Shown: one piece after another, positions 1 to 64,000 of the stretch
How the letters are laid out: each line of letters begins with the position of its first letter
How positions within the stretch are numbered: position 1 is the first letter of the stretch
Notes under the pieces: model-generated
What the model was told of the DNA's origin: nothing
Database searches by the model: none
The model's input: only the letters and a program-made list of their open reading frames with translations
Assembly: GCF_017873855.1 (NCBI RefSeq)
Contig: NZ_JAGGKR010000001.1
Coordinates: 310,001 to 374,000, forward strand
Source of the DNA: Methanolinea mesophila
Lineage (GTDB): Archaea > Halobacteriota > Methanomicrobia > Methanomicrobiales > Methanospirillaceae
Direction: 5' to 3'
DNA: 64,000 nucleotides
Translations under genes and position numbers: made by a program

Positions 1-1897
1 TGAAAATAACTGCGGCAAGGATCGCGGAATACGGGCTTCCCAGCTGCATGACATTCAGGGCGGCAAGGCCCGGGTACATTACGATCAGGACCGCGGGGAC
101 AATGGCAAAATACTTGGCGATGTCGTTTGCGATGGAAAAAGTGGTAAGCGCACCGCGGGTGATGAGAATCTCTTTTCCGATCTGGACGATATCGAGAAGT
201 TTCGTCGGGTCGCTGTCCAGGTCGATGATGTTTGCCGCCTCACGCGCCGGCTGCGTCCCGGAGTTCATGGCCACCGCCACGTCCGCCTGTGCGAGGGCCG
301 GGGCGTCGTTGGTGCCGTCGCCGGTCATGGCGACCAGGTACCCCGAAGACTGGTACTCCTTGATCAGCCGGAGTTTGTCGTCGGGTTTCGCCTCTCCGAG
401 AAAATCGTCGACGCCTGCTTCCGCCGCGATCGCGGTGGCGGTCAGGTTGTTATCTCCGGTAATCATGACCGTCCGGATGCCCATCCGCCGGAGGTCGAAG
501 AATCTTTCGCGGATGCCCTGCTTGAGAATATCCTTGAGATGCACGGCGCCGAGGATCCGTTCGTCCTTCGCCACGAGGAGAGGGGTACCTCCGCTCTTCG
601 CGATCCCCTCGACCATTCCCTGCACTCCTCCCGGGACATCGCCATTTCGTTCTTTCACGAACGAGATGATCGCGTCGGGAGCTCCTTTCCGGTAACAACA
701 GCCTCCGTTGTCCAGTCCCGACAGCCGGGTCTGGGCTGAAAATTTGACCACCGTACTTCCCGGGGGAATCAGGCGGCTGATTCCCGGCGTGTCCTTTTCG
801 ATCAGGTCGATGATGCTTTTTCCTTCGGGAGTCTCATCGTCCAGAGAAGAATACAATGCCGCATTTTCGAGATCTCCGGCATCTTCCGGATTCACCGGGA
901 TCAGTGCCACGGCCTGCCGGTTTCCGAGCGTGATGGTCCCGGTCTTGTCGAGGAGGAGGACGTTCACGTCGCCGGCGGCCTCGATTGCACGTCCCGACAT
1001 CGCAACGACATTTCTCCGGAACAACCGGTCCATCCCTGCGATCCCGATCGCGGGGAGAAGGGCTGCGATCGTGGTGGGTGCGAGGCAGACGAAAAGGGCT
1101 GCGAGGACCGCGATCGAGGCGGGCGCCCCTAACCCGGTAACCTCCGCACTGTACGCCGTGACCGGGTAGAGGTTGAACACCACCAGGAGGAACACCCCGG
1201 TAAGCGCGATAAGCAGGGTCTCGAGGGCGATCTCGTTCGGGGTCTTCCTTCTTTTCGCACCCTCTACCATCGCGATCATGTGGTCCAGGAAACTTTCCCC
1301 GGGGTTCACGGTGATCTTCACGATAATCTCGCTCGCGATAACCTTCGTCCCCCCGGTGACCGCGCTCCTGTCGCCTCCCGCCTCCCGGACGACCGGGGCC
1401 GATTCCCCTGTCACCGCCGCTTCGTTGACCAGGGCGGCCCCGAGGACCACTTCCCCGTCGCCGGGGATGAGATCGTTTGTTTTTACTAGAACCAGGTCTC
1501 CGGCTTTCAGCATGCCGGATTTGACACCCTCGCATGGTGAAGTAAAGGATACTTCCTGAATTCTACGGGCGTCCACTTCTCCCTTGGACTGCCGCAGCGA
1601 CGAAGCCCTGGCCTTTCCACGCCCTTCCGAGACTGCCTCTGCGAAATTGGAAAATATCACCGTGAGCCAGAGCCAGAGCGAGACCAGCCCGGTAAACAGG
1701 AGAGGCTCAGACGGCGCCGATGTAAAAAGCCCGAGTAAAAATGTGATCGTAGTGAGAATGCTCCCTAATTCCACGAGGAACATCACCGGGTTATGTGAGG
1801 ATACCCGCGGGTCGAGTTTCTTTATTGCGTCCCTTAGTGCAGTCGAGAGGATCTCCGGGTCGAATGCATTCACCTGATCGTATCTCTTTCTCGACAC
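1..1897 (-). CDS. kdpB: Potassium-transporting P-type ATPase subunit B (KdpB), C-terminus beyond window
   Basis: Catalytic subunit of the KdpFABC high-affinity K+ pump in the cytoplasmic membrane. It hydrolyses ATP through an aspartyl-phosphate intermediate. About 632 codons are present; the family is near 680 residues, so roughly 50 C-terminal residues lie off the left edge. The phosphorylation motif DKTGT is encoded near 935-955, and the end shows the conserved LNVMQLGSPYSAILAA segment of the last helices. The GTG start at 1895-1897 lies 1 nt after the kdpA stop, so the two genes form an operon with probable translational coupling. kdpC and any sensor genes would lie beyond the left edge. 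Recognition is from motifs and gene order. Confidence 0.96.
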   Translation of the reverse strand, partial: MSRKRYDQVNAFDPEILSTALRDAIKKLDPRVSSHNPVMFLVELGSILTTITFLLGLFTSAPSEPLLFTGLVSLWLWLTVIFSNFAEAVSEGRGKARASSLRQSKGEVDARRIQEVSFTSPCEGVKSGMLKAGDLVLVKTNDLIPGDGEVVLGAALVNEAAVTGESAPVVREAGGDRSAVTGGTKVIASEIIVKITVNPGESFLDHMIAMVEGAKRRKTPNEIALETLLIALTGVFLLVVFNLYPVTAYSAEVTGLGAPASIAVLAALFVCLAPTTIAALLPAIGIAGMDRLFRRNVVAMSGRAIEAAGDVNVLLLDKTGTITLGNRQAVALIPVNPEDAGDLENAALYSSLDDETPEGKSIIDLIEKDTPGISRLIPPGSTVVKFSAQTRLSGLDNGGCCYRKGAPDAIISFVKERNGDVPGGVQGMVEGIAKSGGTPLLVAKDERILGAVHLKDILKQGIRERFFDLRRMGIRTVMITGDNNLTATAIAAEAGVDDFLGEAKPDDKLRLIKEYQSSGYLVAMTGDGTNDAPALAQADVAVAMNSGTQPAREAANIIDLDSDPTKLLDIVQIGKEILITRGALTTFSIANDIAKYFAIVPAVLIVMYPGLAALNVMQLGSPYSAILAAVIF

Positions 1898-1898
1898 G

Positions 1899-3590
1899 TT
1901 ACCCGCCTCCCACCATTACCAGGTATTCGGCGATCGGTCCCGCTGCGAGCAGAGGGAAGAAGGTGAGCGCCCCGACCACGACGATCACGCCGATCAGCCA
2001 GACGACGAAGACGGCTGAACTGGTGGGAAGAGTTCCCGGTCCGGGCGGGACCGTATTTTTACCGGCTGCACTCCCAGCGATTGCGAGCATTGCGATGGCA
2101 GGTACGAACCTGCCGATCAGGATCGCGACTCCTCCTCCCACCGAATACAGGAATCCGGTTGGGTTCAACCCGGCGAAGGCGGAACCGTTGTTGTTGGCCA
2201 TGCTCGCAAACGCATAGACGATCTCGCTCAACCCGTGGGCTCCGGGGTTGGAGATCGCCGATAACCCCGCCGGAGTCACAAGTGCGATTCCGGACAGTAT
2301 CAGGACGAGAATACCGGGAGCGAGTATTGCAAGGAGGGCATACCGCATCTCCCGGGCCTCGACCTTTTTTCCCAGGTATTCGGGAGTCCTCCCGATCATC
2401 AGCCCGGCAATGAAGACTGCCACGAGAAGAAATGCAATCATGGTGTAAAAGCCGGAACCGGCCCCCCCGAAGACGATCTCACCCAGCAGGATGAGCATGA
2501 GCGGGACCAACCCTGCAAGCGGAGTGAGGGAGTCCATCATCGCGTTCACGGCACCGCAGGACGTGGCGGTGGTTGCAACGGCGAACAGCACGCTCGGCGC
2601 GAGGCCGAACCTTACTTCCTTCCCCTCCATGGGGGGGCCAAAAACCCCAAGATTCGTGAGAACCGGATTTCCCGCGGACTCCGCCACGTAGATCCCCAGA
2701 AAAGCCCCTGAAAAGATGACGATCATCACGCCATAGAGCACCAGGCCCTGCCGGGGGTCTCCGGCCATCCTCCCGAACGTGAAGGGGAGCGATGCCCCGA
2801 GAAGAAGAAGGGCGAAAATCTCTGCGATGTTCGTCCAGGGCGTGGGATTTTCAAAGGGATGTGCGGAATTCGCGTTGAAAAATCCACCGCCGTTCGTACC
2901 CAGCTCTTTGATCGCTTCCTGGGACGCCACCGGCCCCATCGCGATGGTCTGCACCCCGCCGGGACCCGTCCCGGAGGTCACGACGTAAGGATCAAAATTC
3001 TGGATCACTCCCTGTGAGACAAGGAAGATCGCGAGGACCAGGGACAGGGGAACGAGGACATAGAGGACTGCCCTGGTGAGATCCACCCAGAAATTCCCTA
3101 GACGGTCATCTTTTACCCGGGTCAGCCCTCGCATGACGGCAATTGCAATGCAAATCCCTGTTCCCGCCGAGAGGAAGTTCTGCACGGCAAAGCCGGCGAC
3201 CTGAGTGAGATAACTTGCCGCCACTTCCCCGCTGTACACCTGCCAGTTGGTATTGGTGACGAAACTTGCAGCCGCATTAAATGCAAGATCGGGGGTGAAC
3301 CCGGGAATTCCTTCAGGGTTGAGGAACAGCCATCCCTGGGCGAGGAGGAGGCAAAAGAGTACGAGAAACCCTATCCCGTTGAAGATGATCACTGCTTTTG
3401 CATAGCCTTTCCAGTCGCTCTCTTCTTCGGGATCGGTTCCGATGATGCGGTATATCCAGTGTTCGACTGGCGAGAAGACGGGAGAAAGAACCGTACGGTT
3501 CCCTGAAAACACCCGGAACAGATACCTTCCGAGAAGATACGCAGCCGCGGTGAGGACAACCAGGATGATAAAAAAACCGAGGATATCCAC
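1899..3590 (-). CDS. kdpA: Potassium-transporting ATPase, K+-binding subunit A (KdpA)
   Basis: Channel-like subunit of the Kdp pump that binds and conducts K+. The 563 residues match the usual family length and form about ten hydrophobic segments. The selectivity-filter region TNGGGFFNANSAHPFENPT is intact near residues 225-245. The start used is GTG at 3588-3590, which places the first helix (DILGFFIILVVL) right at the N-terminus as in known KdpA. A GGAGGG lies about 24 nt further upstream, so a slightly earlier non-ATG start is possible. No kdpF-like small ORF was noticed. A strong TATA box sits about 100 bp upstream, consistent with a regulated promoter of its own. Confidence 0.95.
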   Translation of the reverse strand: MDILGFFIILVVLTAAAYLLGRYLFRVFSGNRTVLSPVFSPVEHWIYRIIGTDPEEESDWKGYAKAVIIFNGIGFLVLFCLLLAQGWLFLNPEGIPGFTPDLAFNAAASFVTNTNWQVYSGEVAASYLTQVAGFAVQNFLSAGTGICIAIAVMRGLTRVKDDRLGNFWVDLTRAVLYVLVPLSLVLAIFLVSQGVIQNFDPYVVTSGTGPGGVQTIAMGPVASQEAIKELGTNGGGFFNANSAHPFENPTPWTNIAEIFALLLLGASLPFTFGRMAGDPRQGLVLYGVMIVIFSGAFLGIYVAESAGNPVLTNLGVFGPPMEGKEVRFGLAPSVLFAVATTATSCGAVNAMMDSLTPLAGLVPLMLILLGEIVFGGAGSGFYTMIAFLLVAVFIAGLMIGRTPEYLGKKVEAREMRYALLAILAPGILVLILSGIALVTPAGLSAISNPGAHGLSEIVYAFASMANNNGSAFAGLNPTGFLYSVGGGVAILIGRFVPAIAMLAIAGSAAGKNTVPPGPGTLPTSSAVFVVWLIGVIVVVGALTFFPLLAAGPIAEYLVMVGGG

Positions 3591-3683
3591 CGCATCGACA
3601 GAGCTCGTAATGATCCCTCCAATCGTCCGATCGGCCCGGGAAAAAAACCCAAGTCACTATTCTAAGAAGGCCTCTTCCTCCAA

Positions 3684-3693
3684 GATTTATATA
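3684..3693 (-). promoter_or_regulatory. TATA box of the kdpAB promoter
   Basis: Read on the minus strand, this is TATATAAATC, a near-consensus archaeal TATA box. Transcription would start about 25 nt downstream (near 3660), leaving a leader of about 70 nt before kdpA. The leader and position are inferred from the sequence only. Confidence 0.6.
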
Positions 3694-3845
3694 CATTCTT
3701 CTTCCCCGTGCAGGCCTCCGGAAGAGCGCCGATTAAGGCATTGAAATTTTATATCCCATGCGCAGTATCGTGAAAAAACAGATAGCCGCCCTCCCCGGAA
3801 AACACGCACTCACAGGGTGCACGGAAAAAGGGGGGCCCTTCCGCG

Positions 3846-5618
3846 TCAGAATCTTTTTGGGTCGGTATCCACGTCCACGATCACAGGGGTATCGAGGGAC
3901 ATCGCTCTGATAAGCGCCGCCTTCAGTTCACCGGGCCGTTTCACCGTGATCCCCTTCCCGCCGCACACTTCCGCATAGGCGGCGAAATCAGGGTTCAGCA
4001 GGTCGGTGCCATAGTTCGGATAATGCTCGGTCAGCTGCTCGACCTGGATCATCCCCAACTGCTTGTTATTCAATACCACTACGACCATCGGGAGGTGGTA
4101 CTTGACCGTCGTGACGAAATCCGACATTGCCTGCGAGAAACCCCCGTCTCCCGTAATACAGACGACCTGCTTCTCCGGATACGCGATCTTTGCCGCAATG
4201 GCCGCCGGGAACCCAAACCCCATCGTGGCAAGGTATCCCGACATCGCAAACCGCTGTCGTTTCATCCGGAAGTTCCTGCCGAACCACCACTGGTTTTCCC
4301 CCACGTCGACCGTGATCACCGCGTCCTCGGGAACAGTCTCCGAGAGAACCTTCATGATGTACGGCGGACGGACCGGGACCGCCGTGGGATCGGCTTCGCG
4401 GTCGAGCTGCTCCTGCCAGTCCCGTTTCATCTCCCGGATCCTGGGAAGGACGTCTTTATTATGCGTTTTCACCATTCCGGTGAGTTTCGGGATCGTGAGG
4501 GCGCAATTTCCCCAAAGGGGCAGAGCCAGAGGCCCCTTCCCCAGCTTGACCGGGTTGGTATCCACCTGGATCAACGCCTTGTCGGTCGGGATATTGGTAA
4601 ACTTCGAGAACCCTACCCCCAAGGTGATGAGGAGGTCCGCCTCGTCCGTAAGGGCCCGCGCCTGGGGAGAGCCCACCGACCCCAGGACCCCCACGACCCA
4701 GGGATGGTCTTCGGGGAGGATTCCCTTCGCCCGGTAGGTGGTGAGAATGGGGGCCTTTATCTTTTCAGCCAGTGCGGCAATCGCGTCCCCCCCTCCGTAC
4801 GCTCCCCACCCGGCAATAATGACCGCGTTTTGAGCCTGGTCGATAGCTGCGGCCGCTTTTGCCAGTTCATTCTCGTCAGGGACGATGTGGGGGCTGGCAA
4901 TGCAGATCTCCTTCCTGCAGCACGAAATTTCGAGGTTCTGTTTCTGGATGTCGTTCGGGACCGAGATCTGCGCTACGCCGTGGTGGAGGGTGGCATACTT
5001 CAAGGCAAGGTTCAACAGCAGGATCGTCTTGTTCCTCTCGTACACGGTGTTATTGTAGACCGAGACCGAGCGAAAGAACGCGTCCTGGTCGATCTCCTGT
5101 ATCCCGAAGGGGCCGGTGTACTGGCTCTCTACCTGGCCGTTGAGAGAGAGGACCGAAGCTCCGTCCTCCTTGGCATCGTAGAGCCCTGTCGACAGGTTGG
5201 TCGCGCCCGGACCGGCGATAGTGAGACAGGCGGCGATCTTTCCGGTGAGCTTATTGAACGCAGACGCCGCCATCGCCGCATTCTCTTCATGCCTGACGAC
5301 GATATACTGCATGTTCGGATTTTTCCGGATTGCATCGACCAGCCCGAGCGACGAGGTCCCGGGGAGACCGAACACGAGGGTGACTCCCCACGCCACCATT
5401 TCACTTATGAGCGCATCGGAGACTGTGCTCCCGGAGGCTTCGTGGAGCGCCTCCTCTTCTTTGATCTCCACGAAAGCGCTCTTTGCCGCTCCGCATACCG
5501 GGCATTTCCAGGCGTCCGGGAGGTCCGAAAACCTGGTGTGGGGCGGAGTTTTAGTCGCCGGTTCCCCCTTCTCTTCGGAATAGATATACCCGCATACGCT
5601 GCATTTCCATCTGGCCAT
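3846..5618 (-). CDS. Rubredoxin-ThDP enzyme fusion (acetolactate synthase/pyruvate oxidase superfamily)
   Basis: Residues 1-50 form a complete rubredoxin domain with two C-x2-C iron knuckles (CSVCGYIY and CPVCGAAK). It is joined by a short acidic linker to a full-length thiamine-diphosphate enzyme of about 530 residues. The Pyr domain carries the catalytic glutamate in RHEENAA. The PP domain carries the ThDP/Mg motif starting GDGGFSQAM and ending near LNN. The enzyme half resembles acetolactate synthase large subunits, pyruvate oxidases and benzoylformate decarboxylase-like proteins; the substrate cannot be told. The fused rubredoxin implies one-electron transfer to or from the active site, which is inference. 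The start chosen is ATG at 5616-5618, just before the rubredoxin; an upstream in-frame ATG at 5655-5657 would add 13 unlikely residues. It stands alone on its strand. Confidence 0.85.
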
Positions 5619-5832
5619 AAGTATCCCGGACGAGAAATGGTTGTAGTGATATTTCAATTATCCCTGAGCAGGCCGGACCGGTCACCTCACGCTCGTGGCA
5701 TGAAAAAGACCTCGGGTGCAGACTGGAACATGGACATTCTCGCCACATTCCACGTTTGTCAAAAACAATCCTTATCAGGCAGCGTACTACACTGGCTGCA
5801 GGGATAAAGAAAAAAGAGAGTCCCGGTTCGAT

Positions 5833-6171
5833 TTATTTCAGCATCGCATCGAAACGCTGAGTCTTTTCATTCCCCATCTGACAGAAAGACTGGTGCGTGA
5901 GCCCCTGCATTTTCGCCACCGGGCAGCCGGGACAGATGCACCCTTTGTTTTGAGTTATGCAATGGAAACTGCGCCCCATGGAACAATAGAGACCCTCCAT
6001 CGCATTTTTAGAACACTCGTTATAGGTGGGGCACTTGGGGCACGTGCACATCTTCATGAGCTCCTGGACCTTCTGCATCACCTGTTCTTTTGGCATGGCG
6101 AGCATCTGTTTCTGCATTTTCAAGTACTGATCCTCGGGCATTGTTTCTTCATGTTTTCCAAAGAGTGCCAT
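5833..6171 (-). CDS. DUF2769-type cysteine-rich protein
   Basis: Small soluble protein of 112 residues with a Met/Gln-rich helical N-terminal third. Two cysteine clusters follow (CTCPKCPTYNEC and CICPGCP) with further single Cys, the layout of the DUF2769 family common in methanogens. The cysteines probably bind a metal or Fe-S cluster, but the function is unknown. The start is placed at MALFGKHEE (6169-6171); the longer ORF to 6201 adds ten residues without support. A TATA-like ATATAATTT on the minus strand at about 6257-6266 could drive it. Confidence 0.7.
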   Translation of the reverse strand: MALFGKHEETMPEDQYLKMQKQMLAMPKEQVMQKVQELMKMCTCPKCPTYNECSKNAMEGLYCSMGRSFHCITQNKGCICPGCPVAKMQGLTHQSFCQMGNEKTQRFDAMLK

Positions 6172-6256
6172 AGGCAACACCAGGTGCCCACAGGATCGCA
6201 AACCTGATAAAGCTTATCGGGCTTCGTCCGCACGTGTGAAGATCCACGCCGGCGCG

Positions 6257-6266
6257 AAATTATATG
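6257..6266 (-). promoter_or_regulatory. Possible TATA box for the DUF2769 gene
   Basis: The minus strand reads CATATAATTT, about 85-95 bp ahead of the DUF2769 start. The rest of 6202-6467 holds no gene or repeat that I can see. Confidence 0.35.
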
Positions 6267-6467
6267 CCGGGAAACACCGGAATTCCGGGTATGTGAAGTA
6301 TTTCGTGAGGTAAATTCGTCCGGTGCGGAGTATCGGGGGAATGACGCACCATAGGGAAAAAGAATACCCGGGGAGCGGGGCAGGATTATAACCCGGGAAA
6401 AGGCCGCAACATCGGGTTTCAGGTACTCACTACAGGTGAAGAGCGAAACGACACTTTCAAAATTGGG

Positions 6468-6956
6468 TTATTTCCACTCCCACATCTTGTCCTTGTAGGA
6501 CCCGTCGGGGCCGATCTCGATCTCGAAGACTGCAGCGACGTCGTTCAGCTTCTTTAATGCCGGCGAACTCGTCTGGAAATAGCGGATTCCCCGTGCCATC
6601 CATCCGCCGTCTTTGGTGGGAAAACTGATCCCGGAGCCCTGGGCCTCGGCTTTCTCCCCGGTCTTTGTCATCATGATCCCGTGACCCTTCACGTAGACGC
6701 CCCCGTGCGGGCGCTCGACGGCCCAGGTGGTGGCGATGAAAGTGACCTCGGTCCCGTAGACCCTCCCCTTCGTTTCGATGGTCCGTTCAAGCTTCAGCGG
6801 ACCTCCATAGTGGTGAGCGAGGCGTTTTCCGATGGTTTTTCCGGTTAATTCTCCAATTTCGTTTCCGATCATGGTCATCACCAAGGTGCCACATACGGCT
6901 ATGAACGGATAAATCTTTCCTCCGGCTGAAACCTCGTTTTCCCCGGACATGGTCAC
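6468..6956 (-). CDS. Unrecognised protein with one N-terminal hydrophobic segment
   Basis: About 160 residues; not assigned to a family with confidence. Residues 15-35 (YPFIAVCGTLVMTMIGNEIG) are hydrophobic and may be a membrane segment or buried helix. The rest looks like a mixed beta-rich domain with many Thr/Gly and a Trp-rich C-terminus ending MWEWK. There are two candidate starts, at 6956 and at the second ATG (MSGENE, 6950); neither has a clear Shine-Dalgarno. Codon use matches the GC-rich neighbours, supporting a real gene. It is on the same strand as the DUF2769 gene but 300 bp away, so probably separately transcribed. Confidence 0.6.
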   Translation of the reverse strand: MTMSGENEVSAGGKIYPFIAVCGTLVMTMIGNEIGELTGKTIGKRLAHHYGGPLKLERTIETKGRVYGTEVTFIATTWAVERPHGGVYVKGHGIMMTKTGEKAEAQGSGISFPTKDGGWMARGIRYFQTSSPALKKLNDVAAVFEIEIGPDGSYKDKMWEWK

Positions 6957-6980
6957 CCCCCGTCCCTGCGGAGGGACTGG

Positions 6981-7111
6981 CGGATCGTTCGGTCCATTCG
7001 GGTGGGAATTCCTTCAAAGAGTGCCGTCTTTGAAGTTGTCCACGGACGCTTCCCAACCTTGTTCAAGTGGGACAACCGGATCGTTCGGTTCATTCGGGTG
7101 GGAATCCCTTC
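6981..7111. repeat. Direct repeat pair, 35 bp, spaced 96 bp
   Basis: The sequence CGGATCGTTCGGTYCATTCG followed by GGTGGGAATYCYTTC occurs at 6981-7015 and 7077-7111 with two mismatches. It lies upstream of the unknown gene at 6468-6956. No coding role is evident. Confidence 0.7.
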
Positions 7112-7325
7112 GAAGCGCATCACCGCGGGTGAAACCTCGTCCCTTCCCTTCCTGACCACTTCCTCTCTGTGGTCCCTCTCTCCACCCGAAGCAGAGACGC
7201 ACTCTCCGGCACCCGCCTTCGATACCGGGTCATAATTTCACTATAGGGGACAGGATTTTCGAGAGAATTTGATTCGGGAGATTTTCCGCAATAAGATCCC
7301 TATCGTCCCACCCTATTTTGAAAAA

Positions 7326-7333
7326 TTTATATA
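7326..7333 (+). promoter_or_regulatory. TATA box of the PEGA/beta-helix gene
   Basis: AAAAATTTATATAGG is a good archaeal BRE/TATA sequence. Predicted transcription start is near 7355, giving a leader of about 90 nt before the ATG at 7448. Confidence 0.55.
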
Positions 7334-7447
7334 GGACCCTGATAAGGTATCACATACCAGGTCACCGGTCCGGAGCTTTTCGATGCATATGCCAGATAGC
7401 AGCAGCGGACCGGATCATGACGTGAGAGAACATCCGGTGAACAGTGT

Positions 7448-9526
7448 ATGAAATTCCGATTCCTGATCATAGTCATCGTCCTCGCCCTCCTTGTCGCGGG
7501 GGGCGTAGCGACTTCAACGACCGGGACCCTGTACGTGGCATCGAACCCGCCCGGGGCGACGGTCCTCGTCAACGGCGTAGTGTCCGGCGCGACGGACGGG
7601 TTCGTGAAGAATGTTCCCGCGGGGGTCCAGAACCTGACCCTCGTCAAAGCGGGGTACGATCAGAAGACCATGATGGTCGAGGTCCCGGCCGGGGGGGTGA
7701 AGGCCCTGGCCCCCATCACCCTCTCAAAAAGCGGAGGGGGAGTTCCGGGACAGACCGGCACCCTGTACGTAACCACGATACCGTCGGGGGCGAGCATTCT
7801 CATCAATACCACCGACTACGGCACGACGAATGGGTTTGCGAAAAATGTTCCCGCAGGCCTCCAGGAGATGACGCTCCTCAAAGCGGGGTACGAGCAGAAG
7901 ACCGTGACGGTCGATGTACCGGCAGGCGGGGTCAAGGCCCTGGCCCCCATCACTCTCACGAAAAGCGGAGGAGGAGCGGGAGGCGCGGCCACGCTCTACG
8001 TGACCTCGATCCCTTCGGGAGCGACCATCCTTATTGACGAAATAGATTACGGCACGACCAACGGGTTCGTGAAAAATGTCCCCGCAGGGATCCAGACCCT
8101 GACACTCGTCAAATCGGGATATAAGCCGGAGACCGTGACGGTTGACGTCCCGGCGAGCGGGCTGAAGGTCCTCGCACCCGTCACCCTCACCAGGGCCGGG
8201 CCCGGGTCCGGCGAGGTGGAGAACATCCAGGCAGCCGTGGACGCGGCATCGGACGGCGACACCATCGTGTTGAAGAGGGGGACCTATTACGAGAACGTGG
8301 TGATCAACAAATCGGTCACCCTCATCGGGTTCGGTCCCGGTGAAACCGTCATTAACGGGGACACCGGCAACGTGGTGATCGCGGGAGGAGTGATCAACGT
8401 CACGAAACCGGGCATTCTTTCATCCGGACCTTCGGTGACCCTCGTCGGTATGACCATCACCGGAGGTACTGCGCACTACGGGGGCGGCATCTTCAACGAC
8501 GACGGATCGGTGGACCTCTCGTGGATATCCATCCAGGATAATTCGGCGTCGCTGAGCGGCGGCGGGATCTACACCATGGGAGGCACGGTGACTATGGACG
8601 GGAATACCACGGTCGCCGGGAACACGGCCCCGGTCGGGGGCGGAGTAGTCAACGACGGCAGCACGCTCACCATGGACAGCGGGAGCGCGATCACCGGGAA
8701 TACGGCGCAGGCCGGCGGCGGGGTCGAAAACGTCCAGGGTACGCTCGTCATGAATAATGGCAGTTCCATCTCCGGCAATTCGGCAACCTACAACGGCGGC
8801 GGGGTCTACAGCTGGTTCTCCAGCACCATTACCATGAACGGGGGCTCGATCACCGGGAACACTGCCGAGACCGGAACCGGTGGCGGGATCTATACCGATT
8901 CTTCCAGCCCCGTGAACAAGAACGGCGGCACCGTCTCAAATAACACTCCGGATAACATCGCCTACGAGTATGAAGTGACCTTGCAGGGTGCTGATATCGG
9001 GAATATCATCTTCAATACGGAAGACTGGAGCTTCGTCGCCCACCTGCAGGGACTGACACCGGGAATGGAATACTGGCTTGCGGGCGAGTGGATACCCGGC
9101 ACGATCGCCTCGGCGCACGCCGCCGGTGACGGCAGTCTTCTCCTCCAGGGGGTCCTGAACCCTGCTCCGAACCTGAGAACCATGGTTCCGGCATTCTTCC
9201 TGGGAACCGGGTCGCCCCCCCCGACCGCAGGGTCCGTCGTGCTCGATGGGAAAGAGTGCCGCGGAGGGTTTACCAGCACCACCATCTTCGGCACGTTGAC
9301 ATCCGATGGGGCCCCGGTTTCGGGCGCTGAGGTCGATTTCTATGTTTACGACCCGGTGAGCCTGCAAATTTCCTACCCGTCGTTCGGCCACGATACCACG
9401 GACAGCGACGGCAAGTTCTGTAAGGTATTTTTCGGCGGGCACGCGGGCGAGTCCCTTGCCGTCCAGGGTGGCGGCCAGATCGATATGAACGTGGAAAAGT
9501 CGGATGTCTGCCCGGTGTGCGGGTAA
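7448..9526 (+). CDS. Secreted PEGA-repeat / parallel beta-helix surface protein
   Basis: Probable cell-surface protein of 692 residues. Residues 1-22 are a signal peptide (FLIIVIVLALLVAGGVA). Three PEGA domains follow in tandem (about 25-95, 100-170, 178-248), each starting G/ATLYV and containing NVPAG...TL.K.GY. Residues 255-490 form a right-handed beta-helix: an IQAAVDAASDGDTIVL entry motif, then polymorphic repeats built on GGGIYT...N. The C-terminal 200 residues contain an Ig-like or carboxypeptidase-regulatory-like part and end VCPVCG. No membrane anchor is visible at the C-terminus. Beta-helix proteins of this kind act as adhesins or carbohydrate-binding proteins in the family; the target is unknown. 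A related but shorter beta-helix protein is at 58663-59796. Confidence 0.85.
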   Translation: MKFRFLIIVIVLALLVAGGVATSTTGTLYVASNPPGATVLVNGVVSGATDGFVKNVPAGVQNLTLVKAGYDQKTMMVEVPAGGVKALAPITLSKSGGGVPGQTGTLYVTTIPSGASILINTTDYGTTNGFAKNVPAGLQEMTLLKAGYEQKTVTVDVPAGGVKALAPITLTKSGGGAGGAATLYVTSIPSGATILIDEIDYGTTNGFVKNVPAGIQTLTLVKSGYKPETVTVDVPASGLKVLAPVTLTRAGPGSGEVENIQAAVDAASDGDTIVLKRGTYYENVVINKSVTLIGFGPGETVINGDTGNVVIAGGVINVTKPGILSSGPSVTLVGMTITGGTAHYGGGIFNDDGSVDLSWISIQDNSASLSGGGIYTMGGTVTMDGNTTVAGNTAPVGGGVVNDGSTLTMDSGSAITGNTAQAGGGVENVQGTLVMNNGSSISGNSATYNGGGVYSWFSSTITMNGGSITGNTAETGTGGGIYTDSSSPVNKNGGTVSNNTPDNIAYEYEVTLQGADIGNIIFNTEDWSFVAHLQGLTPGMEYWLAGEWIPGTIASAHAAGDGSLLLQGVLNPAPNLRTMVPAFFLGTGSPPPTAGSVVLDGKECRGGFTSTTIFGTLTSDGAPVSGAEVDFYVYDPVSLQISYPSFGHDTTDSDGKFCKVFFGGHAGESLAVQGGGQIDMNVEKSDVCPVCG

Positions 9527-9754
9527 CGACCGGACCAGGGAGCATGGGTGGCGGGACTCCGTCACCCCCTCCCGGATGAGAAGCGGGTACTTGATCCCCG
9601 CAGGACGGATCCGAACGAAATCGAGAACGGTCGCTGAAAGGAGTTGTCAGGGAAAGGAGGTGAAATCCCTTTTTCTCTTTACGCGACAGGGGAATCTCTT
9701 GTTTTTACAGGTACTGATTTACCGAAGGTATTCAAATGCCTTATAATAAAAACT

Positions 9755-10825
9755 TTAATCCTGTACTTCCTGAACCCTTCGATACGTCATGAAAAGGGCA
9801 CATATCCCATACAGGACCGTGGTAATAATCACACTACCGACGATAAGGAAAATACAATAGACAAAACCCGAATCGAAGGATATCTTACTCGCCTGTTGTA
9901 TTCCGCTGGTTATGATTGAGACCGCACGTGTAATGACGGCGGGTATATCGTATCCGCTTCCCGGTAGTGCGAGAACACTCACTCCGATGGACGAAACGAG
10001 AAAAACCGGGATTTCCCATTCCCGTTTCATGCGGGAAAATCTTTCGAATAATGGGATAACCGCTACCATCGAGGGTGCTGCTACGCCCAAGGTAAGCACC
10101 GAATAACTATAGTACTCGGAAATTCCCCCCACCCATCTGTCGCTCAACGGATACACAAAAATTATCGCTGAAATTATTGAAACGAGGAGAAGCACCAGAG
10201 GCAGCGCCAGATTCCTGGTATGCCCTCGGATCATCGTATACACAAAAACGGCGAGAATTCCCACAATCAATGACTGTAACAGGAAATACGAGAAAACGAG
10301 GAGCGCAATTGTTGCCAAGAGATGATATTTGTTTATTTGATCGATTTTTAAAATTTTTCTGGAAATGATTAAACCCCCAAGGAATACGGCGGTAATAATA
10401 CAGAATTCAAAGTAGTAAATCAAAAAAATACTAAAAACAGGCATGGTTTCATTAAACGGGATTAGTATTGACGGGGCTCCGCCGGGTTCGAGCCCGGAAA
10501 ATTGGAAAAGGAAAAAAATAACGGTAAACAGTATCGAACCGGCAGTAATAATCGAAGAAATCCGGCGGTTTTTAAGATATGGTTCAATAAAAGGAATCAT
10601 GGTAAAAATCCCCGCAGTGGGAAGGAACATGATGAAAATTATAAGCGAAATCGCATCGTTGAATACCCAACTGAATAGTTCGGAAAGAAGCGAAAGTACC
10701 AGGACAATGCATAAAGGGAATATTAACCGGATGTTTTGTAACGGAATTTTTGAGAGCGCCGCATTCATTCCATAAGAAAAAAGATATGCAACAAATATTG
10801 CGCCTATTATAATAAATTCATACAT
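9755..10825 (-). CDS. Polytopic membrane protein of unknown function
   Basis: A 356-residue protein with about ten transmembrane segments spread over its whole length and short loops. I do not recognise the family. Composition is rich in Ile, Phe and Leu, and the DNA is far more AT-rich than the flanking genes, marking the left edge of the accessory island. The ATG at 10823-10825 has no clear Shine-Dalgarno. It might be a transporter or a polysaccharide/lipid-handling protein, but nothing specific supports either. It converges on the preceding surface protein gene; the 230 bp between them hold no convincing ORF. Confidence 0.7.
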   Translation of the reverse strand: MYEFIIIGAIFVAYLFSYGMNAALSKIPLQNIRLIFPLCIVLVLSLLSELFSWVFNDAISLIIFIMFLPTAGIFTMIPFIEPYLKNRRISSIITAGSILFTVIFFLFQFSGLEPGGAPSILIPFNETMPVFSIFLIYYFEFCIITAVFLGGLIISRKILKIDQINKYHLLATIALLVFSYFLLQSLIVGILAVFVYTMIRGHTRNLALPLVLLLVSIISAIIFVYPLSDRWVGGISEYYSYSVLTLGVAAPSMVAVIPLFERFSRMKREWEIPVFLVSSIGVSVLALPGSGYDIPAVITRAVSIITSGIQQASKISFDSGFVYCIFLIVGSVIITTVLYGICALFMTYRRVQEVQD

Positions 10826-11003
10826 ATTGCTGTATTTCGTTCGTTTTCAATTAAAATTTGCTCAACGAGATCGAGTACGGGTTACTGGAAGAGACGGGAT
10901 AGAGGGAGAAACATAACCCGATCTCGGTATCCGTGTGGCCTGCACGATAAAGTGACGGATTATTTGAACGGAGAGGACAATTATACCTCAATCTTTTTCC
11001 TCG

Positions 11004-11759
11004 TTAAATCCTTGTGAGGTTGACCTTTTCAGGAGAATACGAAACCCACCTGCTATTCACCTGTTGTTCGACCTGGACACGAACCGGGATGATCCCCGTG
11101 ACTCCTCCGGGCAGGTCTTCCTCAACGCTCAGTCGGTACCAGTCTCTTTCCTGACTCGCAACCACCCCACCTCCCGCGTAGAATTTCAGGTCAAATGAGA
11201 GATTCGAGGGACCTTCGCCACGCGGCTGCAGCCCGGGACCGACGGCCACTTCTGATACAGGGCCGTCCTGACTGCTTCCATTGTAAATCTCGCGGGTATA
11301 CGGTTTCGTAGTATCCGGGATCCGCGGGCTCAGCCCTTCCGTCAGCGCCCTGCTCCGGTCCATGGGACCTTCCTCTTTCTGGTACAACACTGCACGTATG
11401 TCGCTCAGATTTATTTCGCGGGTCGAGAACCGGACCATAGGGCCTCCTGCCGGGTATACCACATCGGAGGTCCAGATCCCGAACGTCCGGTTGATAATCT
11501 TCTCTTCGGGAAATATCATCGCCCCGGAATCCCGGACAGGCAGGGGCACGTCGATCGCTGTGACGTTACCACCCGAAAAACCCACAAGGCCGGTCACTTC
11601 TATCTCGTATTGATACGCACCCGGGTGGGAGATAGGGCCGTAGATGTATACTCCCCAGAGCAACAGGATATTGACAAGGAATACCGCGACGACAATTACC
11701 ACTATCACCCGTATCCAGGTGGAACGCGACCATTTTTTCGGATGAACGGTTTCTTTCAT
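11004..11759 (-). CDS. Membrane-anchored secreted protein, unknown
   Basis: About 251 residues: a basic N-terminus, a single hydrophobic anchor (VIVVIVVAVFLVNILLLWGVY, about residues 15-37), then an extracellular beta-rich domain without recognised motifs. The start is set at MKETVHPKKW (11757-11759), because the longer reading to 11828 runs back into the upstream gene. It is the last gene of a seven-gene minus-strand operon (14773 to 11004); the gap to the preceding gene is 19 nt. Confidence 0.65.
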   Translation of the reverse strand: MKETVHPKKWSRSTWIRVIVVIVVAVFLVNILLLWGVYIYGPISHPGAYQYEIEVTGLVGFSGGNVTAIDVPLPVRDSGAMIFPEEKIINRTFGIWTSDVVYPAGGPMVRFSTREINLSDIRAVLYQKEEGPMDRSRALTEGLSPRIPDTTKPYTREIYNGSSQDGPVSEVAVGPGLQPRGEGPSNLSFDLKFYAGGGVVASQERDWYRLSVEEDLPGGVTGIIPVRVQVEQQVNSRWVSYSPEKVNLTRI

Positions 11760-11778
11760 GCTGATCTTTCGACTACGA

Positions 11779-12369
11779 TTACGGCTTGCGGTACGAACGT
11801 GGGAAAGGGGGTGAATGCAGATACTCACCTTTATTCTGAGTCAAACTCATCGACTCGTTTTCTTCAGAATATCTCACCGATTCTGCTATTTTTGTCATCT
11901 CCTCCTGATTGACAGAGCCACTAATGCAGAAGGAATAATTTCCGTCATACCAGCTCAACGAGTTCCCTGTTTTCTCTCCCTGCGTAAAATTTCCCTTACC
12001 CCCGTTAATGATAACCGGGACGCTCTTCCCCGCACTTCCTCCCACGCAGAATGGTTGTTCACCCTTCTGTTGGGTTAGAGTAAGTCTTGTAGAACCGCTA
12101 TAGATCGTATCAATCCGTTTCAACGTGCCATCATAGTAGTTTGCCTCGTGGAATGTACAACCTGCCGGAAGGGAGGTTGCGATGCCATAACCGGGACCGT
12201 ACACTTCAGCAGCGTTGTTCAACGTTTCCGCACGGTACGGGGTTATTTGCGGTCCACCGGAAGTGTCGGGTTTTGGTGTTGCAGAAATCGAGGCAATCCA
12301 ACCGACAATAAGGAAAATCAGGCACAGCACTAGTGGGATTAGTATAATGAAATACGGATTCTTCATCAT
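11779..12369 (-). CDS. Membrane-anchored protein with DUF4367-like C-terminal domain
   Basis: A 196-residue protein with a strong N-terminal anchor or signal (FIILIPLVLCLIFLIVGWIA). The extracytoplasmic domain ends in LSWYDGNYSFCISGSVNQEE followed by MTKIAESVRY, the pattern of DUF4367-type domains found with sporulation and sigma-factor regulators in bacteria and in methanogen surface proteins. Two cysteines (FCVGG and FCISG) could pair. It sits between the PepSY-like array (57 nt gap) and the last operon gene (19 nt gap), so it may act on or with the same surface process. The family assignment is by pattern only. Confidence 0.65.
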   Translation of the reverse strand: MMKNPYFIILIPLVLCLIFLIVGWIASISATPKPDTSGGPQITPYRAETLNNAAEVYGPGYGIATSLPAGCTFHEANYYDGTLKRIDTIYSGSTRLTLTQQKGEQPFCVGGSAGKSVPVIINGGKGNFTQGEKTGNSLSWYDGNYSFCISGSVNQEEMTKIAESVRYSEENESMSLTQNKGEYLHSPPFPRSYRKP

Positions 12370-12426
12370 TTCACCCGCCTCATCGAATTTTTGATGTCTC
12401 CCCCGGAAAAAGGAGAGAATGCCGTA

Positions 12427-12885
12427 CTACACGTAGGTAGCGACCGAAATGATCTTCCCATTAACCGCATTGATTTTGACAATATACCCTGACGGTTGCG
12501 GCGGACAATACTTACCTTCCGAACACTGGTACGCAATCCCATGATATTCATGAATCGTTACTTTCCAAACCGTTCCCACCAATTCCGCTGTTACCGGTTG
12601 CGTGAACCCGGGCCAACGGAAGTGATTTTTCGCAATCGCAATAGCCTCGTCCTCCGAAATGATACTCTGACGAGTATCCGGAAGGGGAAACGACAGGCCC
12701 CAGGTCTGAGAATTGCCGAACATCCTGGAGAGAGCCGAAGTAATGAGATCCTGGACAGATAGGGTCGATGAGCTTTGGGACCTGAAATCGTAGAGAGACG
12801 GCAATGCCTGGGCGTATCCGGCGGTCAGGGTTAATGATAGGATCAGTAATATGAAAATTTTCAGTGCAATTTTGTTCTTTTTCAT
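12427..12885 (-). CDS. Secreted PepSY-like protein, array copy 5 (most downstream)
   Basis: About 152 residues with an N-terminal signal peptide (IFILLILSLTLTAGYAQALP) shared almost exactly by all five copies. The mature part has a variable Ser/Thr-rich stretch, then a PepSY-like core: SEDEAIAIAKNHF, an aromatic VWKVTIHEYHG strand, and the closing VNGKIISV. PepSY domains are small extracytoplasmic domains often proposed to bind or inhibit peptidases. A Cys pair (YQCSEGKYCPP) lies in the loop before the last strand. The start is ATG at 12883-12885, with GAGGTG 6 nt upstream; the in-frame GTG at 12892-12894 is part of that site. The last tandem copy has diverged most in the loop. Confidence 0.75.
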   Translation of the reverse strand: MKKNKIALKIFILLILSLTLTAGYAQALPSLYDFRSQSSSTLSVQDLITSALSRMFGNSQTWGLSFPLPDTRQSIISEDEAIAIAKNHFRWPGFTQPVTAELVGTVWKVTIHEYHGIAYQCSEGKYCPPQPSGYIVKINAVNGKIISVATYV

Positions 12886-12905
12886 TGTATTCACCTCGCT
12901 TCAGG

Positions 12906-13361
12906 TCACATGTAAGATTTCATAAAAATTATTTCACCGGTTTTCGCATCGATTTCGAGAATTCCTCCCGAATTCAAGTACTCGCAAATCCCGGACGCCC
13001 CACAAATGGGAAGATATCCTTTGATATCCACCTTCCAAACGTTTCCCCACAATCGGGCGGAGATTGGTTTGGTCAGGATAAGATCCGGATATCGGTTTTG
13101 TGCAATTGCAATTGCTTCTGTCTTCGAGATTAATTGCGTCGGCGAAGATATGTCAGGTTTTGAAAAATCCCAAGAATATGAACCGAATATAAGGAAACTG
13201 CCTTGAGACAGAAGATCTGATATGGAAAAGGTGTAGGATGTCGAACTCCTTTGGGTACCGAAATTGTAGATGCTCGGCAATGCCTGGGCATATCCGGCGG
13301 TCAGAGTCAACGATAGAATAAGCAGTATGCAAATTTTCATCAATTTTTTTTCTTGTTTCAT
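12906..13361 (-). CDS. Secreted PepSY-like protein, array copy 4
   Basis: A 151-residue paralogue of its neighbours: signal peptide with LTAGYAQALP, Ser/Thr linker, ISKTEAIAIAQNRY helix, NVWKVDIKGYLP strand, Cys pair in the loop (ICGASGICEY), and LEIDAKTGEIIF at the end. The gap to the next copy is 20 nt, so it is cotranscribed. The middle region (FSISDLLSQGSFLIFGSYSWDFSKPDIS) is closest to copy 2 at 13859, suggesting that the array grew by duplicating a pair rather than by single steps. Confidence 0.75.
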   Translation of the reverse strand: MKQEKKLMKICILLILSLTLTAGYAQALPSIYNFGTQRSSTSYTFSISDLLSQGSFLIFGSYSWDFSKPDISSPTQLISKTEAIAIAQNRYPDLILTKPISARLWGNVWKVDIKGYLPICGASGICEYLNSGGILEIDAKTGEIIFMKSYM

Positions 13362-13383
13362 GTAATTCACATCTGATGAAATC

Positions 13384-13839
13384 CTACAACCAAGGGGTGA
13401 CGGAGATTATTTCCCCGGTTTTGGAGTCTATTGTTACTTCCCCGCCCGCACACGTTCCCGGGATGAAATATCCCTCGGGACAATCTCCTTCCCAATCCGG
13501 TGCAAATCCTGTTATTGTTACAATATACACGCCCGGTTTCCACCGGACTGTTGCCGGACCCCTCCATGTCGCCGTTGGCCAGAGACTTTTTGCGATGGAA
13601 ATAGCCTCATTTTTAGAGATGTAATTGAGGGATGGGAAATCGGCACTTGATGGAACATTCCACGCGGGTATATTTCCGAATATACCGGATAATTTCGAAG
13701 CGATCAGGTCGTAAAAGGACGTGCTTGCGGCACTTTTGTATCCGTAGAAACTGAGATCGGGCAATGCCTGGGCATACCCGGCGGTCAGAGTTAGTGATAG
13801 GAGGAGCAGTATGAAAATTGCAATTTTTCCTTGTTTCAT
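13384..13839 (-). CDS. Secreted PepSY-like protein, array copy 3
   Basis: A 151-residue paralogue with the common signal peptide, then SFYDLIASKLSGIFGN, a segment shared with copy 1. The PepSY-like core is ISKNEAISIAKSLW, GVYIVTITGFAPDW and VTIDSKTGEIISV. Two cysteines (GDCPEG and GTCAGG) sit in the loop. AGGTGA lies just upstream of the ATG at 13837-13839. The final strand ending in a Gly-Glu-Ile-Ile turn is the most conserved part of the family. Confidence 0.75.
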   Translation of the reverse strand: MKQGKIAIFILLLLSLTLTAGYAQALPDLSFYGYKSAASTSFYDLIASKLSGIFGNIPAWNVPSSADFPSLNYISKNEAISIAKSLWPTATWRGPATVRWKPGVYIVTITGFAPDWEGDCPEGYFIPGTCAGGEVTIDSKTGEIISVTPWL

Positions 13840-13858
13840 TAATTTCACCTATGAATCG

Positions 13859-14326
13859 TTATTTGACCGCATTCACCGAGATGACCTCTCCCGTTATCGC
13901 ATCAATTTTTACTTTTCCGCCTGCATCCGTCACGATGCAATAATAACCATCCGGACAATCTCCTTCCCAATCCTTCGTATATCCGTTCAATGTAACCGTC
14001 CATACACCCATGAACAACAACGCATTGGGCTTCCCAGTCCAGATTGCATCCGGCCAGAGATTCTTCGCGATCACTATCGCTTCATCCTTCGAGATCATTT
14101 CCGACGGCAAGACGACTTTCGGTTTCGAAAAATCAAAGAAATACTTGCCGAAAATCAAAAAACTGTCATGAGATCGCAGATCGACAATAGAAAATGTGGG
14201 AGAGGTCGTACTTATTTGGGCACCGAAATTGTAGATGCCCGGCAATGCCTGGGCATATCCGGCGGTCAGGGTCAACGACAGGATAAACACTATAAAAATT
14301 TTCATCGCAATTTTGTTCATTTTCAT
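13859..14326 (-). CDS. Secreted PepSY-like protein, array copy 2
   Basis: A 155-residue paralogue: signal peptide ending YAQALP, then FSIVDLRSHDSFLIFGKYFFDF, ISKDEAIVIAKNLW, GVWTVTLNGYTKDW and KIDAITGEVISV. Cysteines are at GDCPDGYYC. The start is the ATG at 14324-14326, behind GGACGTGA; the preceding GTG in frame is part of the binding site. It is separated from copies 1 and 3 by about 20 nt. Confidence 0.75.
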   Translation of the reverse strand: MKMNKIAMKIFIVFILSLTLTAGYAQALPGIYNFGAQISTTSPTFSIVDLRSHDSFLIFGKYFFDFSKPKVVLPSEMISKDEAIVIAKNLWPDAIWTGKPNALLFMGVWTVTLNGYTKDWEGDCPDGYYCIVTDAGGKVKIDAITGEVISVNAVK

Positions 14327-14347
14327 TTTGTTCACGTCCCTTCGATT

Positions 14348-14773
14348 CTACAACAATCGCCTGACGTGAATTATCTCCCCCGTCTTGGCATCAATTTTTA
14401 CGTCTCCACCTGCGGGGACTCTTCCTCCGAATTCTGGCTCATAATTATAGTATCCCTTTACCGTGACAGTCCACATCCCCCCACTCAGTCTAGTCCTGAT
14501 GGGACTTGTCAGAACGATTCCAGGCCAGAGGCCCTTGGCGATGTCGATGGCTTCGGTACTCGATATTTCATAATTAAAAGGTCGAATGTCCGTGTGAGAA
14601 TTTCCGTATATACCGGACAATTTCGAAGCTATCAGATCGTAATAGGAAGTGCTTAATGTGCTCCCGTATCCAAAGGAACTGAGATCAGGCAATGCCTGGG
14701 TGTATCCTGCGGTAAGGGTTAATGACAGGATCAGCAATAGGGTAATTTTTAAAGCAATTTTTCCTGGTTTCAT
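14348..14773 (-). CDS. Secreted PepSY-like protein, array copy 1 (first of operon)
   Basis: The shortest copy (141 residues). Signal peptide LLLILSLTLTAGYTQALP, linker SYYDLIASKLSGIYGN, then ISSTEAIDIAKGLW, GMWTVTVKGYYNY and VKIDAKTGEIIHV. It lacks the loop cysteines present in the other four, so any disulfide is not essential to the fold. AGGTGTGA precedes the ATG. Only 60 nt separate it from the upstream tail-bearing gene, so the operon could begin further upstream; a TATAG-like element near 14803-14810 could also give it its own promoter. Confidence 0.75.
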   Translation of the reverse strand: MKPGKIALKITLLLILSLTLTAGYTQALPDLSSFGYGSTLSTSYYDLIASKLSGIYGNSHTDIRPFNYEISSTEAIDIAKGLWPGIVLTSPIRTRLSGGMWTVTVKGYYNYEPEFGGRVPAGGDVKIDAKTGEIIHVRRLL

Positions 14774-14833
14774 GTTATTTCACACCTTTTTTTAGAATTT
14801 GTCTCTCTATAATCCATTATCTTCAAAAATTTT

Positions 14834-14941
14834 TCATCCCCCGATCCCCCGTGCCGCCAGTACATCCGACCCGAAGCCCTTCGATGCGATCGCCGTGCCG
14901 CCGCTCCTGTACGAGGCAGCGAACGATGCCATGTCGAAGTT
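14834..14941 (-). repeat. Shared C-terminal-tail coding module, copy 1
   Basis: 108 bp that encode 35 residues plus stop. Nearly identical in DNA to 16054-16161 and 18044-18151, although the upstream parts of the three genes are unrelated. The module is GC-rich inside AT-richer genes. Confidence 0.9.
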
Positions 14942-16051
14942 ACCGCCTGCCGTGCTCTCGTCCGACAAAGAGTCAGTAGCCTGCGACACGAGCGAGGCCG
15001 TGGAAGCGGTCGAGGTAGTGGCCGTCCTAGAAATCTTCGATGTGCTTACTTGAGAGAGCAAGGTGTTCGCGAGGGTGCTGGATGTGTGGGAGGAGACGCT
15101 CGGAATGGAAGACACTGAACCGGCCTTTGATCGCACCGCAGCCATAAGAGAATCTGTTTGAAGACCTTTCGGAATTTGTGCGGCAAGCAATTCCGCCATA
15201 GGGGGTGGAGTATAGTCCGGAGAAGTGGCAAAGCAAAATGCTGCAAGAACGTAATGCATATCGTAACAGATTTCTTCGCCTGTCGCTGCATCCGTCCATG
15301 ATCCGTCTGGTTTATGAATCAATGTCCAACTCTTCCGTTCGCCTTGATGGGTGTTTCCTTCGAAAACAACGATGTAAGTGCCGCCCTTCACTGATGTTGA
15401 AAATGTCGGATTCAGGCTTTGATGATGTGTTGCTAATCCCAGGTTATCGAGATGCTCCTGTACTTCCGGCGTATATGTCGAGCCGAGGCACCCCCATAAA
15501 ACAACACCTCTGTCATCTCCCGGAACCAAAGTTCTCGGTACGAGGAGAGATGGGACATGGGTGCCGCAGAAGTCAGTCCAGGTATCTTCACCCACATTGT
15601 AGGACCAGCTGCCAATTTCCGAAGCGGGATCATGGCCTACCGTAATGTACGGGTGGTCCCGGAGATAGCGGACGAGGTCATCGGGCAGGGCGGCGACCTG
15701 CTCGGGGACCAGCATGTCCAGAACATCGATCAGTGGTGTATCCCACCTGTTGAACATCCAGTCCTTAAACTGTGCATCTTCTTCCGGGGTGAAACAAATA
15801 ACGAAGGTCCACTTGAATTCGGAATCGGTACCGACTGATGCATCACCGTATACTTCACCTACACCAAATCCGGCCGCATAGGGTCTTTCGGGACTTCGGA
15901 ATTCATCTCCATAGATTTTATTCGGATAGGGATTGGAGTATTTTCCGTCGGCGGATGTGGTCTCATATTGTTTAGCACTGGCGGGGATGATAAGTAGGAA
16001 TACTGTGAGGAAAATTGTAATCGCCAAAATCATGAAATGATCTTTCTTCAT
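14834..16051 (-). CDS. Secreted protein with shared C-terminal tail (member 1)
   Basis: A 405-residue exported protein of unknown function. A signal peptide covers about residues 1-26 (ending IPASAKQ). The main domain (30-290) is unfamiliar, with Trp/Tyr-rich and Cys-containing segments (VICFTPEEDA, WTDFCGTHVP, VLWGCLGS). Residues 310-370 are a Ser/Thr/Ala low-complexity linker with TASTASTASLVSQ. The last 35 residues are a tail (FDMASFAASYRSGG, then GFGSDVLAARGIGG) that two other proteins here share almost exactly. The ATG is preceded by GGGGGATAAAA, supplied by the end of the upstream gene's tail, with only 2 nt between the two genes, so translation is coupled. Confidence 0.75.
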   Translation of the reverse strand: MKKDHFMILAITIFLTVFLLIIPASAKQYETTSADGKYSNPYPNKIYGDEFRSPERPYAAGFGVGEVYGDASVGTDSEFKWTFVICFTPEEDAQFKDWMFNRWDTPLIDVLDMLVPEQVAALPDDLVRYLRDHPYITVGHDPASEIGSWSYNVGEDTWTDFCGTHVPSLLVPRTLVPGDDRGVVLWGCLGSTYTPEVQEHLDNLGLATHHQSLNPTFSTSVKGGTYIVVFEGNTHQGERKSWTLIHKPDGSWTDAATGEEICYDMHYVLAAFCFATSPDYTPPPMAELLAAQIPKGLQTDSLMAAVRSKAGSVSSIPSVSSHTSSTLANTLLSQVSTSKISRTATTSTASTASLVSQATDSLSDESTAGGNFDMASFAASYRSGGTAIASKGFGSDVLAARGIGG

Positions 16052-16053
16052 TT

Positions 16054-16161
16054 TTATCCCCCAATCCCCCGTGCCGCCAGTACATCCGACCCGAAGCTCT
16101 TCGATGCGATCGTTATGCCGCCGCTCCTGTACGAGGCCGCGAACGATGCCATGTCGAAGTT
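16054..16161 (-). repeat. Shared C-terminal-tail coding module, copy 2
   Basis: Second copy of the 108-bp module described at 14834-14941. It ends in TAA, which lies 2 nt before the next start codon. Confidence 0.9.
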
Positions 16162-16854
16162 CCGGCCATCCGATTTAAAACCGATATTTCGTATCCCTGG
16201 TCCTTGGATTACCGCATTCACCTGGCTGTTGATCGGCGCCAGAGAATCTGATGATGAGGATATCGTGTACTTATTGTCAGTATTGAACGGACAGTTCATT
16301 TCTGCAATCGCCAGTTCTTCAGGGGTCATTCCACCGCTGATTATATTTCCCTCCTCGTCGATGGTAAATTCCCAGCTCGAAAAACCGTCAATGATAAGGA
16401 TACCCGACGAATCCACTACTCCTTTTTGATTCCTCCAGGTGTCTTTCATCGATTCAGGTACGACTGCATAAAGATCAGGACAGATAATCGCCTTGTACTC
16501 TGCCAACGTCATCGTCTGTCCGGAGAGATCCAGGGCCCTGGCTTTTTGTTCTTCTGTTTCGGGCCCTCCACCGATAATTGTGCACCCTTCCGTTACCGCT
16601 GGCTCTGAATTTAATTTCCTCTGTTCATCGAATGATAAAGAATTCCAGTAGGCGGGATTTTCGTTTCGTATCATCGCACCCATGGACTCGTACGGATTTC
16701 CTGTCGTCGGGTCGATGATGGGATCTGTGGTGATTATGCAGGTCCATCCTTCTCCAGAGATTTCCTCTTCGAATGCCAGCACCCCATGAATGCAGACAAT
16801 TGCACATGCAAATCCAAAAAGAAGTAATGGAATTGTTATTCGGTTCGTTTTCAT
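16054..16854 (-). CDS. Secreted protein with shared C-terminal tail (member 2)
   Basis: About 266 residues. Start at MKTNRITIPLL (16852-16854), with GGGGGAAATACA just upstream; the longer reading to 16893 has no binding site. A signal peptide ends near HGVLAFEEE. The domain at 25-225 is not recognised; it carries cysteines (WTCIITTDP, EGCTIIGGG, IICPDLY, MNCPFN) and a SSWEFTIDEEGNIISGG segment resembling a small strand-rich repeat. The tail (FDMASFAASYRSGG...GSDVLAARGIGG) begins after a short linker, without the Ser/Thr-rich stretch of the other two. The stop codon and tail sequence double as the ribosome binding site of the next gene. Confidence 0.7.
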   Translation of the reverse strand: MKTNRITIPLLLFGFACAIVCIHGVLAFEEEISGEGWTCIITTDPIIDPTTGNPYESMGAMIRNENPAYWNSLSFDEQRKLNSEPAVTEGCTIIGGGPETEEQKARALDLSGQTMTLAEYKAIICPDLYAVVPESMKDTWRNQKGVVDSSGILIIDGFSSWEFTIDEEGNIISGGMTPEELAIAEMNCPFNTDNKYTISSSSDSLAPINSQVNAVIQGPGIRNIGFKSDGRNFDMASFAASYRSGGITIASKSFGSDVLAARGIGG

Positions 16855-16916
16855 TGTATTTCCCCCATTTTTCTGGATGAGTAGTGGTTTCATATTGACA
16901 GCATTAAGGTCCCGGC

Positions 16917-17100
16917 ACCGGTGCGGACGGACCTCATGCTTCTATGTCATCACTTGTATTCAACATGAAAAATACTTTCCGATAGTCCTGATCTTCGAAT
17001 TTAGCTCATGCAACCGGGAGGTTGCATACATACCCTCTCCGCGACCCTGCCCCGGAACCGGCAGCCCTTCCCGGGGACTCCCCCGTTTTCCCGAACGGTA
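16917..17100. repeat. Duplicated upstream region, copy A
   Basis: Two blocks here recur farther right. About 16917-16990 resembles about 18880-18955 (CTTCTATGYCAYYACTT and AAAAATACTTT in both); each lies just upstream of a tail-bearing gene or its neighbour and may hold the shared promoter. 17037-17100 (CTCCGCGACCCTG...CCCGAACGGT) is about 90% identical to 19546-19609. The rest of the 16855-17382 gap shows no gene. Confidence 0.65.
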
Positions 17101-17382
17101 ATTCGGGGCGGAGGGACCGCTCCGGTGCGGGGTGACGGGCCGAGGTTGAGTTATGATTTTTTAGGGAGATCGCTTCGAGAGCCTCTCAATAAAGATAGTC
17201 GCAGTATTCCTTCGGGGTCATTCCCGCCTTTCCAATCAATTTGAGAAAAAGGATATGAATACATTTTCTCTCTCGAAACCAGGGAAAATTTTTAATCACA
17301 ATTTTGCAGCCTTCACCCCTATGGCGGATCGAGAAACGGAAGTTGCGGTAAGATACAATATCCTTCTTCCAAGTCTTCAGGA

Positions 17383-17673
17383 CTACCCATATCTCTTATA
17401 CATTTTATGGGCTTGTTCTATCGTCGTGAGCATATCAATTTTCACAGTTTTATGCTCGATATCGATTTGATAGAATGCAGTATTCGAACGACTGATATGC
17501 ATGCGATATACCGGGGGATCGATTGGGAGGTCAAGTTTCTCTTTATCTCCGAACTCTCCAGGAAAAGGATTGATACTAAGTTTTTTCAGGTTTTCCTTAA
17601 TCACTTTCTGACTTTTCAGAGTAAGGCTTGTAAGAAATCCATGAGCTTCTTCCTCGATCAGAATTTCAAACAT
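17383..17673 (-). CDS. ParE/RelE-family toxin
   Basis: A 96-residue protein with the RelE/ParE fold pattern: an N-terminal strand FEILIEEEAHGFL, a long helix LKSQKVIKENLKKLSINPF, then VYRMHISRSNTAFYQIDIEHKTVKIDMLTTIEQAH. Toxins of this family act on ribosome-bound mRNA or DNA gyrase; which one cannot be told here. The start codon overlaps the antitoxin stop by one base (TAATG), a classic coupled arrangement with the antitoxin first. It is AT-rich and lies inside the surface-protein island. Confidence 0.8.
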   Translation of the reverse strand: MFEILIEEEAHGFLTSLTLKSQKVIKENLKKLSINPFPGEFGDKEKLDLPIDPPVYRMHISRSNTAFYQIDIEHKTVKIDMLTTIEQAHKMYKRYG

Positions 17674-17861
17674 TAGAACTCAATTTTTTGATATTTACCC
17701 TTGCTTCGAATAGTACCAATATCCCTCGTCAACCGGCGGGCATGCTCTGCATCGATCATTTCCTGGAGCAATTGATCATATGTCTGGTTCGGTGCTTTTA
17801 ATTCACCGATTGCCCGCCATGTGTCTTCGGTTACCGGAATTCTCTTATCAAGAAGGGGCAT
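17673..17861 (-). CDS. Antitoxin of the ParE/RelE module
   Basis: A 62-residue protein: MPLLDKRIPVTEDTWRAIG forms a strand plus helix of ribbon-helix-helix type, followed by QTYDQLLQEMIDAEHARRL and a basic tail that would wrap the toxin. It resembles small archaeal antitoxins of the VapB/DUF7557 kind encoded ahead of RelE/ParE toxins. Such antitoxins usually repress their own operon; AT-rich DNA (17862-17900) directly upstream is the likely promoter/operator. Confidence 0.7.
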   Translation of the reverse strand: MPLLDKRIPVTEDTWRAIGELKAPNQTYDQLLQEMIDAEHARRLTRDIGTIRSKGKYQKIEF

Positions 17862-17985
17862 AGTATACTAATTATATGTTGTAAATGACTTTAAAATACT
17901 ATTGCATGAGGAATTACGTCACCGATTCCAGCATCGTTTCGGGGTAGTAAGAAGGTCCATTAACCACACTCCGAAAATTTGGGAA

Positions 17986-18003
17986 CCGTGTCGCATGACA
18001 CGG
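17986..18003. terminator. Perfect hairpin downstream of the third tail-bearing gene
   Basis: CCGTGTC-GCAT-GACACGG is a perfect 7-bp stem with a 4-nt loop, about 40 nt past the stop of the gene at 18044-18826 and ahead of the antitoxin gene. It could be a terminator or RNA-processing site. There is no long T run, so this is tentative. Confidence 0.45.
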
Positions 18004-18043
18004 CCTTCTTCTGATTTTTGGTCAGATTATGAAGGAACTGCCT

Positions 18044-18151
18044 TTATCCCCCGATCCCCCGTGCCGCCAGTACATCGGACCCGAAGCTCTTCGATGTGAT
18101 CGCAGTACCGCCGCTCCTGTACGAGGCGGCGAACGATGCCATGTCGAAGTT
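18044..18151 (-). repeat. Shared C-terminal-tail coding module, copy 3
   Basis: Third copy of the 108-bp module described at 14834-14941, with only scattered, mostly silent differences. Confidence 0.9.
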
Positions 18152-18826
18152 CCCGCCCGTTGTGATCTCACCGGCCGAAGAGACGGTGTCCTGCGACACG
18201 AGCGAGGCCGTGGAGGCGGTCGAGGCGGTAGTCGTCCTGGTCGCGGCGAACGAGCTGATGTTCACTGAAGAGACTTTGGAAAGTTTTGAACTCCTGATCT
18301 TTGAAAACAAACTTTGAGGAGATTTTTGGCTTGAAGAAACCCCATTATCAGTATCTCCGGTTATTACCGATACATCAGGATAAAATTTGAAGTAATAATC
18401 AGCGAATAACACGTGAAAAGTATTTGAATCTTGTCGCATTTCGAAGTCAAACATTTCCTTGGGAATAGTCAGGACCGCAACACCTTCATTCGGTGAAATT
18501 CCAGGAACAATCAGATAGTGAGTACCATTCGAAACGATGCTTTTTGCCGAATTCAGTTGAGAGGTGGGAATCGAAATCTCGATAAAATATTCGCTATAAT
18601 CACCGGGGGAATACTGAAGCATCCTTTGCGGGAAAACCAATGATATCAACTCTGGCGGTGTGAAATCGGTTGGTTCCGGGAGTACCGGGATGGTTTTGTG
18701 TGGAGGGAGAACTATCGGCGTCGGACCTGGTTCAATAATACCCGCACAGCCGGTTGGAATCACTATGAGAAACAGTATGGCAAAAAAAGTCAGGGCGATT
18801 GAATAAACGGACAATGTTTTTTTCAT
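18044..18826 (-). CDS. Lipoprotein with shared C-terminal tail (member 3)
   Basis: About 260 residues. Start at MKKTLSVYSIAL (18824-18826) with GGGGGAAAAA directly upstream. The signal sequence ends in a lipobox-like VIPTGCAG, so the protein is probably lipid-anchored. A Pro-rich segment (PTPIVLPPHKTIPVLPEP) leads into a beta-rich domain of unknown family. A Ser-rich linker with TASTASTASLVSQ, shared with member 1, precedes the common tail FDMASFAASYRSGG...GSDVLAARGIGG. The gene therefore combines an N-terminal lipid anchor with the C-terminal tail, so the tail is unlikely to be only an anchoring signal. Confidence 0.7.
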   Translation of the reverse strand: MKKTLSVYSIALTFFAILFLIVIPTGCAGIIEPGPTPIVLPPHKTIPVLPEPTDFTPPELISLVFPQRMLQYSPGDYSEYFIEISIPTSQLNSAKSIVSNGTHYLIVPGISPNEGVAVLTIPKEMFDFEMRQDSNTFHVLFADYYFKFYPDVSVITGDTDNGVSSSQKSPQSLFSKIRSSKLSKVSSVNISSFAATRTTTASTASTASLVSQDTVSSAGEITTGGNFDMASFAASYRSGGTAITSKSFGSDVLAARGIGG

Positions 18827-19017
18827 TTTTTCCCCCAAATAATTGAATATAGTCTTATTCACGAACTACGGTTACGAGGTCAGCCGCAACGGATGACTCT
18901 CGCGCTTCTATGCCACTACTTCTATTCAAGGTAAAAAATACTTTATGATATTTTCCATTCAGGAATTTAGCTGGTGTAACCGGAAAGGTGGATGTATGAA
19001 TGGCAGGGTGAAAGTGT

Positions 19018-19461
19018 TCAATCGGGAGCAACCTTTGTATACTCACTTGATACCCGATAGTGCAATTGATAGTGTTCGTCTGGGATGACGATCCAGGCCG
19101 GCCTTTCAAAATTGTAATACCGCGTTTCCTGTTCTCTTGGTATAAGATCCCCGATATCCGCCAGGAACCCGTTATCGATGATACAATTCTGGTACGGAAA
19201 AACCTTCTGCTTATTACAATACGAAAACTCGTCGATTCTTACATTTCTTGCGATTCTGCTCCCGTTATTGAGAATATTCACAGTGACGATATACCTATTC
19301 ACATCATCGATATAATTTCTTGTATAGGATCCATTGTGATGAACATCAGCGGTTACAAGAACATCGGGATTGGTGCTTCGGTACCTATTTGATAGGCACC
19401 CGGGACTTGCCATCAGAGCTATTAAAATAAAAATTAGTGCAACGAAAAGAATTTTTTTCAT
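19018..19461 (-). CDS. Lipoprotein with CARDB/FxLYD-like beta domain
   Basis: A 147-residue protein. The signal peptide with lipobox LMASPGCLS indicates lipid attachment at Cys22. The mature part reads like an extracellular immunoglobulin-type beta-sandwich: DVLVTADVHHNG, RYIVTVNILNNGSRIARNVRIDEF. That is the wording of CARDB or FxLYD domains, which mediate adhesion or protein contacts. Two cysteines (EFSYCNKQ and YQNCIID) may bond. It may be cotranscribed with member 3 of the tail family downstream (about 190 bp away). Confidence 0.65.
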   Translation of the reverse strand: MKKILFVALIFILIALMASPGCLSNRYRSTNPDVLVTADVHHNGSYTRNYIDDVNRYIVTVNILNNGSRIARNVRIDEFSYCNKQKVFPYQNCIIDNGFLADIGDLIPREQETRYYNFERPAWIVIPDEHYQLHYRVSSEYTKVAPD

Positions 19462-19545
19462 TACCTTGATTTCATCCCTCCGGTTCGAAAAGATTTCTGT
19501 AGAGAAGAAATGCCATAGAGCTAGAAGAGTATAAATGAATTATTC

Positions 19546-19645
19546 CTCCGCGACCCTGTCCTGGATCCGGCAGCCCTTCCCGGTGGTTCCCCCGTTTTTC
19601 CCGAACGGTGTTCGATGGGGGGCAGGACCGCTCCGGCGGAGGAGG
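19546..19645. repeat. Duplicated upstream region, copy B
   Basis: 19546-19609 matches 17037-17100 at about 90% identity; similarity continues weakly into GACCGCTCCGG...GGGACGG at 19625-19645. The segment lies between the lipoprotein gene and the PGF-tailed gene and contains no convincing ORF. Confidence 0.65.
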
Positions 19646-19762
19646 GACGGCTGCTGCAAAGTGTGACGTACAATTTCCCACGGATCCGGCGACCGGAACG
19701 AACATGGTGAGGCGTCTGCATACTACTGGTTAACCTGCTGACAGTGAGTGGTGGAGATCTGT

Positions 19763-20587
19763 ATGATGAGAAAAATATCAAAGAATACGATGATTCAAGA
19801 TAAAGGAAGACATCAACCATTGTGTTCAATAAAGTCGGCATTATTCGCAATTGCAGTCACATTTCTAATAGCATTGACACTTTTTTCCGGAATCGGTGCG
19901 GCCACGCTCTCTCAAACAGCGACTTCTCCCAATGGGAGCGTGAAGCTCACCATCATGCAACCGTTGGGCGAAGACGAGGCATGGATCGATATCGCTCCCC
20001 CGAACGCAGTTGTTCTCGGTGAAGTATCGGCTCCTGCAGGCATCCGGAATATCACAATCCGAAACGGGGCCGATGAAGTCATTTGTGGAAACGAGCCGAC
20101 AATCGCCTGTGATATTCCCGTTTCCGAAGGTGAAAATACCATTATCGTGACTGTGACGGATAACCTCGGAAACCAGGCCGTGAAAGCCCTGAACCTCACG
20201 GTCCACCTGAGCATCCCGCCTCCGACTCAATTGATGGCGGTCACAGTATCGGGCAGGGTGACGGACCTGAGAGGTACCCCGGTTCCCGGAGCTCTCGTGA
20301 AATTTGAATCGGAACCGTTCGAAGGATTCCCACCCTATAATGTGACAAATATTACCGCCGCGGATGGTAGTTACATTATAAAAAAGGCGAGAGGATTGCA
20401 CCAGACCATCAGCGTTGAAAAAGAGGGATATCTCCCTACCAGGACTATAGTTATCTTCGAGAGAACGAGAGATGAGCTGGACCTTGAATTAGTGCCGTCA
20501 CTCCCCTCAGTCCCGGGATTTGACATGCCGGTTTGTTTTGCCGCGTTTCTCGGGGCAATTTTCCTGGGCTGGTTCTGCAGAAAATGA
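19763..20587 (+). CDS. Secreted carboxypeptidase-regulatory-like protein with PGF-type sorting tail
   Basis: About 274 residues. Start at MMRKISKNT with GGAGAT 5-6 nt upstream. The signal sequence is FAIAVTFLIALTLFSGIGAA. Residues 45-150 are an Ig-like domain (LGEVSAPAGIRNITIRNG...ENTIIVTVTDNLGNQAV). Residues 160-240 are a CarboxypepD-regulatory-like fold (VSGRVTDLRGTPVPGALVKF...ADGSYIIKKA). The C-terminus is PSVPGFDMPVCF, a hydrophobic helix, then WFCRK: this is the PGF-helix-basic layout of the PGF-CTERM signals processed by archaeosortase ArtA, with Asp where Gly is usual. It probably ends up lipid-anchored on the S-layer side. Divergent from the upstream lipoprotein gene. Confidence 0.75.
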   Translation: MMRKISKNTMIQDKGRHQPLCSIKSALFAIAVTFLIALTLFSGIGAATLSQTATSPNGSVKLTIMQPLGEDEAWIDIAPPNAVVLGEVSAPAGIRNITIRNGADEVICGNEPTIACDIPVSEGENTIIVTVTDNLGNQAVKALNLTVHLSIPPPTQLMAVTVSGRVTDLRGTPVPGALVKFESEPFEGFPPYNVTNITAADGSYIIKKARGLHQTISVEKEGYLPTRTIVIFERTRDELDLELVPSLPSVPGFDMPVCFAAFLGAIFLGWFCRK

Positions 20588-20631
20588 GAGGTCCTGGAAG
20601 AGATGTAATTTTTTAACCGGGGCAATTATAA

Positions 20632-20641
20632 TATTTTAAAT
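20632..20641 (+). promoter_or_regulatory. Duplicated promoter, Cys-rich array copy 1
   Basis: TATA element TATTTTAAAT inside a conserved block (20611-20675) that recurs before each of the four array genes: TTTTAACCGGGGCAATTATA, the TATA box, and GTGGAATTAAA directly before the ATG. Equivalent TATA positions are 21221-21230, 21849-21858 and 22466-22475. Confidence 0.65.
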
Positions 20642-20675
20642 ATCATTTGGATCTTAATTCGACCGTGGAATTAAA

Positions 20676-21074
20676 ATGAAAATCTGGCCTCTCATTTCAG
20701 CATTTTTCATAGTAACCCTCGTCTGTGCGCCGGTTCTCGCCATCAGTGCGAGCGAACTGATTTCAAGCCACCGCACGGGCTCGCCTTCTTCCCTCACTAT
20801 CCCGACAAGAATCCCGTCGGTAACGCCGACCGCTACGCCGCCTCCTCAAGTTACCGTCACACCGTTTCCTACGCGGGATCTTTCGTCGATCTTTGCCATG
20901 CCTACATTAAAGCCAACTTCGATTTACGTAAATCCATGGAAAATATACACTTGTCCACAGGACATATTGACGGGAAGACTGTATCGTTCTCTGGGAGAAG
21001 GGACGTGCGTATGTTTCGAGAGTTATGAATGTAATTGTGACGATTTTGAAAATAAACCAGGGGAACAGATATGA
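20676..21074 (+). CDS. Secreted Cys-rich array protein, copy 1 (C-terminus frameshifted)
   Basis: A 132-residue member of a four-gene tandem family. It has a signal peptide (ISAFFIVTLVCAPVLA), a conserved SASELISSHRTG segment, a Thr/Pro-rich linker (TIPTRIPSVTPTATP) and a Cys-rich end (YTCPQDILTGRLY...GTCVCFESYECNCDD). The frame ends early at GEQI. The missing end (FIVKDGCPVKWAEH) is found in the frame one base back, up to a TAA at 21128-21130, so one base was lost near the GGGG run at about 21058-21062. It is either a slightly truncated but expressed protein or a decaying copy. Confidence 0.65.
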   Translation: MKIWPLISAFFIVTLVCAPVLAISASELISSHRTGSPSSLTIPTRIPSVTPTATPPPQVTVTPFPTRDLSSIFAMPTLKPTSIYVNPWKIYTCPQDILTGRLYRSLGEGTCVCFESYECNCDDFENKPGEQI

Positions 21075-21264
21075 TAGGAATACTATTTATCGTGAAAGAC
21101 GGCTGCCCGGTGAAATGGGCCGAACATTAATTCAAGATCTGATATACTTCCTCTTTTGAATCATTAGAATGAATTAGTGTGAATTTTCTTCCTCTGTTTT
21201 TTTAACCGGGGCAATTATAATATTTTAAATATCATTTAGGTCTAAATTCAGTCGTGGAATTAAA

Positions 21265-21759
21265 ATGAAAATCCGGCCTCTCATTTCGGTATTTTTTATT
21301 GTAACACTCGTATGCGCACCGGTCCTTGCCATCAGCGCGGGCGAACTGATTTCAAGCCATCGCACGGGCTCGTCTTCTCTCATCAATATCCCGACAAGAA
21401 TCCCGTCGGTAACGCCGACCGCTACGCCGGCTCCTCAAGCCACCGTTACACCGCTTCCTACGCGGGATATTTCGTCCATTTTTGATGTATTCAAGAATAA
21501 AGGCACCTTCGTCATGCCGACAGCAAAGCCAACCCCAAATTACATCATTAATCAGGGAAAGACGTACACCTGTCCCCCGGACATACCGGTTGGAGAAATG
21601 CATCGCACTGTGGCAGGAGTAGACTGTACATGCTTCGTGGGTTTTGAATGTGGTTGTTACGATCCACAGACGGGACTGCCGTACCTGATGGGGGTGGATA
21701 GGTTGGGAAGAACCTTTATCGTGAAAGACGGCTGCCCTGCGAGGTGGGCCGAATACTAA
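21265..21759 (+). CDS. Secreted Cys-rich array protein, copy 2
   Basis: A 164-residue intact paralogue. It has a signal peptide, SAGELISSHRTG, a Thr/Pro linker, then DISSIFDVFKNKGTFVMPT, a segment absent from copy 1. The Cys-rich domain (YTCPPDIPVGEMH...DCTCFVGFECGCYDPQTG...LGRTFIVKDGCPARWAEY) has six cysteines and looks like a small disulfide-knit extracellular module. I do not recognise it from a named family. The Thr/Pro stretch is a likely glycosylated spacer. It carries its own copy of the promoter and a T-rich tail after the stop. Confidence 0.7.
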   Translation: MKIRPLISVFFIVTLVCAPVLAISAGELISSHRTGSSSLINIPTRIPSVTPTATPAPQATVTPLPTRDISSIFDVFKNKGTFVMPTAKPTPNYIINQGKTYTCPPDIPVGEMHRTVAGVDCTCFVGFECGCYDPQTGLPYLMGVDRLGRTFIVKDGCPARWAEY

Positions 21760-21892
21760 CATCAGATCCGATATACTTCCCTTTTTGAATTATTTGAATG
21801 AATTCGTTGAATTTTCTTCCTCTGTTTTTTTAACCGGGGCAATTATAATATTTTAAATATCATTTGGATCGTAATTCCACCGTGGAATTAAA

Positions 21893-22375
21893 ATGAAAAT
21901 CTGGCCTTTCATTTCAGTATTTTTTATAGTAACACTCGTCTGTGCGCCGGTCCTTGCCATCAGTGCGAGCGAATTGATTTCAAGCCATCGTACGGGCTCG
22001 CCTTCTTCCATCACTATCCCGAAAAGGATCCCGTCTGTAACGGCGACCGCTACGCTGGCTCCTCAAGCCACCGTCACACCGCTTCCCACACAGGATATTT
22101 CGTCCATCTTTGATGTATTCAAGAATAAGGGCACCTTCGTCATGCCGACAGCAAAGCCAACCCCAAATTACGCCAATACTCAGGAAAAGACATACACCTG
22201 CCCCCCGGACATACCGGTTGGAAAATTGTATCTCACTATGGTGGGTGGATCCTGCATATGCTTCGTGGGTTATGAGTGTAATTGTGATGATGATAAGTAT
22301 CCCGTGGGTAGGGATATGCTAGGAAGACTGTTTACAGTGAAAGACGGCTGCCCGGTGAAATGGGCCGAATATTAA
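21893..22375 (+). CDS. Secreted Cys-rich array protein, copy 3
   Basis: A 160-residue paralogue almost identical to copy 2 through KPTPNYANTQEKTYTCPPDI, then with its own loop (MVGGSCICFVGYECNCDDDKYPVG) and the family ending FTVKDGCPVKWAEY. The pattern of near-identity at the N-terminus and promoter but variable Cys loops suggests recent duplication with diversification at the presumed exposed face. The stop is followed by ATCAGATCTGAT, a perfect 12-bp palindrome at 22377-22388, and a T-rich stretch. Confidence 0.7.
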   Translation: MKIWPFISVFFIVTLVCAPVLAISASELISSHRTGSPSSITIPKRIPSVTATATLAPQATVTPLPTQDISSIFDVFKNKGTFVMPTAKPTPNYANTQEKTYTCPPDIPVGKLYLTMVGGSCICFVGYECNCDDDKYPVGRDMLGRLFTVKDGCPVKWAEY

Positions 22376-22509
22376 TATCAGATCTGATATACTTCCTCTT
22401 TTGAATCATTAGAATGAATTAGTGTGAATTTTCTTCCTCTATTTTTTTAACCCGGGCAATTATAATAATTTAAATATCATTTGGGTCGTAATTCCATCGT
22501 GGAATTAAA

Positions 22510-22986
22510 ATGAAAATCTGGCCTCTCATTTCAGCATTTTTCATATTAACACTCGTCTGTGCGCCGGTCCTCGCCATCAGCGCGAGCGAACTGATTTCAA
22601 GCCATCGCACGGGCTCGCCTTCTTCCATCACTATCCCGACAAGAATCCCGTCGGTCACACCGACCGCTATGCCGACACCCCAGGTTATCGTTACACCGCT
22701 TCCTACGAGGAATATGTCGTCCGTCTTTGATTCGTTCTCGGATAAGAGCACCTTCTTCACCCCCATAAAAAAACCAAGAATAACTGCAACGCCAACGATT
22801 GAACCGTTGAATATTCTTTCCTGCCCTCCCTCAAGCCCCATCGGTGAACTGCACCATTGTTTGTGCACGTGTGATGGCCCCGAATGTATTAATCCTAATA
22901 CGGGGTGGCCCTACCCGATGGGAGGAGATATGGCAGGAAGATTATTCTATGTGAAAGAAGGCTGCCCTGCGAAATGGGCGGAATAA
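22510..22986 (+). CDS. Secreted Cys-rich array protein, copy 4
   Basis: A 158-residue paralogue, the most diverged after the linker: MSSVFDSFSDKSTFFTPIKKPR, a second Thr/Pro piece, then LSCPPSSPIGELHHCLCTCDGPECINPNTGWPYPMG and FYVKEGCPAKWAE. It has more cysteines in the first loop than the other copies. Signal peptide and promoter are as in copies 1-3. Repeat period across the array (ATG to ATG) is 589, 628 and 617 bp. Confidence 0.7.
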   Translation: MKIWPLISAFFILTLVCAPVLAISASELISSHRTGSPSSITIPTRIPSVTPTAMPTPQVIVTPLPTRNMSSVFDSFSDKSTFFTPIKKPRITATPTIEPLNILSCPPSSPIGELHHCLCTCDGPECINPNTGWPYPMGGDMAGRLFYVKEGCPAKWAE

Positions 22987-23060
22987 ATTCCAGTTATTGA
23001 ACTAGGGACATCATATATATTTTAATAATATAAAATTTATGAGAATACAAGTGAAAGATC

Positions 23061-23732
23061 ATGTTCGGGGGAAAAACCAGATTGGGAAAATTTCTTTTTA
23101 TCGGTGCAATATTAACGTTTGCGATGTCTTTTTCGATTGCTTCTGTGTTGGCGGATACATCAATAGCAGATCCCAACGTCCACCAAAATTGGGAGCCGTA
23201 TCCAGTCATGATCCCTCAACATATCCCTATATCTATGCCTGATTCAGGTAGTTCCGTGAATGAACCGGTTATCGTATACCCGACTCCCACGCCGACCCAG
23301 ACACCTGTACAATCGGTTCCTGATCAAAATGCCTCGTCGGGATGGCAAATAATTCCTATCGGAGATGGTCGATATATCTATATTCATCCGCCGTACGAAC
23401 ACATCCCCCTGGTGGACCCCAATACCCCCCCTGCGAAACCGGTGACGACCCTCACCCCACCAATACCCACCCCCCTATCCACACCTCCTGCAGATATCCC
23501 GAATCCCGGCGTGATTCTTCCGTCAAACCCCATACCTGTCGTTACATCTTCCCAATCATTATTCTCCAGCCTGATCTCGAGGATCTCTTCATCCCCGGTC
23601 ACGGTCCCGGTCCCGGCCCAATCGGAGGGTCCTTCCGCGTCAGCGGGTCCGATGCTTGCGGAGGCCGCTCGGCAGGGCTCCGGCCCGGACCCGTTCTTTT
23701 ACGTCGATTACGTAGTCCCGAACCGGCGCTGA
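23061..23732 (+). CDS. Secreted Pro-rich protein
   Basis: 223 residues, with a signal peptide (FLFIGAILTFAMSFSIASVLA) followed by a mostly disordered Pro/Thr/Ser-rich chain (VYPTPTPTQTPVQ; TLTPPIPTPLSTPP) with one folded-looking patch, GWQIIPIGDGRYIYIHPPY. Near the end, SQSLFSSLISRISSS resembles the SPQSLFSKIRSS linker of the tail-family member at 18044, but the C-terminus (GPDPFFYVDYVVPNRR) is different. The 3' third is GC-rich and the 5' part AT-rich, again suggesting module joining. Function unknown; probably a cell-wall-associated spacer protein. A TATA-rich stretch lies at 23010-23035. Confidence 0.65.
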   Translation: MFGGKTRLGKFLFIGAILTFAMSFSIASVLADTSIADPNVHQNWEPYPVMIPQHIPISMPDSGSSVNEPVIVYPTPTPTQTPVQSVPDQNASSGWQIIPIGDGRYIYIHPPYEHIPLVDPNTPPAKPVTTLTPPIPTPLSTPPADIPNPGVILPSNPIPVVTSSQSLFSSLISRISSSPVTVPVPAQSEGPSASAGPMLAEAARQGSGPDPFFYVDYVVPNRR

Positions 23733-23910
23733 TGATTCTCTCGCGTAGTGAGGAGCACGAAGAAGATTTGAACCGAGGGATCTTTCACCTGTCACCTGTA
23801 TAAGCTGCTCTCACCCGTCAGCTCCGGGCACCATTCATAAGGGTAGACTTTATCATTCCCATTGACGATTAGCCCAAAAGAGTGCTAAGTCTCGATGAGG
23901 AGAATGAGAA

Positions 23911-24342
23911 ATGTCTTCATTGTCCGATACTATTGCGTCCTTCGGGACATCAGAACGGATACTGGCAATCCTGTTCGGGTTAGGATTCGTCATCGGCTTC
24001 CTCCTGACTCCGCTCGGATTCGAGACCCGTATGAATGAAATCCGGACCCTCGCATTCGGAGTGTTCTTCATTGTCGTAGGGTTGCTGCTCCCGCTTGCAG
24101 GGCTCGCGATGCTGCTGGTCCGGAGATCGAAACTCGCCGGTGTCCTGGCGATAATCGATGCAGCGTTCCTTTTCCTCGTCGCCCCCGCCGACCAGGCGAA
24201 ATTTTTCTTCACGGTCCCCCCGCCGCCCGCCGTTACGGCCGGCGAGTTCATCCTGATCTTCGTGGGGATCGGGTACATGCTCTACGGACAAAGGGTGTAT
24301 CTCGGGAACGGGACATCCCGGGAGGCCCCGCGATCTCCCTGA
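23911..24342 (+). CDS. Four-helix membrane protein, unknown
   Basis: A 143-residue integral membrane protein with four hydrophobic segments (around 16-36, 44-68, 72-92 and 108-130) and a short Pro-rich loop (TVPPPPAV) between the last two. No family recognised. GC content returns to that of the core chromosome here, so this gene marks the right edge of the island. The ATG follows GAGGAGAATGAGAA, a good binding site. Confidence 0.65.
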   Translation: MSSLSDTIASFGTSERILAILFGLGFVIGFLLTPLGFETRMNEIRTLAFGVFFIVVGLLLPLAGLAMLLVRRSKLAGVLAIIDAAFLFLVAPADQAKFFFTVPPPPAVTAGEFILIFVGIGYMLYGQRVYLGNGTSREAPRSP

Positions 24343-24467
24343 TTCGGTCACATTTTCTCTATTTACACGGCCCTTGTGGTGAAATTTCGTGCCGCCGACC
24401 CCATTACTGAGTAACCCGGAATCTGGTCCTCCGGACCGGCTCGTTCACTGGAGCGTGTTCCCCGCAG

Positions 24468-24602
24468 GACGAGACCTAATCGTTTTCATGGGACATGCGA
24501 ATCGGGATCGGACGAGACCTTATCGTTTTCAGGGGACGGGCGAATCGGGATCGGACGAGGCCTTATCGTTTCATCGGACAGGCGAATCGGGATCGGACGA
24601 GA
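24468..24602. repeat. Degenerate 43-bp tandem repeat, about three copies
   Basis: GACGAGR-CCTWATCGTTT followed by GGGACRKGCGAATCGGGATCG recurs at 24468, 24511, 24554 and (partly) 24596 with period 43/43/42 bp. The right end overlaps the last codons of the lipoprotein gene at 24571-25014. Confidence 0.85.
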
Positions 24603-25014
24603 TTCGCGAGAATACCTGGCCAGGTTGTTCTTTGATCGAGAAGGTGTCCCGCAGGGGATCGTAGACTATAGTAAGAGTGCGCCGGATCGCGAGGGCAGTG
24701 ACCTCGCCGTACCCGATATGAGCCCCCTCAGTCGTGAAGGTATAAAGTCCGCCCGGCTCCCATTGCCCGTAATACTGGAACGAATATTTCGGGTGGATAT
24801 CCCCGGTGTCTGACCAGGCGCTGAACGTTCCATTTCCCCAGAAGCGGTAGAACACCGTCGAATCCGACTGGTGTGAGATCCAGGCACCCACGATGGGATC
24901 TCCCTGCGATGGTGCCGAAGTGGGAACGTGCGGGATAGTGCTGCACCCTGCGAAGAGGAGTGCACCGGACAGGAGGAAGACCAGGATCACCGGGATATTT
25001 CGATGCATTCTCAT
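24571..25014 (-). CDS. Lipoprotein with lipocalin-like strand-rich domain
   Basis: About 147 residues from the ATG at 25012-25014 (MRMHRNIPVILVF). The signal peptide ends in a lipobox LLFAGCST, so the protein is lipid-anchored. The mature domain (DPIVGAWISHQSDSTVFYRF, NGTFSAW, YYGQWEPGGLYTF, LTIVYDPLRDTFS) reads as a small beta-barrel of the kind often listed as lipocalin-like in methanogens. The last nine or so residues (ISSDPDSPVR) are encoded by the 43-bp tandem repeat, so the C-terminus seems to have been reset by repeat expansion. Confidence 0.65.
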   Translation of the reverse strand: MRMHRNIPVILVFLLSGALLFAGCSTIPHVPTSAPSQGDPIVGAWISHQSDSTVFYRFWGNGTFSAWSDTGDIHPKYSFQYYGQWEPGGLYTFTTEGAHIGYGEVTALAIRRTLTIVYDPLRDTFSIKEQPGQVFSRISSDPDSPVR

Positions 25015-25274
25015 CCGGAGTGTGGGTTCGGGGAGAGATATAGATATCCGCTCTTCCGGCGCGATGATTCCTCGATCGGCCCTTCCTTTGGGCACGTCAG
25101 AAGGAGATGAAAAAAAATTAGGAAAATATTCATTCACGAGGAGAGAAAGAAATCCTCGGCCGTTTACACCGGCAATTGCGAATTCCGTGCAGTCACACAC
25201 ATTCACTCCTCTCCTTCCCCAAAAACCACGTAGATCGATTCATTCGCGTTCATCCCGGGATGAAAGGAACTTAG

Positions 25275-26006
25275 TCACCGGCGGTCGACCCCCGGGCATT
25301 TCGCCAGGAGCGCTGCGAGCGGTCCGGGTTTTGTTACCATCACGTCGTGTCCCGCGTCGATCTCGCCATAGCCCCACCGATCTGCCCTGGCATGTTCGGC
25401 AAAAGGCTTCAGCGCCGATGCCATCGGCTCCTGCGTGCAGTGGATGTACGTTTTCGGCAGGCGGTCGGATGCGTGCGTGTGCAGGTCCAGCGTATCGAAG
25501 AGGCACTTCATGGGAAAATCGGTCAGGCGCGGGGCCACCCAGGCGACGTCACCGGGGTCGGTCACGCCCCACCGGGCCAGAAATGCCTCTGACGGGGGGA
25601 GCCGCCAGCCGTCGCCCATCCGCCCGGACCATTCGAGGTAAAATTTTTGCGTCGCCTTTGTCTGCACGTCGAAGAGGCACTGGCCGTCCCGGGCGAGAAA
25701 TGCGGCAAGATAGACCAGGCGCCGTATTCGTTCGTGTGCCGACTCGGCGAGCTGGGTGATGACCAGGCCGGCGTAACTGTGACCGACCACGATGACATCC
25801 GCGAGGTCCTCGAACTTCAGCACTTCCCCCAGGTCCTCGACGTGGGTAGAGAGCCCCGTCTCCCTGGTGAGGAGGTGCGATCGCTCCCCCATGCCGGTCA
25901 GCGTGGGGGAAAAGACCTCGTGTCCTTCCTTTCGGAGGTATTCGGTCAGCCTGCGCCAGCACCAGCCCCCGTGCATCGCTCCGTGGACGAGAAGGAATAC
26001 CGCCAT
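25275..26006 (-). CDS. Alpha/beta hydrolase (esterase-like)
   Basis: A 243-residue soluble alpha/beta-hydrolase of the salicylate esterase / methylesterase type. The oxyanion-hole motif is LVHGAMHGGWCW (6-17), the nucleophile Ser is in GHSYAG (about residue 77) and the catalytic His in DAGHDVMVTKP near the C-terminus. The family cleaves small esters; the natural substrate is unknown. AGGT lies 5 nt before the ATG. It is downstream of, and in the same direction as, the TetR gene, with 160 bp between them, so it may be part of that regulator's set. Confidence 0.85.
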   Translation of the reverse strand: MAVFLLVHGAMHGGWCWRRLTEYLRKEGHEVFSPTLTGMGERSHLLTRETGLSTHVEDLGEVLKFEDLADVIVVGHSYAGLVITQLAESAHERIRRLVYLAAFLARDGQCLFDVQTKATQKFYLEWSGRMGDGWRLPPSEAFLARWGVTDPGDVAWVAPRLTDFPMKCLFDTLDLHTHASDRLPKTYIHCTQEPMASALKPFAEHARADRWGYGEIDAGHDVMVTKPGPLAALLAKCPGVDRR

Positions 26007-26166
26007 GAATACCTGTAAAGACGGCCCGGGAAGATATAAGCATGCACTTCTCCTGATCGGGGAAGTGGGCTCGTCAAGCGGCCGTCGCAGGTGAAGATCG
26101 CGAGGCGAAATTATGGATACTTATTCCCGGGAAATGGAAAAAAAGAGAGAACTCAAAAATCAAAGA

Positions 26167-26886
26167 TTATTTTCTCTTCTTCTTCCGCGTCTGCAGAGGC
26201 GTGGTGAGGAAGAACCCGGCCGACCCGAAGTCACTGAGGTCCACGGTCCGGCCCTCCTCTCCGGGTGAGATTGCCGGGGTGATGAACCGGAAGAACTCGC
26301 TCGCGAACTGCTCGTAGCTGAATCCCTCCGCCTCGACCACGAGTTTCCACCTGTTTTCCAGCGAGAGGATCCCCATGAAGGAGATCATGAGGTACATCGA
26401 GGTCAGGAACGGGTCGAGATCGGCCCGGATCGTCCCGTCACCGGTGCCCTCCCGGATCGCCTCCATCAGGATCCCGCGACATACCCCGTATCCCTCCCCG
26501 ATCTCTGCGGTATAGGGATTCTCCGTGGAGAACCGTTCTGACCCGTAGAAGTGGATAAGCCGGAGGTATTCCGGGTATTCCTGGGAAAACTGGTAGTAGG
26601 CCTGGCCCATCAGGGCCACCTTGACCAGCCCGGGGACCTGCTGCGCCATGCACTCCCCGAATTTTTCCCGGAGGATCGCAATACCCCGGAGGACGATGGT
26701 GGCGTAGAGCGCCTCCTTGTTCTTAAAATACAGGTAGAGGGTGGCCTTGTTCAATTCGACCTCCCGGGCGATGTCGTCCATGGACACCTCCTCATAACTC
26801 CTTGAGAAAAAGAGCCGCTCGGCGGCATCGACGATATCGGTCCTTCTCTGCTCCTTCTCCCGTTGTCTCCTGTCGCTTACTGCCAT
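26167..26886 (-). CDS. TetR/AcrR-family transcriptional regulator
   Basis: A 239-residue protein. The N-terminal helix-turn-helix is clear: RTDIVDAAERLFFSRSYEEVSMDDIAREVELNKATLYLYFKNKEALY (about 15-62). The remaining 170 residues form a helical ligand-binding domain without recognised specificity. The C-terminus is basic (TRKKKRK). GGGAGG lies 6 nt before the ATG. It is flanked on the same strand by an Isf-like flavoprotein upstream and an alpha/beta hydrolase downstream, which are candidates for its regulon; a quinone, aromatic or ester ligand would fit but is inference. Confidence 0.9.
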   Translation of the reverse strand: MAVSDRRQREKEQRRTDIVDAAERLFFSRSYEEVSMDDIAREVELNKATLYLYFKNKEALYATIVLRGIAILREKFGECMAQQVPGLVKVALMGQAYYQFSQEYPEYLRLIHFYGSERFSTENPYTAEIGEGYGVCRGILMEAIREGTGDGTIRADLDPFLTSMYLMISFMGILSLENRWKLVVEAEGFSYEQFASEFFRFITPAISPGEEGRTVDLSDFGSAGFFLTTPLQTRKKKRK

Positions 26887-27028
26887 ACCGTTCCTCCCGC
26901 GATCTTCCGGTCGTCCATTACACGATCCGTGAAATAGGTCCGGGAATCGCCGGCGGACCCGACTCCGGAGAAATTTTCCCGGATGGATCCGGCCGGGCGG
27001 TCGGTCCGGTCCTTATGAAAATGACGAT

Positions 27029-27607
27029 TCATGACCGGTTCCCGAGCGCGTTTAACAGCCACGCCATGTTCTTTCCGGTATCGTGTGCACGCCTGATGCC
27101 TTCCTCGTCCTTCTGCACGGACCCGACCTCGTGTCCCACCCCGGTCACCGGTTTTCCGGCGACGATCATCCCGGAATAGGCCATGAAATTCATCATCGTG
27201 TTCAGGGTGGAAATCGCCCCGGCCCGCCGCATCACGGTTACCGGGACGCCGACCTTTCGCCGGAACAGGTCCCGGTTGACCATCGAGACAAAACCCGCCC
27301 GGTCGATGAGGCCTTTCATCTCCGCCGTGACGTCCAGGAAGTACACCGGCGAGCCGAGGATGATCCCGTCCGCCTCCCCCATTTTATCAATGCAGGCGTT
27401 GACGATATCGTCGTCGAACACGCAGTGCCCGTCCAGGTTCTCCATGCACTGCATGCAGGCGGTGCATCCCCGTGCCACGTTTCCGCCCAGGTTCACTTCC
27501 TCGGTGTCGACCCCTTCGTTCCCGAGCTCTTCCAGGACATGCCGTATCAGGAGGGCCGTGTTTCCCTCCCTCCGCGGGCTGCCGTTGATCGCGATCACTT
27601 TTGTCAT
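27029..27607 (-). CDS. Iron-sulfur flavoprotein (Isf-like, NADPH-dependent FMN reductase fold)
   Basis: A 192-residue flavodoxin-fold protein beginning VIAINGSPRREGNTALL, the FMN phosphate loop. The motif CTACMQCMENLDGHC is C-x2-C-x2-C-x7-C at about residues 48-62, the compact cysteine motif that binds a [4Fe-4S] cluster in Methanosarcina Isf. SPVYFLDVTAEMKGLIDR follows as in the family. Isf proteins transfer electrons from ferredoxin, and some reduce O2 and H2O2, giving a protective role in methanogens. GAGGG precedes the ATG. It lies 142 bp upstream of the TetR gene in the same direction. Confidence 0.88.
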   Translation of the reverse strand: MTKVIAINGSPRREGNTALLIRHVLEELGNEGVDTEEVNLGGNVARGCTACMQCMENLDGHCVFDDDIVNACIDKMGEADGIILGSPVYFLDVTAEMKGLIDRAGFVSMVNRDLFRRKVGVPVTVMRRAGAISTLNTMMNFMAYSGMIVAGKPVTGVGHEVGSVQKDEEGIRRAHDTGKNMAWLLNALGNRS

Positions 27608-27692
27608 TTTAATCCCTCGTTCCTGTTTTTCCTTTAAGGCAATTTGCAGGGTGTAATTTTTTTATCGGCTCTTCCGTTCCCCGCACCGAAGA

Positions 27693-27881
27693 TTTCGGTA
27701 TTTTCCCACAATCCTCAGTGTGGTTCGGTTCTTAGTCCATTCCCGCCGGACAATACTCCGATTCATTCCGTTCACTGCACCCGCAGGGTTTCGGTATTTT
27801 CCCGCAATTTCAGTGTGGTCTGTTCGCAGCCATTCCCGGTCGGGCACAATCCGGCTCTTTTGTTCCCTGCACCCGGCAGGG
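27693..27881. repeat. Degenerate ~95-bp tandem repeat, two copies
   Basis: 27693-27788 and 27789-27881 both begin TTTCGGTATTTTCCCRCAAT and end CTGCACCC with GCAGGG, about 75% identical overall. They fill most of the 330-bp gap between the Isf-like gene and nudC; no ORF of quality is present. Confidence 0.75.
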
Positions 27882-27937
27882 AGGTGACGGGTTCCAGGTC
27901 GCCTGCCCCGGACCGGGAAAGAGTGCGGGAAATGGTT

Positions 27938-28780
27938 TCAGATCTCCCGCCGGATCCAGGCCTCGATGAGCGCCCGCGAGATGCTCGTCTTCGAGGGGAT
28001 GGAGGGGAGGTTCTCGCGGGAATACCAGCGGGCCTCCTCGATCTCCTGGTGGTCCACCCGGATCTCTCCTCCGGCATAGTCTGCGACAAATCCGATCATG
28101 AGCGAATCGGGAAACGGCCAGGGTTCGCTCCCGAAGTACCGGATGTTTCGCACCGTGATGCCGACCTCCTCGCCGACCTCGCGGCGGACGGTCTGCTCCA
28201 GGTTCTCGCCGGGCTCGTTGAAGCCGGCGATGACCGAGTAGAACCCCGGCGGGGAGCGAGGAGAACGGGCAAGCAGGATCTCTTCTCCCTTCTTCACCAG
28301 CACGATGATGGCGGGGGAGATCCGGGGGTAGATGATCCGGCCGCAGGCCGTGCAGGCTCGTGCCCGCTCGGTGGTGAGCGGGCGGGTGTCCGCCCCGCAC
28401 CTTCCGCAGAAGGCCGTCGTCCTGTCGAAGTCGAGCATCCGGACGGCGTAGGCGGCAATTGCCATGTCGCCCTCCGGGACCTTCCCGTCCAGTTCCCTGA
28501 CCGGTGATGCATGCCATCCGTCCGGCAGCACTTCTCCGGCAGGGAACTCGGCCGCATAGTACACCAGGTCGTCGCGGGTGCCGAGGTACACCGGTTCGCC
28601 GCACGCCAGCCCGGCCGGGAGCGGGTCCGGTGCAAGAACGGTGCCGGGCCCCGGGGTGTCCCGGTGGAGCACTGAGGCTCCCTGGACCAGGACCCAGCGT
28701 TTCCGTGCGGGTGGCAGGTCTTCCGGTTCCGGGTAGACCGGCAGGAGCGGACGGACCGCGTAGAAAGGGCGGTGTTCCAT
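27938..28780 (-). CDS. nudC: NAD(P)H pyrophosphatase, Nudix family (NudC-like)
   Basis: About 280 residues from ATG 28778-28780 (MEHRPFYAV), which has GGGGAG 6 nt upstream; the longer reading to 28972 runs through tandem repeats. The protein has the NudC layout: a variable N-terminal domain, a zinc ribbon (CGRCGADT...CTACGR) and the Nudix box GFNEPGENLEQTVRREVGEEVGI. The signature usually written SQPWPFP appears as SEPWPFPDS, a Gln-to-Glu change. The family hydrolyses NADH to NMNH and AMP and can remove NAD caps from RNA. Minus strand, apparently monocistronic. Confidence 0.9.
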   Translation of the reverse strand: MEHRPFYAVRPLLPVYPEPEDLPPARKRWVLVQGASVLHRDTPGPGTVLAPDPLPAGLACGEPVYLGTRDDLVYYAAEFPAGEVLPDGWHASPVRELDGKVPEGDMAIAAYAVRMLDFDRTTAFCGRCGADTRPLTTERARACTACGRIIYPRISPAIIVLVKKGEEILLARSPRSPPGFYSVIAGFNEPGENLEQTVRREVGEEVGITVRNIRYFGSEPWPFPDSLMIGFVADYAGGEIRVDHQEIEEARWYSRENLPSIPSKTSISRALIEAWIRREI

Positions 28781-28824
28781 CAGCGCTCCCCGGCCGGTTT
28801 CAGGAACATTCTCCCGTCCGCCGT

Positions 28825-29050
28825 CATGAATGAACTTCTCATAGCGGCATCTTTCCCTTGCATGGAGGAGAAGATCTCCCGGCTGCCGCCTTGAATGAAT
28901 CCCACATAAGAAGCATCTTTTCCCTGTACGTATGTGAAGATTTCTTGGTTTGGAGCCATGAATGACCCCCACATAAGAAACAGCGCTTCCTGGCAGATTT
29001 CCGCGGGAATATCCAGGCCGCCGCCTTGAATGAATCCCTCATAAGAAGCA
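28825..29050. repeat. Degenerate 65-69-bp tandem repeat, four copies
   Basis: The core (ATGAATGAMYYCYCATARGA) recurs at 28825, 28894, 28959 and 29028, spaced 69, 65 and 69 bp. Reading the minus strand gives a recurring peptide like SFKAAA and CFLCG, but with no binding site or steady frame, so I treat it as noncoding. It fills the gap between nudC and the ferredoxin gene and reaches into the latter's last codons. Confidence 0.8.
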
Positions 29051-29839
29051 TTCGGGCTCCTTTCGTTCGGGGTAGAGCGTGTGGAGACGCAATTGGGCGT
29101 CCTTCACCAGCCCGGGTTTCATCGTCCTCGCGTGTTCGGGACAGTGCTTGATGCAGGCGCAGCAAGAAATGCATGTACCAATATCGATCACCACGCTGTC
29201 AGCCGGGTCAATGGCACCAACGGGGCAACCCGCCGCACAGGTACCGCACTGGGTGCACGCCTCGCTCACCGCGATGAAATCGACATTCCACAGCGTCGGG
29301 TCTCCCCGGTACGGGTGGCAGCCGGGAATATCCGCCCTGGGGATCCGGTCGACGGAGGGGATGGCGTCGATTTTTTCCCGGATCTTCCGCCCGAAGGACT
29401 CGGCATGACGAACATCGGACGCATCCGGACGGCCCTGGGCAGTCGGGGTCCCGGCGTCGGAGAACGAGTGCTCCCCGATGTATGCCCCGCCGGCGACCGG
29501 TATGCACCCGCACCCGGACACGATATCCTGCAGTTCGACGAGTGCGTCCTCGTACGTCCGGTTGCCGTAGACGACCACGCACACCGCCGGCGTATTCCGG
29601 GCTTTTATCGCGTGCAGCCATTTGCCCAGGAGGGCCGGCACCCTTCCCATGTACACCGGCACGCCGATCACCAGCAGCTCACGTTCCGAGGTCTGCAACG
29701 GCTCGTTTCTCGCATCCGGCGTGGTAATGTCCATAAATTCAGCCGTGCCGTAATTCATTCCGCGTGCGATACCCCGGACGACCGTTTTTGTCGTCCCCGT
29801 AGGTGAGAACCATACCAGTTTCACCGAATCGATCTTCAT
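29039..29839 (-). CDS. Flavodoxin-ferredoxin fusion (EFR1-type), minus-strand partner
   Basis: 266 residues. An N-terminal flavodoxin-like domain (LVWFSPTGTTKTVVRGIARG, VIGVPVYMGRVPALLGKWL) is joined to a C-terminal two-cluster ferredoxin (CTQCGTCAAGCPVGAI and CISCCACIKHCPEHAR), so it should carry FMN and two [4Fe-4S] clusters. Such proteins shuttle electrons in anaerobes; donor and acceptor are unknown. It is transcribed divergently from a second protein of the same architecture at 30229-31056, across a region with a striking operator array. Confidence 0.88.
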   Translation of the reverse strand: MKIDSVKLVWFSPTGTTKTVVRGIARGMNYGTAEFMDITTPDARNEPLQTSERELLVIGVPVYMGRVPALLGKWLHAIKARNTPAVCVVVYGNRTYEDALVELQDIVSGCGCIPVAGGAYIGEHSFSDAGTPTAQGRPDASDVRHAESFGRKIREKIDAIPSVDRIPRADIPGCHPYRGDPTLWNVDFIAVSEACTQCGTCAAGCPVGAIDPADSVVIDIGTCISCCACIKHCPEHARTMKPGLVKDAQLRLHTLYPERKEPECFL

Positions 29840-29959
29840 TCAGGTCCCTCCATCGAGGGCCCGGGAATGTTCCCTGAAATGCCGTTCATTATGGCCTCAC
29901 TTCACGAGCATGCGGACCCTTACCGGGCCCGTTCCTTGCGCACCATAGTATCACCTTAG

Positions 29960-30003
29960 GTTATATTATAACTAACGGTTATTTTGTAACTAATAGTTAT
30001 AAC
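29960..30003. promoter_or_regulatory. Phased GTTA/TAAC operator array in the divergent promoter region
   Basis: GTTA and TAAC half-sites alternate at an exact 9-bp step: GTTA 29960, TAAC 29969, GTTA 29978, TAAC 29987, GTTA 29996, plus TAAC at 30000. Each neighbouring pair forms a dyad, for example TAACTAACGGTTA (29969-29981), TAACTAATAGTTA (29987-29999) and GTTATATTATAAC (29960-29972). It is located 120 bp before one flavodoxin-ferredoxin gene and 225 bp before the other, and is AT-rich in a GC-rich setting. This is most likely the cooperative binding site of a dimeric repressor; the regulator is not identified. Confidence 0.7.
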
Positions 30004-30228
30004 ACGGGAACGAAGACGGGATCCACCCGAAACACTCTGAAATAGAATGATCCAGGTCATAATCCTTGACAAACAATCATCCTTGCCCGGTTCTTCATCG
30101 TAAGAGGGATCATCCCGGAGCAGCGGTTCCATCCCTGGCACGCGCCGGTGCTGCAAGAGACGCTTCCGGAGGGAGGGCCCACACCCCGGAGAGCAATATT
30201 TTTGCCCGGCCAATTCAACGGATCCTCC

Positions 30229-31056
30229 ATGAAGACGCTCCTCTACTACTTCACCGGCACGGGAAACTCGCTCGCGGTGACAAACGAACTCTGCAGCCGG
30301 CTCGGGGATTGCGAGCGTGTCGCCATCGCATCCGTGATGAAAACTTCCGGACCGGTTATCCCGGATGCGGACCGGGTCGGTATCATAAGTCCGCTCTACT
30401 TTTTAGGCCTCCCCTCGATCGTAGCGGAGTTCTCCCGGAGAATCGATCTCTCGGGAGTGAGGTACGTCTTTTCGGTCATTACACTGGGAGGGGTCGGAGA
30501 AACGGCAACGCTCCGCCAGCTCGACGGCATCCTTACGGAAGGGCCGGGAAAGAGGGGACTCGACGCAGGATTTGCCCTCAGGATGCCCGGGAACTACATC
30601 ATCGGCTATGACCAGGAGAAGGAGGTCATCGAGAAGACCCTTCGTGAGGCCGACCGCAGCATTGAGGAGATAGCCCGGGATGTGAAGGCCGGTATCCGAA
30701 CCACAACCCCCTGGTCGCCCCTCGCATCCGTCCTTCACCGCCTCTATTACCCGCGGTTCATCCGGGGTGTGCACGAAGCGGACCGGAAATTTACCGTCGA
30801 CGACCGGTGCACCGCATGCGGGACCTGTGCCGAAGTCTGCCCGGTCGGGAATATCCGGATCGAGACGGGCCGCCCTGTCTGGCTCCATCATTGCGAGCAG
30901 TGCATGGCCTGCATCCAGCTCTGCCCGACATACGCGATCCAGGCAGGGGAGAAGACCGAAGGACGGGCGCGATATCGCCATCCGTCAATCGGGGTCGGGG
31001 CGCTGAAGGAGCAGGCCGGGACCGGGATTCCCGAAGACCATTCTCCGACAGGATGA
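30229..31056 (+). CDS. Flavodoxin-ferredoxin fusion (EFR1-type), plus-strand partner
   Basis: About 275 residues from MKTLLYYFTGTGNSLA, whose FMN loop TGTGNS starts at residue 10; the longer reading from 30148 adds 27 residues of no known type. The flavodoxin half includes SPLYFLGLPSIVAEF. The C-terminal half has the ferredoxin motifs CTACGTCAEVCPVGN and CEQCMACIQLCPTYAI for two [4Fe-4S] clusters. It is a distant paralogue of the divergent gene. Both probably answer to the same regulator through the array at 29960-30003. Confidence 0.87.
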   Translation: MKTLLYYFTGTGNSLAVTNELCSRLGDCERVAIASVMKTSGPVIPDADRVGIISPLYFLGLPSIVAEFSRRIDLSGVRYVFSVITLGGVGETATLRQLDGILTEGPGKRGLDAGFALRMPGNYIIGYDQEKEVIEKTLREADRSIEEIARDVKAGIRTTTPWSPLASVLHRLYYPRFIRGVHEADRKFTVDDRCTACGTCAEVCPVGNIRIETGRPVWLHHCEQCMACIQLCPTYAIQAGEKTEGRARYRHPSIGVGALKEQAGTGIPEDHSPTG

Positions 31057-31072
31057 CCACAAGACATCTAAA

Positions 31073-31080
31073 TCATTTAT
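31073..31080 (+). promoter_or_regulatory. TATA box, leaderless methyltransferase
   Basis: TCATTTAT lies about 25 bp before the ATG at 31099, predicting a leaderless transcript. Confidence 0.45.
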
Positions 31081-31098
31081 CCCAAAGCTAATGCTCCA

Positions 31099-31845
31099 AT
31101 GACATCGGAAGATTGTTTTCACCAGGTATTCGGGCAGATGCCCCGCCAGGGCCCGGGGTATCCGGAAGCGACCAGGAAGGCGTGGTCCCTGATCCCTTCC
31201 GTTCCACCGCGTCCCGTGATCGTGGACATCGGGTGCGGGACCGGGACCCAGACCCGCGACCTCGCCGGCCTGACCGACGGATCTATCACCGCAGTCGATG
31301 TGTACGAGCCGTTTCTCGAAAAGATCGCCGAATGGGCGCAGCGGGAAGGACTATCGAAGCGGGTCAGGACCGTGAAGGCATCGATGGACGACCTGCCGTT
31401 CGACCGGGACCAGTTCGATATCATCTGGTCGGAAGGGGCCATCGATATCATGGGGTTCGAAAAAGGGCTCTCGCTCTGGAAACAGTACTGTAAAAAGGGA
31501 GGCCATATCGTGGTCTCCGACCTGACCCTGTTCGCGGCGTCCGCACCGGAAGAGCTGATCGAGTTCTGGAAACCCTACGGAGTCACTATCTCCACCGAAG
31601 AAGAGAAAGCACGCCAGATATCTGCCGCCGGACTCCAGCTCCTCCACACCTTCCGGCTGGAGAAGAAAGGATGGACGGAATATTTTTATGAACCGATGGG
31701 GAAGGTAATCGAAGCACTACGAAAAGAAAAGGGCGATATTCCCGAGTGTGCTGCAGTCCTCGATGCACTCGAACAGGAAGGGGTGATGTACCGGAAATAC
31801 GGGAACTCCTACGGGTACTCTTTCTTCGTCATGCGGAATCCCTAG
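31099..31845 (+). CDS. SAM-dependent methyltransferase (class I)
   Basis: A 248-residue protein with the Rossmann methyltransferase motifs: VIVDIGCGTGTQTRDLA (motif I, about 36-52), ITAVDVYEPFLEKI (motif II), ASMDDLPFDRDQFDIIWSEGAIDIMGF (motif III/post-I), and HIVVSDLTLFA. The FYEPMGKVIEAL C-terminal helix resembles small-molecule methyltransferases. Substrate unknown. No Shine-Dalgarno is seen, consistent with leaderless translation. Confidence 0.88.
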   Translation: MTSEDCFHQVFGQMPRQGPGYPEATRKAWSLIPSVPPRPVIVDIGCGTGTQTRDLAGLTDGSITAVDVYEPFLEKIAEWAQREGLSKRVRTVKASMDDLPFDRDQFDIIWSEGAIDIMGFEKGLSLWKQYCKKGGHIVVSDLTLFAASAPEELIEFWKPYGVTISTEEEKARQISAAGLQLLHTFRLEKKGWTEYFYEPMGKVIEALRKEKGDIPECAAVLDALEQEGVMYRKYGNSYGYSFFVMRNP

Positions 31846-32038
31846 GATATCCCGGATAATTTTTTTTGTAAAACTGGACATTTGAGGGCGATTTCGACAT
31901 AGGATTCACTGCCCCTCGTGAGAAATGTCCTTTCCACTGCGCATTCCGTACCGATAATGACCCGACTCTTCAATCGTCCCGGATTTCTCTCCCCTCACAG
32001 GTCCGGGATCCTTCACGTCCCCCTGCGCGGCCCGGCCC
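31846..32038. other. Intergenic stretch without recognisable gene
   Basis: Short T-rich run (ATTTTTTTTG, 31859-31868) just after the methyltransferase stop may end transcription. No ORF with a binding site or repeat was seen in the rest. Confidence 0.5.
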
Positions 32039-32992
32039 TCATTTGTTTACTTCCGTGATATCCGGGACCCGTGCGGTGATCTCCTCAACGATCCGGTTCT
32101 TGATCTCCGCCCGACGGCCCTGGTCGGTGAAGTACTTCACCACCATGAGGACCTGGTACCGGTCTATGTGCACGTAGACCGTCGGCCCGGTATCGATCTC
32201 CGGCAGGTACTTCCGGTTCCCGAGGCTCTCGATCTCCTCTCGGGCCTGCTGCTGGACCTCCACGGTGTGCTTCCGGACGATTTCGAGGAGGAGCTCCCGC
32301 GTCCTGTGTATATCGGAGGAGAAAGGAAGCGTTATCCGTATCTCGTCGGCCGTGAACGAGAGCTCCCGGGTCAGGTTGGTCACGGTCTCCCGGAACAGTA
32401 TGCCGTTCGGGACAGTGGTGATCTTCCCGCTGGGATGATCCCCGGACTGCTCGTCGAGCTGCATCAGGGTGGTGCGGAATACACCGATGTCGATTACAAT
32501 CCCGTAGATGCCTTTTACCTGGATCCGGTCACCGATGGAAAACTCCCGGGTGATGAGCAGGGACAGGCTCGCGACCACGTTCTGGATCAGGTCCCGGAGC
32601 GCAATCAGGAGGGCGCCCCAGATGATCCCGATGAACAGGAAGATCTGCCCGGGGTCCTGCACCCACACCATCATGCCGAGCAGGAACCCTAGTCCGAGCA
32701 GGAGTGCGATGAAGATCCTGGCCGCGGTGAAACGGGACCCTTCATCCCGGATCTTCCTGACGATAAGGTAGACCCCGATCGTGTACGCCACCAGGATGAA
32801 GATCGCGACCAGGAGAGTCTCGAAGATTTTTTCAGCGACTGGATTGGTAAACAGGTTCTCGAGGTAGAAGCTCACGCGAAAGCCCATATTTCCCGTCGTG
32901 AACAGCTCTGCAAGGACGAGCCCCCCCAGCATCACCCCTATGATCAGGATGAGGAGCAGGTAGTACCGCAGGGGAAGTACGTACGATCGCAT
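32039..32992 (-). CDS. mscS: Small-conductance mechanosensitive channel (MscS family)
   Basis: About 317 residues from the ATG at 32990-32992 (MRSYVLPLRYYLLL); a TTG at 33124 would extend it by 44 residues that overlap the upstream gene and look unrelated. Four N-terminal helices precede the pore helix (LLIALRDLIQNVVASLSLLI). The MscS beta domain (FSIGDRIQVKGIYGIVIDIGVFRTTLMQLDE, then TVPNGILFRETVTNLTRE) and the alpha/beta vestibule domain follow. The family opens under membrane tension and releases solutes on hypo-osmotic shock. It is cotranscribed behind the YqhA-type gene. Confidence 0.92.
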   Translation of the reverse strand: MRSYVLPLRYYLLLILIIGVMLGGLVLAELFTTGNMGFRVSFYLENLFTNPVAEKIFETLLVAIFILVAYTIGVYLIVRKIRDEGSRFTAARIFIALLLGLGFLLGMMVWVQDPGQIFLFIGIIWGALLIALRDLIQNVVASLSLLITREFSIGDRIQVKGIYGIVIDIGVFRTTLMQLDEQSGDHPSGKITTVPNGILFRETVTNLTRELSFTADEIRITLPFSSDIHRTRELLLEIVRKHTVEVQQQAREEIESLGNRKYLPEIDTGPTVYVHIDRYQVLMVVKYFTDQGRRAEIKNRIVEEITARVPDITEVNK

Positions 32993-33092
32993 CAGAGTGG
33001 ATTTACTCCACCCCGGGCTATCAACCTGCTGGTTTATCCCATGTCCGGAGCGGAAGAATCTCCTCCTGTTCAACGGAAACGTTTCTGACGCA

Positions 33093-33689
33093 CTATTTTT
33101 CCCTGCCGGCTCCCTCGAGTTCAAGTCGTCTCTTCTCGAGACGGCTCCGGGACGCGATAGCGAGGATATATCCTATGGCGATCATGACCAGGGCCATGGC
33201 AATTCCAAGCCCGGCGATGAACATCCCGTCGGTGGCGATGGCAGCATACCCGAGGAACATCACGGGAAGGACCACCACGATGACTATCAACAGACGCTCC
33301 TTTAATACCTCGAATGTAGGGGTGTCGAGCCACTCCGGAAGATCGAGAGTACTGTCGATAAAGAGCTGGTAGAGTCCGAGTGCAAAAATAATGAGGACAA
33401 GACCGATCAGGTAGAGGTCTATCATCTCTGTCACCGTGACAGAGAGAAATCTTCCTGCCTCTTCTGAGAACACGCCATCATGGATGAGAAAGGAGAAGAT
33501 CCGGAACAACTGCGCAACCCCGGCGAGTATCACCACGATTGAGGTCACGATCATGCCGATAATTGCGATGATTACCAGGATCCGGGTGACAATGTACAGG
33601 TTTTTCAGCCAGACACGTTTATTTGGCGTGTCCTTGACGAGACTCTCATCGGCAGTCATAGCATCCTGATAGGGATTAGCACTGCTCAT
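33093..33689 (-). CDS. YqhA/UPF0114 family membrane protein
   Basis: About 198 residues from MSSANPYQDAM (33687-33689; GGGGAGGG upstream). Four hydrophobic helices, with the family hallmark between helices 3 and 4: LDLPEWLDTPTFEVLKERLL. The biochemical function is unknown. The short C-terminal tail is charged (SRLEKRRLELEGAGREK). It is directly upstream of mscS on the same strand, so a role in membrane stress together with the channel is a reasonable inference. Confidence 0.85.
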   Translation of the reverse strand: MSSANPYQDAMTADESLVKDTPNKRVWLKNLYIVTRILVIIAIIGMIVTSIVVILAGVAQLFRIFSFLIHDGVFSEEAGRFLSVTVTEMIDLYLIGLVLIIFALGLYQLFIDSTLDLPEWLDTPTFEVLKERLLIVIVVVLPVMFLGYAAIATDGMFIAGLGIAMALVMIAIGYILAIASRSRLEKRRLELEGAGREK

Positions 33690-33913
33690 GCATTTTACAT
33701 TTCCCTCCCCGGAGCACCCGTCAGTATCCTGGAAGTGCAGGTCGGCACGAGACAAAAAGAGATGCGGGTGAGACGGTTCGGGGTGAACGCCGCTTGATTC
33801 TACAGGGGAGAAACGAACCCGGCTCTCCATGTGCAGCAGAAAGAGGAGCAGTCAAGGTGACGGCTCCTCATGTTCCGTACGGGATTTGCTCATTCCAAAA
33901 CGCGGCAAATTGA

Positions 33914-34489
33914 TCAATATCCCCTGACGGTAATGGGAATTCCGGTGATCTTCCGGAATATCTTCCTTTTCCGTGCAAGGTTCCGGTGGTCGTAGACGAA
34001 GTGTTCGTAGGTATCCCATATGGTCGCCCAGTTCAGGATAGTCAGGAATGCAAAGATGATGATGACTATCAGCGATTCTACGGGAATTTCATTCACCGTA
34101 ATGTAGGCAAAAAACCCCAGGAGAAGGACAATATTCACCAGCATAAGGATGATGCTGTACATCCCCTCTCTCAAGGAAATTTTCAGGTCATGGGTGAGGT
34201 CGTCCTGCCGGAACGTGAAATGGTGACGAACGGCATCGGTAATCCCGGAAGCCGGGGTGGCGGCGAGCTCCGGTTCCGGCAGTTCGATGACCACGCTCGC
34301 GGGCCTCTTGACCCGGTACTCGTCGATATGCCCGGCGATGGCCTCCTCCGCGCCGTCCGTCAGCTCCTTTCCCGGGGCCCAGTCGGGGACGTCCTCGTCG
34401 AGGAGCTGCCCGAGGGTCTTGAACCGGAAGGTAAACATGACCATCCCGCCCTTCTCGTCCTCCCTCTTGTTCACCACGATCTCTTTCAT
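33914..34489 (-). CDS. Two-helix membrane protein with N-terminal cytoplasmic domain, unknown
   Basis: About 191 residues, ATG at 34487-34489 with GGAAGG 7 nt upstream. Residues 1-100 are soluble (RFKTLGQLLDEDVPDWAPGK...VVIELPEPEL). Two transmembrane segments follow (YSIILMLVNIVLLLGFFAYI and VESLIVIIIFAFLTILNWATI), then a basic end (HRNLARKRKIFRKITG). Family not recognised. It lies upstream of the YqhA/MscS pair with 225 bp between, and may be a separate unit. Confidence 0.65.
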   Translation of the reverse strand: MKEIVVNKREDEKGGMVMFTFRFKTLGQLLDEDVPDWAPGKELTDGAEEAIAGHIDEYRVKRPASVVIELPEPELAATPASGITDAVRHHFTFRQDDLTHDLKISLREGMYSIILMLVNIVLLLGFFAYITVNEIPVESLIVIIIFAFLTILNWATIWDTYEHFVYDHRNLARKRKIFRKITGIPITVRGY

Positions 34490-34638
34490 TCGCACCCTTC
34501 CAGATGATTACACTCCGGGAATATAATCCTGCGTCCCGACCCGGGGTGAGCGTTTCGCGAAAGACCGTTTCAGTTTTTTCGGGTGAAGGGTCACCATCCC
34601 ACTATGCCCGACAAATTTCGTGGTCGACAGATTGCCGC

Positions 34639-34940
34639 GATTTCCCCGCGGGATGAGCCGATTAAGATTTCCTTCGAAAAAGGACCGCAGACAAGGAGCG
34701 TTGTTTTCACCGCGACAAGTCATGAGTCTGTCAGCAGGTCACCGGGGGTCGATACTTGGTCAATAAAAAAAAAGGCCGGGATTTCCCCGCGGGATGAGCC
34801 GATTAAGATTTCCTTCGAAAAAGGACCGCAGACAAGGAGCGTTGTTTTCACCGCGACGAGCCATGAGTCTGTCAGCAGGTCGCCGGGGGTCGATACTTGG
34901 TCAATAAAAAAAAGGCCGGGATTTCCCCCGGTGAGGCCGT
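34639..34940. repeat. Near-perfect 140/141-bp tandem duplication plus partial third copy
   Basis: GATTTCCCCGCGGGATGAGC begins units at 34639 and 34780, and a decayed third at 34920. Units one and two differ at only a few positions, including the run of A after GGTCAATA. Each unit contains a short CCTTCGAAAAAGG stem. No ORF with a binding site crosses it. It lies downstream of the SHOCT gene. Confidence 0.9.
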
Positions 34941-34963
34941 CAGAATTCCTTCGGGGAAAAATG

Positions 34964-35221
34964 TTACAGGCCGAGAAGCTTCTTCTTCATCGCAGCGAAC
35001 TCCTCGTCCGTCAATGCGCCGGACTTGTGGAGATCGGCCAGTTTCTGGAGCTCGGCGGTAACGTCCTGTGTTGCGGGTCCCGCGGCCTTTGCCTCGGCGG
35101 CACCCTGCTCCTTAGCCTGGGCCACCTCTGCCTGGTGCTGGGCCTGCTGCTGGGCCTGTGCCTTGGCCTGGTTCTGCCCCATCTTCATCCCCGCAACGAG
35201 CATCAATCCTCTTCCTCTCAT
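34964..35221 (-). CDS. SHOCT-domain protein
   Basis: 85 residues. The N-terminal two thirds are Gln/Ala-rich and helical (QNQAKAQAQQQAQHQAEVAQ), probably a coiled coil. The C-terminal 30 residues form the SHOCT motif ELQKLADLHKSGALTDEEFAAMKKKLL, a short domain thought to mediate oligomerisation. GGAGGTG, 7 nt before the ATG, lies inside the last codons of the DUF6325 gene, and only 2 nt separate the genes, so they are translationally coupled. Confidence 0.85.
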   Translation of the reverse strand: MRGRGLMLVAGMKMGQNQAKAQAQQQAQHQAEVAQAKEQGAAEAKAAGPATQDVTAELQKLADLHKSGALTDEEFAAMKKKLLGL

Positions 35222-35223
35222 GT

Positions 35224-35676
35224 TCAGGCACCTCCTTTTGCCAACAGGTGTTTTTCCGCGTTCGCGATCGATTCCGGCGGGATCCTGCCCATGTCGATCA
35301 GTTCGGCATCGGCTTCCAGCAGTGCTTCCTTGAACTTGATCGCCCAGACATTCTCGAAGAGGAGGAGCCCTGCCGAACTATTGTTCGGGAGCGTCATCGC
35401 GATCGCCTCGATATCTCCCTCCGAGAACCACTCGTCGGTGTGCTTCGCAAGCTCCCTGTAGGCCGCACCCGCGTCTCCTTCGAGGTTCTTTGCCTCGACG
35501 ATCATCAGTTTTCCTCTCGCGTCCTTCATGACCATGACGAGGTCGATCACCCGGATGATCCCTTTCTTCTCCAGGTTGTTCAGTTCGGGAGCGATCTTTC
35601 CGGTGAACTTGTTTCCCGGGAACCTGATCATCAGGTAATCCACCGGACCCATGACTTTACCGTGTTTCTCCGTCAT
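35224..35676 (-). CDS. DUF6325 family protein
   Basis: A 150-residue soluble protein. The family hallmark is MGPVDYLMIRFPGNKFTGKI followed by LEKKGIIRVIDLVMVMKDA, a ferredoxin-like alpha/beta fold related to DUF1269. No catalytic residues are known and the function is unknown. Pairs of this family with SHOCT proteins occur in bacteria and archaea, which the adjacent downstream gene matches here. The promoter is the TATA box at 35731-35742. Confidence 0.85.
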   Translation of the reverse strand: MTEKHGKVMGPVDYLMIRFPGNKFTGKIAPELNNLEKKGIIRVIDLVMVMKDARGKLMIVEAKNLEGDAGAAYRELAKHTDEWFSEGDIEAIAMTLPNNSSAGLLLFENVWAIKFKEALLEADAELIDMGRIPPESIANAEKHLLAKGGA

Positions 35677-35730
35677 TTTTTTCTCTCGCTACCTCTGTGA
35701 CACTAAGGTATGAGGGAAACTGGCAGACAT

Positions 35731-35742
35731 CGGTTATAAATC
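35731..35742 (-). promoter_or_regulatory. TATA box of the DUF6325-SHOCT operon
   Basis: The minus strand reads GATTTATAACCG; predicted start near 35710, leader of about 30 nt. It is divergent from the K+ channel gene. Confidence 0.5.
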
Positions 35743-35833
35743 TACCGCAATCGTGAGTCCGGATAGCTTCGATCACGCCGCATTAAGGGCCCCTCCCGAA
35801 TCATGGTCAAACTGCCGGCACACACTTCGAAAA

Positions 35834-35843
35834 GAGTATTTAC
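35834..35843 (+). promoter_or_regulatory. TATA-like element of the K+ channel gene
   Basis: AGTATTTACC is about 27-30 bp before the ATG at 35870, which fits a leaderless transcript and supports that start over the earlier one at 35753. Confidence 0.4.
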
Positions 35844-35869
35844 CTCCCCCGGACGAACCCTGTCCTGAT

Positions 35870-36703
35870 ATGTTCCGCATTACTCGAAAGGAGCAGCTGG
35901 ACTTAGGGTACGAATTGTTCATCGCGGCGGTATCGGCGCTCTCGGTCTTCAACCTGGTCCTGATATATTTCCCGAGGATCGACCCGGACTCGGTAAACGT
36001 CGTGTACGCGATCAATCTCGTCCTCACCCTGCTCTTCATCTACGACTTTTCCCTCCGGTTCGCGACGGCTCCCTCGCGAAAGGATTATTTCATCCACAAT
36101 TTCGGGTGGGCCGACCTGCTCGCGATCGTCCCGGTCTTCCGTATCTTCAGGTTGTTCCGGATTTACAAAGCCTACAGGATCGTAAAGAAATACGGACCCA
36201 GTTATATCCTCAAGTACCTGTCCCATCATCGGGCGGAATCCGCCCTGTACATCCTGGTCCTGGCGGTTATCCTGATCATCGAGATCGGGGCGATCCTGGT
36301 GCTCCAGATGGAGAATGCATCCCCGGATGCGAATATCACCACTGCAGGGGATGCGATCTGGTGGGCGTACGTCACCATCACCACGGTCGGTTACGGGGAC
36401 CAGTACCCGGTCACCTTCGGAGGGCGTATCGTGGGGATCCTGGTCATGACCATGGGCGTCGCGGTCTTTGCGACGTTCGCCGGGTTCATCTCGAGCAAGC
36501 TGCTCGCTCCCGGTGCGGAGGAGGAGACCCCCGAAGAACTGCCGGAAGGAGAAGCTACGCTTTCCGCGCAGATCACGAAACTGCAGGGACTTCTCGCGGA
36601 ACGGGAGAAGATCGAGGCCGAGATCACCCTCCAGCTGAGACAACTCGACCGGATGCTCGAACAGGGCGGGCAGACAGGACTGGGATCACCCGGGCAGGAA
36701 TGA
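35870..36703 (+). CDS. Voltage-gated-type potassium channel
   Basis: About 277 residues from MFRITRKEQL. Six transmembrane segments. The S4-like helix carries regularly spaced Arg/Lys (VFRIFRLFRIYKAYRIVKKYG). The pore loop contains the K+ selectivity filter TTVGYGD between S5 and S6. The C-terminus is a predicted coiled coil (LSAQITKLQGLLAEREKIEAEITLQLRQLDRMLEQ), which would tetramerise the channel. No RCK domain is present. Together with Kdp at the left end, the window encodes both K+ uptake and K+ conductance systems. Confidence 0.9.
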   Translation: MFRITRKEQLDLGYELFIAAVSALSVFNLVLIYFPRIDPDSVNVVYAINLVLTLLFIYDFSLRFATAPSRKDYFIHNFGWADLLAIVPVFRIFRLFRIYKAYRIVKKYGPSYILKYLSHHRAESALYILVLAVILIIEIGAILVLQMENASPDANITTAGDAIWWAYVTITTVGYGDQYPVTFGGRIVGILVMTMGVAVFATFAGFISSKLLAPGAEEETPEELPEGEATLSAQITKLQGLLAEREKIEAEITLQLRQLDRMLEQGGQTGLGSPGQE

Positions 36704-36930
36704 ATATTCCTTTTCTTTTTGCGTCCGACCCGGGATCGCGGGATGAAGAGGAGTCTTTCCCGAACCGATCAAAGGAGGACCCATGCCCGGAAGTTCACAT
36801 CATACTCCCCCGATACTATATAATTAATCCCTGGCGGGAGCACTACCGCTGCTCCCATCCTGGACAAGGACCGACTGGATGCCCGGATTTCCGGTTCGTC
36901 AACCCTTTTTCATAGAACACCCGGTGCTGT

Positions 36931-36938
36931 TAAATATA
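36931..36938 (+). promoter_or_regulatory. TATA box of the sulfatase gene
   Basis: TAAATATA is about 45 bp before the ATG, giving a short leader that includes GAGGT at the right distance. A second AT-rich element (ACTATATAATTAATCC, about 36815-36830) lies further up, next to an imperfect GGGAGC/GCTCCC hairpin. Confidence 0.5.
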
Positions 36939-36979
36939 CGTCCGTGGATTGTTGGACCATGCGGAGTTGAGGTAAGTAC

Positions 36980-39328
36980 ATGACAAAGACCTGGAAAGGA
37001 AAAATCGCGCTGGATATCCGCGAGGCGACCCCCGACTGGGTGCCTTACATCCAGCCGAAGGCACCGGAAGGGTCCCCCAATATCCTCTACATCGTCTGGG
37101 ACGACGTGGGGTACGGGACCATGGATACGTTCGGGGGCCCGGTCGAGACCCCGAACATGACCCGGATCGCCGATACCGGGATCCGGTTTTCCAACTTCCA
37201 TACCACGGCCCTCTGTTCCCCGACCCGTTCCAGCCTGATTACCGGCCGCAACGCGACGAGCAACAACATGGCCTGCATCACCGAGGCATCCGGGGGATTT
37301 CCCGGGCTCTCCGCCCGTATCCCGTTCGAGAACGGGACCATCGCCGAGGTATTGAACGAACGGGGCTGGAACACCTATGCCGTGGGAAAGTGGCACCTCA
37401 CCCCCGGCGAGGAGGTCGATATGTCGGCCTGGAAAGGGCGCTGGCCGCTCGGCCGGGGATTCGAACGGTTCTACGGTTTCCTCGGTGGAGAGTCGAACCA
37501 GTGGTACCCCGAGCTCGTGTACGACAACCATGTCATCGACCCGCCCTATTCCCCGGAGGAGGGGTACCACCTCTCCAAGGACCTCGCCGACAAGGCGATC
37601 GAGTTCATCCGGGACGCCAAGGCGGTGGCCCCGGACAAACCCTGGTTCATGTACTTCTGCCCCGGCTGCGCCCATGCCCCCCACCACGTCTTCCGGGAAT
37701 GGGCCGACCGGTACAAAGGCCGGTTCGACGTGGGTTACGAGGAGATCCGGAAGCAGATCCTCGCCCGGCAGAAAGAGATTGGCCTGCTCCCGGAATCGAC
37801 GGAACTCTCCCCCATCAACCCCCACGGGGAACCCGATACCAAGGGACCGGACGGCCAGCCCTGGCCGAGGCTCGACTTCGTGCGGCCATGGAACAGCCTT
37901 TCGAAGGATGAACAGACCCTCTTTGCCCGGATGGCCGAGGTCTTCGCCGGGTTCGTCTCCTACACCGACCACGAGATCGGGCGTCTCCTCGACTTCCTTA
38001 GAGATTCCGACCAACTGGAGAACACCATCATCGTCGTGGTCTCGGACAACGGCGGGAGCGGCGAGGGCGGCCCGAACGGCACCTTCAACGAGATGAAGTT
38101 CTTCAACAACATCCCCGACGACGTGAAGCAGAACCTCCTCCACCTCGACGAACTCGGCAGCCCGAAGTCCTACAACCACTACTGCACCGGCTGGGCCTGG
38201 GCATTCGATACGCCGTTCCCCTACTGGAAACGCTTCGCCGGGTACGAAGGCGGGGTGTCCGACATGTGCGTCGTGTCGTGGTCGAAGGGAATACCGGCAC
38301 GGGGAGAGATGCGCCACCAGTACATCCATGCCGTCGACGTGGTGCCCACCCTCTACGAGATACTGGGCATTACCCCCCCCGAAGTCCTGAAAGGGTTCAC
38401 CCAGAGCCCGATAGAAGGGGAAAGTTTCCTCCCTGCCATCCGGGATCCGAAGGCCCCGGAGAAGGAGGTCCAGTTCTATACCATGCTCGGGCAACGGGCG
38501 CTTTACTCCCGTGGCTGGCTCGCCAACACCGTGCACCCGCCCCTCTCCGGGTGGGGGAAGTTCGAGCACGACGCCTGGGAGCTCTACCACTTGAAGGAAG
38601 ACCGGTCCCAGATGCGAAATCTCGCCCGGGAGCATCCCGATATCCTCGAGGAACTCAAGGGCCTCTGGTACTACTATGCCGGGATCTACAAAGGGCTCCC
38701 CCTCGACGATCGCAGTGCGATGGAGCTCGTCACCACCCCGCGGCCGCAGCCTTCCGAGCCGCGGAACAGGTATATCTACTACCCCGATTCGGCGGACGTC
38801 CCCGAGATGGTTGCGGTTAATATCCGCCGGCGTTCCTACGTTATCCTCGCCGGTGCGACCATCGAGAAGCCCGGTGCCGAAGGGGTCCTCTTCGCCCATG
38901 GCGGGGTCACCGGGGGGCACAGCCTGTATATCAAGGATAAGAAAATCCACTACATGTATAACTGGCTGGGAGAGAAATTCCAGAAAGTAACCTCGAATAT
39001 CGAGGTCCCCCTGGGAAAACACTTGTTCACTGCTGAGTTCGCGAAGACGGGGGATGACGAGAGGACCCTGAGCGCGATAGGAACGCTCACCCTGTATATC
39101 GACATGAAACCGGTCGGTTCCGCGACCATCATGACCCAGCCCGGATACTTCGCGGCGGTGGGAGACGGTCTCTGCGTGGGGAGGGACAGCGCATCCCCGG
39201 TATCGCCCGATTACCGTGCGCCGTTCCGCTTCACGGGAGGGACCATCGAACGGGTCATAGTTGACGTGAGCGGGGATCATTACGTGGACCACGAAAAGGA
39301 AGTCGCGGCCTGGCTGATGCGGGATTGA
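36980..39328 (+). CDS. Arylsulfatase-type sulfatase (Cys-type)
   Basis: 782 residues, in the range of large arylsulfatases. The metal-binding start (NILYIVWDDVGYG, residues 34-46) is followed by the sulfatase signature CSPTRSSLITGR, with Cys79, Pro81 and Arg83: the Cys is the residue oxidised to formylglycine. Other conserved patches are GKWHLTPGEE, VSDNGGSGEG and YIHAVDVVPTLYEILG. The C-terminal 200 residues resemble the accessory domain of this subfamily. It cleaves sulfate esters; the substrate is unknown. There is no obvious signal peptide, so it may act in the cytoplasm, where the maturase downstream would activate it. GAGGT precedes the ATG. Confidence 0.92.
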   Translation: MTKTWKGKIALDIREATPDWVPYIQPKAPEGSPNILYIVWDDVGYGTMDTFGGPVETPNMTRIADTGIRFSNFHTTALCSPTRSSLITGRNATSNNMACITEASGGFPGLSARIPFENGTIAEVLNERGWNTYAVGKWHLTPGEEVDMSAWKGRWPLGRGFERFYGFLGGESNQWYPELVYDNHVIDPPYSPEEGYHLSKDLADKAIEFIRDAKAVAPDKPWFMYFCPGCAHAPHHVFREWADRYKGRFDVGYEEIRKQILARQKEIGLLPESTELSPINPHGEPDTKGPDGQPWPRLDFVRPWNSLSKDEQTLFARMAEVFAGFVSYTDHEIGRLLDFLRDSDQLENTIIVVVSDNGGSGEGGPNGTFNEMKFFNNIPDDVKQNLLHLDELGSPKSYNHYCTGWAWAFDTPFPYWKRFAGYEGGVSDMCVVSWSKGIPARGEMRHQYIHAVDVVPTLYEILGITPPEVLKGFTQSPIEGESFLPAIRDPKAPEKEVQFYTMLGQRALYSRGWLANTVHPPLSGWGKFEHDAWELYHLKEDRSQMRNLAREHPDILEELKGLWYYYAGIYKGLPLDDRSAMELVTTPRPQPSEPRNRYIYYPDSADVPEMVAVNIRRRSYVILAGATIEKPGAEGVLFAHGGVTGGHSLYIKDKKIHYMYNWLGEKFQKVTSNIEVPLGKHLFTAEFAKTGDDERTLSAIGTLTLYIDMKPVGSATIMTQPGYFAAVGDGLCVGRDSASPVSPDYRAPFRFTGGTIERVIVDVSGDHYVDHEKEVAAWLMRD

Positions 39329-39506
39329 TTCCCGGGGAAGCGAACCGGAAAATAACAGGAGCCACGACCTGGTTTGTACGGGATCGATCTCCAGGCAGGA
39401 AGGGAACCGGAACAGACGCGGCATCGCTGTCCCGCGAATGCGGGTTTAATCCCCGGCTTCCGGGAAGCCTGCCCGTTCGTCCGGGAAAAACCATTTATTC
39501 GCCGAC

Positions 39507-40736
39507 ATGAAAGAAGAAGACAATCGCATGGCCCCCCCTTCCGCCCCTCCCGCATTCCATCTCATGGCCAAGCCGTGCGGCTCCCGGTGCAACCTCGCCT
39601 GCCGCTACTGCTTCTCCCTCTCCAGGGGTGACCGCTCTCCCGGCAACCGATCAGTGATGCCTGACGAGGTCCTCGAGGAGTACATCCGGCAGACGATCGC
39701 CGCACACCGGGTCCCGGAGGTCACCTTTGCGTGGCAGGGTGGAGAGCCTACACTCCTCGGGCCGGAATTTTTCGAAAAAGCGCTCGAACTGCAGAAGAAA
39801 TACCGCCGGCCGGGTATGGCGATCCACAACACCCTCCAGACAAACGGCACGCTTCTCGACGACCGCTGGTGCAAGCTCTTCCGGAAGAACCGCTTCCTCG
39901 TGGGAATCAGCATCGACGGGCCGAAAGAACTCCACGACACCTTCCGGACGGGTGCCGCGGTGAACGGTTCGTTCGACCGGGTGATGCGGGGGCTCTCCCT
40001 GGTAAAGAAACACCGGGTGGAATTCAACGTGCTCTGTACCGTCAACAGGGCGAACGGGGACCATCCCGGAGAGGTGTACCGGTTCCTCCGGGACACCGCC
40101 GGGGCAGGGTTCATTCAGTTCATCCCGGTCGTCGGGCGGGACCCGGTCACCGGGAAAGTCACCCCATGGTCGGTCCGGCCGGACCAGTTCGGGAGGTTCA
40201 TGACCGGGGTATTCGACGAGTGGGTGCGGCACGATGTCGCGAAGGTCTATGTCCAGCACTTCGATGCCGCCCTCGCCGGCTGGTATGGGGAACCGCACGG
40301 CATCTGTGTCTCCTCTCCCGTCTGCGGACACGCGATGGTGATCGAGCATACCGGGGACGTGTATTCCTGCGACCATTTTGTGGACCCGGATCACCTGCTC
40401 GGCAACATCATGACCGATCCACTCGAAGACCTGGTCGGCAGTCCCCGGCAGGTGCAGTTCGGAAACCGGAAACAGGAAACACTTCCGGGATATTGCCGTG
40501 AATGCCGGTTCCTCTTCGCCTGCCGGGGCGGGTGCCCGAAGGACCGGTTTGCCCTCACCCCCGACGGCGAGTCCGGGCTCAATTATCTCTGCGAAGGGTA
40601 CAGGATGTTTTTCACTCATATCGCCGGACCGATGGAGTTCATGGTGAAGGAACTCCGGGCGGGGCGGGCGCCGGCGAATGTCATGGGGTTCATGAAGAGA
40701 ACGTCCGACACGGTACAGTCGAATATCAACCCGTGA
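39507..40736 (+). CDS. Anaerobic sulfatase-maturating enzyme (radical SAM, SPASM)
   Basis: 409 residues. The radical-SAM motif is C-x3-C-x2-C in CNLACRYCF (Cys28, 32, 35). Also present are FAWQGGEPTLLG, TLQTNGTLLDD and GISIDGPKELHD. The C-terminal SPASM cysteines (GICVSSPVCGHA, YSCDHFVDPDHLLGNI, YCRECRFLFACRGGCPKDRF, LCEGY) bind two auxiliary [4Fe-4S] clusters. The enzyme oxidises the active-site Cys or Ser of sulfatases to formylglycine without oxygen. It lies 178 bp behind the sulfatase in the same direction, its obvious client. A second start (MAPPSAPP, 39528) is possible. Confidence 0.93.
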   Translation: MKEEDNRMAPPSAPPAFHLMAKPCGSRCNLACRYCFSLSRGDRSPGNRSVMPDEVLEEYIRQTIAAHRVPEVTFAWQGGEPTLLGPEFFEKALELQKKYRRPGMAIHNTLQTNGTLLDDRWCKLFRKNRFLVGISIDGPKELHDTFRTGAAVNGSFDRVMRGLSLVKKHRVEFNVLCTVNRANGDHPGEVYRFLRDTAGAGFIQFIPVVGRDPVTGKVTPWSVRPDQFGRFMTGVFDEWVRHDVAKVYVQHFDAALAGWYGEPHGICVSSPVCGHAMVIEHTGDVYSCDHFVDPDHLLGNIMTDPLEDLVGSPRQVQFGNRKQETLPGYCRECRFLFACRGGCPKDRFALTPDGESGLNYLCEGYRMFFTHIAGPMEFMVKELRAGRAPANVMGFMKRTSDTVQSNINP

Positions 40737-40795
40737 AACGAAAAATGAATGAATTCCCGGAATCAGGTCGTGACATTACCGGGAGGGTCCCGGCA

Positions 40796-40903
40796 TTACT
40801 TCTTCTCTTCGGTCTTCTCTTCTTCGCCCTTCTTTGCTTCTTTCTTCTCGTTCCTGTTTCCGGCTACCTTCTTCGCAACGACAGCTTTTCCGATTAATCC
40901 CAT
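40796..40903 (-). CDS. Small Lys/Glu-rich protein (35 residues)
   Basis: Short ORF beginning MGLIGKAVVAKKVAGNR and ending in a run of Lys and Glu (KKGEEEKTEEKK). A perfect GGAGG (minus strand, at 40911-40915) lies 7 nt before the ATG, and codon use is normal, so it is probably translated. The first 12 residues are mildly hydrophobic; the rest is disordered and highly charged. No family recognised; it resembles small nucleic-acid-binding or chaperone-like tails only in composition. It converges on the maturase gene. Confidence 0.6.
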   Translation of the reverse strand: MGLIGKAVVAKKVAGNRNEKKEAKKGEEEKTEEKK

Positions 40904-41189
40904 GATGGTTCCTCCGGGACTCATATCTCCCGGGAACCCCAGGTTCGATGAGCCCGGTTCCTACTTCATTTCCCAGATAATAAAGGTATGTACTTCAGAC
41001 CGCCGGCGGAGGTGAAATGCGCCGATCATTCCAGAGGCCCGGGTGATCGTACTTCCGCACAAGAATACCCAGACGTATCCTTTTGCCCCCGGAGCCGGTA
41101 TGGCGGTGAGCGGAGGCTGATAGGGCTCGTTTTTTGGATGCAGAACAGGTGCGGGGTCCTGCATCCTCCCTGACCGTTCCGGGAAAAAA

Positions 41190-42053
41190 TCACCCCTCTG
41201 CATACGGCGGCGATTCGTTCATGCAGAGGAAATCGAGCGCATTCTCTCCGTACTCGACCGGGGCGTAGTGCGAGCCGACGTGCGGGAGGTCCCTAAACCT
41301 CACAAGCCACGACCCGTTGATCCGCCCGGCCATCCGCACCGCCACCTCCTGGGGGGTCGCGGTATCACCGGTCCCGACGACCAGCATGACATTTTTGTCG
41401 ATCCCGGAAAGTTCGTCCCATGTCCCGTTCCAGGCAAGGTTTGCCTCCGCCTCTCTCCGTATCCCCGCCGGCAGGGACTGGTTGCCGGCCGCGGACTGGA
41501 GGGTGCTGAACAGCGCTGCGGTTTCCGGGATCCGGGCATCGTAGGTGACGGAGTCCAGCACGAGCTTGCGTACGTGGCCGGGGTGGTCGATGACCAGTTG
41601 CTGGGCAATCGAAGAACCCATCGAGACTCCGTATACGTGCATGCTGTCGTACCCGAGCGCGGTCATCAGCCCGGCCGCGTCTTCCGAGTACAGCGTCATG
41701 GTCGGAGTAGTGTTGTCATCGCTGCTGTACCCCATCCCCCGGTTGTCGTAGGTGTAGACATGGTATTTTGAGGCGAGAATTCCAAGAAACGAACTGTTCC
41801 ACTCGATATCCATCGTGGCGCCGAATCCCGGGATCATGAGGAGAGGTTCGCCCGACCCGACCTCGCGGTATGCGAGCCTGACCCCGTTGACGTCCGCGTA
41901 CCGGACAGGTGTCTCATTGATCGATACGGCAGGAACCGGGGTGGTTCCCTGGCATGAGGTCTGGCCGGTGACGGTACCGGTCGTGCAGCCTGCCGCAAAA
42001 ACAGCACCGAGCATGACAGCCACGGCCAGAATACAGAGCAGTTTCGTGTTCAT
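41190..42053 (-). CDS. Alpha/beta-hydrolase lipoprotein, copy 1
   Basis: 287 residues. Signal peptide with lipobox VFAAGCTT. Alpha/beta-hydrolase motifs: GEPLLMIPGFG (oxyanion hole), YDNRGMGYSS, nucleophile Ser in YGVSMGSSIAQQ, GTGDTATP (Asp region) and DLPHVGSHYAP (His). It is extracytoplasmic and lipid-anchored. The family includes haloperoxidase-like and ester hydrolases; substrate unknown. It has about 60-65% identity to the next gene, with a related upstream region, so this is a recent tandem duplication. Confidence 0.88.
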   Translation of the reverse strand: MNTKLLCILAVAVMLGAVFAAGCTTGTVTGQTSCQGTTPVPAVSINETPVRYADVNGVRLAYREVGSGEPLLMIPGFGATMDIEWNSSFLGILASKYHVYTYDNRGMGYSSDDNTTPTMTLYSEDAAGLMTALGYDSMHVYGVSMGSSIAQQLVIDHPGHVRKLVLDSVTYDARIPETAALFSTLQSAAGNQSLPAGIRREAEANLAWNGTWDELSGIDKNVMLVVGTGDTATPQEVAVRMAGRINGSWLVRFRDLPHVGSHYAPVEYGENALDFLCMNESPPYAEG

Positions 42054-42333
42054 GAAAGACCTCTCCCCCCGTGGTTCGGGGTTGTATCAGTGATCGCGAA
42101 TAACCCCGGATTAAAGACTAAATCAAGATAAACGTTGCGAATCCACGCACCGCAACCATGGTCGGGTCGATCCCCCCGGTCGGAAATCCTCGCACATCCC
42201 TTTTCGCAGCGTTCGGTCCGAGGGCCGGGGGAGCGCTGCGTCGCCCGGATATCGCCGGTGGGTTCCCCTTCGGGGTGTAGATTCCCGTTGTTACTTCCGT
42301 GGTCAAAGTTTTCCAGAATGCGGAAAAAAGGGT

Positions 42334-43233
42334 TTATACCGTCGCATACGGCGGCGATTCGTTCATGCAGAGGAAGTCGAGTGCGGCCTCCCCGTACTCG
42401 ACCGGTGCGAACCGCGACCCGACGTGCGGCTCATCCTTGAACCGGACCAGCCAGGACCCGTTGATCTGCCCGGCCATCTGGACCGATACCGCCTGGGGAG
42501 TGAACAGGTCGTTCGTGCCGACGACGAGCATGACGCTCTTATTGATCCCGGAAAGTCCGTTCCAGGTACCGTTCCACACCAGGTTTGCCTCGGCCTCCCT
42601 GTGGACGCCGGCGGTCTGCGAGGGATCCAGCGCTGCGAGCCGGATAAGGTCGAACAATAATTTCGTCTCGGGGATCCGCACGTCGTAGGTGGCGGATTCC
42701 AGGATCAGCTTCCTGACGTTCCCGGGATGGTCGATGACCAGCTGCTGGCCGATCGAAGATCCCATGGACGCCCCGTACACGTTCATGCTGTCATACCCGA
42801 GTGCGGACATCAGTCCTGCCGCGTCGTCTGCGTAGAGGGACATGGTCGGAGTCGCGTTGTTGTCACTGCTGTAGCCCATCCCCCGGTGGTCGTAGATATA
42901 GACGTGGTACCGGGTGGCAAGTATACCGAGGAACGACTCATTATAGAAGGAGTCCATCGTGGCGCCGAACCCGTTGAGCATCAGGAGGGGCTCGCCCGAC
43001 CCGAACTCGCGGTATGCGAGCCGGACCCCGTTGACGTCCGCGTACTGGATTGGCGTCCCGTTGATCGATACGCCCGGAACAGGGCTGAGTTTCTGGCAGG
43101 GACTTATACTATCCTGGCAACTCTGGCGGTTCTCGCTGCCCTGGTCATTTACGGGGCTTGTCGTGCACCCGGCCGCAAGGACGAAACAGAACGTGACGGC
43201 TACGGCCAGGATTAGGAGCATGGGCTTGGTCAT
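42334..43233 (-). CDS. Alpha/beta-hydrolase lipoprotein, copy 2
   Basis: A 299-residue paralogue of the gene at 41190. The lipobox is VLAAGCTT. Same catalytic patches: GEPLLMLNGFGATMDSF, YDHRGMGYSSDNNATP, Ser in YGASMGSSIGQQ, GTNDLFTP, DEPHVGSRFAP. The oxyanion motif reads NGFG instead of PGFG. It carries a slightly longer Cys-containing linker after the signal (RQSCQDSISPCQKL), which may form a disulfide not available to copy 1. 280 bp separate the copies; each has AT-rich AAACCGGATTAAAGATTAAA-like DNA upstream. Confidence 0.88.
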   Translation of the reverse strand: MTKPMLLILAVAVTFCFVLAAGCTTSPVNDQGSENRQSCQDSISPCQKLSPVPGVSINGTPIQYADVNGVRLAYREFGSGEPLLMLNGFGATMDSFYNESFLGILATRYHVYIYDHRGMGYSSDNNATPTMSLYADDAAGLMSALGYDSMNVYGASMGSSIGQQLVIDHPGNVRKLILESATYDVRIPETKLLFDLIRLAALDPSQTAGVHREAEANLVWNGTWNGLSGINKSVMLVVGTNDLFTPQAVSVQMAGQINGSWLVRFKDEPHVGSRFAPVEYGEAALDFLCMNESPPYATV

Positions 43234-43340
43234 GGAAAGGTCCTCCCGGCTGACTGCGATGGATCCGGGATATCAGATAAAACCGGATTAAAGATTAAAT
43301 CCAGATAAAATTTGCTGTTTATCGTCCCTTCGGGGAGAGA

Positions 43341-43360
43341 GAATTGAATTGAATTGAATT
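43341..43360. repeat. Short AATTG microsatellite
   Basis: AATTGAATTGAATTGAATT, three and a half units of 5 bp, between the hydrolase copy 2 and the next small gene. Confidence 0.8.
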
Positions 43361-43408
43361 CCCCGCGAATCTCCGGGGTCACTTACTGACCGAAAACAGG
43401 GGACGAGT

Positions 43409-43612
43409 TCATTTCCCTTTTTTCTGTTCATCAAGGTATTTCCAGTACATCTGGGGCAGGAATGCCCCGGCGTAGTAAGGATCCCTGGAGAGGACAGTCT
43501 TCCAGTAGTCGTACACCGAGCCTGGCAGGTTGCCTTTCAGCCACTTCCTTAAACGATCGAAATTTATCATCGGGTCACTGCCGGACCGGCCGGATATGCG
43601 CACCGGGCTCAT
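43409..43612 (-). CDS. Small protein, unknown, probably leaderless
   Basis: About 67 residues (MSPVRISGRSGSDPMINFDR... ending DEQKKGK), rich in Tyr and Trp (YDYWKTVLSRDPYYAGAF, MYWKYLDEQ). A TATA box (TTATATAA, minus strand, 43634-43643) lies 25-27 bp upstream of the ATG at 43610-43612, which fits a leaderless start. An internal start at MINFDRLRKW (43570) is the alternative. No family recognised. Confidence 0.5.
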   Translation of the reverse strand: MSPVRISGRSGSDPMINFDRLRKWLKGNLPGSVYDYWKTVLSRDPYYAGAFLPQMYWKYLDEQKKGK

Positions 43613-43804
43613 GGCGCCGATATCTATTCCTGTAGTTATATAATAAATGATGTGCCCGGTATCCCGCATCACCGGGAGCCGGGGTCTCCATATACCTTCG
43701 CAAATAGGGATCCGGGTGTCCCGACAAATTGTAGGAATGTATAACGCAGGTAAGAGTCCGGCATGTGCCGGTCCCGGTACCGCCGGAACACCGCCTCCCG
43801 GAGG

Positions 43805-44152
43805 TCACTCTTTTGGATATATTCCGTATGCATTCTTCCAGGTATCGGCGATTTTCACGAATTTCGCGTAGCCATGACGACGGATGAATTCAAGCGCCTC
43901 ACGGTACCTGCGATACTTATACCCTTTCTTCCCGAAGAATTCGTTGAGGGTCGTGCAGTCCGCGAAGTCCGGACAATCCGCACAGGATTTATACCCTCTT
44001 CCCATGCAGCAGACCTTGATCCTGCACTTCGCTTTCGAGAGGTCCCGCTCCCCATCCGCGTACCCGATTTTACAGCCCTTGCAGGTATGTCCCGCAAATA
44101 CTTTGCAGGTACCGCAGTACGCACCGCAACAGCCTATTTCCCGTAGCGACAT
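43805..44152 (-). CDS. DUF3795 cysteine-rich protein
   Basis: 115 residues. Layout of DUF3795: CCGAYCGTCKVFAG, CKGCKIG, KCRIKVCCMGRG, CADCPDFADC, then a helix (YREALEFIRRHGYAKFVK) and an aromatic end. The ten or so cysteines suggest zinc or Fe-S binding. The family is widespread in anaerobes and methanogens; its function is not established. Confidence 0.82.
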   Translation of the reverse strand: MSLREIGCCGAYCGTCKVFAGHTCKGCKIGYADGERDLSKAKCRIKVCCMGRGYKSCADCPDFADCTTLNEFFGKKGYKYRRYREALEFIRRHGYAKFVKIADTWKNAYGIYPKE

Positions 44153-44257
44153 TCCCGGTCTCGTTATTTATCTCCCGGGGAGAAAAAAAGGACGGAGCCC
44201 GGTCCCACCGGAGAAGCGCCTTCGCCTCTGCGAACCGATGCCGGATTCCTGCTACAT

Positions 44258-45013
44258 TCAGGCCTTTACCCCGTTCCAGATGAATTCCAGCCCTTCCTCG
44301 ATGAGGCCTGCACGCGTCTCCGGGTCCTTCTCGTCCGATGCCCGGGCGATCAGGCCGACGAGGGACGAGGCGACCATGCAGAAAATGAGGAGGGGGTCCA
44401 TGTCCCGTAATACCCCGGTCCGGACCCCTTCCTTCACCAGGTCCTGCAGGAAGAGGTAGTGGGACATCCCCTCCTCGTGAGCGCTCGTGGAGACGAACGG
44501 CGAGTGGGCGAACTGCTCCATGAACTTCCATTTCATGGGGTTTTCGATGCCCCAGGCGACCGCGTTCTCCCCGATGCGCCTGAATTTCTTCTCCACTGTC
44601 GTCTCCGCCCCGTACCCGCTGCAGAGGGCGAGGGCCGATTCGCTCTTGACTTTGCGGTAGAGCGTGTCGATCAGGTCCTCCTTCGTGGGGAAATAAAAAA
44701 AGAGGGTCCCCGTCGCGACACCGGCCTCCCTCGAGATCAGCGAGGTCGGGGTGGCGGCAAACCCCCTCTCGGTGAACAGCCGGAGCGCGGTATCGAGGAT
44801 CTTCTCACGGTTCTCCGATATTACGCCCTTATCCGGGGAAGTGCCCGTTGTGTTTCGTTTGCCGGGGTTCTTCTCCCGGTTCTCCGGCGTTCTACCCCTG
44901 CCTGACGAAGCCCCCGAAGAATACCGGGCGTCGGGGGTCTTCTCCCGGCCCGTCGATGTCCCCTGGTCCTTACCGGGTAAAGTTACCCGGGCGACCGTGT
45001 TTTTCCGGTTCAC
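44258..45013 (-). CDS. TetR-family regulator with a repeat-built N-terminal extension
   Basis: 251 residues. The DNA-binding domain begins only at about residue 66 (SENREKILDTALRLFTERGFAATPTSLISREAGVATGTLFFYFPTKEDLIDTLY); the ligand domain follows. The first 65 residues are disordered and basic, and come from a 69-bp in-frame tandem repeat: the DNA motif CTTCTC recurs at 44801, 44870 and 44939, giving ENREKI, ENREKN and GREKT at 23-residue steps. The GTG start at 45011-45013 has GGGAGG 5 nt upstream, so the extension is translated. It sits 140 bp downstream of the Fe-S aldo/keto reductase, which it probably controls. Confidence 0.88.
   Translation of the reverse strand: MNRKNTVARVTLPGKDQGTSTGREKTPDARYSSGASSGRGRTPENREKNPGKRNTTGTSPDKGVISENREKILDTALRLFTERGFAATPTSLISREAGVATGTLFFYFPTKEDLIDTLYRKVKSESALALCSGYGAETTVEKKFRRIGENAVAWGIENPMKWKFMEQFAHSPFVSTSAHEEGMSHYLFLQDLVKEGVRTGVLRDMDPLLIFCMVASSLVGLIARASDEKDPETRAGLIEEGLEFIWNGVKA
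44801..44965. repeat. 69-bp in-frame tandem repeat inside the TetR gene
   Basis: Units start at 44801, 44870 and 44939 (CTTCTC-CGG core), exact 69-bp steps. The first unit encodes the true first helix of the HTH domain; the other two are upstream duplicates that extend the protein. Confidence 0.75.
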
Positions 45014-45154
45014 AGGACCTCCCTGCGCTTCTCCGCGAGGGCGAAGGAATGTATCCGGACCCTGGACAGTCTGCCTTCGGACCCTCTTTCACGCCCCCGC
45101 TGCCACCCGGGGCCGTTCCCGTCATGTACCCCGGGAATCATCGTCCGATCCATT

Positions 45155-46354
45155 TCACTCCTTTACCTCGGTAGAGAACATCATCTTCACCAGGGGCAGG
45201 ATGGCTTTCGTGCGGAGGCCGCCGAGGGTGCCTTTCACCTTCTTCAGTTCGTCCGGGATGGCGATCTTCTGGGGGCATGCCTTCACGCACTTCCCGCAGT
45301 TCCGGCAGAGCGAGGCATCGGCGGGCGCGCCCATCCCGCCCATCAGGGTCGCCCCGTACATCCCGCGGGTCATGATCCGGCTCCCTCCCATGTAGTACCC
45401 GTTGTAGAGGGAGAAACACTGGGGGATGTTCACCCCGAACGGGCAGGGCATGCAGTACGCACAGCCCGTGCAGCCCACCTTCGTGAGGTGCGAATAGATG
45501 GATGCGACCTTTGCGACCGTTCCGAGTTCGCCGGCGGTCATGGACCCGGGGAATGCGTCACCGGCAGTCCGGAGGTTCTCTGCGATGTGGGCCTCGTCGT
45601 TCATCCCCGAGAGGACCACCGTCACTTCCGGGTGGTTCCAGACCCAGCGGAGGGCCCATTCTGCCGCAGAACGTTTCGGTTCCGCGTTCGCATAGACCTC
45701 CGCCGCTTCCCGGGGGATCTTTCCGGCGAGCATACCGCCCCGGAGCGGCTCCATGACCATCACCGCGATCTCCTTCGAGGCGGCGTAGCGGAGCCCTTCG
45801 GTCCCGGCCTGGTTCTGCTCGTCGAGGAAGTTGTACTGGATCTGGCAGAAGACCCAGGGATACGCGTCGATGATCTCCATGAAGGTCTTCCGGTCGCCAT
45901 GGAACGAGAACCCGGCGTTCACAATCTTCCCGGACGCCTTCGCCGAATCAAGGAACTCCAGGACCCCGAGCCCGGCCAGTTTGTTCCAGGACTGTGCGTC
46001 GAGCCCGTGAAGGAGGTAGTAATCGATATGATCGGTCTGGAGTTTTTTCAGCTGGATATCGAGGATCCTGTCCATATCCTCCCGGGTCTGTACGGTCCAC
46101 GGAGGGAGCTTGGTGGCGAGTTTCACCTTCTCCCGGTACCCGTCCCGGAGCACCCGCCCGAGGAACCGTTCGCTCTCCCCGCTGTGGTAGGGGACTGCGG
46201 TGTCGATGTAGTTGACCCCCTGGTCGATGGCACCGCGGATCTGTCTCGCCGCCCGTTCCTCGTCGATCTTCATCCGTTTCGTCGGGAGCCGCATGGCCCC
46301 GAACCCCAGCGCCGATAACTGGTCGCCATTCTTTGGAACTCGCCGGTATTGCAT
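45155..46354 (-). CDS. Aldo/keto reductase with C-terminal ferredoxin domain
   Basis: 399 residues. An aldo/keto-reductase barrel (residues 1-280) has the catalytic Asp/Tyr region DTAVPYHSGESERFLG, then KLATKLPPW, and the NADPH-binding end VVLSGMNDEAHIAENL. The C-terminal 110 residues hold two cysteine clusters, CTGCAYCMPCPFGV and CRNCGKCVKACP, for [4Fe-4S] centres. Such proteins couple carbonyl reduction to ferredoxin-type electron transfer in anaerobes; the substrate is unknown. Its promoter contains a perfect palindrome, and a TetR gene follows on the same strand. Confidence 0.9.
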   Translation of the reverse strand: MQYRRVPKNGDQLSALGFGAMRLPTKRMKIDEERAARQIRGAIDQGVNYIDTAVPYHSGESERFLGRVLRDGYREKVKLATKLPPWTVQTREDMDRILDIQLKKLQTDHIDYYLLHGLDAQSWNKLAGLGVLEFLDSAKASGKIVNAGFSFHGDRKTFMEIIDAYPWVFCQIQYNFLDEQNQAGTEGLRYAASKEIAVMVMEPLRGGMLAGKIPREAAEVYANAEPKRSAAEWALRWVWNHPEVTVVLSGMNDEAHIAENLRTAGDAFPGSMTAGELGTVAKVASIYSHLTKVGCTGCAYCMPCPFGVNIPQCFSLYNGYYMGGSRIMTRGMYGATLMGGMGAPADASLCRNCGKCVKACPQKIAIPDELKKVKGTLGGLRTKAILPLVKMMFSTEVKE

Positions 46355-46408
46355 TCCTTTATCACCTGGCCGACCGGTCTCCCGGTCACCCGACTGATTG
46401 GTCTCGAC

Positions 46409-46427
46409 TGACTAGTCAATTTATTAG
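46409..46427 (-). promoter_or_regulatory. Promoter and putative TetR operator of the aldo/keto reductase
   Basis: TAATAAAT (minus strand, 46420-46427) is a TATA-like box. It is directly followed by the perfect palindrome TGACTAGTCA (46409-46418), and a further CGACTGA half-site lies at 46391-46397. A repressor bound there would block the transcription start. The TetR protein at 44258-45013 is the likely ligand, by inference. Confidence 0.55.
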
Positions 46428-46450
46428 AAGATCCTTAAGAGCATGCCGTT

Positions 46451-46730
46451 CTGCACCAGACCGGAATGGAGAGACTCCTCAATACGGATACGGGATTACA
46501 ACACTCTGTACGGACTGGGACAATGGTCCTCCTGGTCAAGGACACGGGGATTACAACACTCTGCACCGGACTGAACGGGGACTCCTCCCGGTTCGGGACA
46601 CGAGGATTACGCCAATCTGCACCAGACTGAACGGGGACTCCTCCCGGTTCGGGACATGAGGATTAGGTCGATCTTCAGTAGACCGGAACAGAGACTCCTC
46701 CCGGTTCGGGACGCGGGAATTGTACCGCTC
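46451..46730. repeat. Degenerate 56-bp tandem repeat, five copies
   Basis: CTGCACCRGACTGAACGGGG, then ACTCCTCCCGGTTCGGGACA and GAGGATTAC, recurs from about 46451, 46505, 46561, 46617 and 46673 (steps 54, 56, 56, 56). The third and fourth copies are the best preserved. It lies between the aldo/keto reductase promoter and the methyltransferase gene. No spacer structure of CRISPR type is present. Confidence 0.88.
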
Positions 46731-46850
46731 CCGCCCTACGGAGGATCCGTCCTGACATTCCGGATGCCGGGCAGGGCCCTGTCGAGGGAGGATGGTTTGA
46801 AAATACACACGATTAATTCCCTTCCCTGCACATTCATTTTCCAGACGTTC

Positions 46851-47729
46851 ATGCAAAATAGATCGACGCACGCACCGCAAGACATCGTGCACCAGGATCC
46901 CCCGGAACAGTTCCTTATCTACGGGTTCCGTGACGTCGACGGGTCCGGAGATGCAGAGGCATATCGGCGCTGCCTCGACTGTATCGCCGGGATCCCGTTT
47001 TTTTGCGCGGTGAAGGCGGACAGTATCCGCATAATCGCCGGGACGGAACCGCGACGCGTCCTCGATGCAGGGTGCGGGTCCGGGATCGACCTCGTCTCTC
47101 TCGCCGCCGCACTCCCCCCCGAATGCGGGATCGTCGGGCTGGACGCGAGCAGGTCCTTTCTCTCCATGGCATCTGAGCGGACACGGGAGTACAGGGACCG
47201 GTGCTCGCTCGTCCGGGGAGACCTTCTCGGGATCCCCTTCCGGGACGGCTCCTTCGATGCCGCGAGGATCGACCGCGTGCTGCAGCACATCCGGGAACCC
47301 GGACGGGTGGTCCGGGAACTGGCCCGTGTGCTCTCGCCGGGAGGAGTCCTCGTCGCCTTCGACAACGACTGGGACACCTTCCGGATCGAACTGGACGATC
47401 AGGACCAAGCCCTCCGCCTGACCCGGTTTTTCAGGGACAGTTTCGCCTCGGGACGGGTCGGCCGGGAGCTCGCGGGGCTCTTTGGCGCCGCCGGTCTCGA
47501 AGAGATCCGTGCCGAACCGAGGAACCTGGTGGTTACTGATCTCCCGACCGCCTGGCAGCTCTTCGACCTCTCCGCGCTGCTCCATAGGACGGAGGCTGCA
47601 GGCGTCCTGGCTCCCGCCGAGGCTGCGGAGGTCAGGGAAGAACTGTCCCGCCGGGCCGAAGAAGGGAGGTTCACTGCCGGATACACCGGGTGCCTGGTGC
47701 GGGGCACGAAACCATCGGTAAGATGCTGA
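46851..47729 (+). CDS. SAM-dependent methyltransferase (UbiE/MenG-like)
   Basis: About 292 residues from MQNRSTHAPQD; the longer reading from 46656 starts inside the tandem repeat. Motif I is RVLDAGCGSGIDLVSLA, motif II GIVGLDASRSFL, post-I RGDLLGIPFRDGSFDAARIDRVLQHI, motif III VLSPGGVLVAFDNDW. The C-terminal region (LRLTRFFRDSFASGRVGRELAGLF) resembles small-molecule methyltransferases. Substrate unknown. Confidence 0.86.
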   Translation: MQNRSTHAPQDIVHQDPPEQFLIYGFRDVDGSGDAEAYRRCLDCIAGIPFFCAVKADSIRIIAGTEPRRVLDAGCGSGIDLVSLAAALPPECGIVGLDASRSFLSMASERTREYRDRCSLVRGDLLGIPFRDGSFDAARIDRVLQHIREPGRVVRELARVLSPGGVLVAFDNDWDTFRIELDDQDQALRLTRFFRDSFASGRVGRELAGLFGAAGLEEIRAEPRNLVVTDLPTAWQLFDLSALLHRTEAAGVLAPAEAAEVREELSRRAEEGRFTAGYTGCLVRGTKPSVRC

Positions 47730-47839
47730 AATTTCCGTAAAAAAAAGAATACCATTCTCCTTTCTACGGCGGTCCTTCGCACCTGCCTGTGCGGTCCGGA
47801 GAAAGGGAAGGAAAAGGAAGGGTTCCTTTCCCTACGAAC

Positions 47840-48235
47840 TCACACCAGTGCCGGCACGAACATTGCGAGTAATGTCAGGTCACTGTGATCGACACGAACG
47901 CCATGGGGGACACCGGGAGGAGTCACGAACGTCTGTCCAGGGACTAACGGGATCTCGGCATCCCCGAACGTGAAGACACCCTTCCCGCCGATGACCCGGT
48001 TCCATTCCCATTGGGTCGCGTGGTCGTGGTCCGTGATCCGGCAGTCCTTCCAGACCCGCACCAGGTGATAACTGAACCTGCCGCCCGTATCTTTCCCGCC
48101 GACAAGGTCCTTTAAAAAGACCCCGTCCCATTCCGGGTGCTGATACCAGGGGGTGTCCTGGGTGTCGACCTGGAAGTCCGGGAAATGCACGATTTCCTGC
48201 TCCGATTCGTCGGGAGTGTCCTTGCGGTTCATCAT
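47840..48235 (-). CDS. Cupin-domain protein
   Basis: About 131 residues from the ATG at 48233-48235 (or the next, 48230-48232), with GGGGAGG upstream; a much longer reading to 48517 overlaps adf and is spurious. The single cupin barrel shows a metal-type motif in DHDHATQWEWNRVIGGKGVF and the second half PGQTFVTPPGVPHGVRVDH. His residues in both halves could bind one metal ion. It is 32 nt downstream of the alcohol dehydrogenase gene and probably cotranscribed. The role may be as a small enzyme or a regulator acting with Adf; not established. Confidence 0.82.
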   Translation of the reverse strand: MMNRKDTPDESEQEIVHFPDFQVDTQDTPWYQHPEWDGVFLKDLVGGKDTGGRFSYHLVRVWKDCRITDHDHATQWEWNRVIGGKGVFTFGDAEIPLVPGQTFVTPPGVPHGVRVDHSDLTLLAMFVPALV

Positions 48236-48267
48236 CGTTCTTCGTCCTCCCCGGTGGGATACTCCAT

Positions 48268-49260
48268 TCATCCTTTGACGGCAGGAATTACTTCCTTGAA
48301 GATATCGATGCCGTAGTTCACGTTCGGGCTCGAGTTGCCCAGGCAGAAGTGGGTGATGCCCGCGTCCCGGAACCGCTCGATCTCGTGGATAAGCCCTTCG
48401 GCGTCGGTCGCGCAGAGATAGTTCTTCTTGAGCATGTCTGAGTGGACCAGGTTCGCGTGCGATTCCACCTCGGGCGGGTCGCTGACACGGTACTTGAACA
48501 TCGACGGCACGAGACATCCTGCCCAGAACCGGTTGCCTTCCACGGCTTTTTCGAAGTCGGGGTCAACGGAGTACCAGATCAGCATGGCCTTCTCCATCTT
48601 CTTCGGGTCCTTTCCCGCCTCCTTTGCACCTTCCTCGAACTTGGGGATGGTCATGTTCTTGAGCTGGTTCGTGTCGGCGGCGACCGTCATGAGGTGGTCC
48701 CCGTACATCCCGGCGAGTTTTGCGCCCTTCGGCCCCATTCCGCTGAAGTAGAGGGGGACCTCGTCGTCCGGCTTGGTATACATGAACGCCTTTTCAAGGG
48801 TGAAGTACTTCCCCTTGAACGACACCGGGTTTTTGCTCTCCCAGAGCTTCCTCATCACCTCGATCGCCTCGACCGTCATGTCCTGGCGCTCGGCGACGCT
48901 CGGCCACTGCCCGGTCACCGGCACCTCGTTCAGCGCTTCCCCGGCGCCGACCGCGACACCGACCCTCTTCGGGTACATCTGCCGGAGCGTCGCGAACGTC
49001 TGCGCGACGATCCCCGGGTTGTACCGGAGGATAGGACAGGTGATACAGGTGGAGACAAACACCTTCTTGGTCGCCTGGAGGGTTGCACCCATCCATGCCC
49101 ATGCCATGCCCGACTGTGCGTCGGTGTGGTACCACGGGTGGAAGTGGTCGTCGACCCAGATGGAGTCAAACCCTACTTTTTCCGCCCTGACGGACTGTTC
49201 CAGTGCATCCATCGGCTTGTACTGCTCGATCGATGCGAAATACCCAATTTTTGTATCCAT
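48268..49260 (-). CDS. adf: F420-dependent secondary alcohol dehydrogenase (Adf-like, LLM family)
   Basis: About 330 residues, the length of Adf from Methanoculleus, which it matches closely in remembered segments: KIGYFASIEQYKPMDALEQ, FDSIWVDDHFHPWYH, CITCPILRYNPGIVAQTFAT, RVGVAVGAGEALNEVPVTG, LYFSGMGPKGAKLAGMYGDH. The luciferase-like TIM barrel binds coenzyme F420. The enzyme oxidises 2-propanol or similar secondary alcohols to ketones with reduction of F420, giving electrons for methanogenesis. The start is ATG at 49258-49260, with GAGGT 7-8 nt upstream. F420-dependent glucose-6-phosphate dehydrogenase is the nearest alternative but less similar. Confidence 0.9.
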   Translation of the reverse strand: MDTKIGYFASIEQYKPMDALEQSVRAEKVGFDSIWVDDHFHPWYHTDAQSGMAWAWMGATLQATKKVFVSTCITCPILRYNPGIVAQTFATLRQMYPKRVGVAVGAGEALNEVPVTGQWPSVAERQDMTVEAIEVMRKLWESKNPVSFKGKYFTLEKAFMYTKPDDEVPLYFSGMGPKGAKLAGMYGDHLMTVAADTNQLKNMTIPKFEEGAKEAGKDPKKMEKAMLIWYSVDPDFEKAVEGNRFWAGCLVPSMFKYRVSDPPEVESHANLVHSDMLKKNYLCATDAEGLIHEIERFRDAGITHFCLGNSSPNVNYGIDIFKEVIPAVKG

Positions 49261-49266
49261 GTTCAT

Positions 49267-49828
49267 TACCTCGTGCCGGAAAAGAGTGGATATGCACGGG
49301 GTGACGGATCTCGCGATCAGAATCTTCTTGTAGTTCGTCGGTCATGTAGTGATCGGTGTTCCAGCTGAGTCCACGGGGCTGAGGCGATACTGTCGAAAGT
49401 TGTAACCTCTTCGAATTTTTCGTGAACCCGGCTGCTCGCCCATGCATTTTCGGCTGTTTTTCCGGTATGCGTGGATTATACCATCCACATCCTCCCGTTT
49501 CCCTGAGTCACAGATAAACCTGTTTTTTATTGCTCGCCATTAGCAATTTGAAGGAGGTCATCGCTGCCTGGATATTTTCCCGGATATCCGGGAGAACATG
49601 AGAAAATAAGTGTTTTTCCATTGTGACTGCGGACCCTTCCCCGGTTTTATTGCTCGCCATTGAACAGTGGTCGTCCCTCGCAGAGCGGTTATCCCGGCAG
49701 GGGATTACCCCGCTGCGACGGACCGGGGACTGTGCCCCTTCGTCAATGAACCGGGACACGGGGCCGACACCGCGGATCGCGTGCAGGTGGGGAGGCAGAG
49801 GGTCCGGGGCGGAGCATGACCGCTTCGC
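49267..49828. other. Long intergenic region with a 17-bp repeat pair
   Basis: TTTTATTGCTCGCCATT occurs at 49525-49541 and 49645-49661. The minus strand around it forms an ORF of about 80 codons (49508-49759), but it has no binding site or typical composition, so I do not call it. A GAAGGAGG on the plus strand (49549-49560) has no start codon behind it. Promoter elements of adf are expected at the left end. Confidence 0.5.
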
Positions 49829-51985
49829 TCAGCGCTGTTTCGCGTCTTTCGCCTTCGACGCCCCTTTTACCTTGTCGGTGACATCGATCATGAACGACGC
49901 GATCTCCCCCGACGGGAGCTTGAACACATAGTGGGAGATCCACGGGAAGTCCTCCCGGTCCCGGTACTTGATCGGGGTGACGAACTCCGGGTTCTCGGTG
50001 GTCAGGACACGGCGGAGGAGGTCGGGGATGTAGGGGTCCGGCAGGTCGGGAAATTCCTCGAAGAGTTTCTTCCCGACGATCTCTTCCTTCTCCATGCGAA
50101 GGAGTTCGGCGGTCACCCGGTTGACGTCCTTGATGATGTAGTCCTCGCCCTCCCCCACCGGCTCGTAGATGAGCACGCCGTTGCAGGTGTTCTCGAAGAA
50201 GGAGTGGTACCGGACCTCTTTCAGCTCGGACCGGCGAAGCGCCTCTTCCGCCCTCTTCCGGTCGGTGACGTCGAGGATGATCCCGTTCCAGACCACCTCG
50301 TTCCTCTGCCGGACGGGCTGGGAAAGGACCCGTATGTACATCTCTTCCCCGGTTGGCCTGATGAACCGGCCCTCGAACTCCCACCGGGCGACCCGCTCTA
50401 TCACGTCGCGGATCGACTCGTGCCAGCGTTCCTGGTCTTCCGGAGCGATACACTCCCCGTATCGCTGGATCCAGGTGTCCACCGGGTCGGGGGGAAGGCC
50501 ATAGACCTCGGTGGAACGGTCGTCGACGTAGTACAGGCCCCACTTGCCCGAGTCGCGGACATAGAACTGGTACACGATCCCAGGGAGATTTCCGGTGATC
50601 CCCCGGAACCGTTCCTCGTTCATGCGGAGCGCCTCTTCCGCCTGCCGCCGGGCGGTGATGTCGAGGAATATCCCGTTCCAGACCGTTTCATTCTTCAGGC
50701 GCACGGGCTGCGAGATTCCACGGATATACATCTCTTCGCCGGTGGGTTTGAGGAACCGGCCCTCGAACTCCCATGGGGCGACTTTCCGGATCACGTCATT
50801 GATAGAATCGAACCAGCGTTCCTGGTCTTCGGGGGCGATACACGCCCCGTATCGCTGGAACCAGGTCGACAGCGGCTCGGTCGGGACGCCGTAAATCTCC
50901 TGCGATCGCTCGTTGACGTAGTAGACGCCCCACTCACCGGAATCCCGGGCGTAGAACTGGTAGATGATCCCGGGGAGGTTGCTCATGATCCCCCGGTAAC
51001 GCTCCTTCAACTGTTTTTCGGCGATCTTCTTCGCCGTGATATCGAGGAAGAGGATGAAGAACTCCCGAGGATTGGTTCCCCCTTTATCGGCGACCGGTGC
51101 GAACACGATCTGGAAATAGGCGATGCCGGATTTTTTTGTCGACGCGAGGGCCTCGGTTTTTAACCGGTCGAAGTTGCACGAGAGGGTCAGTTCGGCGATC
51201 TTTCCTTTCTTCATCAGGTCCTGGACGATATCCCGGGAACACATGATGTCGTAGAGCTTGAAGTCTTCGAGATCAGTGAACCGGGTGAGCCCGAGGATCT
51301 CGAGCGCCGCCCGGTTCGCGTTCAGGATCGTCCCGTCCTCCCGGAAGAGGAAGATCCCGCTCGGGACCTCCTCGAAGAGGGTGCGGATCTTGCGTTCGCT
51401 GTTCTTCAGCGCTTCTTCGGTCTTCTTCCAGAGGGTGATGTCCCGGAGCGTGATCATGATCCCCGGTTTTCCGGTGAACGAGATCGAGGGCAGCACGGTG
51501 GAGACGAACTCGGTGAGGAATATCCTCTCGGTCCCCTGCTCGATCAGGAGCATCTCGTTAATGAAGGTCTGCGAATTCGCGATCCGGTTGATATTTTCCC
51601 AGATAGTGGGATTATTGAAGAGTGCGAGATTGATCCGTGAAAGGTCGCTTCCTACGACGTTTCTCCCGGAGCGGATGTTGAACGTATCGATGAAACTCTT
51701 GTTCACCATGAGGATGTGGAGATCCGCGTCCAGGATGACGATCGCATCCGAGAGGAAGTCGAAGATGTCGTCGAAGGGGACGTTCCGGGCGGAAGAATAG
51801 AGTTTTGCCTTCCCGAACGGCTTCATGATCACGTGGCCGTGCGACTGGAGGACCTCGAGATATTTCGCCACGGAACCGCGGTTCATGTTCAGGGATCGGG
51901 AGATCGTGGAGATCGAAACCGCCCCGGGATAACGCTCCTGGAGAAATTCCCGGATTTGGGTATAGCGGTCTTCCTTTCCACTCAT
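49829..51985 (-). CDS. HTH-multi-PAS regulator without kinase domain
   Basis: 718 residues. Residues 1-65 form a winged helix-turn-helix (YTQIREFLQERYPGAVSISTISRSLNMNRGSVAKYLEVLQ). Five PAS domains follow, at about 70-190, 200-330, 335-450, 455-575 and 585-705, separated by coiled coils of the type AEEALRxNEERF. PAS 3 and 4 are close copies (YRGIMSNLPGIIYQFYARDSG and FRGITGNLPGIVYQFYVRDSG). There is no histidine kinase, HATPase, GGDEF or receiver domain, so the signal must act directly on DNA binding: a one-component sensor. No transmembrane segment is seen, so it senses cytoplasmic cues such as redox state, gas or a small molecule. Confidence 0.85.
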   Translation of the reverse strand: MSGKEDRYTQIREFLQERYPGAVSISTISRSLNMNRGSVAKYLEVLQSHGHVIMKPFGKAKLYSSARNVPFDDIFDFLSDAIVILDADLHILMVNKSFIDTFNIRSGRNVVGSDLSRINLALFNNPTIWENINRIANSQTFINEMLLIEQGTERIFLTEFVSTVLPSISFTGKPGIMITLRDITLWKKTEEALKNSERKIRTLFEEVPSGIFLFREDGTILNANRAALEILGLTRFTDLEDFKLYDIMCSRDIVQDLMKKGKIAELTLSCNFDRLKTEALASTKKSGIAYFQIVFAPVADKGGTNPREFFILFLDITAKKIAEKQLKERYRGIMSNLPGIIYQFYARDSGEWGVYYVNERSQEIYGVPTEPLSTWFQRYGACIAPEDQERWFDSINDVIRKVAPWEFEGRFLKPTGEEMYIRGISQPVRLKNETVWNGIFLDITARRQAEEALRMNEERFRGITGNLPGIVYQFYVRDSGKWGLYYVDDRSTEVYGLPPDPVDTWIQRYGECIAPEDQERWHESIRDVIERVARWEFEGRFIRPTGEEMYIRVLSQPVRQRNEVVWNGIILDVTDRKRAEEALRRSELKEVRYHSFFENTCNGVLIYEPVGEGEDYIIKDVNRVTAELLRMEKEEIVGKKLFEEFPDLPDPYIPDLLRRVLTTENPEFVTPIKYRDREDFPWISHYVFKLPSGEIASFMIDVTDKVKGASKAKDAKQR

Positions 51986-52329
51986 GATTAGGTGTTGGCG
52001 ATACCCCTCGTTAAAGGAGACGATGGGACCAATGCACCACCGTCACTCCCATGTGCGACGGTCGTCCCGACCTGGAACAGCCTCTGTGTAGGGTCGGGGA
52101 TATCGCAGGCCACGGTGCTCGCTTCGTCTCTGTCATCAGGCCTGTTGGCGGCTTATGTGCGGGTCAAAGGTTTCGGGGTTACCGGGACTTGTCCCGGTCT
52201 TCGCTATCCGGCTCGAGTACTTCTGGACAGGACCCGGGGTTTCGAAGGCATGAGGACTTGCGCCATTTTTTATCATACTGCCCGTAAACGTCCTGCGTGA
52301 GACCAGGCGCAGGAGGGTCCCGGGCTCCC
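51986..52329. other. Intergenic region with a perfect hairpin
   Basis: ACCGGGAC-tt-GTCCCGGT (52181-52198) is an 8-bp perfect stem. It lies between the HTH-PAS gene and the aldehyde dehydrogenase and could terminate transcription of the latter. No convincing gene is present. Confidence 0.5.
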
Positions 52330-53904
52330 TTACTCCCTGATCACGGTCCTCGCCTGCTCCCGGAGGAACGAGAGAAGATAATAGGGGCCGCCGACGCCCT
52401 TCCCGGTCGAACCGCTCGCCTTCCAGCCGCCGAACGGCTGTGAGCCCGGCCATGCGCCGGTCGTCGCCCCGCCGCTCCGGTTTGCATAGGTCACCCCGAA
52501 CCGGATACGATCGAAGAAATACGCGACCTCGCCCGGGTCTTTTGAGAAGATCCCCGCGGTGAGCCCGTACTCGGTATCGTTCGCGAGACGGAGGGCCTCC
52601 TCCAGGGTGGAGAACGTGTCGACAATAAGGAACGGCAGGAAGAGTTCCCGCTTCACCAGGGGGTGGTCCCGGGGGAGGCCGGTCACCAGGGTTGGCCGGA
52701 CGTAGTACCCGTGGGCGAAAATCCCGTCGTCGAGGGTTTCCCCCCCGGCGAGCACCTGTGCTCCCGCGTGTCTCGCCTCGGCGACCGATTCGAGGAACCT
52801 GTCGAACGCCTTCTTCTCGATCACCGGGCCGACGAAGGTTTCTTTCTCCTTCGGGTCCCCGACCTGCAGCGACTCGGCCTTCTTCTTCAGGGCGGCGATG
52901 AACTGTTCCGCGACCGGTTCCTGGACGTACACCCGGGAGGTGGCGCTGCACTTCTGGCCCGAGTACCCGAACGCCGCCTTGACCACCCCCTCCACCGCCC
53001 TCTCAAGGTCCGCCTTCGCGGTCACGATGACCGGGTTCTTGCTCCCCATCTCGGAGACGACCGGTTTCGGCCAGGGCTGGCGTTCGAGAAAGGATCGCTG
53101 GAGCCAGAGCCCGACGTCGCGGGACCCGGTGAACGCGATCCCCGCGATGTCCGGGTTCCCCACCACCGCATCGCCGAACATCTTCCCCGGGCCGGTGACG
53201 TAATGGACCGCGTTTTTGGGAATGCCCGCCCCGATGAAGGCCCGGTAGAGTTCCAGCGCCGAGCAGGGAGCCGTGCTCGTGGGTTTCAGGACCGCGGTGT
53301 TCCCGGTTAGGAGGGTTCCTCCCGCCATCCCCGCAATGAGGGCGATGGGGAAATTGAACGGCGAGATGACCGCCCACACCCCGTGGGGGCGCATCACGCT
53401 CCGGCACTCCGCCGCCGGGCTCTCGGGGGCCATCTCCCGCTCGTAGCCCTGGTTCTTCTCGTACACGCCGGCGTAGTACCGGAGCATATCGATCCCCTCG
53501 GAGATCTCGGCGATCGCCTCGTACCGGTTCTTGCCCGACTCCATGGTGATCAGGGCCGCGATCCAAAACCTCCTCCCGTCGAGGATGTCCGCGGTCTTCC
53601 GGATTATCCCCGCCCGTTCCGTCCAGGGCCTCGTGCTCCACGAATCGAACCCCTCCTTCGCGGATTCGATCGCGGCGTTCACCTGCATTACCGTTCCCAG
53701 GGGGAACTTTCCCACCAGGATCCGGGTATCGAACGGGGACCTGACCTCGAACTCCGGCGTCCCGAAGACCTCCTTTCCCCCGATGAACATCGGGTGGGAC
53801 CTTCCCAGTTCGGGGCCGACCTCCTGGAGCGCCTCTTCGTAGTTCACGTGGATGCTCTCGTCCGCGAGCAGGTCGACATAGGTAAGTTTCTTCCTGGTCT
53901 CCAT
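52330..53904 (-). CDS. Aldehyde dehydrogenase (1-pyrroline-5-carboxylate dehydrogenase type)
   Basis: About 524 residues from METRKKLTYVD (53902-53904), with GGAGGGAGAG upstream; the reading further left runs into the FkbM gene. Conserved ALDH elements are AVISPFNFPIALIAGM, GNTAVLKPTSTAPCSALE, AFTGSRDVG, VSEMGSKNPVIV (catalytic Glu region), FGYSGQKCSATSRVYV (nucleophile Cys) and ANDTEYGLTAGIFS. The GQKCSA form and long N-terminus are those of the PruA/RocA group. Near Adf and a sensor, it may oxidise aldehydes; proline or glutamate semialdehyde breakdown is the classical role. Confidence 0.9.
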   Translation of the reverse strand: METRKKLTYVDLLADESIHVNYEEALQEVGPELGRSHPMFIGGKEVFGTPEFEVRSPFDTRILVGKFPLGTVMQVNAAIESAKEGFDSWSTRPWTERAGIIRKTADILDGRRFWIAALITMESGKNRYEAIAEISEGIDMLRYYAGVYEKNQGYEREMAPESPAAECRSVMRPHGVWAVISPFNFPIALIAGMAGGTLLTGNTAVLKPTSTAPCSALELYRAFIGAGIPKNAVHYVTGPGKMFGDAVVGNPDIAGIAFTGSRDVGLWLQRSFLERQPWPKPVVSEMGSKNPVIVTAKADLERAVEGVVKAAFGYSGQKCSATSRVYVQEPVAEQFIAALKKKAESLQVGDPKEKETFVGPVIEKKAFDRFLESVAEARHAGAQVLAGGETLDDGIFAHGYYVRPTLVTGLPRDHPLVKRELFLPFLIVDTFSTLEEALRLANDTEYGLTAGIFSKDPGEVAYFFDRIRFGVTYANRSGGATTGAWPGSQPFGGWKASGSTGKGVGGPYYLLSFLREQARTVIRE

Positions 53905-53995
53905 CGTCGTCACTCTCCCTCCGTCCTCGATCCGGGGCCTTCCGGGAACCGTCGCATCCCGAGCCCCGATTTTATGGGATATACTGTACGGCCCG

Positions 53996-54005
53996 GTATA
54001 TATGC
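53996..54005 (-). promoter_or_regulatory. TATA box of the aldehyde dehydrogenase gene
   Basis: The minus strand reads GCATATATAC; predicted start near 53972, leader about 70 nt. It lies just past the end of the FkbM gene. Confidence 0.5.
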
Positions 54006-54026
54006 TAGGGGGTAGTGTTCCACGTT

Positions 54027-54659
54027 TCAGGAGCGGCGGGCGTGAAGGATCCCTTCCACACCGAGCGGTACGTGAGACGGGTCCCGGTCGATGGTGAATG
54101 CGTAGTGCCGCCCGATATAGTCCAGGAGCCCGGGATTCTGCGGTCCCCCGATAGGAGGCAGGTGGAGTTCCATCTCGATCCTGCGGACGCCGGCAAGGTC
54201 GCGGGGTTCGATCTCCCATTCCGCGCCTTCACAGTCGCATTTCAGGAAATCGCACCCTCCGGCCATCCTGACGAGATCCCTGAGAGGATACGCCGGCACC
54301 CGGGCGTACACCCCGTCCCATCCGATCTCCCGGACACCTCCCCTGCCGAGGGCCCCCTCGATGACCCGGACCGCGACTCCGTTCAGCCTGATATTCTCCC
54401 GAAGCACCCCTGCGGTTACCGGCTCGACCGCCCATACCGAAGTGCTCATCCTTGCGGCCCGTATGCAGAACGCACCCGCGTTCGCCCCGATATCGAGGAC
54501 GATGTCATCGTTTTGGATATCGTCGAAGCGATACCCGGAAACCCCGGTAATCAGGCGGCAGCCGCCGGTTCGCCGAACGAACAGCGTCCCGTCCGGTTCG
54601 CGAAGGATCGGTCCGCCGGGATCTCCCCGGTCCTTCCCCGAAAACAGCCCCCTCGCCAT
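54027..54659 (-). CDS. FkbM-family methyltransferase
   Basis: A 210-residue protein with the FkbM pattern: DDIVLDIGANAGAFCIRAA (motif I), VWAVEPVTAGVLRENIRLNG, and DFLKCDCEGAEWEI (the D-x-x-K-C-D-C-E-G-A-E motif). The family O-methylates small molecules and sugars. The N-terminal 30 residues vary. The substrate is unknown; cell-surface polysaccharide or a specialised metabolite is typical. Confidence 0.87.
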   Translation of the reverse strand: MARGLFSGKDRGDPGGPILREPDGTLFVRRTGGCRLITGVSGYRFDDIQNDDIVLDIGANAGAFCIRAARMSTSVWAVEPVTAGVLRENIRLNGVAVRVIEGALGRGGVREIGWDGVYARVPAYPLRDLVRMAGGCDFLKCDCEGAEWEIEPRDLAGVRRIEMELHLPPIGGPQNPGLLDYIGRHYAFTIDRDPSHVPLGVEGILHARRS

Positions 54660-54781
54660 ATCCAGTCACGATCCCGGTCCATTTTTCAGCAATTGTACGC
54701 GCCTGTCGGAATTCCTGCAGCCTGTCAGGGTATTCAGTCGGGCCGGCATTTAAGGGCCCTTTTGCGGTCGGGAGCGGCCCG

Positions 54782-55270
54782 TCACCTCATCAGCCTGGCC
54801 GGCATCAGCATGCGGAGGGCCCCTGTTCCCGCCCGCCCGGGCACTCCTTCTTCAATATATGCCAGTCCCCCCTTGGAGAGCGAAAAGAACGGGACCGTTC
54901 TCCCGGTGAGGATGTATGCTCCCAGGATCGACAGGTCGGGCTCGTGCCCCACCAGGATCACGACGGCATTTTTTTTGACCGTGCCGATTTTTTGAAGCAC
55001 CGTTTCCGGGTCGTTCCCCGGGGAGAGCTCGTCCCAGGTCTCGGGCGAGCTGCCGCTCTGCAGCTCATCCGCCAGTATCGCAGCAGTCTGCGATGCCCGG
55101 GCGAGGGGGCTGGTGGCGATGAGGCCGGGCTCCGTGTCCTGGCGCCGGAGCCATCCGGCGATGAGCACGAGATCCTGTATCCCTTCATCGGTCAGCGGCC
55201 GGAGCCGATCGTCCCCCGTGTACTCCTTCCGCTTTCCGGCCTTCCCGTGACGAAAGAGGATGAGGTCCAT
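54782..55270 (-). CDS. sixA: Phosphohistidine phosphatase SixA-type
   Basis: About 162 residues from the ATG at 55268-55270. Histidine-phosphatase fold: the RHG motif LFRHGKAGKRKEYTGDDRLRPLT at the N-terminus, TSPLARASQTA, and the second catalytic His in VGHEPDLS. SixA removes phosphate from histidine in phosphorelay proteins. Archaeal members may act on phosphohistidine in signalling or metabolic proteins; the target is unknown. The C-terminus (RMLMPARLMR) is short and basic. Confidence 0.85.
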   Translation of the reverse strand: MDLILFRHGKAGKRKEYTGDDRLRPLTDEGIQDLVLIAGWLRRQDTEPGLIATSPLARASQTAAILADELQSGSSPETWDELSPGNDPETVLQKIGTVKKNAVVILVGHEPDLSILGAYILTGRTVPFFSLSKGGLAYIEEGVPGRAGTGALRMLMPARLMR

Positions 55271-55490
55271 ACACTCCGGACGACGGCGTGGAATATAAGC
55301 GTAGTGCCCACGAAAGAAGTCCGGACCACCCCTTCTGCGAAGCATACTTCCGGTTATCCGTGAACAGGTCTCCCGTAATCAGGAAACATAGTGAACGAAT
55401 ATCGTTCAGGAAATCACTTCCACGGAGGCATGGCCCGGGGGGCGGAGAAAAGAAAATTGGCCGGAGACCGGTGTTCCGGCCGGGGTCCGA

Positions 55491-56405
55491 TCAGGAGATC
55501 TCCCGAAACTCCCTGTCTACGATGAAGCTTAAGAAAATATTCCGGGCGTCGGGCTTGTTCACCTGGTAGATACTGTCGTCATACTGGGAGTAGGGTCCCA
55601 TGTAGCTCAGTATGTAGACCTTGCCGTCGATCACCGAGTAGTACTGGAGGACCGAGTTCAGCTTGTTCCCCCGCTCGTCCCGGGTATAGTATTCTATCCG
55701 GTAGGCCTTCACCTCCGAGAGGCTCGTGGGAGCACTCTTGCTCACGGCGGTGATCGAGTAATCGCGCTGCAGGGTGGCGACCGCCTCGTTGAAGTAGTCC
55801 TCGAGGACCGTGGTGAACGGATTGGTATCCACGTCGACCGTGACCTTGGTGATCAGCCGGTAGCACTCCCCGCTCCTGTTGTCGCAGAAGTCCTGCGGGG
55901 GGGCCTCGATCTCGATAACCGGGTACGGTCCGTTGTTCTCATTAAGGGTCCAGGTGGGCGGGTACTGGAGGCTGAACCGGTAATTGGCGTTGCTATAGTC
56001 CTTCCATGCATTCGGGTCCGGTGTCGGGGTCGGTTTCGGAGTCTGCGTCGGAGTGGGGGTCCTGGTCCGGGTCGGGGTGGGGGTCGCAGTGGTGACCGTC
56101 GTGGTGACGACCTCCGTCGCCCGGGTCGCCGGGGTCCGCGACGACCCATTGAACTCGGTTCCCATCAGGGTAAGGTTATCCGGGACCGGTATCGAAAGGT
56201 TGAAACTCTTTCCGAGAATGGAGATGTTCGAGGGGAAGGGGAACGAAAAATTGAGCTCTTTTCCAAACAACGTAAGGTTCTCGGGGAACGAGCCGTTCAG
56301 GACATCGTCCATATTTGCATCCAGGTCCGAATGATCGAAGAATAGCAGGTAAACGTTTCCAATGAGCGAAAACATCAGAAGTATCAGCAGTATTTGTTCT
56401 CTCAT
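55491..56405 (-). CDS. Membrane-anchored protein with PsbP/DUF1795-like domain
   Basis: 304 residues. An N-terminal anchor (ILLILLMFSLIGNVYLLFF) is followed by two beta-rich repeats (LTLFGKELNFSFPFPSN, ISILGKSFNLSIPVPDN, LTLMGTEFNGS), a Thr/Pro-rich spacer (TPTPTRTRTPTPTQTPKPT), and a C-terminal domain beginning WKDYSNANYRFSLQYPPTW, the PsbP/DUF1795 entry motif. Two cysteines (FCDNRSGECYR) can pair. Probably exposed on the outside. No direct functional clue from neighbours. Confidence 0.7.
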   Translation of the reverse strand: MREQILLILLMFSLIGNVYLLFFDHSDLDANMDDVLNGSFPENLTLFGKELNFSFPFPSNISILGKSFNLSIPVPDNLTLMGTEFNGSSRTPATRATEVVTTTVTTATPTPTRTRTPTPTQTPKPTPTPDPNAWKDYSNANYRFSLQYPPTWTLNENNGPYPVIEIEAPPQDFCDNRSGECYRLITKVTVDVDTNPFTTVLEDYFNEAVATLQRDYSITAVSKSAPTSLSEVKAYRIEYYTRDERGNKLNSVLQYYSVIDGKVYILSYMGPYSQYDDSIYQVNKPDARNIFLSFIVDREFREIS

Positions 56406-56546
56406 GATCTCTGTAACCTGTGCTCAGTAGTACTCTTTGTATTGCGTTTCCACATATTATTGTTTATATCCTGACATTTTAACCGGTAAATCCGGAAATC
56501 GGTGACACCGCGGGGCACGCCGGCCGGCCGGGGTAAAAAGGGAGGG

Positions 56547-56726
56547 TTAGTCTTTTATCAGGATTGCCCCGAATATGAGGAGGAAAATCCCGATAATCAG
56601 AGCGAGAATGCCGATAACTCCCTCTACGAACAATATCACCTCGGGGAGGAAGTACCAGATTCCCAACCCCCCGAGAATTACCAGTATTATGCCCGCAATC
56701 AGGCTTGCGACACCAGTTTTATCCAT
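56547..56726 (-). CDS. Small two-helix membrane protein (59 residues)
   Basis: Short ORF: MDKTGVASLIAGIILVILGG, a GIWYFLPEV turn, then a second helix (GVIGILALIIGIFLLIFGAI) and LIKD. GGAAAGGAAG lies about 8 nt before the ATG at 56724-56726. The composition and the length are typical of small archaeal membrane proteins. No function known. The gene has its own promoter region and is not linked to neighbours. Confidence 0.65.
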   Translation of the reverse strand: MDKTGVASLIAGIILVILGGLGIWYFLPEVILFVEGVIGILALIIGIFLLIFGAILIKD

Positions 56727-56964
56727 TATTATACTTCCTTTCCGGTACTATATCTCCATCGCACAGATGATAAGATTATTGCTCCGGATTCGTGCGCACA
56801 CACCCGGAGAACCGTAATTCGCGAAAAGGACGCCGGGGACAGAAGGACTCCCCGGGAGAGAACGCTAGGAGAGTAAGGATCGAACATAAGGGACCGGGGC
56901 CCCGAGGGCGGGGTCTGCTCTGCTCTGGGAAATACGGGAAAAACAGGGAAATAACGAAAAAGGA

Positions 56965-57189
56965 TTATTCTTCGAGGGCCGCGTAGACCTGCCTGAAGAT
57001 CTCTCTCGTCTCCAGGCCTTCCTCGCGGCTCAGTTTCTGGATGGCAAAGCCGACGTGCACGAGCACGAACTCTCCCACCTTCGCGTCGACCAGGTCGAGC
57101 CGGACCTCCTGCTGGAGTTCGCCGTAGTCCACCAGGCCAACATTTCCGTCTCTTATCTCAAGCACTTCTGCCGGGATTGCAATACACAT
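56965..57189 (-). CDS. hypC: Hydrogenase maturation chaperone HypC
   Basis: 74 residues: MCIAIPAEVLEI with the essential Cys2, then VGLVDYGELQQEVRLDLV and GEFVLVHVGFAIQKLSREEG. HypC binds HypD and carries the Fe(CN)2CO group to the large subunit of [NiFe] hydrogenases. The other hyp genes are not in this window. It is divergent from a rubredoxin gene with about 120 bp between. Confidence 0.95.
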   Translation of the reverse strand: MCIAIPAEVLEIRDGNVGLVDYGELQQEVRLDLVDAKVGEFVLVHVGFAIQKLSREEGLETREIFRQVYAALEE

Positions 57190-57309
57190 TCGTCTGCACC
57201 TGCGTAGTGGGTACTATGGTCGGTTACTCCAGATAAATGAACTGATTGTTCCATTGCGCCGCACTCCCCGGAGAAAGCCTGATAACCGATTCGGGTCAAA
57301 GGAGAGGGC

Positions 57310-57501
57310 ATGGCGGTGCGAGCTTCTCCCCGGTACCGGTGTATCATCTGCGGCTACATCTACGACCCGGAACGCGGGGACCCCCGGCAGGGTGTCTCCC
57401 CGGGGACGCCGTTTGGGCAGCTCCCCCGGATGTACAAATGTCCAGAGTGCGGGGCATACGCCACCGCGGGCGGGAGAAGACCGTTCGTCCGGATAGACTA
57501 A
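57310..57501 (+). CDS. Rubredoxin
   Basis: 63 residues: [30 protein letters not shown] and [11 protein letters not shown], the two C-x2-C iron knuckles of rubredoxin. The loop DPERGDP and the Gln-Leu-Pro region are typical. It acts as a one-electron carrier, for example to oxygen- or peroxide-reducing proteins. The basic tail ([10 protein letters not shown]) is longer than usual. No RBS stands out: the plain GGAGAG before the ATG is serviceable. Confidence 0.93.
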
Positions 57502-57522
57502 TTTGTGAAAAAAAAAGAGTTA

Positions 57523-58362
57523 TCAAAGTGCAGATTCGTAATGCATCTGTTTTCTAAAACTGGTGATCTCTCCAGTAGCCGTAGTATCTTCGGAGTATTC
57601 AAGGTGTTCGGCAAGGTCGTCCGGGAACAAGAGGATGATATTCCCCCCGTCAAACGTCATGAACCTGCCTCTCCCCTCCTGGATAGAGACACCGATACCG
57701 GCGGATGCGGTCCCCAGGGAAGGTACGCCTGCGGTGAACTCGGTGACACTTATATCATGATTCAATTCCACGGGGATATCCCCGGATGTTGTCACGAAAC
57801 GGTCGGTGGAGGTAGTACGGACGTTTGCGACCGACATGTCGATCAGGCTCCCGGCTTGTGCGATGTTGCAGTATGAGGGGATGACGACAATTGCATCGGC
57901 GGTGAAGGGACAAATCATCACTTCGTCGGCCAGATAGCGGTTCGATGCCCCGTCCACCAGGATTGAGTCCTCCGATGTGACGCGTGCGCCGTCAATACCT
58001 ACGAATGCCAGTTGCTTGTCCGCCCTGACATTGTACTGGCCGTCGACCTGCCCGATAGTATCGACATCGAGTTCCTTTTGGTAATACACGAGGCCCTCTC
58101 CTCCTGATAACGTGTGTTCGGTGTAGCTCGACGTGTAAATCGAAGCATTCAGGATCGCCAGCGGCGGAACCCCCGGGAGCCCTTCGGGATCATCGGTGAT
58201 GCTCCATTGGAGTTCGGAATCAGATGCGAAATTCCCGATTGTATAGACTGCCGTGGATATCTCGAACCCCTGCGTCTCCGGTACTGCAGGAATGCCGTGG
58301 TCGGCAAGTGATAATCCCGGGAGGAATGCACACGCAAGGAAAATAATTACGAGTTTTTTCAT
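57523..58362 (-). CDS. Secreted protein, unknown
   Basis: About 279 residues, ATG at 58360-58362 behind GGGGAG. Signal peptide IIFLACAFLPGLSLADHG. The remainder is a beta-rich chain of unknown family with regular Ser/Thr and Asp content (ELQWSITDDPEGLPG, SILVDGASNRYLADE, GVSIQEGRGRFMTF). Two internal cysteines (VMICPFTAD, SYCNIAQ) are near each other. No C-terminal anchor is visible. It converges on the rubredoxin gene. Confidence 0.65.
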   Translation of the reverse strand: MKKLVIIFLACAFLPGLSLADHGIPAVPETQGFEISTAVYTIGNFASDSELQWSITDDPEGLPGVPPLAILNASIYTSSYTEHTLSGGEGLVYYQKELDVDTIGQVDGQYNVRADKQLAFVGIDGARVTSEDSILVDGASNRYLADEVMICPFTADAIVVIPSYCNIAQAGSLIDMSVANVRTTSTDRFVTTSGDIPVELNHDISVTEFTAGVPSLGTASAGIGVSIQEGRGRFMTFDGGNIILLFPDDLAEHLEYSEDTTATGEITSFRKQMHYESAL

Positions 58363-58662
58363 CAACACTCCCCTTCCTGTCTTCTCCTTCTCAGCATACT
58401 ACTACAATTTTCGACTGATGTTAATAGTATCGATTTGCGAAGACTCCGCAAGATTCCGCACTCCTCTGTTCAACATACCCGTGGAGACAGTGCATGATTT
58501 TTGTCCGATGCCCTGCAATGATCCCAGGGTTCATCCGACGGTGTTTGTCCCGGACCGTTGGCCGGCTCCTCCCGGGACTCGCGGGAAGGGGTACCTGTCG
58601 CAGGAATTAATACGAAACTCTTATTGCAGTACAATAAAACCAGAACACATAGGGGGATCCCT

Positions 58663-59796
58663 GTGAACGGTTCACGACCTTTGATAGTATTGATAGCCCT
58701 CATTGCATTGTGCATGCTGGGAGTCGGGACCTGTAGTGCTTCGCTCCAGCAGGCGGTTGATGCATCGGTGGACGGCTGCATCATCCTCATGAAGCAGGGT
58801 ACCTGGAACGAGAACGTGGTGATCGACAACGACCTGACCATCATGGGGGGATATGGCGGAGGGGAGACTGTCATCAACGGTGATACGACCGGCGACGGGG
58901 CCGGGGACGGAACGGTCGTTGCGATTGATTACGCCGATGTGGTCCTCGCCGGGTTGACCATCACGAACGGCAACGCAACTTCCGGCGGAGGCATCTACAA
59001 CACCGGCGGGACGGTAACCCTCGACGATGTTTCCGTCACCGGGAATAACGCGGCCCTGTACGGCGGCGGCATTCAGAACGACTGGGGTACTGTAGTCCTG
59101 AATGAGGGGAGCTCCGTGTCCGGAAACAGCGCCGGGGATAAGGGCGGAGGTATCAACAACTACCACGGCACGGTTGTCATGAACGGGGAGAGCTCCGTGA
59201 GCGATAATTATGGCGGTAATTACGGCGGAGGAATCTGTAATTATGTAGGGACCCTGGTCATGAACCAGGGAAGTTCTGTCTCGTTCAATCGCGCGAGGAA
59301 TGGCGGAGGGATCGACAATTATTACGGGAACGCTACCCTGAACAGCGGAAGTCATGTTTCGAACAATACGGCGTTCACCTACGGCGGCGGCATCTATAAT
59401 ACTCAAAGCACGCTGATCATGAACGCCGGGACTGCGATCTCCAATAACACCGGGAACTACGGGGGAGGGATCAACAACGAGCATGGCATTGTCGTCATGA
59501 ACGCAGACAGTTCCATTACGGGCAACACGGCAAATCGCGATGGCGGAGGTATCGACAATTATATCGGTAGTGTGAGCATGTACGGCGATTCCTCCATCGC
59601 TGGAAATGTGGCACGACTGGGATCTGGCGGCGGGGTTTACAATGCCAATAACCAGATCCTGAACCTGTACGATGATTCCTCCATCACGGGCAATACGGCA
59701 AGCGCCCCGGGCCGGGGAGGCGGAATTTACAATCTCGGGTTCTACAACGGCGGCGGCACTATTACAGGTAATACGTACGAAAATATCGCCCCATAA
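58663..59796 (+). CDS. Secreted parallel beta-helix protein
   Basis: About 377 residues from a GTG start at 58663-58665 (AGGGGGATCC upstream), which places the signal peptide (IVLIALIALCMLGVGTCSAS) at the N-terminus. An entry motif (LQQAVDASVDGCIILMKQGT, ENVVIDNDLTIMGG) is followed by about ten beta-helix coils built on GGGIYNxxGTVxLN / SSxSGNxA. It shares this architecture and many segments with the C-terminal half of the protein at 7448 but lacks PEGA domains. There is no visible anchor. Likely an adhesin or carbohydrate-binding surface protein. Confidence 0.82.
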   Translation: MNGSRPLIVLIALIALCMLGVGTCSASLQQAVDASVDGCIILMKQGTWNENVVIDNDLTIMGGYGGGETVINGDTTGDGAGDGTVVAIDYADVVLAGLTITNGNATSGGGIYNTGGTVTLDDVSVTGNNAALYGGGIQNDWGTVVLNEGSSVSGNSAGDKGGGINNYHGTVVMNGESSVSDNYGGNYGGGICNYVGTLVMNQGSSVSFNRARNGGGIDNYYGNATLNSGSHVSNNTAFTYGGGIYNTQSTLIMNAGTAISNNTGNYGGGINNEHGIVVMNADSSITGNTANRDGGGIDNYIGSVSMYGDSSIAGNVARLGSGGGVYNANNQILNLYDDSSITGNTASAPGRGGGIYNLGFYNGGGTITGNTYENIAP

Positions 59797-59802
59797 CCCC
59801 CG

Positions 59803-60018
59803 TGAATCCCTCAAAATAGTTTATTTCTTTTTTTGGTTCCCGTGCCGTTGGAGTATCATCCCGTGCGGGAGCGGTCCTTTCAGTTCATCACGGGAAAATC
59901 CCACACTTCCGTAAATCCTCAAAATAATTTATTTCTTTTTTTGGTTCCCGTGCCGTTGGGATGTCATTCCCTGCGAGCGGTCCTTTCAGTTCATCACGGG
60001 AAAATCCCACACTCCGAT
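59803..60018. repeat. 108-bp direct repeat, two copies
   Basis: TCAAAATARTTTATTTCTTT followed by TTTTGGTTCCCGTGCCGTTGG begins at 59811 and 59919; each copy ends near CATCACGGGAAAATCCCACA. About 90% identical, with one small deletion in the second. They lie just after the beta-helix gene; the T-rich start could serve as a terminator. The remaining 60019-60292 holds no gene I can support. Confidence 0.85.
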
Positions 60019-60292
60019 AAATCGACTCTCCCACCCCCTTGCTCCCCCGGAGATCCAGGCAGGTTAAGGATACCGTGTATATCCATCATCTCCCTTTCAT
60101 CTCCTGTGTCTCGAAGAACCTGCCCCTGCCATCACTCCTTTCCCGGAAATACCCGGCATATAAGGACCAACACGAAACTACCCGGGAGGGTACACCGGGA
60201 ACTCGTGTGTACGACATGTCCGGCCGCGGATACAACCGGGGAAGCTTTACCGAAAAAAGAGAGTATCCGGTGAATGACCCTTTTCTCACCGG

Positions 60293-60922
60293 TTACCCGG
60301 TCAGATTCGAGGGGATCACCCCACACTGCCCGTTCACGCACCCGCAGGTCCCGGCCCCGCAGTCGATCGGCCCTTCGCAGCTCGCGGTGCAGAACACGGT
60401 GCAGACCTCCTTGTAGTCCTTGTTGATACAGCTCGTCGGGTGGCAGCACTGGGCAGGGACGCAGTCCGAGGGCTGGGTGCATGCGGTCAGGCCGGGCTGC
60501 TGGAGCATCACCGTGACCGTGCCCGATACCGGCGGATTGAGCGGGGTATCATCATTGTTCACCAGTTCCACCCCCAGCACGTGTTGGCCCACCCCTACAT
60601 TCTCCCAGGCGTAGGTGGTCTCGGTCGTCGCGAACGTCCTCTCCAGGGCGGCGGCCACCGGCAGTCCCTGGTCGGTGGGAGGGACGATGTCGAGGAAGTA
60701 GACGAGATGCCCCTCTCCGGGTACATTCGCCTGGCCGATCTTGTCCACCAGCTTGAAGTTCATCACCGCGACCGTAACCGTCACCGAGCTTCCGTTCACC
60801 ACCGCGTTATCCTGGGGGGAGAGGATGGCCAGTTCCGGCTGGGCGGTGATGCAGCCTGCGAGCAGCACCGTTGCCATGCAGAGGAATGCGATGCAGATGA
60901 GGATCTTTCCATGAGGAGACAT
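60293..60922 (-). CDS. Lipoprotein with Cys-rich C-terminal domain
   Basis: 209 residues. Lipobox VLLAGCIT. Residues 30-140 form an Ig-like or DUF4399-like beta domain (LAILSPQDNAVVNGSSVTVTV, GHLVYFLDIVPP, VGQHVLGVELVNND). The last 60 residues are Cys-rich (ACTQPSDCVPAQCCHP, SCINKDYKEVCTVFC, SCEGPIDCGAGTCGCVNGQCG), about 14 cysteines, typical of disulfide-knit extracellular modules. Function unknown; a surface protein with a protease-resistant tail is likely. Confidence 0.75.
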   Translation of the reverse strand: MSPHGKILICIAFLCMATVLLAGCITAQPELAILSPQDNAVVNGSSVTVTVAVMNFKLVDKIGQANVPGEGHLVYFLDIVPPTDQGLPVAAALERTFATTETTYAWENVGVGQHVLGVELVNNDDTPLNPPVSGTVTVMLQQPGLTACTQPSDCVPAQCCHPTSCINKDYKEVCTVFCTASCEGPIDCGAGTCGCVNGQCGVIPSNLTG

Positions 60923-61047
60923 GAGGGAGGATATGGATTGGGCATAATAAAGATATCTTCAGGGCCCTGACCGCCCGGCAGGAGGTAACTTTAAATATTA
61001 TTTCCCTGTGGTATTCCCTGCCCATCGATGGGTGAGAGGTGAGAACC

Positions 61048-61314
61048 ATGTATTTTATTTCGCTGGTAAAATTCAAAAAGAAACTGACCAAAGCGGTCGT
61101 CGCAGAGAATCTTGCATGGGTTGAGGAAGACAAGAAAGCAGGGATCAAGTTTCACGGGCTCTACTGGACACTCGGAAAATACGATGCCATTGCCGTGATT
61201 GAAGCCCCGAATGAGAAAGACATCATGAAAATGGCGATAAAAAGGGGAGACAATATGACGCTCGAGACCCTTGTCGCCGTCCCGCTCGAGGAAGCGAAAA
61301 AACTTGTCGAATAG
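61048..61314 (+). CDS. GYD-domain protein
   Basis: About 88 residues from MYFISLVKFKKK. The family pattern is visible: AGIKFHGLYWTLGKYDAIAVIEAPNEKDIMKMA. GYD proteins have a ferredoxin-like fold and form oligomers; their function is unknown. GAGGTGAGAA, 4-7 nt upstream, supports this start over the GTG at 61039. A TATA-like TTTAAATATTA at about 60990-61000 fits its promoter. Confidence 0.82.
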   Translation: MYFISLVKFKKKLTKAVVAENLAWVEEDKKAGIKFHGLYWTLGKYDAIAVIEAPNEKDIMKMAIKRGDNMTLETLVAVPLEEAKKLVE

Positions 61315-61404
61315 TGCATCCTTTTTTATAAGAGAGATTCGCCTTTTTTCTCCGGTAATCGGATATCCTATCCGGTTGTTGCGTTAATTGCTAAAAAATA
61401 GAGT

Positions 61405-61545
61405 CTATTTGCGATGCGGGAAGAGCCTTTTTAATACCGAATAGTATCGCCGGGTTTTTTCATCCCATTTCTTCGTCCCCTGGGAATCGTACAATTCCTC
61501 CTGCAACCGTTTATAGTCGGCATAGAGGGATGAGATGACACCCAT
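61405..61545 (-). CDS. Small ORF of uncertain status
   Basis: 46 residues, MGVISSLYADYKRLQEELYD, then SQGTKKWDEKTRRYYSVLKR and LFPHRK. The composition looks like coding sequence (charged, Tyr/Leu helix), but there is no clear binding site and the ORF is preceded by a stop only ten codons upstream. It may be the remnant of the 3' end of a lost gene. No family recognised. Confidence 0.3.
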   Translation of the reverse strand: MGVISSLYADYKRLQEELYDSQGTKKWDEKTRRYYSVLKRLFPHRK

Positions 61546-61682
61546 AGACAACCATTGCCGCGAAAGCTGATAGTTTTACCCTTCATTTTCAAGGACCCTT
61601 TGAACACGAAAAATCCGTGTGCCTGTCGGCACAAGAGCAGGGAAATTTTTGAACTGTTTGAGGTCCCTCACTCATGTCTGAC

Positions 61683-61723
61683 TCTTTAATTTCACTATGG
61701 AGCTACCTAGTACCTACCAGGTA
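61683..61723 (+). promoter_or_regulatory. Promoter with palindromic site before the TIGR00027 methyltransferase
   Basis: TCTTTAATTT (about 61683-61692) is TATA-like. TACCT-ACC-AGGTA at 61711-61723 is a perfect inverted repeat with a 3-nt centre, next to a third TACCTAGTA element (61704-61712). It is placed to overlap transcription start, so it may bind a repressor. Confidence 0.4.
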
Positions 61724-61736
61724 ATCCGGTGAAACC

Positions 61737-62645
61737 ATGGAAGAGATCCAGCGGGAATTTGGAACACGGAAGACCCTGACTGACCCCAGCAAAACTGCGG
61801 AACTGGTTGTGTTACGTCGGGTGTCGGAATCTCTTCGTCCCGAAGAAGAACGGATCTGTTACGACCCGTACGCCGTCCGGTTTATCGACCCTGCAATCCT
61901 TGCCGCCGCACGGGAACACCCGGAGGAGAGAAAGAAGAAGGCTTTGGAGGTCGAGCGGGTGTTCCCCGGTCTCGCGGGATCCATCGTGGCACGGGTCCGG
62001 TATTTCGATGATTTCGTGACAACGGTTGCCGCGACAGGGATCCCACAGGTGGTTATTCTGGGGGCCGGATACGACAGCCGGGCGTACCGGATTCCGGGAC
62101 TGGCAGGGGTCCGGGTTTTCGAAGTGGACCACCCGTTGACCCAGCGTATCAAGAAGGAGAGGGTCCGCGGGATATTCGGCACACTCCCGGACCATGTCGC
62201 GTATGTGCCGGCCGATTTTGGCCGGGACAGTCTTTTCGACACGCTTGATGCCGCAGGATATACGCGTACTTTACCCACGCTCTTCATCCTCGAAGGGCTG
62301 ACGATGTACCTGTCGCCCGTAATTGTTGACGACATCTTCTCGTTCATCGTCCGGAATTCCGGGAAGGGGAGCGTCGTTCTGTTCGATTACTACCCGCTCT
62401 CGCTGGTGGACGGAACAGACACACGGCAGATCGCGGGCAACATCCGGGAATTTTCAAAGGGCGCGGGTGAACCGATACAATTCGGGGTCCCGGACGGGGA
62501 GATCGCCGGGTTCCTGGCGGATCGGGGATTTGTCGAGATCAGGAGCGTGACGTCGGAAGAATACCGGGCCCTGTATTTCGATGGGAAAAAAGCCGGCCGG
62601 CTCACGACAGATCTCATTGCGTTCGCCGTAGCACGCGTCCCGTAA
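61737..62645 (+). CDS. SAM-dependent methyltransferase, TIGR00027 / PPM1-like
   Basis: 302 residues. Family pattern: SKTAELVVLRRVSESLRPEE, YDPYAVRFID, VVILGAGYDSRAYRI (motif I), VFEVDHPLTQRIKKER, FILEGLTMYLSP and SVVLFDYYPLSL. The family resembles leucine carboxyl methyltransferases; natural substrates of the archaeal and bacterial members are mostly unknown. The ATG lies at 61737-61739. It stands alone, flanked by short ORFs. Confidence 0.9.
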   Translation: MEEIQREFGTRKTLTDPSKTAELVVLRRVSESLRPEEERICYDPYAVRFIDPAILAAAREHPEERKKKALEVERVFPGLAGSIVARVRYFDDFVTTVAATGIPQVVILGAGYDSRAYRIPGLAGVRVFEVDHPLTQRIKKERVRGIFGTLPDHVAYVPADFGRDSLFDTLDAAGYTRTLPTLFILEGLTMYLSPVIVDDIFSFIVRNSGKGSVVLFDYYPLSLVDGTDTRQIAGNIREFSKGAGEPIQFGVPDGEIAGFLADRGFVEIRSVTSEEYRALYFDGKKAGRLTTDLIAFAVARVP

Positions 62646-62764
62646 CAGCAATAAGAGAGAGCCGGGGTAACATGGGGGGTTAAAGACTCCCCGGCCAGGC
62701 GATAAAAGACTGTTCAAGGCCTGTTCCCGGCACGGTCCCGCGCTGGATCGTGGAGGGATGATCT

Positions 62765-62820
62765 TAGGTTATACCAATTTATATATAAAAAACGCGGTTT
62801 TCCCGCGGGCGTCGCCCCGC
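62765..62820. other. AT-rich block followed by GC-rich hairpin
   Basis: GGTTATACCAATTTATATAT precedes CGCGGTTTTCCCGCGGGCG, a stem of CGCGG/CCGCG type. It lies after the methyltransferase and ahead of the 3' end of the small minus-strand gene; likely a shared bidirectional terminator. Confidence 0.4.
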
Positions 62821-62825
62821 GCCGG

Positions 62826-63002
62826 TTAATTGCGCCCCTTATCGCCGGCTGCCAGGATTCCTTTGAGGGCACGCCGGATTTGGTCGGGGTCCGAATCGTT
62901 CATCATATCGACTTTTTCGCGGACGAAATCGTCGAATAAGCCGTTGGTTGCCAGGTTCACGGCGAGTAACCGTATCATGGATGAGTAGGGATCTCGGACC
63001 AT
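62826..63002 (-). CDS. Small protein (58 residues), unknown
   Basis: MVRDPYSSMIRLLAVNLATN, then GLFDDFVREKVDMMNDSDPD and QIRRALKGILAAGDKGRN. GAGGG lies 7-8 nt before the ATG at 63000-63002, and codon use is that of the core genome. Predicted to be all-helical and acidic-basic balanced. I do not recognise the family. It is a candidate for a small regulatory or accessory protein overlooked by length filters. Confidence 0.6.
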   Translation of the reverse strand: MVRDPYSSMIRLLAVNLATNGLFDDFVREKVDMMNDSDPDQIRRALKGILAAGDKGRN

Positions 63003-63248
63003 GGATAGCCCTCTAGAAATAGATTTTTCACCTTATGAACTGAGCGAAATGAACTCGAAAAGGGAGTCTCACAGGGTCGTGCGGACCCACCAACAGGCGT
63101 AGAGCAGGAGGGGGAGACCTCCCGGCATTTCTGCCACACTCCATTACGCCTGGCCCCCCAAATCCACTATGGATGTTATGAGGCAATTGCCAATCAGCTT
63201 ACAGATATATAAAATTATATATACCCCATTTTAGTATACATCCGGAAT

Positions 63249-63455
63249 GTGTTAAACCAGATGAATTACCAGCAGAGGGCAGATATGGCCTGGGACGAAT
63301 TCAAACACGGGATTCGTTCACCGGAAACAAGCATCGCCATTTTCGAGGATATACTCTGTGATATCGCCCACGAATATGGTCATACCGAAGTTGTCGAATA
63401 TTTCAAGACAATCAGGACTGCGTGCTGGCACCAGAAGAAATCATCCCGGTTTTGA
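63249..63455 (+). CDS. Small helical protein, unknown
   Basis: 68 residues from GTG 63249, or 64 from the ATG at 63261 (MNYQQRADMAWDEFKHG). Helical composition (SIAIFEDILCDIAHEYGHTEVVEYFKTIRTACWHQ), with two cysteines and several His. A TATA element (ATATATAAAATTATATATA, about 63206-63222) would start transcription near 63240, giving a very short leader. Unrecognised family. Confidence 0.55.
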   Translation: MLNQMNYQQRADMAWDEFKHGIRSPETSIAIFEDILCDIAHEYGHTEVVEYFKTIRTACWHQKKSSRF

Positions 63456-63517
63456 CTTCCCGGGTCGCACTCGAATGCGCTGGACAAAGAGGTAAAAACT
63501 CCGGACCAGGCCTCAGT

Positions 63518-63661
63518 CCGGATGAAATCACCCGGTAGGGTCTCAGGATGATGAAATCACCCGATTGGATCTCAGGATGATGAAATCACCCGATTGGATC
63601 TCAGGATGATGAAATCACCCGATTGGATCTCAGGATGATGAAATCACCCGATTGGATCTCA
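63518..63661. repeat. 29-bp tandem repeat, five copies
   Basis: ATGAAATCACCCGATTGG with ATCTCAGGATG recurs at 63522, 63551, 63580, 63609 and 63638, exact 29-bp period; copies 2-5 are perfect. There are no spacers, so it is a simple tandem array rather than CRISPR. It lies about 110 bp before the next gene. Confidence 0.95.
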
Positions 63662-63726
63662 TGAGGTCTTAGAACATAGTTCAAGGCAAAGAATTCATTA
63701 TGGAGATTAAATCGAACAATTAATTC

Positions 63727-63735
63727 TTTATAAAG
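63727..63735 (+). promoter_or_regulatory. TATA box of the terminal flavoprotein gene
   Basis: TTTATAAAG, with the predicted start near 63757 and a leader of about 13 nt before the ATG at 63770. Confidence 0.5.
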
Positions 63736-63769
63736 AAAATTTTTCCAAAATGGACTGAATGGTACAGAT

Positions 63770-64000
63770 ATGAACCCGTGCAACCCCAAGAAAATTCTGG
63801 CAATTCTCGCACACCCGCACCCCGGCAGCTTCAACCACGCCCTTGCGACGACGGTGGTGAACACCCTGGAAGGCAACGGCCACTCGGTGATATTCCACGA
63901 CCTGTATGCGGAGGGGTTCGATCCGGTCCTTCCCTTTCCGGAAATTTCCAGGGACGCGGTCCTTGCCCCCGATATCGCCGTCCACTGCGCCGAACTTGCG
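63770..64000 (+). CDS. NAD(P)H-quinone-reductase-like flavoprotein, 5' part only
   Basis: 77 codons run to the right edge without a stop: MNPCNPKKILAILAHPHPGS then FNHALATTVVNTLEGNGHSV and IFHDLYAEGFDPVLPF. This is the flavodoxin-like fold of the NQO1/KefF/MdaB family (the AHP-x2-S-x3-A motif binds FMN/FAD). The family carries out two-electron reduction of quinones. The C-terminal part lies outside the window. Confidence 0.82.
   Translation, partial: MNPCNPKKILAILAHPHPGSFNHALATTVVNTLEGNGHSVIFHDLYAEGFDPVLPFPEISRDAVLAPDIAVHCAELA

Follow-up and report, generated by a model that had tools for sequence, protein, structure and literature searches.

A rubredoxin fused to a pyruvate-oxidase-like thiamine-diphosphate enzyme in archaea and bacteria: a candidate 2-oxoacid oxidase with a built-in one-electron carrier

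What does a rubredoxin do at the N-terminus of a thiamine-diphosphate (ThDP) enzyme? The question is raised by a gene of Methanolinea mesophila located in the window analysed here, a stretch of 64,000 nucleotides. A preliminary description of the gene, made from the sequence, had proposed that a complete rubredoxin precedes an acetolactate-synthase/pyruvate-oxidase-like enzyme with catalytic Glu and ThDP motif intact, and that the fused domain acts as a built-in one-electron carrier.

The domain layout bears this out (Table 1). A single ORF runs from the ATG at 5618 to the stop at 3846 with no internal stop codon. The Pfam Rubredoxin match in the 590-aa protein reached 70.3 bits (cut-off 23), with 75 bits for the rubredoxin domain in the genome search, and the N-terminus carries both C-x2-C(G) knuckles of PF00301, with all four Cys in the canonical pattern C-x2-C-x29-C-x2-C. 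The TPP_enzyme_N, M and C domains follow in this order as a complete ThDP enzyme at residues 65–583, all far above Pfam cut-offs; domain order, catalytic Glu and the GDG...NN motif, both intact in the alignment, are those of ThDP enzymes of the pyruvate oxidase (POX)/acetohydroxyacid synthase type. The catalytic Glu (E111, in the motif RHE) is invariant across 45 aligned relatives. Elsewhere in the genome (2.66 Mb) there are five other matches to rubredoxin, and acetolactate synthase is encoded by a gene of its own (IlvB, L007). The genome contains a second rubredoxin fusion (L006, region C1:865159-865293), a 505-aa ORF in which an N-terminal rubredoxin is followed by a region that, as far as can be judged from its sequence, resembles the glutamate-synthase type (FMN).

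Table 1. Fusion gene and its domains (window coordinates)
Feature	Residues	Position	Strand	Basis or remark
Rubredoxin–ThDP enzyme fusion gene		3846..5618	minus	590 aa + stop
Rubredoxin domain	3-49	5472..5612	minus	Pfam PF00301, E 1.4e-19; ligands Cys6, Cys9, Cys39, Cys42
Linker, rubredoxin to ThDP domain	50-64	5427..5471	minus	constant junction length in 23 fused genes
TPP_enzyme_N (PYR), catalytic Glu111	65-179	5082..5426	minus	Pfam
TPP_enzyme_M, likely FAD-binding (predicted)	252-379	4482..4865	minus	Pfam and motif alignment with FAD-dependent pyruvate oxidases
TPP_enzyme_C (PP), GDG...NN ThDP motif and Glu527	438-583	3870..4307	minus	Pfam, alignment

Further fusions, for which the preliminary description had suggested a search, proved numerous. 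We searched 295 genomes from the phylum of M. mesophila, scanned genome contigs and ran class-wide searches; about 48 distinct loci, from several archaeal and bacterial groups, had a rubredoxin in the same reading frame as the ThDP enzyme. They comprise Methanomicrobiales-type relatives, with 19 genomes from the order of M. mesophila (58-100% identity), Methanocellales, the genera g30 and g45 of f8, another euryarchaeal family, and one genome of family f30 (37-43% identity), as well as Bathyarchaeota-type archaea and Dehalococcoidia (47-53% identity). Of the 18 matching genomes in the class to which the Bathyarchaeota locus belongs, 17 show a match that also spans the rubredoxin. No fused copy read lacks any of the four Cys. 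The knuckles are separated by 29 residues in the order of M. mesophila and by 21 elsewhere; the spacing of 24 in L013 comes from a sequence that holds an undetermined stretch. With its own genome excluded, every fused rubredoxin was closest, among those compared, to one that is likewise fused and not to a free-standing rubredoxin. The fusion is widespread and not unique.

Two observations would have spoken against a genuine fusion according to the preliminary description: a start codon after the rubredoxin, or separate proteins in relatives with no conserved junction. Neither pattern appeared. Among the 23 fused genes checked, no conserved internal start lies between the rubredoxin and the ThDP domain, and in every one of them 20-23 residues separate the last Cys from the TVSD motif. 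Comparison of seven close pairs shows purifying selection on both parts (dN/dS of about 0.04-0.24 for the rubredoxin and about 0.07-0.11 for the ThDP domain). The fusion could be an artefact of annotation or assembly if translation began after the rubredoxin; the one in-frame candidate start that the linker of this gene offers is a GTG at codon 50, which has no obvious Shine-Dalgarno sequence. Such an artefact has a negligible probability, given that about 48 genes, spread over several phyla, share the frame, that the junction is constant and that the rubredoxin is under purifying selection. Upstream, a TTG at 5657 is mechanically possible as an alternative start; relatives favour the ATG at 5618. 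Because about 48 homologues are fused, with four Cys kept, a constant junction, selection on both domains and no conserved internal start, the fusion is no accident: it is real.

The gene neighbourhood is not conserved and offers no hint of function: no conserved neighbour gene was found, and each Pfam family was present in at most 3 of 135 neighbour proteins. The window gene adjoins kdpA, and MscS or betaine transporters lie near a few relatives; we claim no link to osmotic or K+ functions. Just upstream of the fusion gene is a gene for a small Cys-rich DUF2769 protein (PF10967; 5833-6201, minus strand). In genus g45 a gene on the strand of the fused gene closely precedes the latter (L093:7776-8408 and relatives in L092 and L099) and encodes a protein that combines two CDGSH-type matches with a divergent 4Fe-4S domain. 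Elsewhere in the window we observed a 692-aa protein with three PEGA repeats followed by a GGGI-type repeat region (7448-9526, plus strand) and a local gene-duplication array of four similar secreted-looking proteins of ~155 aa in tandem, with the shared start ...LSLTLTAGYAQALP... (12427-14335, minus strand).

Which enzyme is fused to the rubredoxin? The broad type named in the preliminary description stands and can be narrowed to its pyruvate-oxidase side. Among NCBIfam models, PRK08611 (pyruvate oxidase) was the best in all seven clade proteins tested and thus in each branch sampled, always below its cut-off of 742 bits (about 390-545 bits for clade members, 496 for the window protein). The window protein scored 356 bits with TIGR02720 (pyruvate oxidase; cut-off 638) and 325 bits with TIGR00118 (acetolactate synthase; cut-off 538), which does not place it in the latter family. 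In the maximum likelihood (ML) tree, carrier-bearing proteins and related ones, some of them carrier-less, form one clade beside the FAD-dependent pyruvate oxidases (support 100/92); with long branches dropped, the clade is sister to the pyruvate oxidases (split 100/97). Acetolactate synthase, including IlvB of the same genome, falls outside the clade in both trees. The AlphaFold model of the fusion protein has a mean pLDDT of 91.4. Its closest structure is PoxB (3eya; VIA Z 44.0, 511 aligned residues, rmsd 2.5), followed by the pyruvate:quinone oxidoreductase of Corynebacterium glutamicum (9ev6; Z 42.5). VIA-align listed ThDP enzymes only and gave the rubredoxin part no match of its own; the rubredoxin is identified by its sequence.

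For reading the alignment at single residues we used residue numbers of Lactobacillus plantarum POX (LpPOX) and PoxB, and PoxB FAD-contact positions. E527, the equivalent of LpPOX Glu483 and the Glu that follows the NN motif in pyruvate oxidases, is kept in 45 of 45 alignment rows; the genome's own acetolactate synthase has W at this position. Because family models, tree, closest structures and E527 agree, we read the enzyme, by sequence comparison, as pyruvate-oxidase-like rather than acetolactate-synthase-like. Motifs of the middle domain align at the FAD-contact positions of PoxB, a motif-level sign that the fusion enzyme may bind FAD. The window protein ends with DVDTDPKRF, and the C-terminal tail of roughly 40 residues found in PoxB and other POX is absent throughout the clade.

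Other positions depart from pyruvate oxidases. The equivalent of LpPOX His89 is Asn in the window protein and its clade, so the pyruvate-oxidase residue is absent; the equivalent of Phe479 is Met in the window protein and varies in the clade, and the equivalent of Phe121 varies as well (F/I/V/L). Since these positions have changed, the substrate may not be pyruvate. A less likely alternative is that the enzyme oxidises another substrate and passes the electrons to rubredoxin; this could be a different 2-oxoacid or, as for cyclohexane-1,2-dione hydrolase, a diketone. The Phe121 and His89 positions lend themselves to this reading, as does an aminotransferase class I/II gene located downstream in two genomes of family f5. 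Nothing direct points to any such substrate, and the gene contexts are not conserved. This alternative overlaps our preferred explanation, and the probabilities of the readings do not sum to 1.

Natural variants of the architecture bear on the role of the carrier. In seven genomes the ThDP enzyme is preceded by two tandem rubredoxins. In eight genomes of genus g10 (family f2) a separate rubredoxin gene lies just upstream in another frame; its stop codon is 20 nt inside the ThDP ORF, so the two genes overlap, and both parts are conserved. As g10 falls within fused lineages in the tree, the split form probably arose by a fission that kept both parts. Rubredoxin is replaced by an N-terminal Rieske domain in haloarchaea, on a Mycobacteroides abscessus plasmid and in a Chloroflexota genome (loci L096-L098, L101-L109, L115, L116 and L151, the last being the Chloroflexota genome). 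The Rieske fusions form a single clade (100/100, ML tree); where annotated, they are called only ‘thiamine pyrophosphate-binding protein’, and we found no characterisation of them in the open literature searched. A free Rieske gene, divergently oriented, adjoins the fused gene in L081 and L051. The N-terminal modules, where present, are all one-electron carriers: single rubredoxins with 21- or 29-residue spacing, tandem rubredoxins or Rieske domains. The exchange of rubredoxin for Rieske argues that one-electron transfer is the selected property, and recurrence, tandem rubredoxins, the split operonic form and the Rieske replacement together strengthen the built-in carrier idea.

Some members of the clade have no carrier, and in families f5, f7, f10 and f31 and in L041 no rubredoxin was found near the ThDP gene; either the carrier can be dispensed with or another protein takes its place. 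In genus g21 (L089, L090, L091; L091:7931-9163, minus strand) the carrier-less ThDP gene directly follows a gene with a glutamate-synthase domain (PF01645), a pair that echoes the L006 fusion. The existence of carrier-less members means that catalysis without a carrier may be possible, as would be expected if the carrier, sensing redox state or iron, turned the ThDP enzyme on or off from outside the catalytic electron path. We consider such a regulatory role quite improbable, since Rieske exchange and tandem rubredoxins are easier to reconcile with a relay than with specific allosteric sensing and the split g10 form would also need to keep contact.

The explanation we prefer, with a probability of roughly 0.6, is a cytosolic POX-type 2-oxoacid oxidase with ThDP and probably FAD, in which the fused one-electron carrier replaces quinone or O2 as acceptor. 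ThDP would decarboxylate a 2-oxoacid (pyruvate being the default guess), and the hydroxyalkyl-ThDP intermediate would pass two electrons to FAD. FADH2 would then reduce the Fe(III)/Fe(II) centre of the rubredoxin one electron at a time, and reduced rubredoxin could donate to a cytosolic acceptor, e.g. rubrerythrin or another O2- or peroxide-removing protein. FAD, the direction of electron flow, the 2-oxoacid substrate and the downstream acceptor are elements that we infer. Electrons might also flow in reverse, with reduced rubredoxin keeping FAD reduced as a redox switch while ThDP carries out non-oxidative chemistry (carboligation or decarboxylation). In acetohydroxyacid synthase FAD is present and takes no part in the net reaction, and the Asn and Met at the His89 and Phe479 positions are common to the window protein and acetolactate synthase. 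Reverse flow is nevertheless improbable: the tree and the best family models place the enzyme with pyruvate oxidases, the POX-typical Glu is kept and the genome already has an acetolactate synthase.

The recurrence of rubredoxin, together with Rieske domains in aerobic relatives, suggests a class of 2-oxoacid oxidases with a built-in one-electron carrier. Pyruvate-oxidase-type enzymes are known to use quinones and O2 as acceptors. The rubredoxin–ThDP architecture is presumably visible in domain databases; a description of such a fusion enzyme was not found in the open-access literature searched. The genome papers on Methanohalophilus mahii (PMC3017947) and Methanocella paludicola (PMC3146512) mention rubredoxin or rubrerythrin, not the fusion protein. 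We tentatively propose an undescribed class of 2-oxoacid:rubredoxin (or Rieske) oxidoreductases, in which the carrier (21-residue-loop, 29-residue-loop or tandem rubredoxin, or Rieske) may have been acquired or swapped repeatedly; anaerobic archaea would thereby possess a direct path from central 2-oxoacids to the rubredoxin-dependent removal of O2 and peroxide. If so, a flavin-ThDP oxidase has been rewired to one-electron carriers, and methanogens have a possible electron source for rubredoxin. With nature supplying fused, tandem, split, Rieske and carrier-less forms, a handful of purified proteins would be enough to put the question to the test.

Several known systems share parts of this design. 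PoxB, the pyruvate:ubiquinone oxidoreductase of E. coli, and the C. glutamicum enzyme (PQO) have the three ThDP domains, the catalytic Glu and the Glu after NN in common with the window protein; they lack an N-terminal carrier and possess a C-terminal tail, which has a membrane/quinone role, whereas the window protein shows the reverse, and PoxB has His where the window protein has Asn. Phosphate- and O2-dependent POX (L. plantarum POX, SpxB and the Bacillus-type PRK08611) provide the best-scoring model and the sister group; unlike the window clade they have the tail and no carrier domain, and His89 and Phe479 of the L. plantarum enzyme are not conserved in the window protein. IlvB shares the fold, the ThDP motif, Asn at the His89 position and Met after NN, but has W-Q in place of E-Q and is separate in the tree. 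Pyruvate:ferredoxin oxidoreductase also couples ThDP-dependent oxidation of a 2-oxoacid to one-electron carriers; it differs in domain arrangement, in its dependence on CoA and in its use of [4Fe-4S] clusters. The haloarchaeal and Mycobacteroides plasmid fusions belong to the same clade as the window protein, carry their module at the same position and likewise have no C-terminal tail, with a Rieske [2Fe-2S] domain where the window protein has rubredoxin.
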